This document shows, one piece after another, positions 1-64,000 of a stretch of DNA of 64,000 nt (positions are counted from its first letter, which is position 1; the number at the start of each line of letters is the position of its first letter). This DNA comes from Nitrospirales bacterium (lineage in GTDB: Bacteria > Nitrospirota > Nitrospiria > Nitrospirales > UBA8639), in the NCBI GenBank assembly GCA_022828225.1, contig JAJEJG010000015.1, positions 1-64,000 of the forward strand, written 5' to 3'. The notes under the pieces are model-generated. The model saw only the letters and a program-made list of their open reading frames with translations, searched no databases and had not been told where the DNA came from. Position numbers and translations under genes: made by a program.

Positions 1-110
1 CTTATCAGGGGGACGGCCGAGTCCGCTCCCCCCTGAGAAGGGGGCCAGGGGGGGGGGCAGCGTCCCCCTTTTCATCCCTTGGGGTGCAGGCGGCACGCCT
101 GCATGAGGGA
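1..110. repeat. palindrome-rich intergenic DNA
   Basis: This stretch upstream of the first gene holds several inverted repeats. CCCCC at 29-33 can pair with GGGGG at 40-44, followed by a run of ten G at 48-57. A perfect 8-bp inverted repeat with a 3-nt loop lies at 85-103 (TGCAGGCG/CGCCTGCA). No ORF or promoter is convincing. It resembles short interspersed palindromic repeats and could belong to the 3' end of a gene outside the window. Confidence 0.5.
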
Positions 111-175
111 TTGATACATGCAGGCAGGCAGCTTAAACTTAATCACGGCGACGTGGTAAAAGTCGCTCAACCCGT

Positions 176-898
176 ATGAGCCGTACAACCCGGAATTTAC
201 CCGTGCACCATTTGATACTGTTTATGCTGGCAATCCTCGTCTCCGCCCCCGCGCAAGCGGAAACGGAAACATGGAAGACATTGAACACCGCCGGCATGCT
301 GGCCTACAAAGAACGCAATTTCGTCCTGGCGAAAGAGATGTTTCACCGGGCCCTGAACCTCCTGGAAGGATCGACCGATCTCGATTCGCGAGCCGCCACC
401 ACCCTGAATAATCTCGGCGCGACTCACGAAGCCGTGGGCGAGTACGAACAAGCCGAACTCCGTTATCGTCACGCGCTCACGATGATCGAAACGATCCAGG
501 GCCCCGAACATCCGGACGTCGTGGTCGGACTCAACAATCTGGCCTCGTTATATTTTTCGCAACGAGCGTTTGAGAAGGCCGAGCCGCTTTGGCAAAGAGG
601 GCTCTCCATCAGTGAAAAGTTCTTGGGAGACGCGCACCCGCACCTCATCCAACCCCTTCTCACCCTGGGACTCGTCACGCAGGTGCAAAAGGAGTTTGAT
701 CGTGCGGAATCTTACTATCTGCGCGCCATTCAAATCGGCAAACAATCTCTGGGCGCAGGCCATCCCAGTCTGATACCCCTCTATGAACGCTATGCGTCAT
801 TCCTGCGTCACGCCGACCGTGACGAGGACGCACTGGCCGTCGATCGCCAAGTGGAAGCCATTCGAGCTGCGAATGAACGCCCTTCCTCTCCTGAATAA
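176..898 (+). CDS. secreted tetratricopeptide-repeat protein
   Basis: The 240-residue protein starts with a clear Sec signal peptide: a basic n-region, a hydrophobic stretch at about residues 11-24, and APAQA before the likely cleavage near residue 28. The rest is about five TPR units of roughly 42 residues in the kinesin-light-chain style, with alternating NNLG or NNLA and A-E-x-x-x-x-R-A-L/I motifs. TPRs form protein-binding superhelices, so it is probably a periplasmic scaffold. No enzymatic domain is visible. It ends 30 bp before the Lhr helicase ATG on the same strand, but a functional link to that cytoplasmic helicase is not evident. The partner is unknown. Confidence 0.85.
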   Translation: MSRTTRNLPVHHLILFMLAILVSAPAQAETETWKTLNTAGMLAYKERNFVLAKEMFHRALNLLEGSTDLDSRAATTLNNLGATHEAVGEYEQAELRYRHALTMIETIQGPEHPDVVVGLNNLASLYFSQRAFEKAEPLWQRGLSISEKFLGDAHPHLIQPLLTLGLVTQVQKEFDRAESYYLRAIQIGKQSLGAGHPSLIPLYERYASFLRHADRDEDALAVDRQVEAIRAANERPSSPE

Positions 899-928
899 AC
901 CTGGAGCCGATTGACGGGAAACCGCACG

Positions 929-3900
929 ATGGATGCACGACACACCTTTCCCGATCCTCCCGGCGCGTCGCCTGCGTCGTTCCATCCCATCATTGCCCGC
1001 TGGTTCCAGGATAAAATCGGCACACCCACCGACGTCCAAACCGCAAGTTGGCCTGCCATTTGCTCGGGCGAACACGCACTCATTGCCGCGCCTACGGGGT
1101 CAGGCAAGACGTTGGCCGCCTTTTTGGCGTCGATTGATTCCTTATTCCAACAAGCACTCTCCAACGATCTGGCCGACCACACGCAAATTCTCTACGTCTC
1201 GCCGCTCAAGGCCCTGAGCAACGACGTCCAGAAAAATCTCCGGCAGCCTTTGAATGAAATTTCGGAAAAGGCCTTGGCAGCCGGACTGCTCCTTCCGGAG
1301 ATACGAGTCGAAGTCCGTACGGGCGATACACCCGCAAAGAATCGACAGAATATGCTTCGCCGCCCGCCCCATATTCTCATTACGACGCCCGAATCCTTGT
1401 ACCTCTTACTGACGGCCCGTAAAAGCCGGGACATCCTTCGCACCGTCCGCACGGTCATCGTCGATGAAATCCACGCCCTGGCCGGCAATAAACGCGGATC
1501 GCACGTCGCGCTTTCCCTGGAACGCCTGGATGCGGTCACGCACGCGAAACCGAATCGCATCGGACTGTCCGCCACGCAACGCCCCTTGGAAGCCATTGCG
1601 CAATTTCTGGTCGGCGGCACCAGCCACGTTTCAGATAACCGGGAAACCGCCTGGTCGCCAAACCCCTGCCACGTCGTTGACATGGGACAACGCCGGGAAA
1701 TGGATCTGGCTATCGAAACTCCCAGGGACGAACTCGGCGCAATCGCGACCAATGCCATTTGGGCGGACGTGTACGATCGCCTCACCGAGTTGGTCCAAGC
1801 CCATCGCTCCACCCTGGTGTTCGTCAACACCAGGAGATTGGCGGAACGCATCGCCCACCAGTTAACCGATCGATTAGGCGAGGACCTCGTGGCGGCCCAT
1901 CATGGCAGCCTGTCTCGCAAGATACGGTTATCCGCTGAAGAACGCCTCAAGAAAGGACAGACTCGCGTGGTCATTGCGACGGCGTCTCTGGAACTGGGCA
2001 TCGACGTCGGCTTTGTGGATCTCGTGTGCCAGGTGGGTTCGCCGCGCGCCATTGCCACGTGTCTGCAGCGAACCGGTCGAGCCGGTCACTGGGTGGGGGC
2101 GATCCCAAAAGGGCGTCTCTTGTGTACGACCCGTGACGAACTGGTGGAATGCGCGGCACTGATTCGCGCGATTCATCGCGGCAACCTGGATCAAATTCTC
2201 ATCCCGGAACGCCCCAAGGATATTCTGGCCCAACAAATCATCGCGGAAGTCTCGGCTCAGGAATGGGACGTAGAGACACTCCATCAACGCTACACCCAAG
2301 CCTATCCCTATCGACACCTGTCGAGAACGGCATTCGACGAAATCGTCGCCTTGTTGACTCGCGGCTGGAATCCGAACCGCGGCAAGCAACAGGCATTTCT
2401 CTTTCACGACCGCGTACGGAATCGATTGCGCGCTCGCCGGGGAGCGCGCCTGGCGGCAATCACGTCCGGCGGCGCGATCCCGGACACCGCAACGTATGCC
2501 GTCATTGCCGAGCCTCAAGGCAACACGGTCGGCTCGGTGGATGAAGACTTCGCCGTGGAAAGCCTGGCCGGCGACATTATTCTGTTAGGCAATACGTCGT
2601 GGCGGATTCGCGGGGTCGAAACCGGCGTGATGCGCGTGGAAGACGCGCACGGCGCCCCGCCGACCATTCCGTTCTGGCGAGGAGAAGCCCCTTCGCGAAC
2701 CTTTGAACTATCGCAAGAGGTGGCGGAGTTACGCCAAGCAGTCGTGGATCGACTCATGACGCGGCCCTCGACGCCCACAACGGAATCAGGACAAAACGCC
2801 GTCCTAACCTGGCTCCAATGCGAATGTGGAGCCGACCAACGCGCAGCCGAACAAATTCTCGCGTACCACCAGGCCGGGTTGCTGATGCTGGGCGGCGTTC
2901 CCACGCAACGGACCGTGATTGCCGAACGCTTCTTCGATGAAGCCGGCGGCATGCAGTTGGTGATTCATTCGCCGTTCGGCGGACGCATCAACCGGGCTTG
3001 GGGACTCGCTTTACGAAAACGGTTCTGCGTCAGTTTCGATTTTGAACTGCAAGCGGCCGCCACGGACGAAGGGCTGGTGCTGTCGTTGGGCGAACGTCAC
3101 AGCTTCCCTCTGGAAACCGTGTGGTCCCTGCTCCGGTCTTCCACCGTCAAGGAGGTGCTCACGCAAGCCGTGCTCCAATCCCCCATGTTCATGGCCCGCT
3201 GGCGCTGGAACGTCTCCCGCGCCCTGGCCGTGCTGCGTTTTCGCAACGGCAGACGGGTTCCCCTCCACTTGCAGCGCATGCGAGCCGAAGACCTGCTGAC
3301 GGCCGTGTTTCCCATGGCCACGGCCTGTCAGGATAACCGGCCTCCCGGCAACATCGAGGTGCCGTCCCATCCTCTGGTAGAAGAGACGCTCCGGGATTGC
3401 CTGGAAGACGCCATGGACATCGAAGGCCTGACGACCCTCCTGCAACGCATTGAACAGGGCGACGTGCGATGCCTGTCCGTCGAATCTCCGACCCCGTCGC
3501 CTTTTTCTCATGAAATCCTGAACGCGAACCCGTATGGATTCCTGGACGACGCCCCGCTCGAAGAACGACGCTCACGCGCCGTGAGTATGCGACACGTGCT
3601 GCCGCCCGAGGAGGCCGCAACCGTAGGCGCGCTGGATGCCGACGCGATTGCAACGGTTTGCGAGGAGGCGTGGCCACGGGTTCGGGATGCCGATGAATTA
3701 CAGGAAGTTCTCCATCTGCTGGCCTGGGTCCCGGAAGATCGCGCTACGGAATGGCGCGCCTTCCTTCCGGATCTGCTCGATTCGGGGCGAGCCCTCGTCC
3801 TTGTCCACACGGACCCGGCAACGGGAACGACGATTTCCATATGGACCACGCCCGATCATCTTTCACTCCTGACCACGATCTATCCTGATTTGCCCGCGTT

Positions 3901-5326
3901 CACGGATACCCAACCGCATGAACACGCGTCTTCGTCCAGTTTTTCGGACGATGAGCAGGAAGCGCGAGCCACGATCGTACGCAGTTGGATGGAAATCATC
4001 GGCCCCACCACGGCGCGGGAATTGGCGACAGCCCTGCGGTGGCCCATTCCGGCCACACAAACGGCGCTCGAACAACTCGAAGCACAGGGCACGGTCCTTC
4101 GGGGAACGTTTCGCCCGCGGGACAATCTCCCGTCTTCACAAGCCCACGACGCGAAACCCGAAATCGAATGGTGCGATCGTCGGTTACTGGCTCGCATTCA
4201 TCGACGAACCGTGCTTACACTGCGTCGCGAGATTCAAACCGTTTCCGCGTCGGACTTCATGCGCTTTCTGTTCCGATGGCAACACGTCGCACCCACGGCC
4301 CGGCTGCATGGAGAACCCGGACTTCAAACCGTGCTCGAACAACTGACGGGCTTTGAAGCCGCGGCGTCCGCATGGGAACCTCACCTGCTTCGCAGCCGCA
4401 TCGCCGACTACAGGCCGGACACGTTGGACTATCTGTGTTTGCGCGGCATTATCACGTGGGGTCGGCTGACCCCACCCGCGCCTGACCATAACCTCCTCGG
4501 CGTCAAACAGAAAAAACGAGTGATTCCCACGAGTCTGGCCCCTATGACTCTCTTCCTCCGAAATGATGCGCACTGGTTGCTGAGCCTCGCTCGCAAAAGC
4601 TCTAAAGACTCGCAGGCGTGGCTACCGGAAAACCTGAGCGGTGTCGCCCAAACCGTGTATCACCATCTCGCACAACGGGGCGCGAGCTTTTTTGCCGACG
4701 TCACGAATGGCACACACCAACTCCAAGCTGAAGTGGAACAAGGTTTATGGGAACTGGCCAGTGTCGGGCTGGTCACGGCCGATGGATTCGACAATCTCCG
4801 CGCGTTGCTCGATCCCAAACGCCGTCGCGGGATCGGACGCCATCAGAAGCAACGGCCGCGACATACGATCGGACGATGGTCATTGCTCAAGACCGTCACG
4901 GTTGAACCGGACGAACCGGCGACACCGGCATCCAACCCCACCGAAGCCTGGGCCCGTCAATTATTACGCCGGTATGGGATCGTGTTCCGCGATTTATTGA
5001 AACGGGAATCCTTGTCCGTCCCGTGGCGTGACGTGCTGGTGATCTATCGACGAATGGAATTGCGCGGGGAAATTCGAGGCGGCCACTTCGTCTCGGGCAT
5101 GACGGGCGAACAATTCGGACTGCCGGAAGCCGTGGAAGCCCTGCGGGCCGTGCGCAAGGACCCGCAGGCCGGCGCCCAGGAAATCCGGCTCTCCGGGTCC
5201 GACCCTTTAAACCTCGTCGGCATCATTCTCCCGGGCGACCGGATTCCATCCCACCCCTCACGATACGTGATCTACCGCAATGGGACGCCTGTCACTTTGG
5301 AGCCTCTTTCCAGCGTCTCTGCATGA
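929..5326 (+). CDS. lhr: large Lhr-family superfamily 2 DNA helicase
   Basis: The protein is 1465 residues from the ATG chosen here. A TTG six codons earlier at 911 is also open; GGGA at 916-919 sits 9 nt before the ATG and supports it. It has Walker A APTGSGKT (residues 54-61), a DEIH box (179-182), LSATQ as motif III, and QRTGRAGH as motif VI. After the RecA-like domains come the winged-helix and Lhr-core regions and a long C-terminal extension, matching full-length Lhr (about 1500 residues) rather than the short Lhr-core form. Lhr proteins are 3'-5' translocases linked to DNA repair in actinobacteria and pseudomonads. The role here is inferred from the family. Confidence 0.93.
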   Translation: MDARHTFPDPPGASPASFHPIIARWFQDKIGTPTDVQTASWPAICSGEHALIAAPTGSGKTLAAFLASIDSLFQQALSNDLADHTQILYVSPLKALSNDVQKNLRQPLNEISEKALAAGLLLPEIRVEVRTGDTPAKNRQNMLRRPPHILITTPESLYLLLTARKSRDILRTVRTVIVDEIHALAGNKRGSHVALSLERLDAVTHAKPNRIGLSATQRPLEAIAQFLVGGTSHVSDNRETAWSPNPCHVVDMGQRREMDLAIETPRDELGAIATNAIWADVYDRLTELVQAHRSTLVFVNTRRLAERIAHQLTDRLGEDLVAAHHGSLSRKIRLSAEERLKKGQTRVVIATASLELGIDVGFVDLVCQVGSPRAIATCLQRTGRAGHWVGAIPKGRLLCTTRDELVECAALIRAIHRGNLDQILIPERPKDILAQQIIAEVSAQEWDVETLHQRYTQAYPYRHLSRTAFDEIVALLTRGWNPNRGKQQAFLFHDRVRNRLRARRGARLAAITSGGAIPDTATYAVIAEPQGNTVGSVDEDFAVESLAGDIILLGNTSWRIRGVETGVMRVEDAHGAPPTIPFWRGEAPSRTFELSQEVAELRQAVVDRLMTRPSTPTTESGQNAVLTWLQCECGADQRAAEQILAYHQAGLLMLGGVPTQRTVIAERFFDEAGGMQLVIHSPFGGRINRAWGLALRKRFCVSFDFELQAAATDEGLVLSLGERHSFPLETVWSLLRSSTVKEVLTQAVLQSPMFMARWRWNVSRALAVLRFRNGRRVPLHLQRMRAEDLLTAVFPMATACQDNRPPGNIEVPSHPLVEETLRDCLEDAMDIEGLTTLLQRIEQGDVRCLSVESPTPSPFSHEILNANPYGFLDDAPLEERRSRAVSMRHVLPPEEAATVGALDADAIATVCEEAWPRVRDADELQEVLHLLAWVPEDRATEWRAFLPDLLDSGRALVLVHTDPATGTTISIWTTPDHLSLLTTIYPDLPAFTDTQPHEHASSSSFSDDEQEARATIVRSWMEIIGPTTARELATALRWPIPATQTALEQLEAQGTVLRGTFRPRDNLPSSQAHDAKPEIEWCDRRLLARIHRRTVLTLRREIQTVSASDFMRFLFRWQHVAPTARLHGEPGLQTVLEQLTGFEAAASAWEPHLLRSRIADYRPDTLDYLCLRGIITWGRLTPPAPDHNLLGVKQKKRVIPTSLAPMTLFLRNDAHWLLSLARKSSKDSQAWLPENLSGVAQTVYHHLAQRGASFFADVTNGTHQLQAEVEQGLWELASVGLVTADGFDNLRALLDPKRRRGIGRHQKQRPRHTIGRWSLLKTVTVEPDEPATPASNPTEAWARQLLRRYGIVFRDLLKRESLSVPWRDVLVIYRRMELRGEIRGGHFVSGMTGEQFGLPEAVEALRAVRKDPQAGAQEIRLSGSDPLNLVGIILPGDRIPSHPSRYVIYRNGTPVTLEPLSSVSA

Positions 5327-5417
5327 GTTGGACGAACCTGACCTTGCCGGCTTTGAAAGACGGAAGGCCTCATGCGCCTCTCTTGACCACGTGATGTGCC
5401 CTGAGTAAGATCCGGAC

Positions 5418-5705
5418 ATGGCACGCATTCCGTTTGATCCACGGTCTTTCGGGGGGTCCCGGCGACCTGGCATACGCCCTCAACCCGCCCAGCCTCAAGC
5501 AGATCCCAACGCTCAATTCCGTTCGCTGAATGCCACGCTCCTGTTCTGTCCGACTTGCAGGGAGGCGACACCGGCCCGCGAACGCCTTCTGCTCGTCCTG
5601 CCGTCCGGCAACAAATATGAATACGTGTGTTCATACTGCGGAACGACGACCGGCGAAAAGATCGACCAGGACCAGCAGGACCAACCCACGTTATTCATTC
5701 CCTGA
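5418..5705 (+). CDS. small zinc-ribbon protein of unknown function
   Basis: This 95-residue protein has a proline-rich, disordered N-terminal third (about residues 1-32). A compact domain follows with two CxxC pairs, FCPTC near residue 44 and VCSYC near residue 71. Spacing and surrounding hydrophobics look like a zinc ribbon. The C-terminus is acidic and glutamine-rich. It lies 91 bp after lhr on the same strand and converges on the MutS-like gene, only 17 bp away. Zinc ribbons of this size often bind nucleic acid or protein partners, but I do not recognise the family. Confidence 0.75.
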   Translation: MARIPFDPRSFGGSRRPGIRPQPAQPQADPNAQFRSLNATLLFCPTCREATPARERLLLVLPSGNKYEYVCSYCGTTTGEKIDQDQQDQPTLFIP

Positions 5706-5722
5706 TTTTTGGGAAACACTTC

Positions 5723-7633
5723 TCACGGATCTGAAGTGATTTCGGGAACCGGCAAGCCTTCCATGGCCATGATGCGAAGCGCGTTTGTCGTGGGACAGGG
5801 CCCGGGACGGAGTCGATAGTCGAACGTCAGTTCCTTGTCACCGACCGTCTCTTGAAAGTGCACGTTGACGAGATGAGGCAATTCCTTGTCCAGGTTGGCC
5901 AACTCCAGGTCGTGCGTCGTGACAAGCCCCAAACCCCGTCCGGCAGTCAACTCGCGAATGAATGTTTCGCTCCCCAATAATCGTTCCCGGTTATTAGTGC
6001 CTTTAAAAATCTCGTCGATAAGAAACAATACCGGAGCTTCGCGTTGGTCGCCCATCGCCACCAACAGATTTTTGAGGCGTTTAACTTCCACGTAAAAGTA
6101 CGACAACCCTTCTTCGAGGGCATCTCCGACTCTGATGCAGGTCTGTATCCGCAACCACGACCACGCCCAGGATGCGGCGCATACCGGTCCACCGGCCTGC
6201 GCCAGACAAACATTGATTCCCACCGTTCGTAAAAACGTGCTTTTTCCGGACATGTTGGAGCCGGTGACCAGGAAAACCCGGCCCAAGCCTTCCAGCGTCA
6301 AATCATTGTTGATCCGTTGTTCGTGGGCAAGCAGGGGATGACCGATAGCCGTTCCGGCAATGCCGGTCCCGGTCACAAGTCCATCCCGTTTCCTGTGAGG
6401 CCAGGCGTAGGATGGATTCAAGTAGGCAAACGTGGCCAGCGCCATGGCCGCGTCGATGGTCGCCAATCGCAGGATCCAGTCCGGCAGAACGGGTCGCAGT
6501 CGGTCGCAGACCTTCTGCAAATACCACGTCCATGCCAGATCCCACGGGACCACGAGGTGCATGGCAATGTGCAAGATCGGATTCCCCTTGAGACTGAGCC
6601 CGCTGCAAACTCTCGCGAGTTGTCTGATGGCAACCGAGGGGCGACTGTCCTCGTTTCGCCATGAGTCGGTCATCGCCTGAAGCGCGGGAAACCGCCGAAA
6701 CGACCGCTTCTCGAAAATGCCAATGACTGCGGCGAGTTTGTCCAACTCCAGGTGCAGGTCGAGCGCACGTCCAAACACGTGACTCACCCGCCCTCCCATC
6801 ACCAGCAGCAACAACACATACAGTAAAAAAGTCACGACCCAATAGCCGGGCCCGCCGAACAACCAGATGCCAAAAAGAACCATATTGAAACCGGCCAGGG
6901 CACTCGCCGTCAGCAACAGTGGGCCTACGTGCCTGACGGACTCGGGGCTTTCCAACAGACTTTTCAGTCGATCCGTCTTGATAGGGTTGGGATTCAAGTC
7001 TTTCGCCACGAGCTGAATCCGGTCCCGCAATCCTCGCAATGGGGTCAGAGCCCGGACAAGCTTTTGCCTGTTCTCCCATTGATCGAATGAAAGCGGATGT
7101 TGACGAGCCAACCAAGCGACCAATAACGCCTGCCCGTCCCGTGATACCGTCGTGTCCAGCAAACGGAGCAAGGAATACTTCCCGAGGAGATCAAGGTCCG
7201 CAGCATACGGATGTTCGGGAGGTAGACTCAGCGTACTTTCCGGAATGCCTTCCCAATCCACCCGCAGACGCGCCAGATTGCTTTCCTGAATATCGAGCCA
7301 CGATTCAAGGCGACGCAACTGTCGTTCCAATCGGATATGGACGCTCACCACTCCCAGGAACCCGAGAAGAAACCCCAGCAGCACCCAATTCCCCGTGACG
7401 AACCATCCAAGTTTGTACAAGACGGCGCAAACCAGAATCCCGACAAGCACGAGTCCCATCCGGCTTCGGCTTAATGCCAAACTGACGCGCCGGCCTTTAA
7501 GAAGAAGCCGTGCTCCTCGTTCATGACTGCGGGCAATCATGCGTTCGCGTGTCTGTCGTTTCTGATCCAAGATGCTAACGATCCGTTGGAGAAAAAAGAG
7601 ACCTCCCCGCGCAAACCGAATGCGAATGTTCAA
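5723..7633 (-). CDS. membrane-anchored MutS-like ATPase
   Basis: The C-terminal third is a MutS-type ATPase: Walker A TGSNMSGKSTF near residues 455-465, Walker B LFLIDEIFKGTN near residue 540, then a TTHD switch. Unlike MutS or MutS2 there is no mismatch-recognition or Smr domain. Instead two hydrophobic pairs lie near residues 57-95 and 220-275, so the protein is probably membrane-bound. MutS-related proteins of this layout (about 600 residues) are known from several phyla but have no settled role. The open frame starts at a TTG without a good ribosome-binding site; ATG at 7540 (residue 32) is an alternative. It is probably co-transcribed with the upstream 142-residue gene. Confidence 0.82.
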   Translation of the reverse strand: MNIRIRFARGGLFFLQRIVSILDQKRQTRERMIARSHERGARLLLKGRRVSLALSRSRMGLVLVGILVCAVLYKLGWFVTGNWVLLGFLLGFLGVVSVHIRLERQLRRLESWLDIQESNLARLRVDWEGIPESTLSLPPEHPYAADLDLLGKYSLLRLLDTTVSRDGQALLVAWLARQHPLSFDQWENRQKLVRALTPLRGLRDRIQLVAKDLNPNPIKTDRLKSLLESPESVRHVGPLLLTASALAGFNMVLFGIWLFGGPGYWVVTFLLYVLLLLVMGGRVSHVFGRALDLHLELDKLAAVIGIFEKRSFRRFPALQAMTDSWRNEDSRPSVAIRQLARVCSGLSLKGNPILHIAMHLVVPWDLAWTWYLQKVCDRLRPVLPDWILRLATIDAAMALATFAYLNPSYAWPHRKRDGLVTGTGIAGTAIGHPLLAHEQRINNDLTLEGLGRVFLVTGSNMSGKSTFLRTVGINVCLAQAGGPVCAASWAWSWLRIQTCIRVGDALEEGLSYFYVEVKRLKNLLVAMGDQREAPVLFLIDEIFKGTNNRERLLGSETFIRELTAGRGLGLVTTHDLELANLDKELPHLVNVHFQETVGDKELTFDYRLRPGPCPTTNALRIMAMEGLPVPEITSDP

Positions 7634-7654
7634 ACGCAGGGGGAAAGAGGCACG

Positions 7655-8083
7655 TCAGTCGGAAGACAACCGCATTGAAGGGTTTTCAGGCAGGCTTTCC
7701 AGATACTCCAGCAAGGCTCTATACGTCAGTTCGCGGACTCTGGCTTTCGTCGCCGGCTCTCCGTCCAAACTGCGTTGCAGCCAGACCGTGTCCTGAACTT
7801 GATTGTTGGCATTGTTACACAACGTCCACATGTGATGGAGAAATTCTACCGATAAGCCAACCTGCACGCCTTCCGATTCAATACGATCGTCCAGGATGGC
7901 CAAAAGGTCTGAAATAGCCTGATCAGCCCGGTACGGCTTGGAAGCATACCCGAATGCCGCCGTGGTGGCTTCCTCTTGTTTGGCCTGTTCCACCAAATCA
8001 TGCATGTATTCCTTCAAGAGCCCGATTTGTCTTCCTGAAAGCCGCATCGTCATCTCGATGGCTATTTCAAGTGCCTTCGCCAT
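7655..8083 (-). CDS. conserved-looking hypothetical protein
   Basis: A 142-residue soluble, mostly helical protein with no signal peptide, membrane segment or recognised motif. The sequence is acidic, with heptad-like stretches such as the LLKEYMHDLVEQAK region, and ends in an LEYLESLPENP tail. It lies on the minus strand between msrA upstream and the MutS-like ATPase 21 bp downstream, so it may be translated from one mRNA with them. I do not recognise it. Confidence 0.7.
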   Translation of the reverse strand: MAKALEIAIEMTMRLSGRQIGLLKEYMHDLVEQAKQEEATTAAFGYASKPYRADQAISDLLAILDDRIESEGVQVGLSVEFLHHMWTLCNNANNQVQDTVWLQRSLDGEPATKARVRELTYRALLEYLESLPENPSMRLSSD

Positions 8084-8126
8084 GAAACAATTGGCTTACC
8101 TTATCCCAACTATTCATCATCGGCAA

Positions 8127-8146
8127 GCGCCGGCCGTTACCGGCGC
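8127..8146. other. GC-rich hairpin between msrA and the 142-residue gene
   Basis: A perfect 7-bp stem GCGCCGG/CCGGCGC with a 6-nt loop. No T-run follows on either strand, so it is not a standard intrinsic terminator. It could be an mRNA-processing or pausing structure in a minus-strand transcript. Confidence 0.4.
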
Positions 8147-8219
8147 CACGACACAAGCCACCGAGTCGCTCTAGCCTCCCATCCGTACTACAGGCACGGG
8201 CGTGAGCGATTATCTCGCT

Positions 8220-8846
8220 TCACGCCTTGCCGTCGTCTCCCCACAGAGTGGCCAGCCGGGAGTCGCGTCCACAGGTGAGGCGGTAAAATTTATACCGGAT
8301 GGGGTTTTTTCGATAAAAATCCTGATGGTATTCCTCTGCCGGGTAAAACGCCGTGGCTTGAGTAATTTTCGTCACGACCGGAGCACTGAACGTCTTGGTC
8401 CGTTCGATTTCCTTTTTCGAGGCTTCCGCCAATTCACGCTGTTCATCATTATGATAAAAGATCTCGGGGCGATACTGGTCGCCATGATCGCAGAACTGGG
8501 CATTCGGCGTCGTGGGGTCCGTATTGGGCCAATAGACGGCCAATAGCTGACGATAACTGATTTTCTGAGGATCATACGTGATCTGAACGACCTCGACGTG
8601 TCCGGTTCCCCCGGCGGAGACGTCTTCGTAGGTCGGATCGACCGTCTGCCCACCGGTATACCCCGACGTCGTGGCAATCACTCCATCGAGTTCATCAAAC
8701 GGACCTTCCATACACCAGAAACACCCTCCGGCAAACGTGGCAATCGCATAATTCCCCTTGGCCGTTTGACTGACCGACGTGCTGTTCATACCGAGGAGCA
8801 GGCCTCCCCCCAGCACGAGCAAAACAAGAATTTTATAGATTTTCAT
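8220..8846 (-). CDS. msrA: exported peptide methionine sulfoxide reductase A
   Basis: MsrA reduces methionine-S-sulfoxide in proteins. The catalytic motif GGCFWC places the nucleophilic cysteine at residue 42 and a second cysteine at 45. A further cysteine in LTCGR near the C-terminus may act in resolution. The start chosen has AGGGAG 8 nt upstream and opens a 208-residue protein. An ATG 16 codons earlier is open but lacks that site. The first 27 residues form a signal peptide or anchor (KIYKILVLLVLGGGLLLG), so repair would take place in the periplasm. The export signal, as opposed to a cytoplasmic MsrA, is the notable point. Confidence 0.95.
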   Translation of the reverse strand: MKIYKILVLLVLGGGLLLGMNSTSVSQTAKGNYAIATFAGGCFWCMEGPFDELDGVIATTSGYTGGQTVDPTYEDVSAGGTGHVEVVQITYDPQKISYRQLLAVYWPNTDPTTPNAQFCDHGDQYRPEIFYHNDEQRELAEASKKEIERTKTFSAPVVTKITQATAFYPAEEYHQDFYRKNPIRYKFYRLTCGRDSRLATLWGDDGKA

Positions 8847-8895
8847 CGGCGCTTCTCCCTCTATGAATGGTTGGCTTTTCTTTTCATTATACACT

Positions 8896-8935
8896 TCACC
8901 CTCACCTTAATCCTCTCCCATCCAGGGAGAGGAAA
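8896..8935. repeat. interspersed palindrome of the CCTCTCCC/GGGAGAGG type
   Basis: CCTCTCCC at 8912-8919 pairs with GGGAGAGG at 8925-8932 across a 5-nt loop, preceded by CCCTCACCTTAAT. This is a widespread type of short bacterial intergenic repeat. It lies between the divergent msrA and protease genes. Nothing else is evident in 8847-9124. Confidence 0.6.
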
Positions 8936-9124
8936 GAGAAGATCAGGTTGACTTGAGTAATGGACGGTTCAAAGATAGCATTGGAATGTAAGAAAACCAG
9001 GTGACGGCCGGCTCTTGGGCTGCCTATCACTGGGCAACAGAGGACTTCAAGAGAGGCGGAAATACCGGACATGTTCCTGACTCAGGGATCGGTGAATCGG
9101 ACAACCATCCGCACAAGACACGCC

Positions 9125-10204
9125 ATGCTGAAAAAAATCGCCTTGGGCGTGGCTTGGAGCGGATTCCTGCTCATCCCGTCGCTCCTCTCGGCCAACCCGG
9201 CCGACCCTTCGACGACGCCTTTCGACAAAGCCCTTCGACAAAGCTCAGGACAGGCTCAGGACAGGCTCAGGGCCGACTTTGCCGAAGTTGTCGAGCAAGC
9301 CAAGCACGGGACCGTGGGCATTCTCACTCAATCGACTCAGCCCGACGGGAAGGCTTTCTCCGTGAGAGGGTCGGGAATTTACCTGGGAGACGGCTATGTC
9401 CTCACTGCCCGGCACGCCACGAAGCGCCAGGGCGCCGGAACGGCGACGGACCCTCCCCACGTTTCCGTCATAGCCGGCACGTTGGAGGAAGCACCTGCCG
9501 CATTAGTCGGTGTGAATCAATTTCTGGACGTCGCCCTGTATCGCATCTCTCAAGAGAAGGTGCCGCACGGGCTCGTAGCGCGGACGTTCAGTCAAACCGA
9601 AGCCTTGCCGGGAGAACGGGTCTTCACCGTGGGCTACCCGCTGGGTTGGGGCCCTGCAATCAGCTATGGATACATCGGCAATACCAATACCTTTCTGCAA
9701 ACGGTGCAATCCCGTCTTCTGCAAGTCGACCTTTCAGCATGCAGCGGCAATTCCGGCGGAGGTTTGTTCAACACGCGGGGAGAAATCGTCGGCCTTGTCC
9801 ACGCGATCATTCAAACCGAAACGGTTCGAGAGGAACGTCGATGCAGCCGGTTTGCCTTTGCCGTGCCGGGACCGTTGGTCAGCAAGATCGTGGAGGCCCT
9901 CAAGCAGGGAAAGCCGTTTCACTTTTCAAAACTCGGGCTGCAACTCACCTCCGTCAAATTTGAAAACCGGTGGCGCATGGCCGTGGCGCAAGCAACGGGA
10001 CCGGCACGACGGGCAGGATTCAAAAAAGGCGACGTCCTGCTGTCGATCGACGACCAGCCGATTAACTCGGCCAGCCAACTCAAGACCTACGTGATCGAAC
10101 GGACACGCCCCTTGCAGCCGGTCAGCATCCGCGTCCTGCGGCAACGCAAAGAAAAAGTGCTGCGGGTGATCCTGGGCAAGGCCCGGCCTTCCGCTCAGGA
10201 ATGA
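9125..10204 (+). CDS. secreted trypsin-fold serine protease with PDZ domain (DegP/HtrA-like)
   Basis: From ATG 9125 the protein has 359 residues and a signal peptide (MLKKIALGVAWSGFLLIP..SANP). An upstream ATG at 9071 would bury the signal peptide. The catalytic triad is visible: H97 in LTARHA, D135 in LDVALYR, S210 in CSGNSGGGLFN. A PDZ domain with GFKKGDVLLSIDDQPI occupies about residues 270-355. HtrA-type proteases handle misfolded envelope proteins. The segment just after the signal peptide (about residues 27-49) is encoded by short repetitive DNA (TTCGAC and AGGACAGGCTC units), which looks like a repeat inserted in frame. The following VKOR-thioredoxin gene is on the same strand 106 bp on. 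Confidence 0.9.
   Translation: MLKKIALGVAWSGFLLIPSLLSANPADPSTTPFDKALRQSSGQAQDRLRADFAEVVEQAKHGTVGILTQSTQPDGKAFSVRGSGIYLGDGYVLTARHATKRQGAGTATDPPHVSVIAGTLEEAPAALVGVNQFLDVALYRISQEKVPHGLVARTFSQTEALPGERVFTVGYPLGWGPAISYGYIGNTNTFLQTVQSRLLQVDLSACSGNSGGGLFNTRGEIVGLVHAIIQTETVREERRCSRFAFAVPGPLVSKIVEALKQGKPFHFSKLGLQLTSVKFENRWRMAVAQATGPARRAGFKKGDVLLSIDDQPINSASQLKTYVIERTRPLQPVSIRVLRQRKEKVLRVILGKARPSAQE
9205..9271. repeat. short repeat cluster inside the protease coding sequence
   Basis: TTCGAC occurs three times and AGGACAGGCTC twice within 67 bp. The sequence resembles the common interspersed bacterial repeat built on CTTCGACAAGCTCAGGACAGG. A degenerate relative (CATTCGACTTCGCTCAGGGCAAG) lies at 55424-55449 in an intergenic position. 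Here it is in frame and would encode a disordered linker between the signal peptide and the protease domain. Confidence 0.7.
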
Positions 10205-10310
10205 GAGAAACCTTTGCGTCCTCCTCGCGGCAACGAGTATCATGAATCATTCTTTAAAGCGACCCACATGAACGCTTGACAGCAAATTTCCCGTTACTAC
10301 GGACGTCAGG

Positions 10311-11189
10311 ATGGCCAAACATCGTCAAAAAGGGCGAAAGACCTCGGGTGGCGAACAACGTCCCTCGCCTGCGACTCGCGCATCGAATCCGAGCAATCGT
10401 CTTACCATCGTCGTACTTGTCCTGGCGGCCTGCGGTATCGTGTTGACGACATACCTCAGTTACACCGCCTTGTTTGAAGCCCACCCGGCTTTCTGCGCCG
10501 AGGGGTCGGGATGCGACCTGGTTCAAGGCAGTCGTTGGGCGACATTCCTGGGAATGCCCATGGCCGCGTGGGGCCTCTTCACCTACCTGGTCATAGCCAC
10601 ACTGGCATGGCAAGCCAGAACGAAACCCAAAAACCGGACTCCCCTGATTTTCGTCGCCATCGGCGGATTCAGCATCAGTGCCTACCTGACAGTGATCTCC
10701 ATCGTGGAAATCGAAGCGACGTGCATGTACTGCCTCGCCTCATTCGGCATCATCACGGTCATCATGATCCTGACCCTCCTGCAGCGCCCTCCCGATTGGT
10801 CGACATCGTTGAAGGAGGCGAGCGTGGTTGCCGTGATTCTCATCGGCGGACTCCACCTGCACTATAGCGGGGTGTTCGACGAAGCGGCCGGCCCCGAGGA
10901 TCCGCAGCTTCAGGCGCTGGCCATCCACCTGACCGAGACGGGAGCCAAGTTTTACGGAGCCTACTGGTGCCCACGTTGCCAGGAGCAGAAAGACTTGTTC
11001 AAGGCGTCCGCGAAACGGCTACCGTACGTAGAATGCAGTTCCGGAGGACGCGGCAGTCCTCTCACCCCGCCGTGCGTGGCAAACGACATTCGCAGTTATC
11101 CGACCTGGATCGTCGACGACAAGCGCTTCACCGGATTACAGACACCGCGGACACTCGCCGGCGCAGCCGGTTTCACGTGGAAGGAATAA
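10311..11189 (+). CDS. VKOR-thioredoxin fusion (disulfide-forming membrane protein)
   Basis: This 292-residue protein joins a vitamin K epoxide reductase domain to a thioredoxin-like domain. The VKOR part has several membrane helices (from about residue 31 to 153, with another near 171-184), the loop cysteines C62 and C68, and the quinone-reducing CMYC pair at 138-141. The C-terminal domain has a WCPRC redox motif (C220, C223). In bacteria such fusions replace DsbA/DsbB: the thioredoxin domain oxidises exported proteins and VKOR passes electrons to quinone. This fits the many cysteine-containing exported proteins in the window. The C-terminal domain is periplasmic by analogy with characterised bacterial VKOR fusions. 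Confidence 0.93.
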   Translation: MAKHRQKGRKTSGGEQRPSPATRASNPSNRLTIVVLVLAACGIVLTTYLSYTALFEAHPAFCAEGSGCDLVQGSRWATFLGMPMAAWGLFTYLVIATLAWQARTKPKNRTPLIFVAIGGFSISAYLTVISIVEIEATCMYCLASFGIITVIMILTLLQRPPDWSTSLKEASVVAVILIGGLHLHYSGVFDEAAGPEDPQLQALAIHLTETGAKFYGAYWCPRCQEQKDLFKASAKRLPYVECSSGGRGSPLTPPCVANDIRSYPTWIVDDKRFTGLQTPRTLAGAAGFTWKE

Positions 11190-11256
11190 TGGCAAAGCTG
11201 CAACCAGTGTGCCCTTGATGCACCGGACATGATGAACGGAGAACGAACAACGTCAT

Positions 11257-11904
11257 ATGGAATTTAACGATAAAACCATTCAGGCCAAACAGAAAATGGC
11301 GTTGCACCGCCGCGAGATCTCCGGGCGTGAGGTTGATGAGGAATATCAGGATGATCGCGTTCCTCCCGGACAGCATCTCGTCAACAATTGGCCCGTGCTG
11401 GACCTCGGATACAAACCTCAAATTTCACTTGAAGAATGGAAGCTCTCGGTGGATGGATTGGTTGAGCATCCCATCACGTGGACCTGGGAGGATTATCAGG
11501 CTCAGCCTCAACAGCCGTTTGTGTCGGATTTCCATTGCGTGACCTCGTGGAGCCAGCTTCAGATGGAATGGGTCGGGGTGAGTTTTCGGCATCTCCTCAG
11601 CCTGGTGCAACCCAAACCGGAAGCCAGATACGTGCTCTTTGAATCGTATGACGACTATACCACCAACTTGCCGCTTTCAGTCTGCGACGACGAGGACGTC
11701 TTTCTTGTCCATTCCTGGAATCACAGACCGCTATCCAAGGATCACGGGGGACCGGTTCGCATGATCATCCCCAAACGATATGCCTGGAAGGGAGCCAAGT
11801 GGATCAGAACCATCACGTTCGCGGAAAAAGATCAAAAAGGGTTCTGGGAGGTGCGTGGATATTCCAACACCGCCTTGCCGTGGGACAATGATCGGTACGG
11901 GTGA
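11257..11904 (+). CDS. sulfite-oxidase-fold molybdopterin protein, cytoplasmic
   Basis: A 215-residue single-domain protein of the oxidoreductase molybdopterin-binding (SUOX/YedY) fold. The motif FHCVTSWS carries the expected molybdenum-ligand cysteine C94. The HGGPVRMIIPKRYAWKGAKW segment is the usual cofactor-binding C-terminal part. It has no signal peptide and no dimerisation domain, unlike the Tat-exported relative at 22053. Small cytoplasmic members are common but their substrates are unknown. It follows the VKOR gene by 67 bp on the same strand. Confidence 0.88.
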   Translation: MEFNDKTIQAKQKMALHRREISGREVDEEYQDDRVPPGQHLVNNWPVLDLGYKPQISLEEWKLSVDGLVEHPITWTWEDYQAQPQQPFVSDFHCVTSWSQLQMEWVGVSFRHLLSLVQPKPEARYVLFESYDDYTTNLPLSVCDDEDVFLVHSWNHRPLSKDHGGPVRMIIPKRYAWKGAKWIRTITFAEKDQKGFWEVRGYSNTALPWDNDRYG

Positions 11905-11968
11905 TCGAGCAGTCGTGCCCGTTTCCCCCTAGCCCCATCCTTTTGCTTCCCTTGATTTACTGTCCGGA

Positions 11969-13078
11969 ATGAGCGACTCATCCTTCACCATTACAAACAT
12001 AGAACTCTGCCCTCTGGATCTTCCCATCACGGATCCCTTTGTCGTGGCTACGGGCCAACTCCGGGTCGCGCACAATGCCTTTGTCCGGCTGACACTGCAT
12101 GACGGCACCATCGGCTACGGCGAGATAGCTCCCTTTCCCGCCATTACCGGGGAAGATCGCGAGAGCAGTCTAAAGAACGCCAGGCTGTTGAGAGAACACC
12201 TGCTCGGACAATCGACTCTTCATTATCAACGGCTCGGCCATGAACTGTCCGAACGCGCTCCCGACGCTCCCGCGGCCCGGTGCGGATTGGAAACCGCGCT
12301 CCTCGACGCCCTGACACGCGCGCTTCGCATCCCCCTGTGGGCCTTGTGGGGTGGAGCGGACGTGCGTGCGCGTGAAACGGACGTCACCATTCCCATTGCC
12401 TCTTTGGAGCGAACCAAGACACTCGCCAGACAATGGTATGAACGGGGCTTTCGTCTCTTCAAAATGAAGGTCGGCCATGACGTGGACGAGGACGTTCGCC
12501 GGGTGGAAACCCTGCATCGTCATTATCCCGGCGTGGCGTTCGTAATCGATGCCAATCAGGGATACACGCGCGAGGAAGCCGCCGCCCTGGTACGGGGCAT
12601 CAACCGGTTTGGGGGCAACATTCTCCTCCTTGAACAACCGCTGGCCAAGGACGACCTTGAAGGCCACGCCGAACTGAAACGCCATTGCCGCGTACCCATT
12701 GCCGCGGACGAATCGGCACAATCATTGCACGACCTCCAGGCTGTCATCCGTCACCGGGCGGCGGACTACGTCAATATTAAAATTACCAAAAGCGGGTTGC
12801 TGGATGGGGTCCTCATGGCAACCGTAGCAAAAGCCGCCGGTCTTCAAGTGATGCTCGGAGGCATGGTGGAAACCCGAGTCGCCATGGGGTGTTCCTACGG
12901 CCTCGCCATGGGCATCGGCGGGTGTCCCGTCCTGGACCTCGACACGCCGTTGTTGCTGGGAAGTGACCCGATTGATGGCGGCTATACATACGAAGGCCCA
13001 CGGCTTCAACCATGGCACGGCCCGGGCCTCGACCTCGATATCCCTTTCTTTCGGGCTGCCCTGTCCGACCGCCTCTAA
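11969..13078 (+). CDS. enolase-superfamily dipeptide epimerase (L-Ala-D/L-Glu epimerase-like)
   Basis: At 369 residues it has the two-domain muconate-lactonising/enolase layout. Catalytic elements are in the expected order: the KMK motif (K165, K167), metal ligands D194 (DANQGY), E222 (LEQPL) and D247 (ADES), and the opposite acid/base K271 in NIKITK. These match dipeptide epimerases that recycle murein peptides, although the same framework serves other muconate-lactonising-subgroup enzymes. The last residues before the stop (LDLDIPFFRAALSDRL) reappear in a duplicated fragment at 14238-14297. Confidence 0.87.
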   Translation: MSDSSFTITNIELCPLDLPITDPFVVATGQLRVAHNAFVRLTLHDGTIGYGEIAPFPAITGEDRESSLKNARLLREHLLGQSTLHYQRLGHELSERAPDAPAARCGLETALLDALTRALRIPLWALWGGADVRARETDVTIPIASLERTKTLARQWYERGFRLFKMKVGHDVDEDVRRVETLHRHYPGVAFVIDANQGYTREEAAALVRGINRFGGNILLLEQPLAKDDLEGHAELKRHCRVPIAADESAQSLHDLQAVIRHRAADYVNIKITKSGLLDGVLMATVAKAAGLQVMLGGMVETRVAMGCSYGLAMGIGGCPVLDLDTPLLLGSDPIDGGYTYEGPRLQPWHGPGLDLDIPFFRAALSDRL

Positions 13079-13222
13079 AATAAAAAGCAACAGACCACCT
13101 CGGTCTTCCTGACACACCCGGTTTCTTGAGACTGTGGCTTTTTGCCACATGACTGTTCTCATTAATTCAGCTCATTCCTTTTAGAGTCAAAGAGTGGCAT
13201 GGATGACCTCACAAGCACCTGG

Positions 13223-13231
13223 TGGTATAAT
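13223..13231 (+). promoter_or_regulatory. extended -10 promoter element upstream of the first TetR gene
   Basis: TGGTATAAT is a consensus TGnTATAAT extended -10 box. It is conserved exactly in the duplicated copy at 14441-14449. Transcription from here would give a leader of about 190 nt before the ATG. A second weaker -10-like box (TACAAT, 13353-13358) overlaps the palindrome nearer the gene. Confidence 0.5.
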
Positions 13232-13346
13232 TCTTGTTTTTTTATCCTTGCGTGTACTGTTGTGACGTCGTCGACCTGCGAGGAAGGTCATTCAACAATT
13301 TTTGTATTTGCAGGAGGGCCGGACGGTGCACACACGGCGTGATTCA

Positions 13347-13354
13347 TACCGGTA
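13347..13354. promoter_or_regulatory. candidate TetR operator palindrome, copy 1
   Basis: TACCGGTA is a perfect 8-bp palindrome overlapping a -10-like hexamer and lying 75 bp before the TetR start. The same palindrome is kept at 14565-14572 in the second copy, where it overlaps TATAAT. Placement and conservation suggest autoregulation; binding is not shown. Confidence 0.4.
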
Positions 13355-13429
13355 CAATCTTTTTCTCCGGCATACTTGAAATTTTTGTTGTATTTTCAGT
13401 ATCATAGGACAAAAGGAAGGCTTGCAGCT

Positions 13430-14089
13430 ATGCCTAGGAAGAAACGATTTGCTGTCGAGGATGTCAGGCAGAAAGCAATGGCTACCTTCTGGAGCCAAGG
13501 CTATCATGCGACATCTTTACAGGATCTGGTGGATAACATGGGGATAAACCGTGCAAGCCTCTACGACACGTTCCAAGATAAGTATTCCCTTTTCCTTGAT
13601 AGCTTATGCGCCTATAGATTGGTCTACATCAAGTCCTATCTGGCGGAGCAAATGAAAAAGCATACGCCCCGCCAAGCCATCATCAACTACTTTCTGGATA
13701 TGATCCTGAAGGCAGACGAACGAAACGGGTGTTTGATGGTCAATACGGCTTTGGAGTTATCGGCGCATGACGACAAAGTGGCAAAAATCGTGGAGCAGAG
13801 CTTCAAGCACATAGAAAGGAATTTCTTCCGCAAATTGATCGAGCAGGGTCAGGCCACCGGAGAAATTGCCAAGTCAGTGATTCCGATTACGACCGCACGC
13901 GCCTTGTTGAGTCTGCTTATCGGCTTATGTGTCCTCTCCCGTGGCAAATCGAGCAAGCCGATGATGGAGGCGATCGTGTTACAGGTGAAATCGCTTCTAC
14001 CCCTTGGGGATCATGCAACCCTGCCCCCTCCGGTCTCCCTCAAGCACAATGGTCGCAAAATCCATACCAACGGGGCTCATGCAGGATGA
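13430..14089 (+). CDS. TetR/AcrR-family transcriptional regulator, copy 1
   Basis: A 219-residue regulator. ATG 13430 is chosen because AAGGAAGG lies 9 nt upstream. The N-terminal helix-turn-helix is typical of TetR (FWSQGYHATSLQDLVDNMGINRASLYDTFQDK, about residues 20-51). The C-terminal ligand domain contains RNGCLMVNTALELS, a signature of the subgroup that includes cysteine-based electrophile sensors such as NemR. It is roughly 60 percent identical by eye to the next gene. No efflux pump or reductase lies alongside, so the target genes are unclear. Confidence 0.92.
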   Translation: MPRKKRFAVEDVRQKAMATFWSQGYHATSLQDLVDNMGINRASLYDTFQDKYSLFLDSLCAYRLVYIKSYLAEQMKKHTPRQAIINYFLDMILKADERNGCLMVNTALELSAHDDKVAKIVEQSFKHIERNFFRKLIEQGQATGEIAKSVIPITTARALLSLLIGLCVLSRGKSSKPMMEAIVLQVKSLLPLGDHATLPPPVSLKHNGRKIHTNGAHAG

Positions 14090-14237
14090 CCATAGAAGAC
14101 TGATTCCGCGTGACTCCGCCGTGACGTTGTTCCCTCCGCTTTCCTTCTCAGAGTAAAAAACCTTCGACAGTTCTTCTTACTGCATTCTCCAACCGCTGGT
14201 TGCTTCGGCCGCGGACGGGCGCACGGGCGGTGGTGCC

Positions 14238-14297
14238 ATCCCGGACCTCGATCTCGCCATTCCTTTCTTTCTGGCTGCCCTGTCCGACCGCTTATAA
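14238..14297 (+). pseudogene. duplicated 3' fragment of the epimerase gene
   Basis: Reading in frame to TAA at 14295-14297 gives LDLAIPFFLAALSDRL, nearly identical to the last 16 residues of the epimerase at 13028-13078. There is no start or upstream coding sequence, so this is a non-functional remnant that marks the left boundary of the duplication. Confidence 0.85.
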
Positions 14298-14440
14298 AAT
14301 GAAACGCGGCAGACCACCTCGGTCTTCCTGCCACATCCGGCTTCTTCAGACTGCGGCTTTTTGCCACATTACTGTTCTCACTAATTCGCTCATTCCTTTT
14401 AAAATCAAAGAGTTGCATGGATGACATCACGAGTGCATGG

Positions 14441-14449
14441 TGGTATAAT
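14441..14449 (+). promoter_or_regulatory. extended -10 promoter element upstream of the second TetR gene
   Basis: An exact copy of the TGGTATAAT element at 13223-13231, in the same position within the duplicated intergenic region. Confidence 0.5.
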
Positions 14450-14564
14450 TTTTGCTAATTTATTATTGTGTGTATTGTTGTGACGTCCTCGACCTGTGAG
14501 GAAGGTCATTCGACGGTTTTTGTATTTGCAAGAAGGCCGGACGATGCACGCACGGCGCAATTCA

Positions 14565-14576
14565 TACCGGTATAAT
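14565..14576. promoter_or_regulatory. candidate operator palindrome overlapping a -10 box, copy 2
   Basis: TACCGGTA (14565-14572) overlaps TATAAT (14571-14576). A repressor bound to the palindrome would block this -10 element. It is the counterpart of 13347-13354. Confidence 0.4.
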
Positions 14577-14642
14577 TTCCTTTTCCAGTATACTTGAAAT
14601 TTTTGTGTATTTTCAGTATGAGCAGCGCAAAGGAGGCATGTT

Positions 14643-15320
14643 ATGCCGAGGAAAAAACAGTTTGGCGTTGATGATGTCATGCAGAAAGCAATGGTAGCCT
14701 TTTGGGATCATGGTTATAGGGGAACGTCTCTCCAGGATCTTGTGGAATGCATGGGCATTAACCGGGCCAGTCTGTATGACACGTTTGGCGACAAGTACGC
14801 CCTCTTTATTGAAACCTTGCACAACTACAACCGTACCTTCGTCAAGCCCTTACTGACGGAACGAATCAAGACGTATTCGCCCCGCCAAGCCATCACCGGT
14901 TTATTCGACGAAATCTGTAGCGGGATAGAGAAAGGTGAGGAACGAAACGGATGTTTTATCATCAATACGGCCTTGGAGTTGTCTCCGCATGATCAAAAAG
15001 TTTCAAAAATCGTCAATCGGACTTTCTCCTACGTCGAAAGGAATTTCTTCCGCAAACTCATCGAACGGGGCCAAGCCAGTGGGGAGATTTCCAAATCAGT
15101 GATTCCGGCCACGACTTCACGCACCTTGCTGAACGTGTTGATCGGGTTGCGGGTGCTTTCCCGCAACCGTCCGGAAAAAGCATTACTGAACTCAGTCAGG
15201 GACCAGGTCCAGGCGCTTTTGCCGCCCGGCGAAAATGCAGCGATTCCCCACCCCGCCTTGCAACCCCGCAGGAGTCGGGCTCGCAGGCAGGTTTTTCCCG
15301 CCGTCGCTCACGTAGCGTGA
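14643..15320 (+). CDS. TetR/AcrR-family transcriptional regulator, copy 2
   Basis: A 225-residue paralogue of the preceding regulator, starting MPRKKQFGVDDV with AAAGGAGG about 7 nt before the ATG. The helix-turn-helix and the RNGCFIINTALELS signature are kept. The coding parts have diverged more than the non-coding upstream DNA. It is followed by 178 bp without a gene before the M16 peptidase cluster. It may regulate itself, its twin, or that cluster. Confidence 0.92.
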   Translation: MPRKKQFGVDDVMQKAMVAFWDHGYRGTSLQDLVECMGINRASLYDTFGDKYALFIETLHNYNRTFVKPLLTERIKTYSPRQAITGLFDEICSGIEKGEERNGCFIINTALELSPHDQKVSKIVNRTFSYVERNFFRKLIERGQASGEISKSVIPATTSRTLLNVLIGLRVLSRNRPEKALLNSVRDQVQALLPPGENAAIPHPALQPRRSRARRQVFPAVAHVA

Positions 15321-15498
15321 CAAAAAAGAAGGCTGGGCATACGTGACGCTGCAAGTGACGGCGGTGCCTTCCTCCATTCCTTCACATCGCGTCCTCCCCC
15401 GGAAAATCATTCGATTTACTCGAATGATTTGTCGTTAACTTGCAAGGCATTATTGAACTGGTTAGGATATCAGAAAGCTCTTTTGCGCAAACTTGCCT

Positions 15499-17052
15499 AT
15501 GCTTTCGATTCCCGCACAGCGACCGCCACGACGCCTTTTCACCCTGTTTCTGTTCTGCATTTTCTGTTTTCCTTCCGCTTCTCAAGCAATTGACCTTGCG
15601 TCCTTCGAACAGAACGTCACGGAATACACCGTCAAGAACGGCTGGACCTTTATTCTCGTTGAACGCCCCGTAGCCCCGGTGTTCGCCTTTATGACGGCCG
15701 TGAACGTGGGGTCGGCACAGGAAGGCGCGGGACGGACCGGGCTCGCGCACATGTTCGAACACATGGCCTTTAAAGGCACGCCTCGCCTCGGCACGAAAAA
15801 CTACAAAGCAGAGAAAAAAGCCCTGGAGGAATTGGAACGGGCGTATCTGGCTTACCAGGAAGCCAGGTTGAATCCCGCGTCCGATGCCCAACACATCGAA
15901 GACCTGTCAAACGTCTTTAAAGGCAAGCAAGAAGCCGCTGCGAAATTTGTGAAAAAAAACGCATTCGGGGACATCGTTGAACGAGAAGGCGGGGTCGCCT
16001 TAAACGCCTTTACCGGCGCCGACGTCACCGGCTATTTTTATGCACTCCCGGCCAACAAGATCGAACTCTTCTGTTATCTGGAGTCGGAACGATTCCTGCA
16101 CCCGGTGTTTCGCGAGTTCTACGAAGAACGGGACGTGGTGATGGAAGAGCGCCGGATGCGCACGGAGAGCCGGCCCGTCGGCCGGCTGTTCGAACAATTC
16201 GTGGTCACGGCCTTCTCGGCTCATCCCTATCACCACCCGGTGATCGGCTATGCCAGTGACATTCAGTCCTATACCATGACCGATGCCAAAGAATTCTTTG
16301 ACACGTATTACGTGCCGTCCAACATGGTCACGGCGATCGTCGGCGACATTGACCCGAAGACCTTGATCCCCTTGCTGGAAACCTATTTCGGCCGGATTCC
16401 CGGCAGACCGAAACCGCCGGACTTACGGACCGTGGAACCCCCGTCTATTGCGGAGAAAGTGGTGACGATCGAGGATCCCGCTCAACCCTTCTACATGGAA
16501 GGGTACCATAAGCCTGCAGCCACGCATCCCGATCAACCCGTGTTCGACGCCATCGACGATATTTTGACGAACGGACGGACCTCCAGGTTCTACCGCTCAC
16601 TGGTCCGGAACAAACAAATTGCAGTCGACACCGGAGCCTATGGAGCCTACCCGGGCGAAAAATATCCGCACCTGTGGGTGGCGTACGCGGTGCCCGCGCG
16701 TGGGGTTGCCAACGAAACCGTCCAGCAAGCCATCCGCGAAGAATTGGATCGGCTGAAGACTGAAGACGTCACGGACGAGGAATTGGCCAAGTTCCGAACC
16801 AGGGCCAAAGCCAGCCTGATCTATTCCTTGAAAAGCAATCTCGGGCTGGCTATGAGCTTGACGGACTACCAGACCCTCTTCGGTGATTGGCGCGAACTGT
16901 TTCGCTACATTCAACGCTTTGACCATGTCACGAAAGCTGATATCCGGCGCATCGCCCGGCAAACGTTCACTGCCTCCAATCGGGTTGTGGGACAGATAGA
17001 AACCGTGCCCCCGGCCGCTCCTACATCGGCGGCCAGCCAGAAGGAATCATGA
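15499..17052 (+). CDS. M16-family zinc metallopeptidase, catalytic partner
   Basis: A 517-residue exported peptidase with a hydrophobic signal (LFTLFLFCIFCFPSASQA). The inverted zinc motif HxxEH is intact: H84, E87, H88 in AHMFEHMAF. The distal glutamate expected about 75 residues later fits the DVVMEERR segment. M16 peptidases such as PqqL and Sphingomonas-type pairs degrade small peptides in a clam-shell chamber. The next gene encodes a partner without the zinc motif, so the two probably form a heterodimer. The start is ATG 15499; an in-frame TTG two codons earlier is possible. Confidence 0.92.
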   Translation: MLSIPAQRPPRRLFTLFLFCIFCFPSASQAIDLASFEQNVTEYTVKNGWTFILVERPVAPVFAFMTAVNVGSAQEGAGRTGLAHMFEHMAFKGTPRLGTKNYKAEKKALEELERAYLAYQEARLNPASDAQHIEDLSNVFKGKQEAAAKFVKKNAFGDIVEREGGVALNAFTGADVTGYFYALPANKIELFCYLESERFLHPVFREFYEERDVVMEERRMRTESRPVGRLFEQFVVTAFSAHPYHHPVIGYASDIQSYTMTDAKEFFDTYYVPSNMVTAIVGDIDPKTLIPLLETYFGRIPGRPKPPDLRTVEPPSIAEKVVTIEDPAQPFYMEGYHKPAATHPDQPVFDAIDDILTNGRTSRFYRSLVRNKQIAVDTGAYGAYPGEKYPHLWVAYAVPARGVANETVQQAIREELDRLKTEDVTDEELAKFRTRAKASLIYSLKSNLGLAMSLTDYQTLFGDWRELFRYIQRFDHVTKADIRRIARQTFTASNRVVGQIETVPPAAPTSAASQKES

Positions 17053-17053
17053 C

Positions 17054-18526
17054 GTGAGAGAAGCCGCGTTTCGATACTTCCGGCAGACCCGACGGCCTTT
17101 CCTGCCCTGCTTGCTCACATGCGCGGTGATGGTTTTGTCGCTTGTCACGCAAGCACCCGGTCAGGTGGAAACGGTTGAGCAACTGACGTATCCTCCTCTG
17201 CCGGATCTGCATATTCCCCAACCGACCCGGGTTGTCCTGGACAATGGCATGGTGGTGTTTCTCCTGGAGGATCATGAACTCCCGATCGTCCAGGTTTCGG
17301 CGCGTATCCGGACCGGCTCCCGCCTGGAACCGGCCGACAACGTGGGCTTGGCCGCCCTCACGGGCACGGTCATGCGTAGCGGAGGCACGACGACGTGGAC
17401 CGGTGACGCGCTCGATGACTACCTGGAACGCAAAGCCGCGTCGATTGAGACCGGCATCGGCGTTACCGCAGGCTCGGCCTCGATGACGTGTTTGATCGAG
17501 GACTTTGCCGAGATCTTTGCCGTATTCGGCGACGTCCTGCAAAACCCGCGCTTCGACCAAGAAAAATTGGCCCTCGCAAAAAGGAAGATCATGGCCGGGA
17601 TCGCCAGACAAAACGACAATCCCGGAGGCATCCTGTCCCGGGAATTTGCAAAGTTGATATACGGCAACGATTCACCCTACGCCCGTGTCGAGACCTACGC
17701 CACCGTCAACAGGATTTCCCGGCAGGATCTCGTCGATTGGCATGCCAAATATTTTGTCCCGAATCGCATCATCCTGGGCCTGGTCGGTGATTTCCAAACG
17801 GAGAAGGCCCTGGATCTGGTCAAACGCACATTCGGGAGCTGGCCGCGAGGGAAATCCTTCGACGATCCGGTTGTGCCGTACCGGACCTCTACCGCAAGAA
17901 AAGTCTATTTCGTTGAGAAAAACGATATGACCCAAGCCAAGATTATCATTGGCCATTTGGGACTCACCCGAAAACACCCGGATTACCATCCGGTGGTGAT
18001 CATCAACCAAATTATCTCCGGGTCTTTTGGGGCCCGACTCTTTTCCAATATTCGTTCACAAAAAGGGTTGGCCTATGACGTGAACGGCGGAATCGGATTC
18101 GGATGGGACTATCCGGCCACCGCCAATTTTTCCATGTCCACCAAAACGGACACCACGCAAGCGGGTATCGACGCCTTACTGGAGGAAGCCCGCAAAATCA
18201 TGGAGACGGAACCTCCGACTGAAGAAGAAATCCGCAAGGCCAAAGCCAGCCTTCTGAATTCTTTTGTCTTTTCGGTCGATTCACCCGCAAAACTTCTCGG
18301 GAAATTTCTTACCTATGAATATTTCGGATATCCTTCCGATTGGCTGGTCCGGTTCAGGACGGGCATCGAACAAGCAACCGTGCCTCAAATCCAAAAAGCG
18401 GCCCGCACGCACATCAAACCGGATCAGTTCGTGACCCTGATCATAGGACCGCGGCAGGAAACGGCACCGGCCCTGGCGCGCTATGAAACCGTCGAGGAAC
18501 TCGACATTTCCATCCCTGAATCATAA
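17054..18526 (+). CDS. M16-family peptidase, non-catalytic partner
   Basis: A 490-residue exported M16 protein read from a GTG one base after the stop of the first M16 gene, with AAGGAA 7 nt upstream. The region aligned to the zinc motif reads VGLAALTGTVMRSGG, so HxxEH is absent. The C-terminal domain keeps the FGARLFSNIRSQKGLAY segment with the arginine and tyrosine that complete substrate binding in two-subunit M16B enzymes. Together with the upstream gene this is a classical active/inactive M16 pair, most likely periplasmic. Confidence 0.92.
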   Translation: MREAAFRYFRQTRRPFLPCLLTCAVMVLSLVTQAPGQVETVEQLTYPPLPDLHIPQPTRVVLDNGMVVFLLEDHELPIVQVSARIRTGSRLEPADNVGLAALTGTVMRSGGTTTWTGDALDDYLERKAASIETGIGVTAGSASMTCLIEDFAEIFAVFGDVLQNPRFDQEKLALAKRKIMAGIARQNDNPGGILSREFAKLIYGNDSPYARVETYATVNRISRQDLVDWHAKYFVPNRIILGLVGDFQTEKALDLVKRTFGSWPRGKSFDDPVVPYRTSTARKVYFVEKNDMTQAKIIIGHLGLTRKHPDYHPVVIINQIISGSFGARLFSNIRSQKGLAYDVNGGIGFGWDYPATANFSMSTKTDTTQAGIDALLEEARKIMETEPPTEEEIRKAKASLLNSFVFSVDSPAKLLGKFLTYEYFGYPSDWLVRFRTGIEQATVPQIQKAARTHIKPDQFVTLIIGPRQETAPALARYETVEELDISIPES

Positions 18527-18580
18527 TAATAGACGAAGTTTTCACGAAGAGAACCATTACGCGCAGGCCAAGGAAAGCTG

Positions 18581-19420
18581 ATGGATTTCCGAAAACTGAT
18601 CAAACCTGCAGCCCCAGCGCTGACCTTGTTTCTTGTATTCCTCATCGTAACGGGGTGTACGACGAACCCGTACACGAACCGGTCACAGTTTCTCCTGATC
18701 CCGGAAAGCCAGGAAGTCCGGATGGGCAATCAAGCCTACGCTCAAGCTCTCAATGATCCAAAGGTCGTCATCTCCGAGAACCCGGCTGAGGTTGAACCCG
18801 TGCAACGTGTCGCTGAACGGATTATTGCCGCGGCCAAACAATCCAAATACGCCAAACGGGCTGAGTCGTTTCAATGGGAAGTCACGGTAATCAAGGCTGA
18901 CGGGACCAAAAATGCCTGGGCCCTGCCGGGCGGCAAAATCGCCTTCTACACGGGCATTTTCCCTGAGGCAAAAAACGAAAACGGATTGGCGGCGATCATG
19001 GGGCATGAAGTCGTTCATGCCTTGGCCCGGCACGGCGCCGAACGAGTCAGCCAGCATACGGCAGCCGATCTGGGCATGCGAATCGCCGGAGCGGCTCTGA
19101 ACATGAAGCCCCTCACTCAGACACTGGCCATGCAGGCGTTGGGCATCGGCGTCCTGCTACCCTTCAGTCGAGGTCACGAATCGGAAGCGGACTACATAGG
19201 GTTACTCCTGGCTGCCGACGCCGGCTATGATCCGAGAGAAGCCGTCCTTGTATGGAAACGTATGGCGGAATCGTCCAAAAGTTCTCCTCCGGAATTTCTG
19301 TCAACCCACCCCGCTCACGAGACACGCATTGAAAACCTTCAAAAATGGATGCCCGAAGCCATGGCCCGTTACGAACGTGCCGCCAAACCGCCAGTCTCTA
19401 GACTTCCCTCTATCGAGTAA
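18581..19420 (+). CDS. M48-family metallopeptidase, lipoprotein
   Basis: A 279-residue protease with lipoprotein signal TLFLVFLIVTGC, cysteine near residue 25. The zinc site HEVVH is at residues 142-146. A third ligand, E200 in ESEAD, follows as in M48 enzymes. A loop AWALPGGKIAFYTGIF precedes the site, as in the BepA/LoiP group that controls outer-membrane protein quality. It is 54 bp after the M16 pair and 60 bp before a beta-barrel gene, which supports an outer-membrane maintenance role. The natural substrate is not known. Confidence 0.92.
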   Translation: MDFRKLIKPAAPALTLFLVFLIVTGCTTNPYTNRSQFLLIPESQEVRMGNQAYAQALNDPKVVISENPAEVEPVQRVAERIIAAAKQSKYAKRAESFQWEVTVIKADGTKNAWALPGGKIAFYTGIFPEAKNENGLAAIMGHEVVHALARHGAERVSQHTAADLGMRIAGAALNMKPLTQTLAMQALGIGVLLPFSRGHESEADYIGLLLAADAGYDPREAVLVWKRMAESSKSSPPEFLSTHPAHETRIENLQKWMPEAMARYERAAKPPVSRLPSIE

Positions 19421-19480
19421 CACTGTTCCTTTCCTGTTTAACTGTCATACGACACGGAAATGCAACATGGAGGATTAATG

Positions 19481-20416
19481 ATGAGTAAGATTGCACGTCG
19501 TCCGATTGCAGCTCTTTTCATGATGGTTGTCCTGCTCCCGATTGCAGATGCGGAAGCTGCAGAACGACGCGGATTCTATTTCGGCGCGGACATAGGGGTC
19601 TCCGTCCCGAACGATCTCAAGTCCACGCGCACGAATAACGGCATTGGGACGAACTGCGATCAATGGCTCACGGCAGACACATTGAATGACGGTACCACGG
19701 TCCCGCTGCCTTTGGAACAGTGTTCACCCAGGGACCTGCCTAAACGGGCGACCAAATTCGATCTTGGCACGGGATTGCTGGCCGGAGTCAACCTCGGCTA
19801 TGCCTTTCGCGATTTTCGTCTTGAAGCCGAGTATTTTCGTCGTGAGCAAAGCGGTGAACGTTCGGCACTCAACGTTCTCGGCGATCCGAAACAGGCGGAG
19901 TTTGTCGAACGAAGTGAAAAAATTGGTGATTTCCAAGCCGATAATTTCTTTGCCAACGTCTATTATGACTTTCATAACGTGCTATCGGCCAATCTGACTC
20001 CTTACGTGGGGGTGGGGTTAGGGGTGATGCGCGTGCAAATGGACTATTCGGGAACATCCATCAGAACAAACAACAGGGCTACGCTCCAGGCATTGGGCCG
20101 CAATCGTAATGCGGCAGGACTGGCCTCATTGGCCGATGAAGTCCTGTCCGACACTTTGTTCGGGTACCAGTGGATAGCCGGCCTGGATTACGCATGGAGC
20201 GAACGATCTTCCGTAGGATTGAAATTCCGCTATGGCGATGCCTTCAGCGATTTCGAGGACGGCAATAACGCGTGGAAGCCATTGAGAGGCCACGCATCCA
20301 CGGTTGGTCCGCCAGGGACTCCGGGCGCCGCTCTTCCGATCCGTTACACTATTAGAGCCAAGGATTTGAGTTTCTTTGGAATCTCATTGAATTTCAAATA
20401 CTTTTTTGACATGTGA
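19481..20416 (+). CDS. outer-membrane beta-barrel protein (family member 1)
   Basis: A 311-residue protein with a signal peptide ending ADAEA and beginning GFYFGADIGV in the mature part. It has amphipathic strands such as YRLEAEYF, NVYYDF, PYVGVGLG and VGLKFRYG, as in 8-stranded OmpA/OmpW-type barrels. GGAGG at 19469-19473 is 7 nt before ATG 19481; an adjacent ATG at 19478 and one at 19460 are less well placed. It belongs to the same family as five other loci in this window but is the most diverged and ends KYFFDM rather than in aromatic phenylalanine. Confidence 0.88.
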   Translation: MSKIARRPIAALFMMVVLLPIADAEAAERRGFYFGADIGVSVPNDLKSTRTNNGIGTNCDQWLTADTLNDGTTVPLPLEQCSPRDLPKRATKFDLGTGLLAGVNLGYAFRDFRLEAEYFRREQSGERSALNVLGDPKQAEFVERSEKIGDFQADNFFANVYYDFHNVLSANLTPYVGVGLGVMRVQMDYSGTSIRTNNRATLQALGRNRNAAGLASLADEVLSDTLFGYQWIAGLDYAWSERSSVGLKFRYGDAFSDFEDGNNAWKPLRGHASTVGPPGTPGAALPIRYTIRAKDLSFFGISLNFKYFFDM

Positions 20417-20568
20417 AGCCGCTCGGCAGCACTCGCGCGGCAGAAGACCGATCCCAAAAGAAGCGATGATTTCCTTGGGATTCACGATTTTCAGAAGACC
20501 TGTTGAAAGACCATGATGATGGCCCTATGATGAGCACTCTTCAGATCATCTCATCAGGAAACCAAAAC

Positions 20569-20838
20569 ATGGCCGTGAAGTTCTCTCAAGACGTCATATC
20601 GTTGACCAATTTGAAAACCAACCCCGGCCGCGTCGTGAAACACGTCGCTGAAACACACCGCCCTGTACTATTGACCAGCCGGGGCCGCGGCGTTGCAGTC
20701 GTCCAGGCCGTCACCGATTTTGAGACTGCAGAGGACGAGCGGGCCTTCATGCGGGCGGTGGTTGAGGGACTCTCCGATCTTGAGGAGGGACGTGAAGTGT
20801 CGTTACGCAACGCCAAAGCCAAACTGGGCCTCAAATAG
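20569..20838 (+). CDS. Phd/YefM-family antitoxin without an intact toxin
   Basis: An 89-residue prevent-host-death-type protein: LTNLKTNPGRVVKHVAETHRPVLLTSRGRGVAVVQ is the DNA-binding N-terminal fold of type II antitoxins. AGGAA lies 8 nt before ATG 20569, which supports this start over the upstream ATG at 20503. The toxin gene should follow. The next frame begins 3 nt after the stop and opens with a ParE/RelE-like N-terminus, but after about 18 residues turns into a lipoprotein. The antitoxin therefore seems orphaned; it could still repress its own promoter. Confidence 0.88.
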   Translation: MAVKFSQDVISLTNLKTNPGRVVKHVAETHRPVLLTSRGRGVAVVQAVTDFETAEDERAFMRAVVEGLSDLEEGREVSLRNAKAKLGLK

Positions 20839-20841
20839 CGC

Positions 20842-21912
20842 ATGCCCGTCCCGGTCCGTTTTGCCAAGTCCGCGCTGACTGACCTCCAGAGCATCCTCCC
20901 GTCAATTCTCTTTCTTTGTTTGATCCTCCCGGCTTGTGGGGGAAGCGGCGAAACAGTCGTTGAGATCGCATTACACCCCACCAAGCCCAACCTGCTCTAC
21001 GTGGCCACGAACGACTACATCTTCAAAACTCGCGATGCCGGTAAAACCTGGGCCAACGTGTCCAAAGGGATGACCCATTCACGCGTGATTTCGCTGGCCG
21101 TTGATCCCCTCCTTCCCGCCAACGTGTACGCCGGAACCAAGGGCGATGCGGTCTTCAAGAGTTTTAACGGCGGACAGCAGTGGATCTCGCAACGCAAGGG
21201 GTTGGAAGGCGTGACCATTACCTCGGTGGTGCATGAAATCAAATTCGTACCGGGATCGAGCCAACATATTTTTGCGGCCACGTCGATGGGCGTCTTCGAA
21301 ACGGAGAATGCCGGCGCCACCTGGGTCAAACGCATGGACGGGATGATCGAAGTCCTCATGGTCGTGACTATCGACGTGGACCCCAACCAGCCGCAGACCC
21401 TGTACGCCGGCACCAGCGGAGGCGTCTATCGTTCGCTTGACGGAGCCGAGAATTGGACAAAGGTCAACAACGGTCTGGTGCCGCCCGAGGTCTTGAAAGC
21501 GTCGCGCGCCCTCAGCGTGGTGAAAATCAAGATCGACCCCCATGCGCCCCACACCGTGTACACGGCCACGCTGAAGGGCCTCTTTAAAACCACCAACGGC
21601 GGGGAATCCTGGCAACGGATCGGGGAAGCCCTGCCCGACCAATTTTTCAGCGATCTCATTCTCGACCCGATGACCCCGGGCGTTGTCTTTGTGGCCAGTC
21701 GAGCCGGCATTCATACCAGCCGGGACGGAGGCCAAACCTGGGACTCGGTCAATGAGGGGCTGACCAATCTCAACATTCGGGCTTTGGTCATCAGTCCGAT
21801 GGACCCTTCGACCTTGTACGTCGGCACGAATCGCGCCGGACTCTTCCGGACGAACAACGGGGGGAGGTTCTGGGAGTCCATTCCGTTGGTCCCGGCTCGA
21901 ACGCCTGCTTGA
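20842..21912 (+). CDS. lipoprotein with Asp-box/BNR-type propeller repeats; N-terminus resembles a toxin remnant
   Basis: The 356-residue protein has about seven repeats with Asp-box signatures (S/T-x-D-x-G-x-T-W), for example TRDAGKTW, ENAGATW, DGGQTW and NGGESW. They form a sortilin/YCF48-like beta-propeller. The lipobox LPAC puts the lipidated cysteine at residue 32. Residues 1-18 (MPVPVRFAKSALTDLQSI) read like the start of a ParE/RelE toxin and sit where the antitoxin's partner belongs. It appears that a deletion fused the toxin start to a lipoprotein gene, supplying the basic n-region of its signal. No other good start is visible. Confidence 0.85.
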   Translation: MPVPVRFAKSALTDLQSILPSILFLCLILPACGGSGETVVEIALHPTKPNLLYVATNDYIFKTRDAGKTWANVSKGMTHSRVISLAVDPLLPANVYAGTKGDAVFKSFNGGQQWISQRKGLEGVTITSVVHEIKFVPGSSQHIFAATSMGVFETENAGATWVKRMDGMIEVLMVVTIDVDPNQPQTLYAGTSGGVYRSLDGAENWTKVNNGLVPPEVLKASRALSVVKIKIDPHAPHTVYTATLKGLFKTTNGGESWQRIGEALPDQFFSDLILDPMTPGVVFVASRAGIHTSRDGGQTWDSVNEGLTNLNIRALVISPMDPSTLYVGTNRAGLFRTNNGGRFWESIPLVPARTPA

Positions 21913-21977
21913 GATGAAGGCATCATGAGGCATGTCCTTGCCTACGGGATGGCGTGACGCCCACAACTCTCTTCCTC

Positions 21978-22006
21978 TTGCAGAGGGCCGGACACTGTAC
22001 TATAGT
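21978..22006 (+). promoter_or_regulatory. sigma-70-type promoter
   Basis: TTGCAG at 21978-21983, a 17-bp spacer, and TATAGT at 22001-22006. It is placed to drive the Tat-exported sulfite-oxidase-fold gene with a leader of about 40 nt. Confidence 0.6.
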
Positions 22007-22052
22007 AATTCAAGGGGATAACAATCCTCGAAAACGTCTCCCCGCCTCGCCC

Positions 22053-23063
22053 ATGGACATCACCCGTCGAAAATTGTTTCAACTTGGCAGCCTGGGCACC
22101 ATGGTTGGCCTCGGCAGTCTCACCACCGGGTGCGACATCGGCAGCATGTTTGCCGTGCCTGCCCGCGAAACCCGGTATTTCACGCCCAATGAAAAATTTT
22201 ATACCGTCAATTATATGGACTCTCCGTACAACCTCTCGCGCGATCTCGACCAGGAACAATGGCAAATGGTGGTCAAGGGTGCAGTCACCAACCCCATGGT
22301 GCTGAAATGGCGTGACCTCCTGAATCGCCGGCCGTTCGACCAGGTATCCACGCTCATGTGCATCGATACCCTGCCTGGGGGAACGAGTCTCGGCAATGCC
22401 ATCTGGCGGGGTATTTCCCTGAAAGAGTTGCTGATTGAAGCCGGGGCCGACGCCGAGACCGCACGGGACGTCATTTTTCGCGGAGCCGACGCCTATCATG
22501 ACAGCATTCCCTTTGAACGGGCCATGCACGATGAAGTGATGCTGGCCTATCTCATGAACGGGGAAAAACTTCCGAAGGCCCACGGCTTTCCGGTCCGCCT
22601 GATCGTCCCCGGGTTATATGGGATCAAGAACGTCAAGTGGATTACGGAAATTGAAGTGTACAACGGAGATTATCAGGGGTATTGGCAACGCAAAGGGTGG
22701 ACCGACGAGGGCACGATCCATATTTTTTCCCGAATCGACAGTCCGGGCCATTACCAGGATATCCGCGGGCCCAACGTGCAGTTCCGCGGCATCGCCTTCG
22801 GCGGGCTTAATTCCATAGCGCAAGTACAACTGAGTTTCGACCAGGAGAAAACGTGGCTCGATGCCACCATCGAACCGCCCCAATCCCCATGGTCCTGGGT
22901 GATCTGGAACTATCAGCGACCCGACATGCCGGACGGGAAGAGCATGGTCTCCGTTCGCGCCGTCGACACCACCGGCGCCGTGCAAACCTCAACCATCACA
23001 CGCCCCCAACCCAACGGCGCCACGGGCCTGCACAGCATCGTAGTCAACGTACAGAACGCCTGA
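22053..23063 (+). CDS. Tat-exported sulfite-oxidase-fold molybdopterin oxidoreductase
   Basis: A 336-residue protein starting at ATG 22053. It opens with a twin-arginine signal (TRRKLFQLG) followed by a hydrophobic stretch and a possible lipobox LTTGC. The catalytic domain holds C103 (LMCIDTLPGG), the expected molybdenum ligand. A C-terminal immunoglobulin-like Mo-co dimerisation domain spans about residues 225-330. This two-domain layout matches periplasmic SorA/SoxC-type sulfite dehydrogenases, although no cytochrome partner lies alongside. The earlier in-frame start at 21954 would precede the promoter and is unlikely. A 6-bp stem (AACGCC/GGCGTT) covers the stop codon. Confidence 0.9.
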   Translation: MDITRRKLFQLGSLGTMVGLGSLTTGCDIGSMFAVPARETRYFTPNEKFYTVNYMDSPYNLSRDLDQEQWQMVVKGAVTNPMVLKWRDLLNRRPFDQVSTLMCIDTLPGGTSLGNAIWRGISLKELLIEAGADAETARDVIFRGADAYHDSIPFERAMHDEVMLAYLMNGEKLPKAHGFPVRLIVPGLYGIKNVKWITEIEVYNGDYQGYWQRKGWTDEGTIHIFSRIDSPGHYQDIRGPNVQFRGIAFGGLNSIAQVQLSFDQEKTWLDATIEPPQSPWSWVIWNYQRPDMPDGKSMVSVRAVDTTGAVQTSTITRPQPNGATGLHSIVVNVQNA

Positions 23064-23094
23064 AGGCGTTGGTCCGCACCGACACCAGACGCTG

Positions 23095-23108
23095 AGGAAC
23101 CTCTGATT
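23095..23108. mobile_element. solitary end of the short inverted-repeat element
   Basis: AGGAACCTCTGATT is identical to the first 14 bases of the terminal repeat of the element at 39361-39504. No second end is nearby. It lies directly downstream of the aspS stop codon (minus strand, 23111-23113), probably a leftover from a deletion or an incomplete copy. Confidence 0.6.
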
Positions 23109-23110
23109 CT

Positions 23111-24871
23111 TTAGATTTCGACGTCCAGTTTGACGCCCAGTTCTTTGAGTTGCGTTTGTCCAACGTCCGACGGGGCTTCGGTCATCAGACATTGCACTTT
23201 TTGCGTTTTGGGGAAGGGAATGACTTCTCGAATGGACTCGGCTTTGCCGAGCAGCATGACCAGACGATCCAGGCCCAGGGCAATTCCACCGTGGGGCGGC
23301 GCGCCATACTCCAGCGCCTCCAGCAAAAACCCGAACTTTTCCTGGGCGGCTTCCTTGGAAATCCCCAACAGGTTGAAGACCTTGTGCTGCAAATCACTCC
23401 GGTGGATACGAATACTGCCCCCGCCGATCTCGAACCCGTTGAGAACCACGTCATAGGCTTGCGCGTGCACATGCAACGGGTCGGCATCCAGGGCAGATAG
23501 ATCATCCGCACGAGGCGACGTAAAGGGATGATGCAGCGCCACGTACCGTTGCTCCGCAGCATCGTATTCGAACATGGGGAAATCCGTGACCCAGACCGGC
23601 TCCCACTTGTCGTGGTCGATCAAATCCAATTCGACGCCGAGGTATAAGCGAAGCCGGCCCAACACGTCATACGTGACGGCGGGCTTGTCCGCGACAAAAA
23701 GCAGGAGGTCACCGGGACCGGCATCCGGCAGTGCGGACTGAAACAGTCCGGCATCGAGAAATTTGGCAATAGCCGACTCAAACTCCCACCCTTCGGTGAT
23801 CTTGACCCAAGCCAGGCCCTTGGCCCCGAACCCTTTGGTCACGTCGATGAGCCGGTCGATCTGGTTGCGGGCAATGTCCGCGCCGCCTTTGACCACCAGC
23901 CCGGACACCTGCCCGCCTTTCTCCACCGTCTCTCTGAACACTTTGAACTCGACCTGTTTGGCGACTTCGTTCAGGTTACACAACTCCAACTCGAACCGAC
24001 GATCGGGCTTGTCGGTCCCGTACCGGGACAAGGCTTCCTGATAGGTCAGGCGCGGAAAGGGAGACGGCAGCGAGACACCTGCGGCTTCCTTACACACGAG
24101 TCTCAGCAACTCTTCCGTCAGGTTCATGACGTCCTCGCATTCCACGAACGACATCTCGAGGTCGATCTGCGTAAACTCGGGTTGCCGGTCGAGCCGGAGA
24201 TCTTCGTCGCGGAAGCAGCGGGCGATCTGAAAATACCGGTCGGCTCCGCCGACCATCAGGATCTGTTTGAACAACTGCGGCGATTGCGGCAAGGCAAAAA
24301 AGGACCCCTGATTGACGCGACTCGGCACCAGGTAATCCCTGGCCCCTTCGGGCGTACTCTTCGTAAGGATCGGAGTCTCGATTTCCAGAAACCGGCGTTC
24401 ATGGAGAAACTGCCTGGTCCGGTAGGTCACGTCATGACGAAGCGTGAGTAACCGCTGCATGGGCGGCCGGCGCAAATCCAAATAGCGATGTTTTAACCGA
24501 AGGGCTTCCGTAGCCTGGCTGTCGTCTTCGATTAAAAAAGGCGGGGTATTGGCGCGATTCAACACGTCCAATGCGTCAACGCGGATTTCGATTTCCCCGG
24601 TCGTGATCTGCGGGTTCACCGACTCCTCGGGCCTGAGCCGCACCTGGCCCGTAGCGGCAATCACAAACTCGTTACGGAGCTCATTGGCCTGCTCATGAAT
24701 GGTCTGATCGGCCTCCACGTCAAACACGAGTTGCGTCACGCCGAACCGGTCACGCACGTCGATGAACAATACGCCCCCGTGATCACGGCGGCCATGCACC
24801 CATCCCATCAACGTGACGGTTTGGCCATCCTGGTCACGCGTCAATTCTCCGCAATGGTGTGTACGCTTCAA
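23111..24871 (-). CDS. aspS: aspartate-tRNA ligase
   Basis: At 586 residues this is the bacterial-type class II AspRS: an N-terminal OB-fold anticodon domain ([20 protein letters not shown]), the catalytic core with motif 2 ([18 protein letters not shown]), the inserted GAD domain, and motif 3 ([25 protein letters not shown]). It charges tRNA-Asp, and in organisms lacking AsnRS may also charge tRNA-Asn; that cannot be judged from this window. The next minus-strand gene upstream, the pseudouridine synthase, ends 8 bp before its start, so the two are probably co-transcribed. Confidence 0.97.
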
Positions 24872-24879
24872 AGTATTGC

Positions 24880-25821
24880 TTACCCTTTTCGATTCCGTGT
24901 GCGACCTTGGCCTTTCGCCACTCGTCCCGGTGGCCGGGCACTGCCCGAAGCAGGACGCGCCTTGCGGCCAGTCCCACTCAAAGTCCTTTTTGCCGGAACC
25001 TTTGTTTGACGCACGCGCGGCGGCACAGTATCTCTAGCCGGTCTCGAACTTTGCAAGTCCGACGACCTGACCGGTCCACGAACGTTCCGGGTCCCGGCCT
25101 TTCGATGCACGACTGCCCGCAGGGCATTGGCTTCGGCATCGGTGACAAACCGGGAAGCGCCCACGGGCAAGTCTCCCAACTCGATCGGGCCGAACCGAAT
25201 GCGCTTGATACGTACGACGCGATGGCCCAAGGCTTCGAGCATGCGCTTGATCTGATGTGTTCTGCCTTCATGAATCGTGAGTTCCAGCCAGGAATTGACC
25301 TTGGCTTTTCCGGATTTTCTGACGGTGGCCGGAGCGGTCATCCCGTCATCCAAAGCCACCCCATCCTCGAGGTTTCGGATTTCCTCGTCCGTACACACGC
25401 CCGACACTTTGACCAGATAGGTCTTCGGCACGTGGTACCGAGGATGGACGCAGGCCTGCGCCACCTTTCCGTTATTCGTCAACAGCAACAACCCTTCGGT
25501 GTCATAGTCCAACCGGCCAACCGGAAACACCCGCACTTTCACTTTCGGCACCAAATCCGCAACCGTGGGGCGGCCTTGCGGATCGTTCATCGTGGTCACG
25601 TACCCGGCCGGCTTATGCAAGAGAACGAACACTTCGGGCTCAGCCTGTTGCACGTGACGACCATCGATCTTCACGTGGTCCTTCGACGGATCAATGCACG
25701 TGCCGAGCACGCGCACGACTTTGCCGTTCACCGTGACGTGACCGTCCTTGATCATGGTTTCAGCCGCGCGCCGGGACGCCACCCCGCTGGCGGCAATGAC
25801 TTTTTGTAATCGAACCATCAT
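24880..25821 (-). CDS. rluB: RluB-family 23S rRNA pseudouridine synthase
   Basis: A 313-residue enzyme with an N-terminal S4 RNA-binding domain ([18 protein letters not shown]). The catalytic [17 protein letters not shown] motif carries the invariant aspartate. [17 protein letters not shown] is typical of the RsuA/RluB/E/F group. A long basic tail rich in arginine, serine and proline (about residues 240-313) follows, longer than in E. coli-type enzymes, and may aid rRNA binding. RluB modifies U2605 of 23S rRNA; the exact site here is inferred from family. ATG ATG at the start leaves a one-codon ambiguity. Confidence 0.9.
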
Positions 25822-25832
25822 GGAGTATAAAA

Positions 25833-25873
25833 CCTCTACCTCCCCTTACCCCTCCTTACAAAGGAGGGGAAGG
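25833..25873. repeat. interspersed palindrome CCCCTCCTT-ACA-AAGGAGGGG
   Basis: A perfect 9-bp inverted repeat (25849-25857 with 25861-25869) preceded by CTACCTCCCCTTA. It lies between guaA and rluB on the minus strand. Close relatives lie at 54104-54235 and 58434-58558. There is no T-run, so it is an interspersed repeat rather than a standard terminator. Confidence 0.75.
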
Positions 25874-25901
25874 ACCACAACCAAGCCCAAACCAATGTCG
25901 G

Positions 25902-27455
25902 TTATTCCCATTCGATCGTACTCGGCGGTTTGGAGCTGATATCGTACACGACGCGGTTCACACCCGGGACTTCGTTGATGATCCGGTTCGCCACGTGTGC
26001 GAGAAAGGATTGCGGCAACGGGGCCCAATCCGCGGTCATGCCGTCCACGCTGGTCACGGCCCGCAACCCGATCACATGCTCATATGTCCGTTGATCACCC
26101 ATCACCCCGACGGTGCGAACCGGCAACAACACGGCAAACGCCTGCCACGTCTTCCCGTATAAACCTTGTGCCTTTAATTCATCGATAAATACGGCATCCG
26201 CTTCACGGAGCATGTCCGCGCGAGCAGGCGTCACCGCCCCGAGAATGCGAATGGCCAAGCCCGGACCCGGAAAAGGATGCCGATGAACCACATCATCCGG
26301 CAGACCCAGTTCCTTGCCCAGCAACCGGACTTCATCCTTGAACAGTTCCCGGAGCGGTTCGACCAAGCGGAGCTTCATCCGTGCGGGAAGCCCGCCGACG
26401 TTGTGATGCGACTTGATCGTGGCTGACGGCCCCTTGTGGCTCACGCTTTCAATCACGTCGGGATAGAGTGTGCCCTGAACCAGGTAACGCACGTTGCCGA
26501 TGTCTCGCGCTTCGCGCTCGAACGCCTTGATGAATTGACGTCCGATGATCTTGCGCTTCTTTTCGGGATCGGTCGTTCGACCCAATGCCCGCAAAAAATG
26601 CTCGGAAGCGTCGATCATACGGCAGTTGAAGTGAAACGACTTGAACGCCTGCTTGAGCTCTTTGGCTTCCTGTTTCCGCATCACGCCATTATCGATGAAC
26701 ACACAGGTCAATTGCTTCCCGATCGCCCGATGGGTCATGGCCGCTGCTACCGTGCTATCGACGCCCCCGCTCAGGGCACAGAGCACTTTTTCCTTGCCCA
26801 CGTGTTCACGAATTTGATCGATGGAATCGTGCAAAAACGACCCCATGGTCCAGGTCGGTCTCGCCCCGCAAATATGACGGACGAAGTTTTTGAGGATGCG
26901 TGCGCCATGCGTCGTATGGGCGACTTCGGGGTGGAACTGGAGACCGTAGAAACGACGTTCCTTGTTGACCAATTTCATCGCGGCAATGGGAGAATTCGCC
27001 GTCCGAGCAATGGCCTTGAACTCCGGAGGCAACGTTTCAATGCGGTCTCCGTGCGACATCCAAACCGATAAGGGATTCTTCCCGGCCAGCCCCCTGAACA
27101 AATCCGAACCGTCCTGCACCAGTAACTCGGCGCGACCGAATTCCCTGTGCTTCGCCCGGCCGACTCGCCCGCCCATGGATTGCGCCATCAATTGCATGCC
27201 GTAACAAATACCGAGAATCGGCACCCCTTCCTTCATAATCGCCTTCGACCATTCCGGCCGGCCGACGTTCGTCACACTCGCCGGCCCCCCGGACAGAATG
27301 ATGCCCTTGGGGCGGTTTGCCTGAATCGTTTCCAGGGAAGCGGAAGAAGGAAGAATGACGGAGTGAACGTGGGACTCTCGAATCCGGCGAGCAATCAGTT
27401 GGGTGTATTGTGACCCGAAATCAAGAACGACGATGGTATCGTGACAGGACGCCAT
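25902..27455 (-). CDS. guaA: GMP synthase (glutamine-hydrolysing)
   Basis: The protein has 517 residues from ATG 27455; a GTG overlapping the guaB stop region at 27488 would add 11 residues. The N-terminal class I glutamine amidotransferase domain has GICYGMQ with the nucleophilic cysteine and a downstream FHPEV histidine/glutamate. The ATP pyrophosphatase domain has the P-loop [10 protein letters not shown]. The C-terminal dimerisation domain ends STIEWE, as GMP synthases do. It converts XMP to GMP and follows guaB by 33 bp, forming the standard guaBA operon. Confidence 0.97.
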
Positions 27456-27488
27456 GGATGAGGTTGTCGAAGTCGGGTCCTGCCTCAC

Positions 27489-29063
<1,575 letters not shown>

Positions 29064-29108
29064 TTACCAAGTTTTTCTAAAAAAATCGACGGGCGCAATG
29101 GCCAAAAC

Positions 29109-29151
29109 AGAAAAAAATAAGGCCCCCTGACGGCACAGACGTCCGGGGGCC
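29109..29151 (-). terminator. rho-independent terminator after the NHL-repeat gene
   Basis: On the minus strand, GGCCCCC pairs with GGGGGCC, extended by GACG/CGTC after one mismatch, with a 7-nt loop. TTATTTTTTT follows directly. It lies 24 bp past the NHL gene stop. Confidence 0.85.
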
Positions 29152-29174
29152 TCGCTCTGTACCGAGTCAGACGG

Positions 29175-32132
29175 TTATTGCGCTTCGCTTTCCGGAAGGG
29201 CCGCCACCGTTTCCGCTTCATCCTGCAGGAACTCTTCGGCGTCTTCAGCCGGCATGAAGTGTTGCACGCGCATGTTGCCGCTATCCACCACGAAGACGTG
29301 CCCTCGATGATCGACCACGAGACCGTAGGGGAAGTTGAATTGCCCTTCGGCATTACCGAATCCACCCCATTGGGTGATGAAATTCCCGTCCCGATCAAAC
29401 TTTTGCAGCCGCTGATTCCCCGTGTCCGAGACGTACACGTCACCCGCGCCGTCCACGGTAATTCCCCAGGGTGAACGAAATTGGCCGGGTTCCTGGGCCT
29501 GAGCGCTGCTCGCGTGACCCGGACCGATCCCCCCGCCCCATTTGGCCACGAGTTGCGGCAGGACGTTCGTACTGGTATCGAACTTCTGGATGCGGTGATT
29601 CCCCATGTCCACGACGTAGACCATCCCGTCATTCTGATCGACCGCAATGCCCCGGGCAAAATAGAATTGCCCGTCGTTATTCCCGAAACTGCCCCACTGC
29701 ATCACGAACTCACCGTCTTCATCGAATTTCTGGACGCGGAAATTGGCACTATCCACGACGTACAGGTAGCCGCGGACCCGGTCGACGGCAATGGACCAGG
29801 GCGCATTGAACTGACCTTCCCCGTTCCCGCGGCCACCGATTTTCATGAGGTATTGGCCGAGTTTTCCATCAAACTTCTGCACACGATGGTTATTGGTATC
29901 GCACACGTACACGTCACCTTTTCCATCGCACGCGATACCCGTGGGACTGTTGAAATTGCCATTGGCCGTACCGAAATTCCCCCACAGCAGGATGAAGTTC
30001 CCATTGCGATCGAATTTCTGAACGCGGGTGTTGCCGTTGTCGATAACAAACAGGGAGCCCTGGTTATCGATGGCCAGCCCATAGAGCGGCGCCATGAATT
30101 CACCGCCGTGCAGCAACGAGGCGCCACGACCGGGTTTCCCCCATTTCCCCGTACACACGTACCCAGAGGTATTCAGCAAAATGTTCGCACTGGCCGGGAT
30201 CGAAATGTTATTGCCGACGTCTTTGAACCATGCGTAGACCGTTTTCGGCCCGTCACCGGGCGATAAAGTCAGGGGAATCGTCGCCCCGAACTTATGTTCC
30301 GGTTCGACTTCGATCCACCCCGGCAGGGTCGCACCGGGAGTCATGGGATTTTCAGAGACGAAATAGCCCGCCACACCGGTATCCACGTCCCTGGCTGAAA
30401 TGGTCGCCACCACGTCCAACGAATTCGTCATGTACGCCCCGTGATTCAGAACGATATCCGGATTCTGCGGGGCGGCCACGTCAATCAACACGGGCATGAC
30501 TTCCTGTTCTTCCGACAAGGAACTCTCGACGTCATTCTCATCAACGCTCGTGAGCGCATAGTAATAGGCCGTATTGTTCGTCAAGCCGGTATGGGTGTAG
30601 GGACTCGTCACCCCTTCAATGAGCGTCGCCGTCTCTTTGGACACACCAGGATCGGTACTGAAATAGAGGTTATAGGACACGGCGCCGGGCACCTCCATCC
30701 AACTCAGCATCGACTCCGTATCACCGGGTTTCCCCACCAACGGCACGCCCAGCGGGGCCCCTTCCGCCGCTGCGACCTTGTCGGCCTTTTCCCGCCCCCT
30801 GGCGAGTTCCTCTTCGGTGGGCGCGAACTTCAGGACCCGATAGTTCCCGCTGTCCACCACGTAGACGTACCCTTCCTTGTCCACCGCAATACCGGAGGGG
30901 AAATTTACCTGCGCTTCCGTCAGTCCACGATTGCCCCAGGAACACAGATAAGTCCCGTTCGAATCGAACTTTTGGATCCTGTGGTTCCCGCTGTCCACGA
31001 CGTACACGTTGCCCAAGGCATCGCACGCCACGCCCCACGGAGACTTGAATTGTCCGAGCCCGTTCCCTTCTCTTCCCCATTTCGCCAGGAAATTGCCACG
31101 GGAATCGAATTTTTGGATGCGATGGTTGCCTTCATCGGCCACGTAAATGTGGCCGGCAAAGTCGACCGTCAAACCCCGCGGGAAGTAAAAGGCGCCGTCG
31201 AAGCTCCCGTCTTTTCCCCATTTGATCAAAGGAGTGCCGTCCGACTGAAATTTCTGGATGCGAGAATTACTCGTGTCCGACACATACAGATTGCCCTGTT
31301 GGTCCGTGGCTACTCCCCAGGGCACGTCGAACTTCCCGGCCTCGGCCCCGCGCCAGGCAAAACCGAATTTGCCCCAGGCATTCAAAAAGTTCCCGTCGGG
31401 ATCAAACTTCTGGACGCGGTTGTTGCCGCTGTCCGCCACGTACACGTGACCTTCGGGGGCGGTCGCCAGCCCTCGGGGATAATAAAACGTGCCGTCTTCC
31501 GAATCGGCTTCCCCACCCCAGCGAGCCAAACAGTTGCCGTCCTTATCGAACCGCTGAATGGCATGATTATCGGTATCCGCCACGTAGATGGTCCCGTCGC
31601 TGTCGAGGGCAATCCCGGTCGGTGAGCGAAACTCCCCGTCATCGACGCCTTCCTGCCCGAACTGCAACACGGGCAAGTACGGCGAAGGGATCGACATGAC
31701 TTCTTCCGATTCGGGACTTTCTCCGTCGGCGGTCACGACGGTGACCACGTAGTGGTAACACAACCCGTTGGCCAGATCGTTATGCGTGTAGGGGCAGGAA
31801 GGACCTTCGATACAATTCCCTTTTTCCTTGGTGACTCCGATCACGGGATTGAAATCATCCTGACTCGCAATCGGACGCGTCAGTTCGTTGGGCTTGATGC
31901 TGACTCCTTTAGACGTCTGATAGTAGACGTTGTAATACATCGCATCGGGCACGGCATCCCAACTCAGGGTAATAAACCCGTTCCCTCCGACGGCCTTGAC
32001 TCCGGTAGGCGGATCGGGAAGCTTTTCCTGATCGGCATCTTCCCCTGCGCCCCAGTCCTCTTCAAAGCCTTCGGCCCTTAAGACCAGCCGTTGCAGAATC
32101 AAATCACAATCCAACTCAAAAAAATCCTTCAT
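29175..32132 (-). CDS. double NHL beta-propeller protein with fibronectin type III-like domains
   Basis: At 985 residues from ATG 32132 (GAGGGG 6 nt upstream), it has an N-terminal Fn3-like domain (about residues 30-150) and six NHL repeats (about 155-455, each around 47 residues with YVADSGNHRIQKFD-type cores). A second Fn3-like and an immunoglobulin-like segment follow (about 465-660), then six more NHL repeats (about 670-955) and an acidic tail. Two sets of six suggest two complete six-bladed propellers. NHL domains bind proteins or RNA in characterised cases. No signal peptide is visible, which is odd for an Fn3/NHL protein. A terminator follows. Confidence 0.9.
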   Translation of the reverse strand: MKDFFELDCDLILQRLVLRAEGFEEDWGAGEDADQEKLPDPPTGVKAVGGNGFITLSWDAVPDAMYYNVYYQTSKGVSIKPNELTRPIASQDDFNPVIGVTKEKGNCIEGPSCPYTHNDLANGLCYHYVVTVVTADGESPESEEVMSIPSPYLPVLQFGQEGVDDGEFRSPTGIALDSDGTIYVADTDNHAIQRFDKDGNCLARWGGEADSEDGTFYYPRGLATAPEGHVYVADSGNNRVQKFDPDGNFLNAWGKFGFAWRGAEAGKFDVPWGVATDQQGNLYVSDTSNSRIQKFQSDGTPLIKWGKDGSFDGAFYFPRGLTVDFAGHIYVADEGNHRIQKFDSRGNFLAKWGREGNGLGQFKSPWGVACDALGNVYVVDSGNHRIQKFDSNGTYLCSWGNRGLTEAQVNFPSGIAVDKEGYVYVVDSGNYRVLKFAPTEEELARGREKADKVAAAEGAPLGVPLVGKPGDTESMLSWMEVPGAVSYNLYFSTDPGVSKETATLIEGVTSPYTHTGLTNNTAYYYALTSVDENDVESSLSEEQEVMPVLIDVAAPQNPDIVLNHGAYMTNSLDVVATISARDVDTGVAGYFVSENPMTPGATLPGWIEVEPEHKFGATIPLTLSPGDGPKTVYAWFKDVGNNISIPASANILLNTSGYVCTGKWGKPGRGASLLHGGEFMAPLYGLAIDNQGSLFVIDNGNTRVQKFDRNGNFILLWGNFGTANGNFNSPTGIACDGKGDVYVCDTNNHRVQKFDGKLGQYLMKIGGRGNGEGQFNAPWSIAVDRVRGYLYVVDSANFRVQKFDEDGEFVMQWGSFGNNDGQFYFARGIAVDQNDGMVYVVDMGNHRIQKFDTSTNVLPQLVAKWGGGIGPGHASSAQAQEPGQFRSPWGITVDGAGDVYVSDTGNQRLQKFDRDGNFITQWGGFGNAEGQFNFPYGLVVDHRGHVFVVDSGNMRVQHFMPAEDAEEFLQDEAETVAALPESEAQ

Positions 32133-32300
32133 AACACCCCTCACAATATTCAAGTCACACTAAAGGTTTACTCCGCACTCAATTGAATTTACGTAATTCT
32201 ATTGCCATGAATCGAGAATTTTTCAAATAAAACCAAGAAGTTGGGAAAAAGTCTAGCAGCCCGTTCTTTCCGAAGTCAAGGAAGCACCCTGACATTGCGT

Positions 32301-33017
32301 TTATTGAAGAAGGAGGGGCAGGCCAAGCAGGTTGGCAATGCAAGGTGTCGTGTCATCGACTCCCTTCCCGTCTCGATTCAGGAGCACCCCTGATAAGCCG
32401 GCATCGGTGGCTCCTTTAAAATCTTCCTTGGGATCATCCCCGACGTGCATGGCTTCTTCCGGCTCGACCACGTGTTGGGCCAGGGCATGTTGGAAAATCT
32501 TCGGAGCCGGTTTGGCCGACCCGGCGAGGCTGGAAATCGTGATGGAATCGAAAAAATGCTCCAACCGTAACCCCCGGACAATGTCAAAAAACCGCGTATC
32601 GAAATTGGAGATGACCCCCAGTTCATAGCCTTGCGAGCGTAACTGCCGCAGAACCTCCGGCACTTCAGGATAGATGGCCCATGCCTCCGCCCTGCCAAAG
32701 GCTTCGTAGACCTCATCAAAGTAATCGTCGAATCCGTCGAACATACCGACGCGGTAGAACACCGCGTGCACGATGTCGAACCACCAGAGCCTTTCACATT
32801 GTTTCAACTTTTCCGGTTGCTCCACGGCAAAAATCGGCGGCGGCGCTTGGCGAAAGGCGTCTTTGAACGCCTGGTTCACCTTGGTCACCATGTCCGGCGA
32901 ACGCGGCACGCCATGCTTTTCGGCATACCGAAGATAGACCTCTCCGACGGATCCTTTGACTCGAAACAAAGTTCCTGCTGCATCGAAAAACACGACTTTT
33001 ATGCGCGATGCCGGCAT
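32301..33017 (-). CDS. HAD-superfamily hydrolase
   Basis: A 238-residue HAD type IA phosphatase: motif I FFDAAGTLF (nucleophile D in the first ten residues), motif II VISNFDTR, motif III lysine in GSAKPAPKIF, motif IV HVGDDPKEDF. The start used places motif I near the N-terminus, as is usual for the family; longer in-frame starts up to 33062 are open. The sequence resembles the YjjG/HDHD3 group that dephosphorylates small phosphate esters. The substrate cannot be told. Note that motif I is D-A-A-G: the general acid aspartate at +2 is replaced by alanine, as in HDHD3-like proteins, so phosphatase activity is uncertain. Confidence 0.88.
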   Translation of the reverse strand: MPASRIKVVFFDAAGTLFRVKGSVGEVYLRYAEKHGVPRSPDMVTKVNQAFKDAFRQAPPPIFAVEQPEKLKQCERLWWFDIVHAVFYRVGMFDGFDDYFDEVYEAFGRAEAWAIYPEVPEVLRQLRSQGYELGVISNFDTRFFDIVRGLRLEHFFDSITISSLAGSAKPAPKIFQHALAQHVVEPEEAMHVGDDPKEDFKGATDAGLSGVLLNRDGKGVDDTTPCIANLLGLPLLLQ

Positions 33018-33097
33018 GGCGATGAGGCTGGGAAGGACGGGCCCGTCCATGACCCAAGTCACAAATGGGCCGCGATGAGCGAGAGAAGAGCGGGGGC

Positions 33098-33208
33098 TTA
33101 TTTCTTGGTGCCGGCTTTGCGTTGGGCTTGCTCAAGAGCCTTCATGCGTCGTTGATTCTTTCGGTGCTTGCGACGAAGCTCTCGATCTTTTTCTCGTCCT
33201 CTGGGCAT
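33098..33208 (-). CDS. 36-residue highly basic protein
   Basis: A very short gene with a strong ribosome-binding site: GGGAG 7 nt before the ATG (33206-33208). The product, starting MPRGREKDRELRRKHRK, has 18 arginine or lysine residues among 36 and ends GTKK. It is likely helical and nucleic-acid binding. The size and charge recall small ribosome-associated proteins (bS21- or Thx-like), but it matches none that I recognise. It lies 80 bp upstream of the HAD gene on the same strand and is divergent from valS. Confidence 0.7.
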   Translation of the reverse strand: MPRGREKDRELRRKHRKNQRRMKALEQAQRKAGTKK

Positions 33209-33381
33209 TAAATTCTCCCTGGTCCTGCTGGGCGTAATTGCCGATAGTTCCTAAAATCCCCAGTAAAAGCGTGCTGGGGTTCTATCATATTCGTTCTCGA
33301 GAACACAACCAGGCGCTTTGCTTGCGAGGGTCTACCCCCCATGCTAAGATTTTTGGCTTTATCAGCGCGAGTTTCATCCCC

Positions 33382-36122
<2,741 letters not shown>

Positions 36123-36126
<4 letters not shown>

Positions 36127-37001
36127 AATCCCACGTGATTCAGCCTCCGCCTTTTGAACTCGAAGCGCTGGTCGCAGCGGCGCTGAAGGAAGACGCGCCA
36201 CACGGCGACGTCACCACGCGGGCGCTCCTTGATCCGTCCCTTCAGGCTCAAGCCCACGTCGTGGCCAAGCAGGACCTGACTCTTGCCGGCGTCGCGGTTC
36301 TCCGCACCGTGTATCGGGTCCTGGACCCTGCCGTGACGGTAACGGCCACGTTTGACGACGGCACAACGCTGGAAGGAGGACAGACGTTCGCCACCCTTCA
36401 AGGACCGGCGCATTCAATCCTGGGCGGAGAACGGGTCGCGCTGAACTTTTTGCAACATCTGTCCGGCATTGCCACCCTGACCGCACGATTCAAAGCCGAG
36501 ATCCGTCAGTACCCCACTGTCCTCGTCGATACCAGAAAAACCATTCCCGGCCTTCGACGGCTTGAAAAATGGGCGGTCGCTCTCGGGGGCGGAACCAACC
36601 ATCGCATGACGCTGAGCGATGGAGTCCTCATCAAGGACAACCACCTCGTGTTGTTGGAAGCCCAAGGCACAACCATCCCCGAAGCCTGCCGCAAAGCCAA
36701 GGAACGACTCTCCCGCCATTTCCGCATCTGCGTGGAAGTCGAAACTCTCGAACAGATTGACCAGGCCTTGAACGGTGGCGCCGACGTGCTGCTCCTGGAC
36801 AACATGTCCCCGTCTCTGGTCCGGGAAGCCGTAGATCGCATCAAAGGCCGGGCACACACCGAGGTCTCGGGAGGCATTACGCTCGAGAACGTCCGCGAGT
36901 ATGCCGCCACGGGCGTGGATTCCATTTCCATCGGGGCCCTCACCCATTCCGCACCCGCGGTCGATATCAGTCTGGACGTGCTTCCCGTGTCCTCTCGATA
37001 A
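36123..37001 (+). CDS. nadC: nicotinate-nucleotide pyrophosphorylase (quinolinate phosphoribosyltransferase)
   Basis: A 292-residue enzyme that turns quinolinate and PRPP into nicotinate mononucleotide in de novo NAD synthesis. Signature segments are DTRKTIPGLRRLEKWAV, GGGTNHRMTLSDGVLIKDNH and the barrel-end motif EVSGGITLENV. The ATG overlaps the valS stop by 4 nt. nadA and nadB are not in this window. The start is fixed by the overlap and the expected length. Confidence 0.96.
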
Positions 37002-37013
37002 CCTGACTCACGT

Positions 37014-37835
37014 ATGGCGAATCCCGTGCAATCCACACCGTTGGAAGCCGCGAGCATTGAACAGCGGTTGACCACGCGCAGCCTGGGCCGCCCGCTTCAT
37101 CTCTTTGCGGAACTCGCCTCCACCAATACCACGGCCTTTATGCTGGCCGACTCCGGAGCACCTCATGGCACCGTGGTTCTCGCAGAAACTCAAACCGCCG
37201 GGAAGGGACGACTGGGACGGCAGTGGACCTCACCGCCTCATCTCAATATCTATTGCTCCCTGATCCTCGAAGATCCAAAACTTTCGCGTCACGTGTCCTG
37301 GATCCCGCTCGTCACGGGACTCGCCCTTGCCGAAGCCACCCAATGTGTCTGCGGTATCACGATCTCGTTAAAATGGCCCAATGATCTGCTGTACCTGGAG
37401 AAAAAAATCGGGGGCATTTTATGCGAAAGCGCGAGTCAAGGTTCCCGCATCGGCACGTGTGTCGTGGGGTTCGGCCTGAACGTCAATTGCCGGGAGACGG
37501 ATTTTCCCGAAGAACTTCGTCCGCTTGCCACCTCGTATCACCTCGCAACCCGAAGATTTCATGATCGAAATGGCCTGATCGCCGATATATTCAACCAATT
37601 GGAAAACTGGTATGATTGCGTGGAATCGGAACAATTCGAACACGTGCGAAGATCGTACGAGGCGTCGTGTGCCACGCTCGGCCGGGAAGTGGAGATTGCC
37701 TGCCTGACAGGCCAAACCATTCGCGGAACGGCTACCAACATCGGAGAAGATGGCGCATTACTGGTGTCCACCATGCAAGAAGGCAAAAACCGCATCCTGG
37801 AAATTCGATCCGGGGACGTGAAACATCTACGATAA
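37014..37835 (+). CDS. birA: biotin-[acetyl-CoA-carboxylase] ligase, monofunctional
   Basis: A 273-residue ligase that activates biotin to biotinyl-AMP and attaches it to the carboxyl carrier protein. The biotin loop reads GKGRLGRQW, the ATP/biotin site includes SLKWPNDLLY and KIGGILCE, and a small SH3-like C-terminal domain follows. There is no N-terminal helix-turn-helix, so unlike the E. coli protein it should not act as a repressor. It begins 12 bp after nadC and ends 3 bp before coaX. Confidence 0.94.
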   Translation: MANPVQSTPLEAASIEQRLTTRSLGRPLHLFAELASTNTTAFMLADSGAPHGTVVLAETQTAGKGRLGRQWTSPPHLNIYCSLILEDPKLSRHVSWIPLVTGLALAEATQCVCGITISLKWPNDLLYLEKKIGGILCESASQGSRIGTCVVGFGLNVNCRETDFPEELRPLATSYHLATRRFHDRNGLIADIFNQLENWYDCVESEQFEHVRRSYEASCATLGREVEIACLTGQTIRGTATNIGEDGALLVSTMQEGKNRILEIRSGDVKHLR

Positions 37836-37838
37836 CCC

Positions 37839-38609
37839 ATGCTCCTGACAATCGACATCGGCAATACCCAAATCGTCTCCGGCGTATTCGAGGGGCAAAC
37901 CCTGCGAAGTTCCTGGCGCTTGGCCACGGACCACACGAAGACGGCGGACGAATACGGCATCGTCTTCTCGTCGCTCACACGGGAATCCGGTATTTCGGCG
38001 CAGGATATCCATGGGACCATTATTTCCAGCGTAGTCCCGCCCCTGACCCCGACGATTGAATCCATGATCGAAACCTTCTTCCATCACTCCCCGCTCATCG
38101 TCTCTTCCGACTTTCCTTTTGGGCTGACCCTGGAATATGCCAACCCCCAGGAAATCGGAACCGACCGTTTGGTCAACGCGGCGGCGGCGTTCGCAAGCTA
38201 TCGAACCCATCTCATCATCGTGGACTTCGGAACCGCCATAACGTTTTGCACCGTCACCAGAGACGGACGATATTTGGGTGGAGCGATTGCCCCGGGGATC
38301 AAAAGCGCCGCCGAGGCGCTGCACCACCATACCGCCAAGTTGCCCAACGTCGAGCTGACCCGGCCGAAAAACGTGATCGGGACCGATACGACAAGCAGCA
38401 TCCAATCCGGTTTGATCTTCGGGTATGCGGGACTGGTCGATGCAATGGTGACCAGAATCGAACAGGAAATCGGTCACTCGACCAAAGTCGTCGCCACCGG
38501 CGGCCTCGCCCCGATTCTTGCCCCAATCTCGAGGACTCTCCAAGAGATCAGGCCGTCGCTCACGCTCGAGGGCCTGGAATTGCTCTACCGCCGCAAAACC
38601 AGCCAGTAG
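37839..38609 (+). CDS. coaX: type III pantothenate kinase
   Basis: A 256-residue kinase for the first step of coenzyme A synthesis. The N-terminal phosphate loop is LTIDIGNTQIV. The pantothenate-binding G-T-D-R (GTDRLVNAAAAF) and the DFGTAITFC and ATGGLAPIL motifs are as in CoaX. Type III kinases need a monovalent cation and are not feedback-inhibited by CoA. It closes the valS-nadC-birA-coaX run. Confidence 0.96.
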   Translation: MLLTIDIGNTQIVSGVFEGQTLRSSWRLATDHTKTADEYGIVFSSLTRESGISAQDIHGTIISSVVPPLTPTIESMIETFFHHSPLIVSSDFPFGLTLEYANPQEIGTDRLVNAAAAFASYRTHLIIVDFGTAITFCTVTRDGRYLGGAIAPGIKSAAEALHHHTAKLPNVELTRPKNVIGTDTTSSIQSGLIFGYAGLVDAMVTRIEQEIGHSTKVVATGGLAPILAPISRTLQEIRPSLTLEGLELLYRRKTSQ

Positions 38610-38692
38610 GCTCCTTTCGGACGGGAATTCCGGCATAAACCGGAGCCCCGCCTTTCTTTCGTGTTTTTCATCATTTTTTTCACTATTCTCGG

Positions 38693-38721
38693 TTGACTTA
38701 CCAAGTCTTGATGACTATCTG
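38693..38721 (+). promoter_or_regulatory. candidate sigma-70-type promoter for grpE
   Basis: TTGACT at 38693-38698, a 17-bp spacer, TATCTG at 38716-38721, 23 bp before the grpE ATG. No CIRCE inverted repeat and no hrcA gene are visible, so heat-shock control, if any, is by another route. Confidence 0.5.
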
Positions 38722-38743
38722 AGCAAGATACCCGAGCCGTGAC

Positions 38744-39382
38744 ATGAGCGATAATCTTCAACAATCAGATGAAGTTCGAGGAGAAGACGAAGTAGCCACG
38801 CCACTTTCGGATTCTCCCGATAGCGCGTCCGCCGACACGGATGCAGAAGGGTCACCTGAAAATCCTCAGGAAAATGCAGAAGTTCCAAGTCTGACCGACC
38901 AACTTCTGGAAAAAGACGAGGAACTGCATGCCCTGAATGACAAGTATTTGCGTCTGGCCGCGGAATTCGACAACTACAAGCGTCGGGTTCAACGCGACCA
39001 ACAGGATACAATCCGGTTTGCAAACGAAAAATTGTTCAAGGACTTGCTGCCAACCTTGGATAACCTGGAACGGGCACTGCAATCCGGGCGCGAGCAAGAC
39101 CGGATCGAGGGGCTCCTGGAAGGGGTTGACCTCACATACAAACATTTTCTCGATACCCTCCAAAAAATGGGCATCAAACAAGTTTCGAGCGTGGGAGAAG
39201 TCTTCGACCCGGCCAAACATCAAGCCGTGGGCCAAGTCGAATCAACGACCATCCCCGAAAACGTCATCGTCGACGAGTATCAGAAAGGGTATTTTGTCCA
39301 CGACCGGATATTGCGACCAGCCATGGTGACCGTCGCCAAGGCCAAAGAACCGGATAATGGAGGAACCTCTGATTTATTGTGA
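38744..39382 (+). CDS. grpE: nucleotide-exchange factor GrpE
   Basis: GrpE releases ADP from DnaK. The 212-residue protein has an acidic disordered head (about residues 1-45), a long coiled coil (about 45-100, with YLRLAAEFDNYKRR) and the beta-wing domain ending near RPAMVTVAKA. The last six residues (GTSDLL) and the stop codon are encoded by the left end of the inverted-repeat element at 39361. The native C-terminus has therefore been replaced by element sequence, although the functional part is complete. dnaK follows, separated only by the element. Confidence 0.96.
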   Translation: MSDNLQQSDEVRGEDEVATPLSDSPDSASADTDAEGSPENPQENAEVPSLTDQLLEKDEELHALNDKYLRLAAEFDNYKRRVQRDQQDTIRFANEKLFKDLLPTLDNLERALQSGREQDRIEGLLEGVDLTYKHFLDTLQKMGIKQVSSVGEVFDPAKHQAVGQVESTTIPENVIVDEYQKGYFVHDRILRPAMVTVAKAKEPDNGGTSDLL

Positions 39383-39504
39383 TAGCGGGATGCAGGGCAA
39401 GGCGTCCCGGAGCGAAACCCGAGGCTTATCAGAGAGATAGGTGAGGGTTGAGCGAGGACACAACGCAGCCATGCGCCCGATAGTGCATTAAATCAGAGGT
39501 TCCT
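39361..39504. mobile_element. short inverted-repeat element (MITE-like), copy 1
   Basis: A 144-bp element with perfect 16-bp terminal inverted repeats AGGAACCTCTGATTTA (39361-39376) and its complement (39489-39504). The interior carries a GCGGGA...TCCCG hairpin and is about 85-90 percent identical by eye to 43467-43611. It has no transposase gene. It fills the gap between grpE and dnaK and supplies the grpE stop codon. No clear target-site duplication is visible. Confidence 0.88.
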
Positions 39505-39533
39505 GGAGAAGGACAGCAGGAAGGAGCCGAAGC

Positions 39534-41465
39534 ATGAGCAAGATTATTGGAATTGACCTGGGAACGACGAACTCGTGTATCGCCGTCATGAGCGGGACCG
39601 ACCCCGAAGTGATTGCCAATTCTGAAGGCGGACGCACCACGCCGTCCGTGGTGGCGGTGACGGACAAAGAAGAACGGCTCGTCGGCCAGATTGCCAAACG
39701 GCAAGCCATCACGAATCCCGAAAACACCATTTTCTCCGTCAAACGCCTGATGGGAAGAAAATTCAATACCAAGCAAGTCAAAACAGCCACCGAGCGGTTG
39801 CCGTATAAGATTCTCGCCGCCTCGAACGGGGACACGCACGTGGAAATCCAAGGCAAACAGTACAGCCCTCCCGAGGTGTCGGCGATGATCCTTCAAAAGA
39901 TCAAACAAACGGCCGAAGACTTTTTGGGTGAAAAAGTCACGGAGGCGGTGATTACCGTCCCCGCGTACTTTGACGACAGCCAGCGCCAGGCCACCAAAGA
40001 CGCGGGCCAGATTGCGGGGCTCAACGTCCTTCGGATCATCAACGAGCCTACCGCCGCCTCATTGGCCTACGGCCTGGAGAAAAAGAAAGAAGAACGCATC
40101 GCCGTATACGACCTCGGCGGCGGCACCTTCGATATTTCGATCCTCGAAATCGGGGACGGCGTGTTCGAAGTGAAGGCCACCAACGGCGACACCTTCCTGG
40201 GCGGTGACGACTTCGACCTTCGCATCATCGATTGGCTGGTGGACGAATTCAAGAAGGATCAGGGCATTGATCTGAAAAACGACCGCATGGCGCTGCAACG
40301 TCTAAAAGAAGCCGCGGAACGGGCCAAGATCGAACTGTCATCGGCCCAGGAGACGGAGATCAATCTCCCCTTCATCACCGCGGACGCCAGCGGGCCCAAA
40401 CACCTGGTGCTCAAACTCTCCCGGTCCAAACTGGAACAACTCGTCGATGACCTGATCACCCGCTCCATCGAACCCTGCAAGAAAGCCTTGGCCGATGCCG
40501 GCGTTTCCGCCGGCGAAATCAATGAGGTAGTGCTCGTCGGCGGGATGACGCGGATGCCCAAAGTCATCGAACGGGTGAAAGCCTTCTTCGGCAAGGAACC
40601 CCACAAGGGCGTGAATCCCGACGAAGTCGTGGCGATCGGAGCCGCCATCCAGGGCGGCGTCCTCAAGGGCGACGTCAAGGACGTGCTGCTGCTGGACGTG
40701 ACTCCCCTGTCCCTGGGCATTGAAACGCTGGGCGGCGTGTTCACGCGATTGATCGACCGCAACACGACCATTCCGACCAAGAAGAGCCAGATATTCTCCA
40801 CCGCCGCGGACAGTCAGACCGCGGTCACCATTCGGGTCTTCCAGGGCGAACGGGAAATGGCCAATGACAACAAACTCCTCGGCCAATTCGATCTGGTGGG
40901 GATCCCCCCGGCCCCGCGAGGGATGCCGCAAATCGAAGTCACGTTCGACATCGACGCGAACGGGATCGTCCACGTGTCGGCCAAAGACATGGCCACGCAA
41001 AAGGAACAGTCCATCAAGATCACGGCGTCAAGCGGCCTGAGTAAGGAAGAAGTCGAACAATTGGTCAAGGACGCCGAGGCGCATTCCGAAGAAGACAAAA
41101 AACGCCGCGAAACCGTGGAGATCCGCAATCAGGCCGATACCCTGGTTTACGGAACGGAAAAGAATCTCCAGGAACACGGAGACAAGATTCCTGAAGAAGA
41201 GAAAACCAACATTCAGGAAGCGATCGACGGCATGAAGAAAGCCATGGAGGGAGACGACGTGGAAGCCATGAAAGCGGCCATGCAGACCCTCACGACCGCG
41301 TCACACAAGCTCGCGGAAGAAATGTACAAGAAGACGTCGGCAGAAACCGGAGACGGAAGCAACACCGGAGACGGCGCAAGCCCTAACGGTGAAGCGACCA
41401 ATGGAACGCAACAAGACGAAACAGTCGTCGATGCCGAATTTGAAGAGGTTGACAAGGAAAAATAA
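39534..41465 (+). CDS. dnaK: chaperone DnaK (Hsp70)
   Basis: A 643-residue Hsp70. The ATPase domain begins [12 protein letters not shown] with signatures [11 protein letters not shown] and [10 protein letters not shown]. The substrate domain contains [11 protein letters not shown] and the linker DVLLLD. The helical lid ends in the acidic [20 protein letters not shown] tail typical of DnaK. AAGGAG lies about 8 nt before the ATG. Because the element separates it from grpE, dnaK may depend on read-through or on a promoter inside the element. Confidence 0.98.
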
Positions 41466-41540
41466 TGCTATTCTCAGATCGTTTTCCTGAAAAACGTCCA
41501 CTCGACGGGAAAAAGCTGAGATGCTCATAGACCGGAAAAG

Positions 41541-42668
41541 ATGGCTAGCGTGACAAAACGGGATTATTATGAAGTGCTGGGAGTCGACCGGGCGGCCTCT
41601 GATGACGAGATCAAGAAGGCCTTCCGGAAACTCGCCCGCCAGCACCATCCCGACTTGCAAGGCGACCCGCAACTCAAGAAAAAAGCCGAAGAAAAATTCA
41701 AGGAAGCCAATGAAGCGTATGAAGTCCTGAGCAATGAGGAATCGCGGAAGCGGTACGACATGTTCGGACATTCCGCGGGCCAGCAAGGTTTCGGCGGAAC
41801 CGAAGGGTTTGATTTCAGGCAAGGATTCGGCGATGTCTTCGGGGATATTTTCGAAGACTTTTTTGGCGGAGGGAGAGGAGGTCGTAGTCGACCCGAACAG
41901 GGTAATGACCTGCAATACAACCTGGAACTCTCCTTTGAAGAAGCCATCGAGGGGAAAGAGGCCAAACTCAAAATCCCTCGATGGGAAGGTTGCGACTCCT
42001 GCAAAGGCACCGGAGCCAAATCAGACGATGCCGTCCAACAATGTCGCGGCTGCCAGGGCACCGGGCAGATTCGGCTGCAACAGGGCTTCTTCTCGATCAA
42101 CCGGGCCTGCGGCCAGTGTCAGGGTACCGGACAGATCATTACGGACCCCTGCCCCACTTGTCGCGGGCAAAAACGGGTGTACCGGGAACGAACCTTATCC
42201 GTCACCATTCCCGCGGGAATCGATACGGGCATGCGCTTTCGCTTGGCTCGCGAAGGCGAACACGGCGTCAACGGCGGTCCGCCCGGCGATCTCTACGTGG
42301 CGGTTGCAGTCAAGCCCCATCCGGTCTTCACCCGAAAGGGAACCGATATCCTCGTCGAATTGTCACTCGATATGGTCACGGCCGCCCTGGGCGGCAAAGT
42401 GGACGTTCCGACTCTCAAAGGCAAAACCAGCGTCAAGATTCCCGAAGGCACCCAACACGATCAGGTTCTTCGATTGAAGGGCCTGGGTGCACCTGCACTG
42501 AAAGGTCGTACTGCTGGCGACCAACTCGTTCGAGTCAATATCAGCATTCCCACGAAACTGTCGGCAAAACAGCGGGAACTCCTGACCGCCTTTGCCGAAG
42601 AAAGCGGAACCGCATCGAAAGACCATGAAGACGGCTTGTTCGGCAAAGTCAAGAACATGTTCGAATAG
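41541..42668 (+). CDS. dnaJ: chaperone DnaJ (Hsp40)
   Basis: A 375-residue type I DnaJ. The J domain has HPD at residues 36-38. A Gly/Phe region follows (GFGGTEGFDFRQGFGD), then the zinc region with four CxxC motifs (CDSCKGTG, CRGCQGTG, CGQCQGTG, CPTCRGQK), then two beta-barrel substrate domains. It stimulates DnaK ATPase and hands over unfolded proteins. It is 75 bp after dnaK and 40 bp before rsmE, a conserved neighbour in many bacteria. Confidence 0.97.
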   Translation: MASVTKRDYYEVLGVDRAASDDEIKKAFRKLARQHHPDLQGDPQLKKKAEEKFKEANEAYEVLSNEESRKRYDMFGHSAGQQGFGGTEGFDFRQGFGDVFGDIFEDFFGGGRGGRSRPEQGNDLQYNLELSFEEAIEGKEAKLKIPRWEGCDSCKGTGAKSDDAVQQCRGCQGTGQIRLQQGFFSINRACGQCQGTGQIITDPCPTCRGQKRVYRERTLSVTIPAGIDTGMRFRLAREGEHGVNGGPPGDLYVAVAVKPHPVFTRKGTDILVELSLDMVTAALGGKVDVPTLKGKTSVKIPEGTQHDQVLRLKGLGAPALKGRTAGDQLVRVNISIPTKLSAKQRELLTAFAEESGTASKDHEDGLFGKVKNMFE

Positions 42669-42708
42669 GCGACTGTCTCGTCCTCTCCCCTCCGCATCCC
42701 TTTGCCAT

Positions 42709-43449
42709 ATGCCGGTCTTCTTCATTCAATCAAACCGGATTGCCGACCACACTGTCACAATTGACGGTCCCCTCTTCGCTCACCTTTCCAAAAGCCTCCG
42801 CATTCGCGAAGGCGAAGAGATTTGGGTCGGAGATGAGTGCCGGATTCGGTACCGGGTTCGGATCGACCACCTGGATTCGAAATCACTCCAAGGCTCGATC
42901 ATCGAAACCATCGAAGGTCCTCCTTCGCCATCGGCTCCGATTGTCTTGGTTCAGGCCGTTCTGAAGGGGGATCGCATGAACTGGGTGATTCAAAAAGCCA
43001 CCGAGCTTGGAGTCACCGAGATTATTCCATTGCTCACGTCGAGGGTCATCGCCCGTCCGCCTGCAGGTCGCGTCCGAACCGTACGGGAACGATGGCAACG
43101 GATTGCCGTCGATGCCGCACAGCAATCGGAGCAATGGGCGTTCCCCAACCTTGCCCACCCCCTGACGTTATCCGAGTTATTCAAGCATGTTCCCGCCGCG
43201 GCATTCCGGTGTGCGTTGCTGGAACGAAGTGGCGAACAGAGCCTTGGTTCCCTGTCTATCGATCACACGTTCCATGGCACCATTGTGCTGGCCGTCGGCC
43301 CCGAGGGAGGATGGACGCAGGAAGAGATGCAGGCACTCCTCGACCAACGCTTTCAACCCATTTCACTGGGCAAGAGCATTTTTCGAAGCGAAACCTCACC
43401 ATTGGTGGCGCTAAGCATCCTGCAACATAAATTGGGAAATTTGGGATAA
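42709..43449 (+). CDS. rsmE: 16S rRNA (uracil1498-N3)-methyltransferase
   Basis: A 246-residue SPOUT-class methyltransferase that methylates U1498 of 16S rRNA. Key segments are the KATELGVTEIIPLLTSR SPOUT core, AVGPEGGWTQEE (SAM-binding knot) and SLGKSIFRSETSPLVAL at the C-terminus. An N-terminal PUA-like domain begins at ATG 42709; the longer upstream frame overlaps dnaJ and is rejected. A second copy of the inverted-repeat element starts 18 bp after the stop. Confidence 0.94.
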   Translation: MPVFFIQSNRIADHTVTIDGPLFAHLSKSLRIREGEEIWVGDECRIRYRVRIDHLDSKSLQGSIIETIEGPPSPSAPIVLVQAVLKGDRMNWVIQKATELGVTEIIPLLTSRVIARPPAGRVRTVRERWQRIAVDAAQQSEQWAFPNLAHPLTLSELFKHVPAAAFRCALLERSGEQSLGSLSIDHTFHGTIVLAVGPEGGWTQEEMQALLDQRFQPISLGKSIFRSETSPLVALSILQHKLGNLG

Positions 43450-43466
43450 CCAGAACTGAAGAAACC

Positions 43467-43611
43467 AAGAACCTCTGATTTTTTGTGATAGCGGGATGCA
43501 GGGCAAGGCGTCCCGCAACGAAACCCGAGACATATCAAACGAGATAGTCGAGGGTTGAGCGAGGACACAACGCCGCCATGCGCCCGATAGTGCAAAAAAG
43601 CAGAGGTTCTT
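43467..43611. mobile_element. short inverted-repeat element (MITE-like), copy 2
   Basis: A 145-bp relative of 39361-39504. The ends are AAGAACCTCTGATTTTTT and its complement with one mismatch. It lies between the converging rsmE and YCF48-like genes. The right end contributes two of the three bases of the stop codon of the minus-strand gene (TAA at 43610-43612). Like copy 1 it has the interior GCGGGA/TCCCGC hairpin and no transposase. Confidence 0.87.
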
Positions 43612-44596
43612 AAGATGAAGGGGCAGTGATCTTGAGAATAGTCCCGCCTTCGCCGACGGCCCAGCCAACCTGGGGATCAGGAAAGGATAACCCATAGAGG
43701 CTGAAAGGTTCGGAAAGTTCCGGTTCGTTCCACGTAAAGCCGGCGTCCGAGGTGGTCAGAAATGCGCCTCGCTCGCCGATGATCCACCCGGCCAGGAATC
43801 CGGTAAACTGGACTTTTAAAAAGTCCGGCGGTCTGATACAGGGAGACCCACAGGGCAGAGTGCGATCAACCCATTTTTCTCCACTGGTAATCGTTTGAAA
43901 GATAGCGCCTTGAGATCCCACGACCCATCCGCCCTCGGGATCCGTAAAATACAAATCGAAGAACGTCGTGGCGCTGTCGGTACTCTGTTGGATCCAGTTT
44001 TGCCCGCCATCGTGCGTCACGAGAATCGTCCCGATTGCACCGACCGCCCACCCGTTCTTCGCATCGATGAACTGCACCCCGAACAAGTCCACCGCGGTGG
44101 AACTGCTTTGATCCTCCCAGGTCACACCGCCGTCCGTGGTGCGTAGGATCGTGCCACGGTCCCCCACGATCCAGCCCTGAGAAAGATTCAGGAAATACAC
44201 GTCATAGAGTGCGGCGCCCACCCCGGCAACCTGCCGGCGCCACTGTTTCCCGTGATCGTTCGTATGCAGGATGGTCCCGTTCTGCCCGACGATCCATCCG
44301 TGTTGAGGATCCGTAAAATAGACACTGGTCAACAGGGCCGCGGTGCGACGCGTCACTGCCTGCCACGTCGCCCCCGCATCCTCCGTTTTCAAGACGGTTC
44401 CACCCGCGCCTACGGCCCAGCCGTGTTGCGCGCTGACGAAGAACGTCCCGAGGAGCGTGGATTTGGTGCCGCTCTTCTGGATGGTCGAAATCGGGTTCTC
44501 TCCGGCTTCGACCTGTCCGGCCAAACCCGGGAGACAGACCAATCCCACGACCATCAACCGAAGAAGAGCATGAAAAGAGGACGAAACGACTTTCAC
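43610..44596 (-). CDS. exported YCF48-like beta-propeller protein
   Basis: A 328-residue protein with a signal peptide (LLRLMVVGLVCLPGLAGQVEA). About seven repeats follow, with H/G-W-x-V-G-x-x-G-T-I/V-L-x-T-x-D-G-G-x-x-W cores, for example HGWAVGAGGTVLKTEDAGATW. This is the YCF48/HCF136 family, known as a photosystem II assembly factor in phototrophs and as an exported propeller of unknown role elsewhere. The GTG at 44596 overlaps the stop of the upstream IPT/TIG gene (GTGA), so the two are translationally coupled. A longer TTG start at 44617 is possible. Its stop lies at the edge of the inverted-repeat element. Confidence 0.88.
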   Translation of the reverse strand: MKVVSSSFHALLRLMVVGLVCLPGLAGQVEAGENPISTIQKSGTKSTLLGTFFVSAQHGWAVGAGGTVLKTEDAGATWQAVTRRTAALLTSVYFTDPQHGWIVGQNGTILHTNDHGKQWRRQVAGVGAALYDVYFLNLSQGWIVGDRGTILRTTDGGVTWEDQSSSTAVDLFGVQFIDAKNGWAVGAIGTILVTHDGGQNWIQQSTDSATTFFDLYFTDPEGGWVVGSQGAIFQTITSGEKWVDRTLPCGSPCIRPPDFLKVQFTGFLAGWIIGERGAFLTTSDAGFTWNEPELSEPFSLYGLSFPDPQVGWAVGEGGTILKITAPSS

Positions 44597-46251
44597 GGTG
44601 CCTGGTCGGTTCTCCAAGGTTCTTGCGTGTAATCGTAGAAAAATTCCTTGTGAGGCAATCCACGTGGGAGAATCTTGAATTCACCCGCCACGGCGCTTTG
44701 CCACTGTTTCCGGGAACAACACCGGCCGTTCTTGAGTAAATCCCAGGACCCGCGACGCACGACGATTTCCCCTTTGGTGGGATCAACGTAAAACCCTTCG
44801 GGATGCCCGAATCCGAACACGTGCCGCCTGGGCACCTGAACCTTGATTTCAGTATCCTTCCAAGAGACCACGACGGCCGCGACCCCGTTCACCAGCACTT
44901 CGGTTCGTGAAACGTCTGGTCCCAGTCGATAGTTCTTCCAATCGTGGGCGTCGGTATTCAATTCCAGACGCGTCGCCTCCGCGATTTTCAGAAACTCGCC
45001 GAACCCTTCACCTGTCAACGTCACGATCTCATCGATCCCGGCTTCCTTCGGAGAGTAGGACGTGACCTTCGGCGTCTGCACGGTAAACGAGCCCACGTCC
45101 AATTCCACCACACCCTGCTTGACGCAACAGGTCCCATCGGGATTGGGAATTGTGGCTCCCCGCTTCACGACAACCGGACCGGACTTGGCGCTATAGGGCA
45201 CCCATACGTTGATTTCGTCATCCTGCCACCGGTGAATAACGGCCGGCACCCCGCCGATTTCCACTCGATTCTGGCCCGGATCGAAATCGAACGCGTACGC
45301 AGTACTCCCCGCTTCGGAAAATACTCCGAAATTTTTCCCCTTGATATGAACCAAGGTGCCGATCGGTCCTTGAGCCGGGAACAAACCATCGGATCCGGGT
45401 TCGACCAATTCGAATTGGCCCAAGGTCCTCGTACGCCCGTCCTGTTGAAACGTCACGGGCCCACTCACGCCGTTGAGCGGCACGTGGACCACGATAGTGC
45501 GCGGAGCCCATTTGGCAATCGTCACCGGCTTGCCGCCAATCGTAATCGCATCATTCGGCCCCTTGGCATCCCCGAACTGTTGCCCGCTCAGCACGACCTT
45601 GGTTCCGACGGGCCCTCGGTTCGGCGCAAACGAAATACTGGGAATCAAGGAAACCGGCATGGAATTACTCTCGGCATATTTGACAGGTGCGCAGCAGGAG
45701 CCATCCGGCAGCGGGTCGGAGGAAGCCAGTTGCACGACCACGTCACCGGACTTGGCATTGGCCGGAATCTTGACGTCAATCTTCCCGGGCCGCCATTTCA
45801 GAATTTCCGACAAAATGCCGTTGACCAACACCCTGTTCACGCCAAACATGGTATTGGGATCGCGTGACCCTGCCGTATTCCCGAAATGTTCACCCTCGAT
45901 GGTCAGCACCGATCCGGGTTCCGCTTCCGGCGGCACCAGTTTGGTAATCTTCACCTGTTGAATCTTGAACTGGCCCGCGACCGTGGCGCCTTTCGACCCT
46001 GAAACCGTAACGTCGCCGCTTTTGGCTCCGAGCGGTACCTTCACCATCACCAAGTCAGGCTCCCACAGTTGAATCAACGCGGGCACGCCATTGAAATCCA
46101 CCCGGTTCTCCGCCGTTGAAACAAAATCCCCGAACGCGGCCCCGCCGATCGTCACCGTGGCCCCCGGAGGCCCCGAATCCGGAAACAATTCAGCGTGGGC
46201 AAACGAAACCGTTCCGCAAACAACTATTAAAGCAAGAAACATGTGTCTCAT
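44593..46251 (-). CDS. exported protein with repeated IPT/TIG domains
   Basis: A 552-residue protein with signal peptide MRHMFLALIVVCGTVSFAHA. Four to five immunoglobulin-like IPT/TIG domains of about 100-120 residues follow. Each has a P-x-x-G-x-x-V-x-I-x-G-x-x-F-G segment and a W-x-x-x-x-I/V-x-V-x-V-P strand. Two loops read PDGTCCVKQG and PDGSCCAPV, a paired-cysteine insert repeated in different domains, and a third reads NGRCCSRKQW. TIG arrays are common in extracellular structural or adhesion proteins. It overlaps the YCF48-like gene by 4 nt, suggesting a two-gene exported unit. Function unknown. Confidence 0.88.
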   Translation of the reverse strand: MRHMFLALIVVCGTVSFAHAELFPDSGPPGATVTIGGAAFGDFVSTAENRVDFNGVPALIQLWEPDLVMVKVPLGAKSGDVTVSGSKGATVAGQFKIQQVKITKLVPPEAEPGSVLTIEGEHFGNTAGSRDPNTMFGVNRVLVNGILSEILKWRPGKIDVKIPANAKSGDVVVQLASSDPLPDGSCCAPVKYAESNSMPVSLIPSISFAPNRGPVGTKVVLSGQQFGDAKGPNDAITIGGKPVTIAKWAPRTIVVHVPLNGVSGPVTFQQDGRTRTLGQFELVEPGSDGLFPAQGPIGTLVHIKGKNFGVFSEAGSTAYAFDFDPGQNRVEIGGVPAVIHRWQDDEINVWVPYSAKSGPVVVKRGATIPNPDGTCCVKQGVVELDVGSFTVQTPKVTSYSPKEAGIDEIVTLTGEGFGEFLKIAEATRLELNTDAHDWKNYRLGPDVSRTEVLVNGVAAVVVSWKDTEIKVQVPRRHVFGFGHPEGFYVDPTKGEIVVRRGSWDLLKNGRCCSRKQWQSAVAGEFKILPRGLPHKEFFYDYTQEPWRTDQAP

Positions 46252-46324
46252 ACCGCAATGACCCTTTCCCTGATCAGAACGAATACTTCAAAGCCTGACG
46301 CATCAAGGCGTCCCGAGGACTGAA

Positions 46325-46364
46325 ACGAAAAGTAGCCGCGCCACAGAAAATGACACGGCTACTT
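46325..46364 (-). terminator. hairpin terminator after beta-barrel gene 2
   Basis: AAGTAGCCG (46330-46338) pairs with CGGCTACTT (46356-46364) in a 9-bp stem. On the minus strand the stem is followed by TTTTCGTTT. It lies about 115 bp past the stop of the beta-barrel gene at 46482 and before the IPT/TIG gene. Confidence 0.6.
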
Positions 46365-46481
46365 TGTACTTTATAACGAGACACTTTTTGCCGTCAACCA
46401 ACGGCAATGCTCAGTACAAAATTCTCTACGAATGAAAAACCGTCTAAAACTCGTCGCTTCCAACCGTTGTATCGTTACCGG

Positions 46482-47393
46482 TCAGAACTGATACTTCATG
46501 TTGAGGCTGACACCCCAAAATTGAATGTCATCCGACATGACTTTGTACTGAACACGCCCGCCGCCGGGGCTAATCGCGGAGTCGTGACTTCGAAGCTGAT
46601 CCCAATCTCTTGGATCACTCTCGAATTCACCGAAATCCGCCCACCGGAACTTGAGCCCGATGCTCACCGGCTGACTGATCTGATAGTCCACCCCGGCGAT
46701 CACCTGATACCCAAACAGCGTATCCGAAAGCTTGGCCCTGGCGATGGTGGTCGTGCCAGCAACTCTTCGATTCAGATTGTCTTTTTGCTCTTGAGTCAAG
46801 CCAGCCACGTCGTCGAAGGTCGAAATGTATTGAGGATCGATGTTCCGTCTCCATCGATTGAAGTAATCCAACGACACGCGGGAAAATCCGACTCCAACGC
46901 CCACGTACGGTGTAAACTTCGAGTCCGAACGGTAGTCATAATACAGGTTGGCGAAGAAGTTGTGCGACAGCACGTCATCGAGCCCACCATCCTGGAGATC
47001 GAGTTCCTGCTGAGCTTTTTCTACATTCACCGCCGCGCCCCCAACATCGTCAATTGGGTCCATGGAATCGTGGGTTGCGCCACGATAAAAATATTCTCCT
47101 TCGACCCTGAAGCTCCCCATGCGATACCCCAATGAGGCTCCTGCCAAAACCCCGGAACCTCCGTCAAATTCATTAGGCCATGACGAGGGAGTGCGGGCAC
47201 AATCAGCCGGCGGATTCGGATTAATAAATCCGTCGCACACGGTTCTGGTATCATCATCAGAACTGGTCACATCCACGCCAGGAGCCATTGCGATACCCAA
47301 GTCCATCCCCAAGTAAAACCCATCCTTGGCCCATACCTGACCCGAGGAGAACGCCAATCCCATAACCAGAAGCACAAATAGGAATTTTTTCAT
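46482..47393 (-). CDS. outer-membrane beta-barrel protein (family member 2)
   Basis: A 303-residue protein with signal MKKFLFVLLVMGLAFSSGQVWA, almost identical to that of member 3. The mature start DGFYLGMDLGIAMAP and strands such as FRVEGEYFYRG, NLYYDYRS, PYVGVGVGFS, VIAGVDYQ and IGLKFRWADF match small OmpA-like barrels. It ends in LNMKYQF, with the terminal phenylalanine that the BAM complex recognises. A conserved DTLFGYQ strand is shared with the other members. The ligand or role is unknown. Confidence 0.9.
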   Translation of the reverse strand: MKKFLFVLLVMGLAFSSGQVWAKDGFYLGMDLGIAMAPGVDVTSSDDDTRTVCDGFINPNPPADCARTPSSWPNEFDGGSGVLAGASLGYRMGSFRVEGEYFYRGATHDSMDPIDDVGGAAVNVEKAQQELDLQDGGLDDVLSHNFFANLYYDYRSDSKFTPYVGVGVGFSRVSLDYFNRWRRNIDPQYISTFDDVAGLTQEQKDNLNRRVAGTTTIARAKLSDTLFGYQVIAGVDYQISQPVSIGLKFRWADFGEFESDPRDWDQLRSHDSAISPGGGRVQYKVMSDDIQFWGVSLNMKYQF

Positions 47394-47595
47394 GTTAATA
47401 TCCCTCTCCTAGAATAAGTTACTTAGCATACTATGGCTAAATATAAATTTTAGTGCACTGGATTTTATGGAATGACATTGTTGCCGTCAATACGCAACAC
47501 TTATTCGATTGGCATAAGAACGCCAAGCCAAGCCCAACCACGAATTGAGCAGATGCCATCTATACTAGAATGCAAACACAAGGCCCGTCAGGTCG

Positions 47596-47652
47596 CTACG
47601 GCGAAGTTCCGGTCAAGCGGACAATTGCTCTGGATACAGCGATTCGGACCAT
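47596..47652 (-). pseudogene. 3' remnant of a HEAT-like gene
   Basis: Read on the minus strand this gives AVSRAIVRLTGTSP followed by TAG. It matches the last residues of the intact gene at 48965 (SATISRLTGTSP and stop), and the DNA around GGCGAAGTTCCGGTCAA is similar too. There is no longer frame. It lies just past beta-barrel member 3, the place where a duplicated HEAT-like gene would be expected upstream of member 2. Confidence 0.7.
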
Positions 47653-47662
47653 TCCGTGCCGG

Positions 47663-48625
47663 TCAGAACTGATACTTCATGTTGAGGCTGATGCCCCAGA
47701 ACTGAATGTCATCCGTTCTGATATAGTAGGCCACAGGCTTTCGGGAATTCCCGGCTACGGATGCATGTCCACGGAGCCGCGTATATTCCGACTCGTCTTC
47801 GAATTCACCGAACATCGCGTACCGGAACTTGAGCCCGATCGTAAGCGGCTCGCTCAGTTGATAATCCACGCCGGCCAACGCCTGATACCCGAACAGCGTA
47901 TCGGTCATGGTGGCCTCGTCATTTGTCAACAAACCCGCTAATCGTTGATTCAACTCCACAGCACCATGTGGTGGCCGGATGGCGTTGATCTCATCGCCAT
48001 TCGGGTTGCGATGCCACCGCGTTCGGTAATCGACTGACACCTGGGCGAGCCCAATGCCGACGCCCACATACGGAGTAAACTTCGAGTCCGAACGAAAATC
48101 GTAGTACAGGTTGGCAAAGAAGTTGTGCGACATCAGATTATCGACGGCATCCTCGGCACCGCCGCCTCCGGTTGCCCCGTCGCCTCCGTATTGCGTCGAA
48201 TCACTGGGGCGCCAGTCGTCGGCGGGAAAGTAGGGTTCATCCGTGCTGCCATACCGTGTGCCGCGATAGAAATATTCACCCTCGACCCTAAAGCTGCCCA
48301 AGCGATACCCCACGGCCAATCCCGCCAGAATCCCCGAGCCCCCATCAAACGACTCATTCGCGGGCCCCCAAGACGCAGGATCTTCTCCACAGGCGCCCTG
48401 AGGAGTCTGAACGTCACCGTAGATAGTCTGGTCGCATAGGACGCCCGGGAAACCATCCGGCGCCGAATCCGTGGTCCAATCATCGAATCCTCCAGTCTGA
48501 ACGTCCATGTCCGGAGCTACGGCCACGCCTACATCCATCCCCAGGTAAAATCCGTCCTTGGCCAATACTTGACCTGAGGAGAACGCCAACCCCATAACCA
48601 GAAGCACGAATAAGAATTTTTTCAT
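47663..48625 (-). CDS. outer-membrane beta-barrel protein (family member 3)
   Basis: A 320-residue paralogue of member 2, with signal MKKFLFVLLVMGLAFSSGQVLA. ATG 48625 has GAGGTG 7 nt upstream and is preferred to the ATG 7 codons earlier. Strands and end (LNMKYQF) correspond to member 2; the loops differ, with a longer insert after VEGEYFYRGTRYGS. Exposed loops that vary while strands are kept are expected for surface proteins. The gene repeats the arrangement of a HEAT-like gene followed by a barrel. Confidence 0.9.
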   Translation of the reverse strand: MKKFLFVLLVMGLAFSSGQVLAKDGFYLGMDVGVAVAPDMDVQTGGFDDWTTDSAPDGFPGVLCDQTIYGDVQTPQGACGEDPASWGPANESFDGGSGILAGLAVGYRLGSFRVEGEYFYRGTRYGSTDEPYFPADDWRPSDSTQYGGDGATGGGGAEDAVDNLMSHNFFANLYYDFRSDSKFTPYVGVGIGLAQVSVDYRTRWHRNPNGDEINAIRPPHGAVELNQRLAGLLTNDEATMTDTLFGYQALAGVDYQLSEPLTIGLKFRYAMFGEFEDESEYTRLRGHASVAGNSRKPVAYYIRTDDIQFWGISLNMKYQF

Positions 48626-48964
48626 GATTTCACACCTCTTCTTCACAAAAGCATGCCTAGAGACTTCTATTTTACCTTTCTAATGCAACAGACTTTATAG
48701 CATGAGGTTTTCGTCGTCAATAAATATTACTTAATACAATAACATTTAATACGGCAAACGCTAAACCTTTCGATGCAGATTTGCGTTAATTGCATTCTTG
48801 TAATCCGTGTTTCTTTGTCATCTCACAGCTTTTGGCGGGGATCCAGAGGTTTTTATTCGAAGCTTGTCTACAGAAAAGTTGAAGCAGAAGAACGACACTG
48901 GATTCCCGCTAAAAAATTGCGGGAATGACGGAAGGAGAAAAAGTGACCACCCGACGGCGAACCG
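48626..48964. other. 339-bp intergenic region with a short palindromic repeat
   Basis: AT-rich upstream DNA of beta-barrel member 3. At 48898-48931 is a GGATTCCCGC...GCGGGAATGACGG repeat (8-bp stem ATTCCCGC/GCGGGAAT, 9-nt loop), a widespread bacterial intergenic type. No gene, and no clear promoter hexamers with proper spacing. Confidence 0.6.
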
Positions 48965-49870
48965 TTACGGCGAGGTTCCGGTCAAACGGGAAATCGTTGC
49001 TGACGCGGCGTTTCTGACCTCAACCTCTTGTGCGTTTTTTTCCAGATCCCGCAACAAGTAAAGAGCCTCCAGCACACCGAAATCACCGAACGCCTGAACA
49101 CTTCGTACCTTTACGTACACGTCGGGATGGTTCAGCAGATCCGGGAGGATGCCGACAATTCTGTCGTCCTGTGTCTGCACGAACTCCCCGATCGTCCGTC
49201 TGGCGGCCACCGGTTCATACAGCGTATGGGCTTGTTGCATACTGTGGATGCCTTCGGGAAGCCAGTCGGAGCTCTCGGACACTTCCGGAACAGCCTCCCG
49301 AAGAACCTTGGCGCGCAACCCTTTCAGGAAGACGCTATGGGCATCCTGGTTTCGATGAATCTGCCCGTCCACAATTTCGCCAAGAAAATGATAATAGGGG
49401 TTGGTCAAAAAATTATGCAGGGAGTCCAGGTAGGGCAGGGTTCCCGAAGAAGTGAGTTCGGCTCGTTCCTGAATCGTAATCTCAAACAACGGGCCTTTTT
49501 CGTGATGTTCGATTCTGAACGTTCCCGTCAGCACCGTGCCGTATCGATTGATGCCAAACTGTCTGCCTCTGGTTTCTTCATACGAACCCGTCAAGGTCAA
49601 CGCATGCGGTTGAGTCTTCTCCCGCACGATTTCGAAACCCACCGCAATCAATTTGGCTCGTATATCCGCCGGGGCATCCCACAAGAACCTGCCGCGAGTC
49701 TTCCACGTTGCGGCCTGCACGTCCACGTAAATCGTGTTGGCCGTTCGCAAAGTGGAAAAGACCGCCGGATCGGTCAAATACGTAACGTTTGCCAGAGCGC
49801 GGTCCGGCGCAAACCCATAGGCCATGGCCAGCAGTACAGCCGGGAAAAGCCAACTCGTATGTATTTTCAT
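48965..49870 (-). CDS. secreted protein with C-terminal HEAT-like repeats
   Basis: A 301-residue protein with signal MKIHTSWLFPAVLLAMAYGFAPDRALA. Residues about 30-140 are a mixed alpha/beta region containing IYVDVQAATW and VLTGTFRIEHHEKGPLFEITIQ, which may be a lipid- or protein-facing sheet. Residues about 215-301 form helical repeats of the HEAT/armadillo kind (ILPDLLNHPDVYVKVRSVQAFGDFGVLEALYLLRDL). I do not recognise the family. It ends RLTGTSP, the sequence also found in the remnant at 47596. Confidence 0.78.
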   Translation of the reverse strand: MKIHTSWLFPAVLLAMAYGFAPDRALANVTYLTDPAVFSTLRTANTIYVDVQAATWKTRGRFLWDAPADIRAKLIAVGFEIVREKTQPHALTLTGSYEETRGRQFGINRYGTVLTGTFRIEHHEKGPLFEITIQERAELTSSGTLPYLDSLHNFLTNPYYHFLGEIVDGQIHRNQDAHSVFLKGLRAKVLREAVPEVSESSDWLPEGIHSMQQAHTLYEPVAARRTIGEFVQTQDDRIVGILPDLLNHPDVYVKVRSVQAFGDFGVLEALYLLRDLEKNAQEVEVRNAASATISRLTGTSP

Positions 49871-49891
49871 GCTTATCGCGGAAAGCGAGGG

Positions 49892-50362
49892 TTACGATTC
49901 ACCGGGATACAGTTGGACGGTCAATTCAAGCTCCACGGGAACGCCCATGGGTAATTCAGCCACCCCCACGGCCGCGCGTGCGTGCCGTCCGGCCTCACCG
50001 AAGATCTCCACCAGCAAGTCGGACGCCCCGTTGATCACATAGGGCTGCTCCCTGAACCCTTCATGAGAAGCCACATATCCCGTCATCTTGACGATACGCT
50101 GTACCCGGTCCAACGAACCCGCGGCCTGACGGATATTGGCCAGGGCATTGAGCAACGACACCTTGGCCGCTTCATAGCCTTCTTCTTTGGAAAGGTCGCC
50201 ACCTACTTTCCCCTGGAACACGATCCGCCCGTCACGACTGGGCACCACGCCGCTGACGAAGAGCAGGTCGCCGACACGAACCGAGGGCACATACGTGGCC
50301 ACGGGTTTCGGAGCTGCAGGCAAGGTCAGGCCCAGGGACGCGACGCGTTGTTCAAAAGACAT
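49892..50362 (-). CDS. RidA-family (YjgF/UK114) protein
   Basis: A 156-residue member of the Rid family, longer than E. coli RidA (about 128). It has LLFVSGVVPSRDGRIVFQGKVGGD, an NALANIRQAAGSLDRVQRIVKMTGYV core and the closing VGVAELPMGVPVELELTV. RidA deaminates reactive enamine/imine intermediates. The catalytic arginine of true RidA (in the R-A-A/T-V motif) is present as HARAAVGV, but the longer loop places it nearer other Rid subgroups, so the activity is not certain. It lies 12 bp downstream of mltG on the same strand. Confidence 0.9.
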   Translation of the reverse strand: MSFEQRVASLGLTLPAAPKPVATYVPSVRVGDLLFVSGVVPSRDGRIVFQGKVGGDLSKEEGYEAAKVSLLNALANIRQAAGSLDRVQRIVKMTGYVASHEGFREQPYVINGASDLLVEIFGEAGRHARAAVGVAELPMGVPVELELTVQLYPGES

Positions 50363-50374
50363 GGTTAGGAAAGC

Positions 50375-51382
50375 TTACGAGGTACGGCGACGTTGACGCA
50401 ACTGGTATTTCCTCACGGCCCGGTTGTGTTCGGCAAGCGTAGTCGAGAACTTGTGGCTCCCATCGTTCCGAGAGACAAAATACAGATATTTGGTCGCTTC
50501 AGGATAGAGGGCCGCATGGATAGCCGCACGTCCCGGGTTTGCAATCGGCCCCGGTGGCAACCCGACGACCCGGTAGGTATTGTATGGGCTGTCGATCGAT
50601 AAATCCTTCTTGCGAAGGTTGCCGTCGAACTCATGCACGGCGTAGATGACGGTCGGGTCGCTTTGCAGGGGGATATTGTTTTGCAATCGATTGTGAAACA
50701 CGCCGGAAATCAAGGTGCGTTCATCCGGCCTGGCCGTTTCTTTTTCGATCACTGACGCCAATGTCATGACCTCGTGTAAAGACAAGTCCAATTCCGCGGC
50801 CCGTCCATGGTCTTCCTCTCTCACTGTCTGCCTGAACTTAGCCACCATGGTCTCGATCAATAGTTCCGGCCTCATATGACGGGCAAACCGATAGGTATCG
50901 GGAAACAGGTAGCCTTCCAGAATATCGACAGACAGCGACAAGGTTTGAATGAAGGCCCGATCCCTGGCGCACTGGAGAAACGCGTCACGATCAGCCAGAC
51001 CTTGCTCGTGCAACAAGTCGGCAATCTGGCTCATTGCAAAGCCTTCGGGAATCGTGACCGTATGCTGGAGCACTTCGCCCCTGATGATCTTCTCCAGAAT
51101 GGTCGAGGGGACCATGCCTCCGTGAAATTCATACTCTCCCGAAATGACTTTCCGATCCAACCCCTCAAGGCGACCCAGCCACACAAACGCCCAATCGCTC
51201 TTGATCAGCTTCTGTCGCTGGAGTTGTTCCGCCACGTCGGACAGGGAGGCGCCCTCGGCAATCTCCACAAGAACGACCCGCAAAGGATTGCCAACGGGTT
51301 GGAGTTGATTCATCACCGCAAACCCGGCACCGATGCCCAGCAGAAGAAACCCGGAAAGGATGAGGAAGGTTTTTTTGAGCAT
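50375..51382 (-). CDS. mltG: endolytic murein transglycosylase MltG
   Basis: A 335-residue enzyme that cuts nascent peptidoglycan glycan strands. An N-terminal membrane helix (FLILSGFLLLGIGAGFAV) anchors it. A LysM-like domain covers about residues 35-110. The catalytic YceG domain has E213 in VIEKETARPDE and NRLQNNIPLQSDPTVIYA. It ends RKYQLRQRRRTS. The reading frame stays open upstream into alaS, but that part is a shadow; ATG 51382 gives the family's normal N-terminus. It is 44 bp after alaS. Confidence 0.94.
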   Translation of the reverse strand: MLKKTFLILSGFLLLGIGAGFAVMNQLQPVGNPLRVVLVEIAEGASLSDVAEQLQRQKLIKSDWAFVWLGRLEGLDRKVISGEYEFHGGMVPSTILEKIIRGEVLQHTVTIPEGFAMSQIADLLHEQGLADRDAFLQCARDRAFIQTLSLSVDILEGYLFPDTYRFARHMRPELLIETMVAKFRQTVREEDHGRAAELDLSLHEVMTLASVIEKETARPDERTLISGVFHNRLQNNIPLQSDPTVIYAVHEFDGNLRKKDLSIDSPYNTYRVVGLPPGPIANPGRAAIHAALYPEATKYLYFVSRNDGSHKFSTTLAEHNRAVRKYQLRQRRRTS

Positions 51383-51426
51383 CAATGATTCAACGGAACG
51401 ACGTAATGACCAACGATCGTTGGTCC

Positions 51427-54069
51427 CTACTGGTCGGAGACCTGCGCTTCGACCAGATGAAACACTTTTTCGAGAGCTTGGCCCAATTTTTCGGGATCCT
51501 TCCCTCCGGCCTGAGCCATTTCGGGTCGCCCCCCGCCTGATCCGCCAACGTCGCGCGCCATTTCCTTGATCAATTTCCCGGCCTGCAACGTATGGGTAAG
51601 ATCCGGAGACACGATCACCAATAACGAGACCTTGCCATCCACGGTCGAGCCCAATGCGATCACGCCCTTCGGCATTTTGCTCCGCACTCTGTCGGAGAAA
51701 AGCCGAAGTTGCTGCATGGATAACCCCTGGGTTTCCTGAACGTGCACGGGAATCCCACAAATCTCCCGAACTTGGGCCTCGTCACCACCGGCGCTCCGGT
51801 CCATCAATTTCAACTTGAGTTGTTCGAGTTCCCGCTCCTTGTCCTTCAACAAGGCAACGAGTTTCCTGGTTTTCGGCACGATTTCCAATGGGCTGCTTTT
51901 CAACAATTCCGCCAATTCCCTGATGTCGGATTCCAGTTTTTTCCCGTGATCCAATGCCCCTGTCCCGGTCAGCGCTTCGATGCGTCGCACCCCTGACGCA
52001 ACTCCGCCTTCGGAAGTAATACGGAACGAACCGATCTCGCCCGTATGGTGACAATGCGTGCCCCCGCACAGTTCCTTGCTGAACTCCCCGATCCCCACCA
52101 CTCTTACCCGTTCCCCGTACTTGTCCCCGAAAAACGCCAGAGCGCCGGCGTGCATGGCTTCCTGGATACCCATGACGTCGGTTTGGACGAGCGTGTTGCC
52201 CAACACGTGAAAATTGACCATGGCTTCGATTTCTTCAAGGTCCCGTGTACGGAGCGGCTTGAAATAGGAAAAATCAAAACGCAACCGGGTCGGGGCAACC
52301 AGCGAACCATATTGTTTCACCTGAGGGCCCAGCACTTCTCGAAGCGCCGCGTGAAGGAGATGAGTGGCGGTATGATTCCGGGCCGCGCCGTGCCGGGTCG
52401 TCGAGTCCACCGTTGCAGCCAGCGGCTCGCCCTTACGGACGCGTCCGGCCACGACCGTTCCCTTGTGAAGCAGGAGTTTTCCGCCGATCTTAGTGGTTTC
52501 CCGGACCTGAATCCGGCCCTCCGAGCCCGTCAACGTACCCTGATCCCCAACCTGCCCGCCGCCTTCAGGATAGAAGGGGGTGGCATCCAGGACCAGTTCC
52601 ACGTCATCCCCTTCCACGGCTTCTTCCGTCAGGTCGTCCCCTTTGAGCATGGCCTGGACCACGCTCTCGGATTGAAGCGCCTGATACCCGAGGAATTCCG
52701 TCGGAGGAAGTTGGTGTGCCAAGTCAGTGATAAATGGCTTCTCCTGTTCCGCGACAAAGGCGGCCGACTTGCGCGCCCGATCACGCTGCGCTTCCAGCGC
52801 ACGCTGAAAGCCTTCATGATCGGTGACCAAGCCGTGTTCACGAGCAGCCTCTTCGATCAAATCCAGGGGAAATCCGTACGTATCATACAATTTAAAGACG
52901 CTCTCGCCGTCAAGAGACCCGGCCGTGGCTTCGCCGACCATGCGATTCAGGATGGGCAAACCTTGATCCAGCGTGCCGATAAATCGTTCCTCTTCACCTT
53001 CAACGATGGGGCGACACGTCTCCTCCGCCCCGGCCAGTTCGGGATATGCACCTTGCATTTGCGTCGCCACCGCGCCGGTCAATTCATGCAGAAACGGTTC
53101 GGTGACGCCCAAAAGCCGGCCATGGCGTGACGCCCTGCGCAAAATCCGTCGCAACACGTAACCCCGGCCTTCGTTCGATGGAAGAATACCGTCTGCGATC
53201 ATGAACGTGATGGCCCGCAGATGATCTGCAATCACGCGCATGGAACGATCGGACGCTTCGATCTTGCCGTAGGCACAACCCGTGCGGTCGGCAATCGCCG
53301 AAAGTAACGGCATGAACAGGTCGGTCGCATAATTGCTGTCCGCGCCCTGGACCACGGCCGCGAGCCGCTCAAGCCCCATGCCGGTGTCGATACTGGGTTT
53401 CGGCAACGGATGCAGGTTGCCTTCGGCGTCACGGTCGAACTGCATGAACACGAGGTTCCAGATTTCCAGATACCGGTCACAATCGCAGCCCACGGCGCAC
53501 GCGGCCCGGCCGCACCCGAGGGCCGCCCCCTGATCGATGTGGATTTCAGAACAGGGCCCACAGGGTCCGGTTTCCCCCATTTGCCAAAAATTGTCCTTGT
53601 ACCCGAGTCTCACGATCCGCGCCGCGGGCACGCCCACGCTGTTTTCCCACAATCCAAAGGCCTCGTCATCGTCCTGAAAGATCGTGATCCACAATTGATC
53701 CGCGGGCAGACCCAGCGTCTTTGTCAAATAATCCCAGCCATAATGGACCGCATCTTTCTTGAAATAGTCGCCGAACGAAAAATTGCCGAGCATTTCAAAA
53801 AACGTATGATGGCGCCGGGTGTACCCGACGTTTTCCAAGTCATTATGTTTACCTCCGGCTCGCATGCACCGCTGAACGGACACGGCCCGGGAATAGGAAC
53901 GCTGTTCTTCGCCCAGGAACACGCGCTTGAACTGGTTCATACCCGCGTTGGTGAACAAAAGCGTAGGATCGGCCTGGGGCAACAGTGACGCACTGGGCAC
54001 CACGGCATGGTCAACGACCCGGAAAAAATCCAGAAACGATTGACGAAGCTCATTGGCAGTCAGGGACAT
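51427..54069 (-). CDS. alaS: alanine-tRNA ligase
   Basis: An 880-residue class II synthetase. The aminoacylation domain begins with the usual LRQSFLDFF segment and TLLFTNAGMNQFK. The editing domain holds the zinc-binding HxxxH (HTATHLLH) and CGGTHCHHTGE. A C-terminal oligomerisation domain (GGGGRPEMAQAGGKDPEKL) closes it. It clears mischarged Ser and Gly from tRNA-Ala. It lies between recA and mltG on the minus strand, with a palindromic-repeat cluster of 212 bp separating it from recA. Confidence 0.97.
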   Translation of the reverse strand: MSLTANELRQSFLDFFRVVDHAVVPSASLLPQADPTLLFTNAGMNQFKRVFLGEEQRSYSRAVSVQRCMRAGGKHNDLENVGYTRRHHTFFEMLGNFSFGDYFKKDAVHYGWDYLTKTLGLPADQLWITIFQDDDEAFGLWENSVGVPAARIVRLGYKDNFWQMGETGPCGPCSEIHIDQGAALGCGRAACAVGCDCDRYLEIWNLVFMQFDRDAEGNLHPLPKPSIDTGMGLERLAAVVQGADSNYATDLFMPLLSAIADRTGCAYGKIEASDRSMRVIADHLRAITFMIADGILPSNEGRGYVLRRILRRASRHGRLLGVTEPFLHELTGAVATQMQGAYPELAGAEETCRPIVEGEEERFIGTLDQGLPILNRMVGEATAGSLDGESVFKLYDTYGFPLDLIEEAAREHGLVTDHEGFQRALEAQRDRARKSAAFVAEQEKPFITDLAHQLPPTEFLGYQALQSESVVQAMLKGDDLTEEAVEGDDVELVLDATPFYPEGGGQVGDQGTLTGSEGRIQVRETTKIGGKLLLHKGTVVAGRVRKGEPLAATVDSTTRHGAARNHTATHLLHAALREVLGPQVKQYGSLVAPTRLRFDFSYFKPLRTRDLEEIEAMVNFHVLGNTLVQTDVMGIQEAMHAGALAFFGDKYGERVRVVGIGEFSKELCGGTHCHHTGEIGSFRITSEGGVASGVRRIEALTGTGALDHGKKLESDIRELAELLKSSPLEIVPKTRKLVALLKDKERELEQLKLKLMDRSAGGDEAQVREICGIPVHVQETQGLSMQQLRLFSDRVRSKMPKGVIALGSTVDGKVSLLVIVSPDLTHTLQAGKLIKEMARDVGGSGGGRPEMAQAGGKDPEKLGQALEKVFHLVEAQVSDQ

Positions 54070-54103
54070 GGGAAAGACAGGATCCTTTGAGGGTTACAAG
54101 TCT

Positions 54104-54235
54104 TTCCCCTCCTTTGTAAGGAGGGGCGAAGGGGAGGTAGAGCCGACGGCCAGGACCACGACAACGCGTACTCCATGAGCATTCCACTCTACCCCACCTA
54201 ACCTCCCCTTACAAAGGGGAGAAATGGAGAGGAAA
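54104..54235. repeat. pair of interspersed palindromes between recA and alaS
   Basis: CCCCTCCTT-TGT-AAGGAGGGG at 54106-54126 and CTCCCCTT-ACA-AAGGGGAG at 54203-54221, in opposite orientation with about 75 bp between. They belong to the same family as 25833 and 58434. Both copies of the palindrome have a perfect stem. The arrangement is a larger imperfect inverted repeat. Confidence 0.75.
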
Positions 54236-54281
54236 AGGTCCGGCAGTTGCTAAAGTGAACACACTTTTTTTAGGCTCTCCC

Positions 54282-55346
54282 TCAAGCGGGCGCCTGTTTC
54301 TTTTCCGCTGCGGTCGAGCCCGTGTCCGTCGGCATCGCAACCAATCCGGCTTTTTCCCGAATTTTCGTTTCAATGTCTGCGGCAGTCTCAGGATTCTCTT
54401 TCAGAAACGCTTTCGCGGCTTCACGGCCCTGGCCTAACCGCTCCTCGCAAAACGAATACCACGCGCCGGCCTTATCGACGATTTTCTTCTCAACGCCCAG
54501 GTCGATGAGTTCCCCGACTTTGGACACGCCCTCGGCGAACATGATGTCGAACTCGGCTTGCCGAAAAGGCGGCGCCGTCTTGTTCTTCACCACCTTGACG
54601 CGGACCCGGCTTCCGATCACCTCCTGACCATCCTTGATGGACTCGATCCGCCGGATGTCCAACCGCACCGAAGAATAGAACTTCAGGGCGTTCCCGCCGG
54701 TCGTCGTTTCAGGATTGCCGAACATCACGCCGATCTTCATCCGAATCTGGTTAATGAAAATGACGGTGGTCAGGGATTTGGAAATGGCCCCCGTCAATTT
54801 GCGAAGGGCCTGCGACATGAGGCGAGCTTGGAGCCCCATGTGCGAATCGCCCATTTCCCCTTCGATTTCCGCACGGGGCACCAGCGCGGCCACGGAGTCT
54901 ACAACCACCAGATCGATCGCCCCGCTTCTCACCAGCGTCTCGGCAATCTCCAGGGCTTGTTCTCCGGTGTCGGGCTGGGCCACCAGCAGGTCGTCGGTCT
55001 GCACCCCCAGTTTTTTCGCATAGGACACGTCCAAGGCATGTTCCGCGTCAATGAACGCCGCGGACCCGCCGGCTTTTTGCGTTTCGGCAATGGCATGAAG
55101 ACACAGCGTGGTTTTCCCCGAGGATTCCGGACCGAAAATTTCCACCACCCGGCCTCGCGGCAACCCGCCGACTCCCAAGGCCAGATCAAGGGCCAACGAC
55201 CCCGTGGATGTGGCCGGCACGTCCTCCGACACGTCACCCGTGCCCAGTTTCATAATCGAGCCTTTCCCAAACTGCTTTTCAATTTGGGTCACCGCCAGTT
55301 CCAATGCCTTCATTTTTCCCTGATTCTCCGAATTTCGATCGCCCAT
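54282..55346 (-). CDS. recA: recombinase RecA
   Basis: A 354-residue RecA with Walker A GPESSGKT at residues 72-79, [10 protein letters not shown] (Walker B), and loops [14 protein letters not shown] and [20 protein letters not shown]. It ends in a charged tail. GAGGAGG 5 nt before ATG 55346 fixes the start; an ATG six codons upstream is weaker. It coats single-stranded DNA and drives strand exchange and SOS signalling. The preceding genes thpR and cinA are the common recA neighbours. Confidence 0.98.
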
Positions 55347-55378
55347 AACGCCTCCTCGATTCAAGCTGTTACGTCCCT

Positions 55379-55407
55379 ATCATACTGAAAATCCGGGAGA
55401 AGGCCAA
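55379..55407 (-). promoter_or_regulatory. candidate recA promoter
   Basis: On the minus strand: TTGGCC (55402-55407), a 17-bp spacer, TATGAT (55379-55384). No E. coli- or Bacillus-type LexA box is evident between it and the gene. Overlap with the degenerate CTTCGACTTCGCTCAGG repeat just upstream (55424-55449) is avoided. Confidence 0.5.
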
Positions 55408-55460
55408 CTGTCCCGTGTCAAGACCCATTCGACTTCGCTCAGGGCAAGCGGCGGCCAGCC

Positions 55461-56033
55461 TCACGCCTGCAAGGAGACGTCCCACAATTTTGTATAGATC
55501 GGTCCAGTTTGCCGAAGGTCGCTCTTGAACAAGGTGATCCGTTCAACGGGTAACGGTCCGCAGGTGAAGGGGTCCGTCAGCACGCCCAACGAGTTCAACG
55601 CACGCCCGACTTCACGATGATCTTTTTTGACACGAGCCACGGTCAGGTGCGGGCGAAACGGTCTGTCCTCTTGAGGAAACCCCAAAGGGACCACGGCCCG
55701 ACCCACGCAATCAGCCAACTGGGACAGGCTATCCAGGGCCCCGCCAAGCCCAATCCACAACACACGGGGTGACCGGTGATCCGGAAATACGCCGAACCCT
55801 TTGAGTTCAACCTCAAAGGGAGAAACATGAGAAATCGCCGGCTCCACCGCATGGCGGATTTGATCGACTTGGCTCTCAGTCGTTTCACCGAAAAACTTCA
55901 GGTTGACATGGAGATTTTCGATCTTGCTCCATGAGAGTCCGGGAAGCTCTCGTTTGACCGTTCGCAGATTCTGCCCTATGGCCGAATGCAGAGCGAAAGG
56001 CAGATCAATCGCCAAAAACGTCCGTAGTCCCAT
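55461..56033 (-). CDS. thpR: RNA 2',3'-cyclic phosphodiesterase (LigT/ThpR)
   Basis: A 190-residue 2H phosphoesterase starting RTFLAIDLPFALHSAIG. The second tetrapeptide is canonical (RPHLTVARVK). The first reads HVNLKFFG, where the usual HxT/S has asparagine in place of the hydroxyl residue. ThpR opens 2',3'-cyclic phosphate ends of RNA, and in vitro joins tRNA halves. It lies between cinA (9 bp) and recA, the common order. The atypical first motif may alter activity. Confidence 0.9.
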   Translation of the reverse strand: MGLRTFLAIDLPFALHSAIGQNLRTVKRELPGLSWSKIENLHVNLKFFGETTESQVDQIRHAVEPAISHVSPFEVELKGFGVFPDHRSPRVLWIGLGGALDSLSQLADCVGRAVVPLGFPQEDRPFRPHLTVARVKKDHREVGRALNSLGVLTDPFTCGPLPVERITLFKSDLRQTGPIYTKLWDVSLQA

Positions 56034-56042
56034 TAGGCCTCG

Positions 56043-57320
56043 TCAAAAAGAAGCATGGCACAACCATCGCCGCAACACGTCGAGCGCCCCTTGCGACGAC
56101 CGGATTTTAATCGATTCCCGTTCTCCATGAAAACGGAATTCCTTTGTAAAGGACTTCTTCGCCGTGGCCAGCCCCACGTAGACCAGGCCGACGGGTTTGT
56201 GTGGCGTCCCGCCACCGGGTCCGGCTATGCCCGTCACGCTCAGGCCCACGTCCGCTTTGCTCCTCATTCGAATACCCTGCGCCATGGCCTTGGCGACCTG
56301 TGCACTCACCGCTCCATATTTTTTCAACAGCGATTCGGATACCCCAAGCAGTTCGGTCTTCGCACGATTGCTGTAACATACCACTCCCCGGTCTACGTAC
56401 GCCGAACTTCCGGCCACCTGAGTCAGGCGATGCGCAATCAGCCCGCCCGTACAGCTTTCCGCCAATGCAACGGTCAATCCCTGATCGCGAAGCTGTTGTC
56501 CCACGACTTCTTCCATGGTCTGTCCGTTGCTGGAGAAGACGTACTTCCCCAATTCGGCAATCACAGCGTCCATCAGACGATCAAGTGATGTTGGAGCGTT
56601 CACGACGGATTTTTTCGCAAGTCGACGTTCCTGAATATTCGCTGATTGCGTTAGCGACACCGTAACCCCGAATGAAGAGGCCAGAAGACCGAGACGGAAA
56701 GGGCCGGCGGCAGGAATGATCCCCTTGAGCCGACGATCGACCTCTCCTTCAAGAAGCCCGAATGTGTGAATCGTCCGGGATTCGATGGCCGGCGACAAAA
56801 GCCCTTGTCGCCGGAGCAGCGGAAGAAGCGATTCCGCGCACATCCGGCGAGCCTCATGGCTGACCCCGGGCAAACAGACGATCCAACTACGCTTCCACTG
56901 TACGGCAAAGCCGGGAGCGATCCCTGCAGAATTCCACAGCAGGATGGCGCCTGTAGGCAGGAACGCCTGCCGGCGCTGGGTGTCGGTGACGGGCCTTCCG
57001 GCCGCTTGCAAGCGCGTTTTGATGGATGTGAAGGCACGGGGCCGAAGGCGTAGCGGTTTACCGGTTACCTCTGCCACGGCCTCACGGGTCACGTCGTCAA
57101 CGGTCGGACCGAGTCCTCCGGTGATCAATACAAGTTTCGCCCGCTTGGCCGCATTCGTGACCGCCACGCCTATGTCATCGACGTCGTCCCCGACCACGGA
57201 CTTGAACCGGACTTCGATCCCATGCTTCGCCAGCGACGCGCTGAGAAAAAGCGAATTGGTATCCACCCGTCCGCCGAGCAACAGTTCGGATCCGACCGCA
57301 ATGATTTCAGCCGCAGTCAT
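56043..57320 (-). CDS. cinA: CinA: competence/damage-inducible protein with PncC domain
   Basis: A 425-residue fusion. The N-terminal MoCF-type domain (TAAEIIAVGSELLLGGRVDTNSLFL and VLITGGLGPTVDDVTREAVA) corresponds to ADP-ribose pyrophosphatase. The C-terminal PncC-like domain (VALAESCTGGLIAHRLT, SVTGIAGPGGGTPHKPVGLVYVG) is nicotinamide-nucleotide amidase. Together they recycle pyridine nucleotide. The longer open frame to 57482 runs over the neighbouring gene and is not used. It starts 36 bp after the stop of the first tandem barrel gene. Confidence 0.95.
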   Translation of the reverse strand: MTAAEIIAVGSELLLGGRVDTNSLFLSASLAKHGIEVRFKSVVGDDVDDIGVAVTNAAKRAKLVLITGGLGPTVDDVTREAVAEVTGKPLRLRPRAFTSIKTRLQAAGRPVTDTQRRQAFLPTGAILLWNSAGIAPGFAVQWKRSWIVCLPGVSHEARRMCAESLLPLLRRQGLLSPAIESRTIHTFGLLEGEVDRRLKGIIPAAGPFRLGLLASSFGVTVSLTQSANIQERRLAKKSVVNAPTSLDRLMDAVIAELGKYVFSSNGQTMEEVVGQQLRDQGLTVALAESCTGGLIAHRLTQVAGSSAYVDRGVVCYSNRAKTELLGVSESLLKKYGAVSAQVAKAMAQGIRMRSKADVGLSVTGIAGPGGGTPHKPVGLVYVGLATAKKSFTKEFRFHGERESIKIRSSQGALDVLRRWLCHASF

Positions 57321-57355
57321 GAATACAAAGGGAAGACAAGGAGGGTCAGAACGAC

Positions 57356-58345
57356 CTAGAAATGATACTTCAGGTTTACGCTGAGGCCGAAAAATTCCAC
57401 GTCGTCGGTCTTGAACCGGCTCCAGACCGGTTCGCTTCCGTCTCTCCGCAGAGTCAGCGGGTGACTGCGTAGGAGTTCCCAATCGACGCGATCATCACGG
57501 AAAGAACTGAAGTTGACCCAACGGCCCTTGAGACCCAGCGACGTAGCCTCCGTGATTGCGTAATCTACCCCAAACAGAATCTGGAAACCATAGAGCGTGT
57601 CCCTGATCGTGGTTTGGGCCGCGCTGACCGTTCCGGCGAGATTCCGTCGAATCTCGTCCGCATTGGGCAATCCCACACCCGTTCGGATTCTGTCCGGGTC
57701 GGGGTTCCTTGCCCAGAGGCCTCCATACTCCATCTCGGTAAACCCCACGCCACCCCCGATCCCGATATAAGGGGTAAACCGGCTGGTGTTGATGAAGTCA
57801 TAATACAGGTTCCCGAACAGGTTATGTGAAGTCAGGCTGCCTATCCGGTCCGTCGTTCGCACAATTTCATCTCTGATCTTGTCTCTGCTCTCACCCGATT
57901 CCGTAAGAATCTCTGATGTCTGATCATAATTCGCTTGCCTGAAAAAGTACTCCAGTTCCACGCGGAATCCGCCTAAAGGACTGTTTGGATTTTGTTGTGA
58001 AAACTTGTAGCCTGCCGCCGCTCCGGCGAGAATGCCCGTTGCCCCGTCAAACTCATTCTGCCAGCGGCTGCCCGAACCGCGATTGGGGCCGGTGCAGTTA
58101 TAGGTGCGGTACGGTTTCCCGCCGGAATCGACTTCGTCGCTTGTTTCGACTTCACCATAGCGGGGATTGATGTATTCATCGCAGACGCTGGCGCGGTCGT
58201 TGCTGGTTCCGGTGGTATTCAGCCCACTGGCGAAGTTGGCTCCAACCTCGCCGCTGACGTAGAACCCCGAACCCGCAAGAACCGAGCCCGGCACGACCAC
58301 CCACATGCCGATGACGAGCGCCAAGAATAGAGAGAAATATTTCAT
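57356..58345 (-). CDS. outer-membrane beta-barrel protein (family member 4)
   Basis: A 329-residue protein with AAGGAG before ATG 58345 and signal MKYFSLFLALVIGMWVVVPGSVLA. The mature start SGFYVSGEVGANFASGLNTTGTSND and the CDEYINPRYGE loop are shared with member 5. It ends VNLKYHF, a proper BAM signal. Strands around LGGFRVELEYFFRQ, NLYYDF, YIGIGGGVGFTEMEY and LFGVDYAITEATSLGLKGRWV give a small barrel. It is followed by cinA. Confidence 0.91.
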   Translation of the reverse strand: MKYFSLFLALVIGMWVVVPGSVLAGSGFYVSGEVGANFASGLNTTGTSNDRASVCDEYINPRYGEVETSDEVDSGGKPYRTYNCTGPNRGSGSRWQNEFDGATGILAGAAAGYKFSQQNPNSPLGGFRVELEYFFRQANYDQTSEILTESGESRDKIRDEIVRTTDRIGSLTSHNLFGNLYYDFINTSRFTPYIGIGGGVGFTEMEYGGLWARNPDPDRIRTGVGLPNADEIRRNLAGTVSAAQTTIRDTLYGFQILFGVDYAITEATSLGLKGRWVNFSSFRDDRVDWELLRSHPLTLRRDGSEPVWSRFKTDDVEFFGLSVNLKYHF

Positions 58346-58433
58346 TGTTTTCTCCTTGTTTTTCCGAAATGCCTATACAGACTTGTCGCCTACACATCAA
58401 GGGATGCAAAGGACACGCGTTGGGTCCAGTCCT

Positions 58434-58558
58434 TTTCCTCCCCTTTGTAAGGGGAGGATAGGAGGGGTAGAATCAACCGTGCATGAGTAGAGTTCGCCAT
58501 GATAGCCGCAAACTCTACCTCCCCTTGCCCCTCCTTACAAAGGAGGGGAAAAGGAGAG
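58434..58558. repeat. pair of interspersed palindromes between barrel genes 4 and 5
   Basis: CTCCCCTT-TGT-AAGGGGAG at 58438-58456 and CCCCTCCTT-ACA-AAGGAGGGG at 58528-58548, about 70 bp apart in opposite orientation. It is nearly the mirror image of the pair at 54104-54235. No gene is present in the region. Confidence 0.75.
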
Positions 58559-58601
58559 GAAGCCTGAGTGCGAGACTATTATCGTGCCCATCACGGGTTT
58601 T

Positions 58602-59561
58602 TTAGAAATGATACTTCAGGTTCAGGCTGATGCCGAAAAATTCAAGATTGTCGGTCTTGAGCCTGCCTGATACGGGTTCGCTTCCGTCTCTCCGAAGATT
58701 CGGCGGGTGACTGCGTAGCGGGTCCTAGATGAAGTCGTCACTTAAGGAACCGAACCTGACCCAGCGCCCCTTGAGCCCCAGCGACGTAGTTTTCGTGATG
58801 GCGTAATCCACCCCGAACAGCACTTGGAACCCCAAGAGCACGTCGCTGAGCGTGGCTTGCCCGACGCTGACCGTTTTGGCGAGGTTCCGGCGGATTTCGT
58901 CATAATTGGGCAGATCCGCCCCAGTCGAGATCTTGTACGAACCGTCGTCGTTCATCGAGTCTTCGTTCCGCGCCCACACGCTGCCGTACTCCATATCCGT
59001 GAATCCCACGCCGCCGCCGATCCCGATATAGGGCGTAAACCGGCTCGTGTTGCTGAAGTCATAGTACAGATTCCCGAACAGATTGTGCGAGGTGATACTG
59101 CCTATCCGGTCCGTCGCTTGCACAATTTCATCCCTGAGTTTCTGCCCTTGTGTACCCACCCCGAGAGGAATATCGGCTGTCTGATCATAGTTGGATTGCC
59201 GGTAGAAGTATTCCAGTTCCACGCGAAGACCACCCAAGGGGCCGTTCGGATTTTGACCCGCAAAACTGTAGCCTGCCGCGGCTCCGGCCAGAAAGCCCGT
59301 TGCCCCGTCGAACTCGTTCTCCCACCTTCCGCCTACACTGCGATCGGGGCCGATGCAGCGAGGCATTTCCCGGTATCGAGGATTGATGTATTCATCGCAC
59401 ACACTGGCCCGGTCGTTGCTGGTTCCGGTCGTATCCAGGCCGCTGGCGAAATTGGCTCCGACCTCGCCGCTGACGTAAAACCCCGAGCTAGCCTGGGCCC
59501 AGCCTGGGGCAACCAACCACGTGACGATGACAAAAACCAAGAATGGAGAAGTGTATTTCAT
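58602..59561 (-). pseudogene. beta-barrel gene (family member 5) interrupted by an amber codon
   Basis: From ATG 59561 (RBS GGAA with signal MKYTSPFLVFVIVTWLVAPGWAQA) the frame reads 278 residues to TAG at 58725-58727. After that codon the same frame continues as DPLRSHPPNLRRDGSEP and closes in SLNLKYHF before TAA. Member 4 has tryptophan (DWELLRSHP) at the corresponding place, so one G-to-A change in TGG would explain it. The short product would lack the last strand and terminal phenylalanine needed for membrane insertion. It is a recent break, a suppressed stop, or a sequencing error. Confidence 0.88.
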
Positions 59562-59671
59562 TGCTTTTTCCTTATTTTTCGAGAGCAATACAAAACGATG
59601 GAAGGTGCGTACGGCGGGTTGAGGCGCTCAGCCGGCCCGGTCGTTCCGGGCCGGCAAAAGAGTACGGATTC

Positions 59672-60643
59672 CTAGAAATGATACTTCAAGTTCAGGCTGA
59701 TACCGAAAAACTCGATGTCGCTGGTGCTCATATTCCCTGATACCGGATTGGTATTATTTGCTCCCACGTAGGGTGCGTGGCTTCGCAACGGATCCCAAAC
59801 AAGACCGTCGCTGAAATCACTAAACTTCACCCACCGGCCCTTGAGGCCCAGTGAGGTCCGCTCGCTCAGGGTATAATCCACCCCGAAGAGGATCTGGAAC
59901 CCCCAGAGAACGTCCTCCAGCGGCGTATGCGTGGAACTGGACGAGCCGGTCAAGCGATCCACATACACCTCATTATCGGCCAAGTCCTGGCGGCCATCAT
60001 CGATCAGGCCCTGCTTGATCGCCTCTTTATCCAACGTCCGGGTCCAGTTGCTACTCCAGCCCGCCGTGGTGATGCCCACGCCCCCGCCAACCCCGAGGTA
60101 GGGCGTAAACCGGGTGTCGTTGTCGAAATCGTAATACACGTTGGCGAACAGGTTGTGGGAAATGACGCTGCCCAAGGTTTCATACGGCCCGGATGCAAAT
60201 TCACCACGGTCAATCTTCTGCTGGGTCGCCCCGGAGAGCCCGCGAACCTGGCTGCTCTGATTATGGCGCGATTGTCGATAGAAATATTCCACCTCCATGC
60301 GGATCCCGCTGAAGATATGCTGAGGATTATTATCGCCAATGCTATAACCAATGGCCGTCCCGAGGAGAATGCCCTGCCCACCGTCAAAATCGACCGCCCA
60401 ATCCGGGATAAACGTGTTGGTGTATCGAAAATCATCGGCCCTACATCCTGAGAGGCCAGGATTGGTCAAGGCATCACAATGGCTGGCCACGTCGTTGCTA
60501 TCTCCCGTGAATCCCACACTTTTAGAAAAGTTGGCTCCCAGGTCGCCGCTCACGTAGAACCCTGAGTCGGCCTGCGCCCAGCCCGGCGCGATCACAAAAG
60601 CGACCAAAGCGAGGATCAAGAATAGAGAAAGGTATTTCTTCAT
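59672..60643 (-). CDS. outer-membrane beta-barrel protein (family member 6)
   Basis: A 323-residue protein, AGGAGA 6 nt before ATG 60643, signal MKKYLSLFLILALVAFVIAPGWAQA. The mature start SGFYVSGDLGANFSKS resembles members 4 and 5. Its loops differ, including HCDALTNPGLSGCRADDF with paired cysteines. It ends LNLKYHF. A strong promoter with a duplicated -35 region lies upstream (60686-60730), so it may be the highly expressed copy of the array. Confidence 0.91.
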   Translation of the reverse strand: MKKYLSLFLILALVAFVIAPGWAQADSGFYVSGDLGANFSKSVGFTGDSNDVASHCDALTNPGLSGCRADDFRYTNTFIPDWAVDFDGGQGILLGTAIGYSIGDNNPQHIFSGIRMEVEYFYRQSRHNQSSQVRGLSGATQQKIDRGEFASGPYETLGSVISHNLFANVYYDFDNDTRFTPYLGVGGGVGITTAGWSSNWTRTLDKEAIKQGLIDDGRQDLADNEVYVDRLTGSSSSTHTPLEDVLWGFQILFGVDYTLSERTSLGLKGRWVKFSDFSDGLVWDPLRSHAPYVGANNTNPVSGNMSTSDIEFFGISLNLKYHF

Positions 60644-60685
60644 TGCTTTCTCCTTTTTATGAGGATTAAAAAAAAAGAACATACA

Positions 60686-60713
60686 AGTATAAACAAATAG
60701 TTTATTTAGTCAA
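60686..60713 (-). promoter_or_regulatory. strong sigma-70-type promoter for barrel gene 6
   Basis: On the minus strand: TTGACT (60708-60713), 16-bp spacer, TATACT (60686-60691), about 43 bp before the ATG. A second TTGACT lies at 60725-60730 through a tandem repeat. Confidence 0.65.
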
Positions 60714-60732
60714 CAAGTTTATTTAGTCAACA
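60699..60732. repeat. perfect 17-bp tandem repeat in the barrel promoter
   Basis: AGTTTATTTAGTCAACA occurs twice head to tail (60699-60715, 60716-60732). The repeat carries the -35 hexamer, so the second copy gives a second AT-rich -35/UP region. Slippage here would alter promoter geometry. Confidence 0.9.
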
Positions 60733-60808
60733 GTGCAGTAAGTTTTATTGCAGAACGTTTATTCCACTACAGAAACCGAGTTTTGGGCTGGAGAAAAACC
60801 CGCAACCT

Positions 60809-61417
60809 CTATGGAATGCCTGAAAACTCCACGTCGAACGAGACTGCGTCCCCTTGACTCGGGAACACCATGATCGTGGTCTTCGCGTTCGGCTCGAAGG
60901 CGTCATATTGAAAGGAGCCGATGACCTTGGCCTTGTAGCGTGGAGCCTTGGGCCAAGCTTTTGTCCGCTGGGCCACCCCGTCGAATCGCACCTTCAGAGG
61001 CTTCACCAGTTTCTCGCCTTGTTTCAACACCATGTAACTGTCGTCGGCAAAGGTCCGCGTTTCGCCGAAGATCGTTACGCTCACGAGCATGCTTTCCCCG
61101 GCCAGAATGCGCCGGACTTCCGTTTCGGAAGGCGTTTCTCCCCGCAAGCCAAAATGGCTCGCCATCACGGTCAGGCCGTTCATTTTGGTCATCAAGAACC
61201 CCTTTGGGCGCAATTCCTCGTCCGACCCGAACCAGGCATACAGACGATTCGGCAGCACGCGGTCTTTAGCCGCCTTGAGGCCTTGTCTGACGGCCTGTTC
61301 GACCTGCATGGTCGTCGGAAATACCTCGATCGCGCGGCTTTCCGTAGCCGGAACGCCTAACATTGCACCAATGCACAAGAGGCAAAAGCCCCGGAGAAAG
61401 GTCTCGGGCCGCCACAT
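60809..61417 (-). CDS. secreted protein of unknown function
   Basis: A 202-residue protein from ATG 61417, with GGAG 8 nt upstream; an overlapping ATG two codons earlier is less well spaced. It has a signal peptide RGFCLLCIGAMLGVPATESRA. The mature part alternates helix-like and strand-like segments (EQAVRQGLKAAKDR, YMVLKQGEKLVKPLKVRFDG, TTIMVFPSQGDAVSFDVEFSG). No recognised motif, no cysteines in the mature part. It is divergent from the chlorite-dismutase-family gene. I do not recognise it. Confidence 0.75.
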   Translation of the reverse strand: MWRPETFLRGFCLLCIGAMLGVPATESRAIEVFPTTMQVEQAVRQGLKAAKDRVLPNRLYAWFGSDEELRPKGFLMTKMNGLTVMASHFGLRGETPSETEVRRILAGESMLVSVTIFGETRTFADDSYMVLKQGEKLVKPLKVRFDGVAQRTKAWPKAPRYKAKVIGSFQYDAFEPNAKTTIMVFPSQGDAVSFDVEFSGIP

Positions 61418-61592
61418 AGGCATAGCTCCTGCAATGGATGATCGATGGGACCGGGGTTTCCGCAATGGCACCCCCTTGCTCACCAGTGCGAATCGTATAC
61501 GGCTTTTCTGACACGGATTCAAGGATACTCCGGACACTTCGTTGACAACGCGCATAGAAAATTGATAGATAATCGGCCTACAGATTACTTCT

Positions 61593-61617
61593 GAACCGCT
61601 GATTAAATCAGAGGTTC
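61593..61617. mobile_element. minimal palindromic derivative of the inverted-repeat element
   Basis: GAACCGCTGATT directly followed by AAATCAGAGGTTC. The two ends of the element at 39361 are joined back to back with no interior, giving an almost perfect 25-bp palindrome. It lies 28 bp upstream of the chlorite-dismutase-family ATG. Confidence 0.6.
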
Positions 61618-61644
61618 CCTTAATATGTCCGGGGAGGAGTTCCT

Positions 61645-62352
61645 ATGGCTGCAGGAGAACAACCAGCCAAACGGCAGTACGTCAATTTCATCTTTTTCAA
61701 AGTCGATCCGGCGTGGCGGAGACTTCCCCATGACGAACGACAAGCCGGTAAGCAGGAATTCACCCGGGCCATCGAGGAATTCACCGGCAAAGTCATTGTC
61801 GTCCCCTATTCCACTGTCGGCATTCGCGGTGATTGTGATTTCCTGCTTTGGCGCATTTCCTATGATCTCGAGCTATTTCAGGAGCAAATGTCCAAGGCGT
61901 TGGCCACCGGACTCGGGAAATATCTGACGATCCCCTATTCCTACCTTTCGATGACAAAACGTTCGGTCTACGTGGACAACCACGTACACGAAGGTCAGGA
62001 AAGCCGCCGGTTGAAGATTACCCCCGGTCGCAGCAAATACATTTTCATCTATCCCTTCGAGAAGACCCGTGAGTGGTATCTCCTGACCAAGGCCGCCCGG
62101 CAGGGCATGATGGACGAGCACATTGAAATCGGCCACAAATACCCGTCGGTAAAACTCAATACGACCTACTCCTTCGGGTTGGATGACCAGGAATTCGTGG
62201 TAGCGTTTGAAACCGACGAACCGCAGGACTTTCTTGATCTCGTCATGCACCTGCGGGAAGCGGAAGGAAGTCGCTACACGAAACGGGACATCCCTATCTT
62301 CACCTGTGTCATGAAGAGCCTCAAGGAAGCCCTCGACACCCTCGGCGGGTAA
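61645..62352 (+). CDS. chlorite-dismutase-family heme protein (HemQ-like)
   Basis: A 235-residue protein with GGAGGAG 5 nt before the ATG. It has the duplicated ferredoxin-like fold of the Cld/HemQ family: YVNFIFFKVDPAWRR, DLELFQEQMSKALATGLG, YSYLSMTKRSVY, and MMDEHIEIGHKYPSVKLNTTYSFGLDDQEFVVAFE. The likely proximal histidine lies in EIGHKY. The distal position corresponding to arginine of true chlorite dismutases reads serine (TYSFGLDD), and the SMTKRSVY motif recalls the tyrosine/lysine motif of HemQ. Coproheme decarboxylase or a heme role is therefore more likely than chlorite detoxification. No signal peptide, so cytoplasmic. Confidence 0.88.
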   Translation: MAAGEQPAKRQYVNFIFFKVDPAWRRLPHDERQAGKQEFTRAIEEFTGKVIVVPYSTVGIRGDCDFLLWRISYDLELFQEQMSKALATGLGKYLTIPYSYLSMTKRSVYVDNHVHEGQESRRLKITPGRSKYIFIYPFEKTREWYLLTKAARQGMMDEHIEIGHKYPSVKLNTTYSFGLDDQEFVVAFETDEPQDFLDLVMHLREAEGSRYTKRDIPIFTCVMKSLKEALDTLGG

Positions 62353-62424
62353 TCCTGCTACCCGGTTTTCACTACGCGGTCTTCCTTTCGTCCTTCCTAA
62401 CCCAACTCTGTTTCCGGGAGCCCG

Positions 62425-63108
62425 ATGACAACCATGGAGCCATCGGATTCATCGGCCACACCCATCCCTGAATCCTCCACCAAAGGCGCCATACTGTCAT
62501 CTCTTGTGCCGGGACTCGGTCAATGGGTGCGCGGTTATCCTCTCCATGCGGCCCGGGTCCTGGCCGTGGGAGGGTTATTGGGCACCATCACGTGGGGACT
62601 GGGCCATCTCGGAGGAGCCGGCGCGGGGTTCTTTTTCGCGCTGATGATTATCGTGCCCTGGTGGTGCGTGCAGGCTTATGAAGCCTCCCTGCCCACTCCC
62701 CCGGGTCAGGTTGAGGCCCTGAAAACAGCTTGGCGGCAAGCCCACGACGTGCGGTACCTTGGCGGGTTATTTCTCTTTACCGCGTTCACGGACCTCTACA
62801 TCATTCTGGCGAATCCCGAATACAGTCTCACCCTGTTCTGTTCCAAACCTGAAGGCCTGCCGGGACTCCTGGCCAAGGCCCAATCCCCAACCCTGCATCT
62901 CGCCATCGGCTACGGATTCCTGAAACTGCGTCCCTGGGCCCTATTGGTGTACATGGCCTACGCCGCGTTCGGTTTGTGCAACGCCATGGCCAACTTTGCC
63001 TGTTTCGGATACGGACGTATTCGCTCGGTGTTTTTTCTTTCGCTGGTGGCGTTTACCGTCTATGTCTTCTGGCGTCGATCCTGTTTTCGACCCGTCACGG
63101 CAAGATGA
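62425..63108 (+). CDS. integral membrane protein of unknown function
   Basis: A 227-residue protein with five or six hydrophobic segments (about residues 24-44, 47-63, 66-83, 110-130, 155-170, 176-225). The N-terminal ILSSLVPGLGQWVRGYPLHAA is of the kind seen in small membrane proteins with a TM2/GxGQ motif near the first helix. The rest has no recognisable motif. ATG 62425 is used; ATG three codons later is possible. It lies 72 bp after the HemQ-like gene on the same strand. Confidence 0.75.
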   Translation: MTTMEPSDSSATPIPESSTKGAILSSLVPGLGQWVRGYPLHAARVLAVGGLLGTITWGLGHLGGAGAGFFFALMIIVPWWCVQAYEASLPTPPGQVEALKTAWRQAHDVRYLGGLFLFTAFTDLYIILANPEYSLTLFCSKPEGLPGLLAKAQSPTLHLAIGYGFLKLRPWALLVYMAYAAFGLCNAMANFACFGYGRIRSVFFLSLVAFTVYVFWRRSCFRPVTAR

Positions 63109-63185
63109 TACCGGCACGAAAGCCTTTCTTTTGACAGCGTTTGGTGTGGTGTGCTATCCCGACTACATTGCGCTTGGAGAAGCTC

Positions 63186-63407
63186 ATGGAAGAGACCCAA
63201 GATCAAGAAAAGGATATCCTGTTTGCGTATCGTCATCCGGACGGCGCCGTCACCTTGTATTCGGATGAAGAATGGGCGATTGAACGCGGCATGAAACTGG
63301 AAGACCTGCACGTCGTGGAAATTCCCCGAAAATTGTATTCCGAGGGCACGATTCAAGACGTCCGTGAATACGTCGCCCAATACCTGGAAGCGAAAGAGGA
63401 AGCCTGA
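63186..63407 (+). CDS. small acidic hypothetical protein
   Basis: A 73-residue protein from ATG 63186, with GGAG 6 nt upstream; the longer frame to 63141 lacks a site. Mature sequence: a beta-rich part (DILFAYRHPDGAVTLYSDEEW) and a helical tail (IQDVREYVAQYLEAKEE). It is not similar to any family I recognise. It starts 77 bp after the membrane protein and ends 5 bp before the next ATG, so it is likely in the same operon. Confidence 0.72.
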   Translation: MEETQDQEKDILFAYRHPDGAVTLYSDEEWAIERGMKLEDLHVVEIPRKLYSEGTIQDVREYVAQYLEAKEEA

Positions 63408-63412
63408 CGACC

Positions 63413-64000
63413 ATGACCACGACTCTGATTCATTCGCCGCTCACGTCTGAACTCATCGAATCCGTCATTGAGGCCCTGCCCGTCCAAAGCCGGATCATGG
63501 TCCGGCTGCTGCTGCTCCAGTACTTGGAACCGGTCGAAGAGGATATTCAATTCATTGTGGAGGATCAGCCGGACTCCCGGTTCATGGCCGGAGATCAACC
63601 CCAGGTAAAAAAATCACTCGTGGCCGCGACACGCGAGGTCACCGACCGCATCGGACAGTACAGCGGGTTTCTGCGGCAAAAGCGGGAACGGCCCTGGCTG
63701 CAAGTCGAATGCCTGAAAAAGCAGATAGCCTTGTCCGATCTGACCATTCGGGCGGCCGAAGGGTTGCTCACGTCAAAATTTGACGTAAGCCGGGCAGAGT
63801 TGAAGGAACGCAAGCAATCGGCCGTGTCCGCGCTGCCGAGACCCGAAATCCGCCGTTTGGAACGCGCGTTGGAACAGGAAGAGACCGCCGAAGAGGCCTA
63901 TCACCGCGACCGGCTTCTTATCGAATATCAGACCCTGACCCGGAGACGGGAACGACAACGACGGCGATTGAAAAACGCCGAGCAGGAGTACGAACTGTCG
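63413..64000 (+). CDS. coiled-coil protein of unknown function, cut by the window end
   Basis: An open frame begins at ATG 63413 and runs through the window edge (196 codons visible). It begins TTLIHSPLTSELIESVIEALP, then LVRLLLLQYLEP. From about residue 65 on it is charged and helical (KKSLVAATREVTDRIGQYSGFLRQKRERPWL, ALEQEETAEEAYHRDRLL), which suggests a long coiled coil. No signal peptide. It follows the small acidic gene by 5 bp and is probably in one transcript with it. Unknown function. Confidence 0.75.
   Translation, partial: MTTTLIHSPLTSELIESVIEALPVQSRIMVRLLLLQYLEPVEEDIQFIVEDQPDSRFMAGDQPQVKKSLVAATREVTDRIGQYSGFLRQKRERPWLQVECLKKQIALSDLTIRAAEGLLTSKFDVSRAELKERKQSAVSALPRPEIRRLERALEQEETAEEAYHRDRLLIEYQTLTRRRERQRRRLKNAEQEYELS

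Follow-up and report, generated by a model that had tools for sequence, protein, structure and literature searches.

Two tandem genes of TetR-family regulators, TetR1 and TetR2, have nearly the same promoter in the analyzed window (the whole stretch of 64,000 nucleotides of contig JAJEJG010000015.1, Nitrospirales assembly GCA_022828225.1), because about 380 bases were copied from the front of one gene to the front of the other. Two separate events very likely shaped this locus, namely, an old tandem duplication that yielded the TetR paralogs, and a later copying of about 380 bp between the two positions, which is confined to the lineage of the window and replaced the promoter of the recipient gene. 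The copy itself is seen directly in the alignment, whereas its mechanism, as discussed below, is a reconstruction from sequence.

The local gene order is HtrA-like protein, VKOR-like protein, molybdopterin oxidoreductase, epimerase, TetR1, TetR2, two M16 peptidases, and M48 peptidase. The epimerase gene (11969–13078, + strand) encodes an enolase-superfamily protein, probably an L-Ala-D/L-Glu epimerase (Pfam MR_MLE_C, E = 1.6e-41); its best NCBIfam model is NF041118 (E = 8e-71), yet the match lies under the cut-off of this model. Orthologs of the epimerase are found in nine congeners, with 70–89% identity. TetR1 (13430–14089, + strand, 219 aa) and TetR2 (14643–15320, + strand, 225 aa) both match the Pfam domains TetR_N (E = 3e-10 and 1e-9; 40.2 and 38.4 bits, the curated cut-off being 24) and TetR_C_13. 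They resemble the TetR_C_13 subgroup (LmrA/YxaF, AcuR-like) in these domain matches and in having a putative dyad operator over their own promoter, and differ from it in that no match of either protein reaches any NCBIfam cut-off, so that neither receives a specific assignment. The locus is bounded downstream by the first M16 peptidase gene (15493–17052, + strand; Pfam Peptidase_M16 and M16_C), which is syntenic in the relatives. Unlike the surrounding spacers, the stretch 15419–15475 upstream of this gene (ACTTGCAAGGC...GAACTGGTTAGGATA) is strongly conserved genus-wide, and is probably its promoter. The nearest relatives according to the epimerase protein query are Nitrospirales genomes from metagenomes, including Nitrospira sp. 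bin75, and the query with the TetR1 protein produced no match in the genome-contig collection. We infer that the organism is a member of the GTDB genus bin75, most of which, according to PMC11812461, is associated with sponges.

The repeated tract comprises the last 58 bp (13021–13078), or 19 codons, of the epimerase gene at its 5′ end, followed by the TetR1 promoter region (copy 1, 13021–13402, + strand), and recurs with about 86% identity in front of TetR2 (copy 2, 14240–14619, + strand), where the epimerase 3′ fragment occupies positions 14240–14297. The gapped alignment of the copies begins at 13021/14240, which places the start given in the earlier note, 13023, within two bases of the observed one and bears out its description of a repeat containing the epimerase tail and the promoter. 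The intact epimerase gene terminates in LDLDIPFFRAALSDRL and a stop codon at 13078, and the fragment encodes LDLAIPFFLAALSDRL and a stop codon at 14247–14297; the match of the tails has a score of 76 against a shuffle maximum of 31. The copies are 86% identical in the epimerase tail (50/58) and 84% identical in the intergenic part (291/345), with the K2P distance of 0.158 and with 53 differences at 380 sites distributed evenly. According to the sliding identity, the level is constant across the epimerase fragment and the promoter and falls right after the operator, with the right edge of the high-identity block at about 13402/14619; the 5′ leader and the genes are already at about 70% (69% for the coding regions in the local alignment, 66% in the codon alignment). 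The upstream identity, judged by eye as about 85%, was measured as 84–86%, and the protein identity, given in the earlier note as about 60%, was measured as 56–58%. The tract is also significantly more similar than the third codon positions of the TetR genes (86% vs 51%, p = 1e-19) and their fourfold degenerate sites (86% vs 48%, p = 7e-9). The comparison with third codon positions, which the earlier note had set as a way to refute its reading, went in favor of that note. Searched as a repeat element, it has only two copies in the window's genome.

The TetR1 and TetR2 genes, in turn, are old tandem paralogs between the epimerase and M16 genes that predate the split of the window's species from its relatives. 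Their silent sites are near saturation (dS 1.12, dN 0.34), and dN/dS, whose estimation had been proposed along with the repeat, is about 0.3, so that both genes are under purifying selection. We sampled 13 congeners for the TetR content of the locus. The pair occupies the same place, between the epimerase and the M16 peptidase, in four of them (G003, G005, G012, and G013), six have a single TetR gene (frameshifted in G006, and no longer adjoining the epimerase in G011), and at the locus of the remaining three no TetR was found. In the coding tree, TetR1 genes of five species, including that of the window, form one clade (support 100/100) that excludes the single genes, which group with TetR2; TetR2 of the window also groups with the TetR2 and single TetR genes of the relatives. 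The tree constrained to join the two window genes is rejected (p-AU = 2.7e-66). The neighbor genes place G003 as sister to the window's species.

The promoters of these genes have a different distribution. Comparison of 110 bp upstream of each TetR start defines three promoter types. Type A is found before TetR1 of G003, G005, G012, and G013 (weaker in the latter) and before the single gene of G010; type B, before TetR2 of G003 and G013 and an extra TetR gene on contig 60 of G005; and type C, before the single genes of G001, G008, and G011 and both window genes. As G003 has types A and B, and the window has type C at both positions, both window promoters differ from those of the sister. The upstream regions of TetR1 in the window and G003 align with a score of 23 (z about 2), and those of TetR2 align weakly (z about 3.5), that is, orthologous TetR genes have non-homologous or highly divergent upstream regions. 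The G003 spacer between the epimerase and TetR1 (about 110 bp) contains, in its type A promoter, a perfect palindrome, ACTTGAATTTCATATTCAAGT, which is the sole exact match listed for the G003 genome. In G003, G005, and G013, the two positions carry different promoters. Moreover, promoter types and the coding tree are incongruent at least twice outside the window: TetR2 of G013 (type B) groups with the genes of G001 and G008 (type C), and the extra gene of G005 (type B) groups with that of G011 (type C).

The putative TetR operator of the window (13371–13402, + strand) is an imperfect dyad, TACTTGAAAT..ATTTTCAGTA, overlapping the −35/−10-like hexamer pair of the type C promoter detected by the promoter scan; homologous sites precede the single TetR genes in G001, G008, and G011, and binding is predicted from these observations. 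The position of the dyad over the promoter-like hexamers points to autoregulation through the operator in the own promoter as the likely role of the TetR proteins, and the presence of the putative operator before both genes suggests cross-regulation; the paralogs, despite their divergence, would likely now be placed behind the same autoregulatory operator and promoter. A scan of the window's genome with the type C dyad, allowing up to three mismatches, retrieved the TetR1 site only, the TetR2 copy, at 14590–14619, misfitting the pattern due to the loss of one base, and the type A palindrome yielded only sites with three mismatches; thus, these scans found no regulon in this genome. There is some small chance that the cassette was not only copied but also kept alike by selection for joint control, with diverged TetR paralogs answering one operator by cross-repression or as heterodimers, in a genus where the TetR locus repeatedly swaps promoters independently of the coding sequence.

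In the comparison with 58 relatives, the tract is absent save for the operator/promoter core, 26–32 bp long, that precedes TetR in G001, G008, and G011. In the sister, G003, the promoters of both TetR genes are different, and an epimerase tail is not clearly present between these genes, the faint epimerase-like stretch in the spacer scoring 33, within the shuffle range (mean 23, maximum 38); similarly, none of G003, G005, G012, and G013 has an epimerase remnant between TetR1 and TetR2 that scores significantly above shuffled sequences. The distance between the tract copies, 0.158, is lower than the smallest dS of a neighbor gene to any relative (0.255, M16a of G011), but the fourfold identities overlap (86% for the tract vs 82% for M16a of G011, p = 0.18), so that the data do not clearly date the tract after the split of M16a from G011. 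Because of this overlap, the lack of the tract in the sister makes the stronger case for a late copy; the tract is recent or, at a minimum, local to the lineage.

These data also bear on an alternative that we consider improbable, in which one old duplication included the epimerase tail, and the promoters have been kept alike since then by gene conversion in this lineage (concerted evolution). An old epimerase remnant upstream of the extra TetR gene on G005 contig 60 (score 100, shuffle maximum 32) shows that units of the tail and TetR have moved before; however, the four congeners with the pair show no significant remnant between the genes, and in three of them the promoters at the two positions differ.

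Strong selective constraint on regulatory DNA as the only cause of the higher identity, which the earlier note had put forward alongside gene conversion, is highly improbable. The operator core common to three relatives does mean that at least 30 bp are conserved, but the remaining 350 bp have no match in any relative, the functionless epimerase fragment, expected to drift freely, is as similar as the promoter, and the identity is even along the tract. In addition, the Rfam search of the tract gave no match above the gathering score, the one listed match being far below it, and RNA folding of the tract is no better than that of shuffled sequences (z = −0.7). Gene conversion, or a process akin to it, is the better fit. 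The tract is much more alike than its flanks, whose age is that of the older duplication (K2P 0.158 vs dS 1.1).

The original proposal, by which both TetR genes and the copy of the tail arose in a single lineage-specific segmental tandem duplication, with fast protein divergence afterwards, is scarcely credible: the order epimerase–TetR–epimerase tail–TetR is its expected product, but the silent sites of the genes are near saturation while the distance in the tract is 0.16, the orthologs of TetR1 are present in four other species, and the tree joining the window genes is rejected. The cross-species TetR1 clade refutes this reading. The chance of an assembly artefact is negligible, since, although the titled relatives are metagenome assemblies too, misassembly would yield near-identical copies rather than ones with evenly spread differences, and the 2.36 Mb genome is 99.97% complete and 0.17% contaminated.

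Under the preferred two-event history, TetR1 and TetR2 duplicated between the epimerase and M16 genes before the species split, and later, in the window's lineage only, about 380 bp with the epimerase C-terminal tail and the operator-containing promoter were copied, displacing the old promoter of the recipient. This order of events is indicated by the greater age of the gene pair and the lack of the tract in the relatives, including the sister. The probable donor was position 1, behind the epimerase, and the recipient position 2, in front of TetR2, which is the simplest option given that the tail must derive from the epimerase gene and that the type C promoter of G001 lies directly behind the epimerase. 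The boundary and, most likely, the front-to-back direction proposed earlier hold for the tail and promoter, and not for the origin of the genes. As type C promoters elsewhere drive TetR2-type genes, the transfer might also have gone from TetR2 to TetR1, or the cassette might have been imported from another species, and type A at position 1 might have been replaced by type C through transfer from a G001-like relative.

The copy might have arisen by non-reciprocal homologous recombination, with the similar 5′ ends of the TetR genes as the anchor and an illegitimate join at about 14207–14239, or, alternatively, by tandem duplication and a subsequent deletion between the TetR copies. The right end of the tract is beside the TetR start, and homology at the left end would call for a remnant of the epimerase that predates the event, the corresponding score in the G003 spacer being within the shuffle range. 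The sequence preceding the left junction (14090–14239, + strand, with the junction at about 14207–14239) is the old downstream region of TetR1, as it aligns with the post-TetR spacers of G003 and G005 up to approximately 14206–14217, the stretch shared with G003 starting at 14094.

Gene conversion between tandem paralogs is a local, non-reciprocal copying between repeats that leaves sharp identity boundaries. The window tract is likewise local, non-reciprocal, and sharply bounded, but it covers upstream DNA only, the coding regions having escaped, and its left end is without clear homology. Homology-facilitated illegitimate recombination, known for incoming linear DNA (PMC3240628), would account for the junctions, with its homologous end at the TetR start and its illegitimate one at 14207–14239; unlike the described cases, an internal donor is equally possible for the window. 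The locus is also similar to what is known in bacteria as intergenic-region switching or horizontal regulatory transfer, in which, as PMC5890482 describes from Oren et al. (2014, PNAS), a divergent promoter replaces the old one and the gene stays; here, promoter types and the coding tree disagree as well. The difference is that the donor of one replacement was the neighboring paralog on the same chromosome, and that part of the upstream gene was carried over with the promoter.

Thus, an old gene pair with a later promoter copy is a known kind of event, neat but ordinary, with an unusually clear record; the literature search retrieved no earlier report on this locus. It provides a clean, datable case of tandem regulators whose promoter and coding sequence have different histories, and one where ages of duplicates inferred from flanking DNA would be misleading. 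It also makes natural comparisons of swapped promoters available in a group whose named genus, bin75, is found mostly in marine sponges.

The locus is generally unstable in the genus. On contig 72 of G005 (L063, 7047–7232), the two TetR genes enclose a 5′ piece of the M16 peptidase gene (103 bp; score 121, maximum in shuffles 31), a separate duplication or insertion scar at the same locus. At an unrelated place on contig 60 of G005 (L074, about 1795–1900), the epimerase C-terminal remnant upstream of the extra TetR gene is frameshifted and closer to the epimerase of G003 than to that of G005 itself, which suggests transfer or misbinning. The epimerase was not found in G013 and G008, and in a more distant congener, G009 (L098, 7682–11647), a gene for a 1321-aa autotransporter-like protein is located between the epimerase and the M16 peptidase, with no TetR found. 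The genus also has a second TetR subfamily (L073, L075–L078; 51–59% identical), whose genes lie near, and in divergent orientation to, a gene for a protein 34–37% related to the outer-membrane-like protein encoded at 19460–20416 of the window, and are sometimes tandemly duplicated themselves (contig 68 of G005 and contig 43 of G003).
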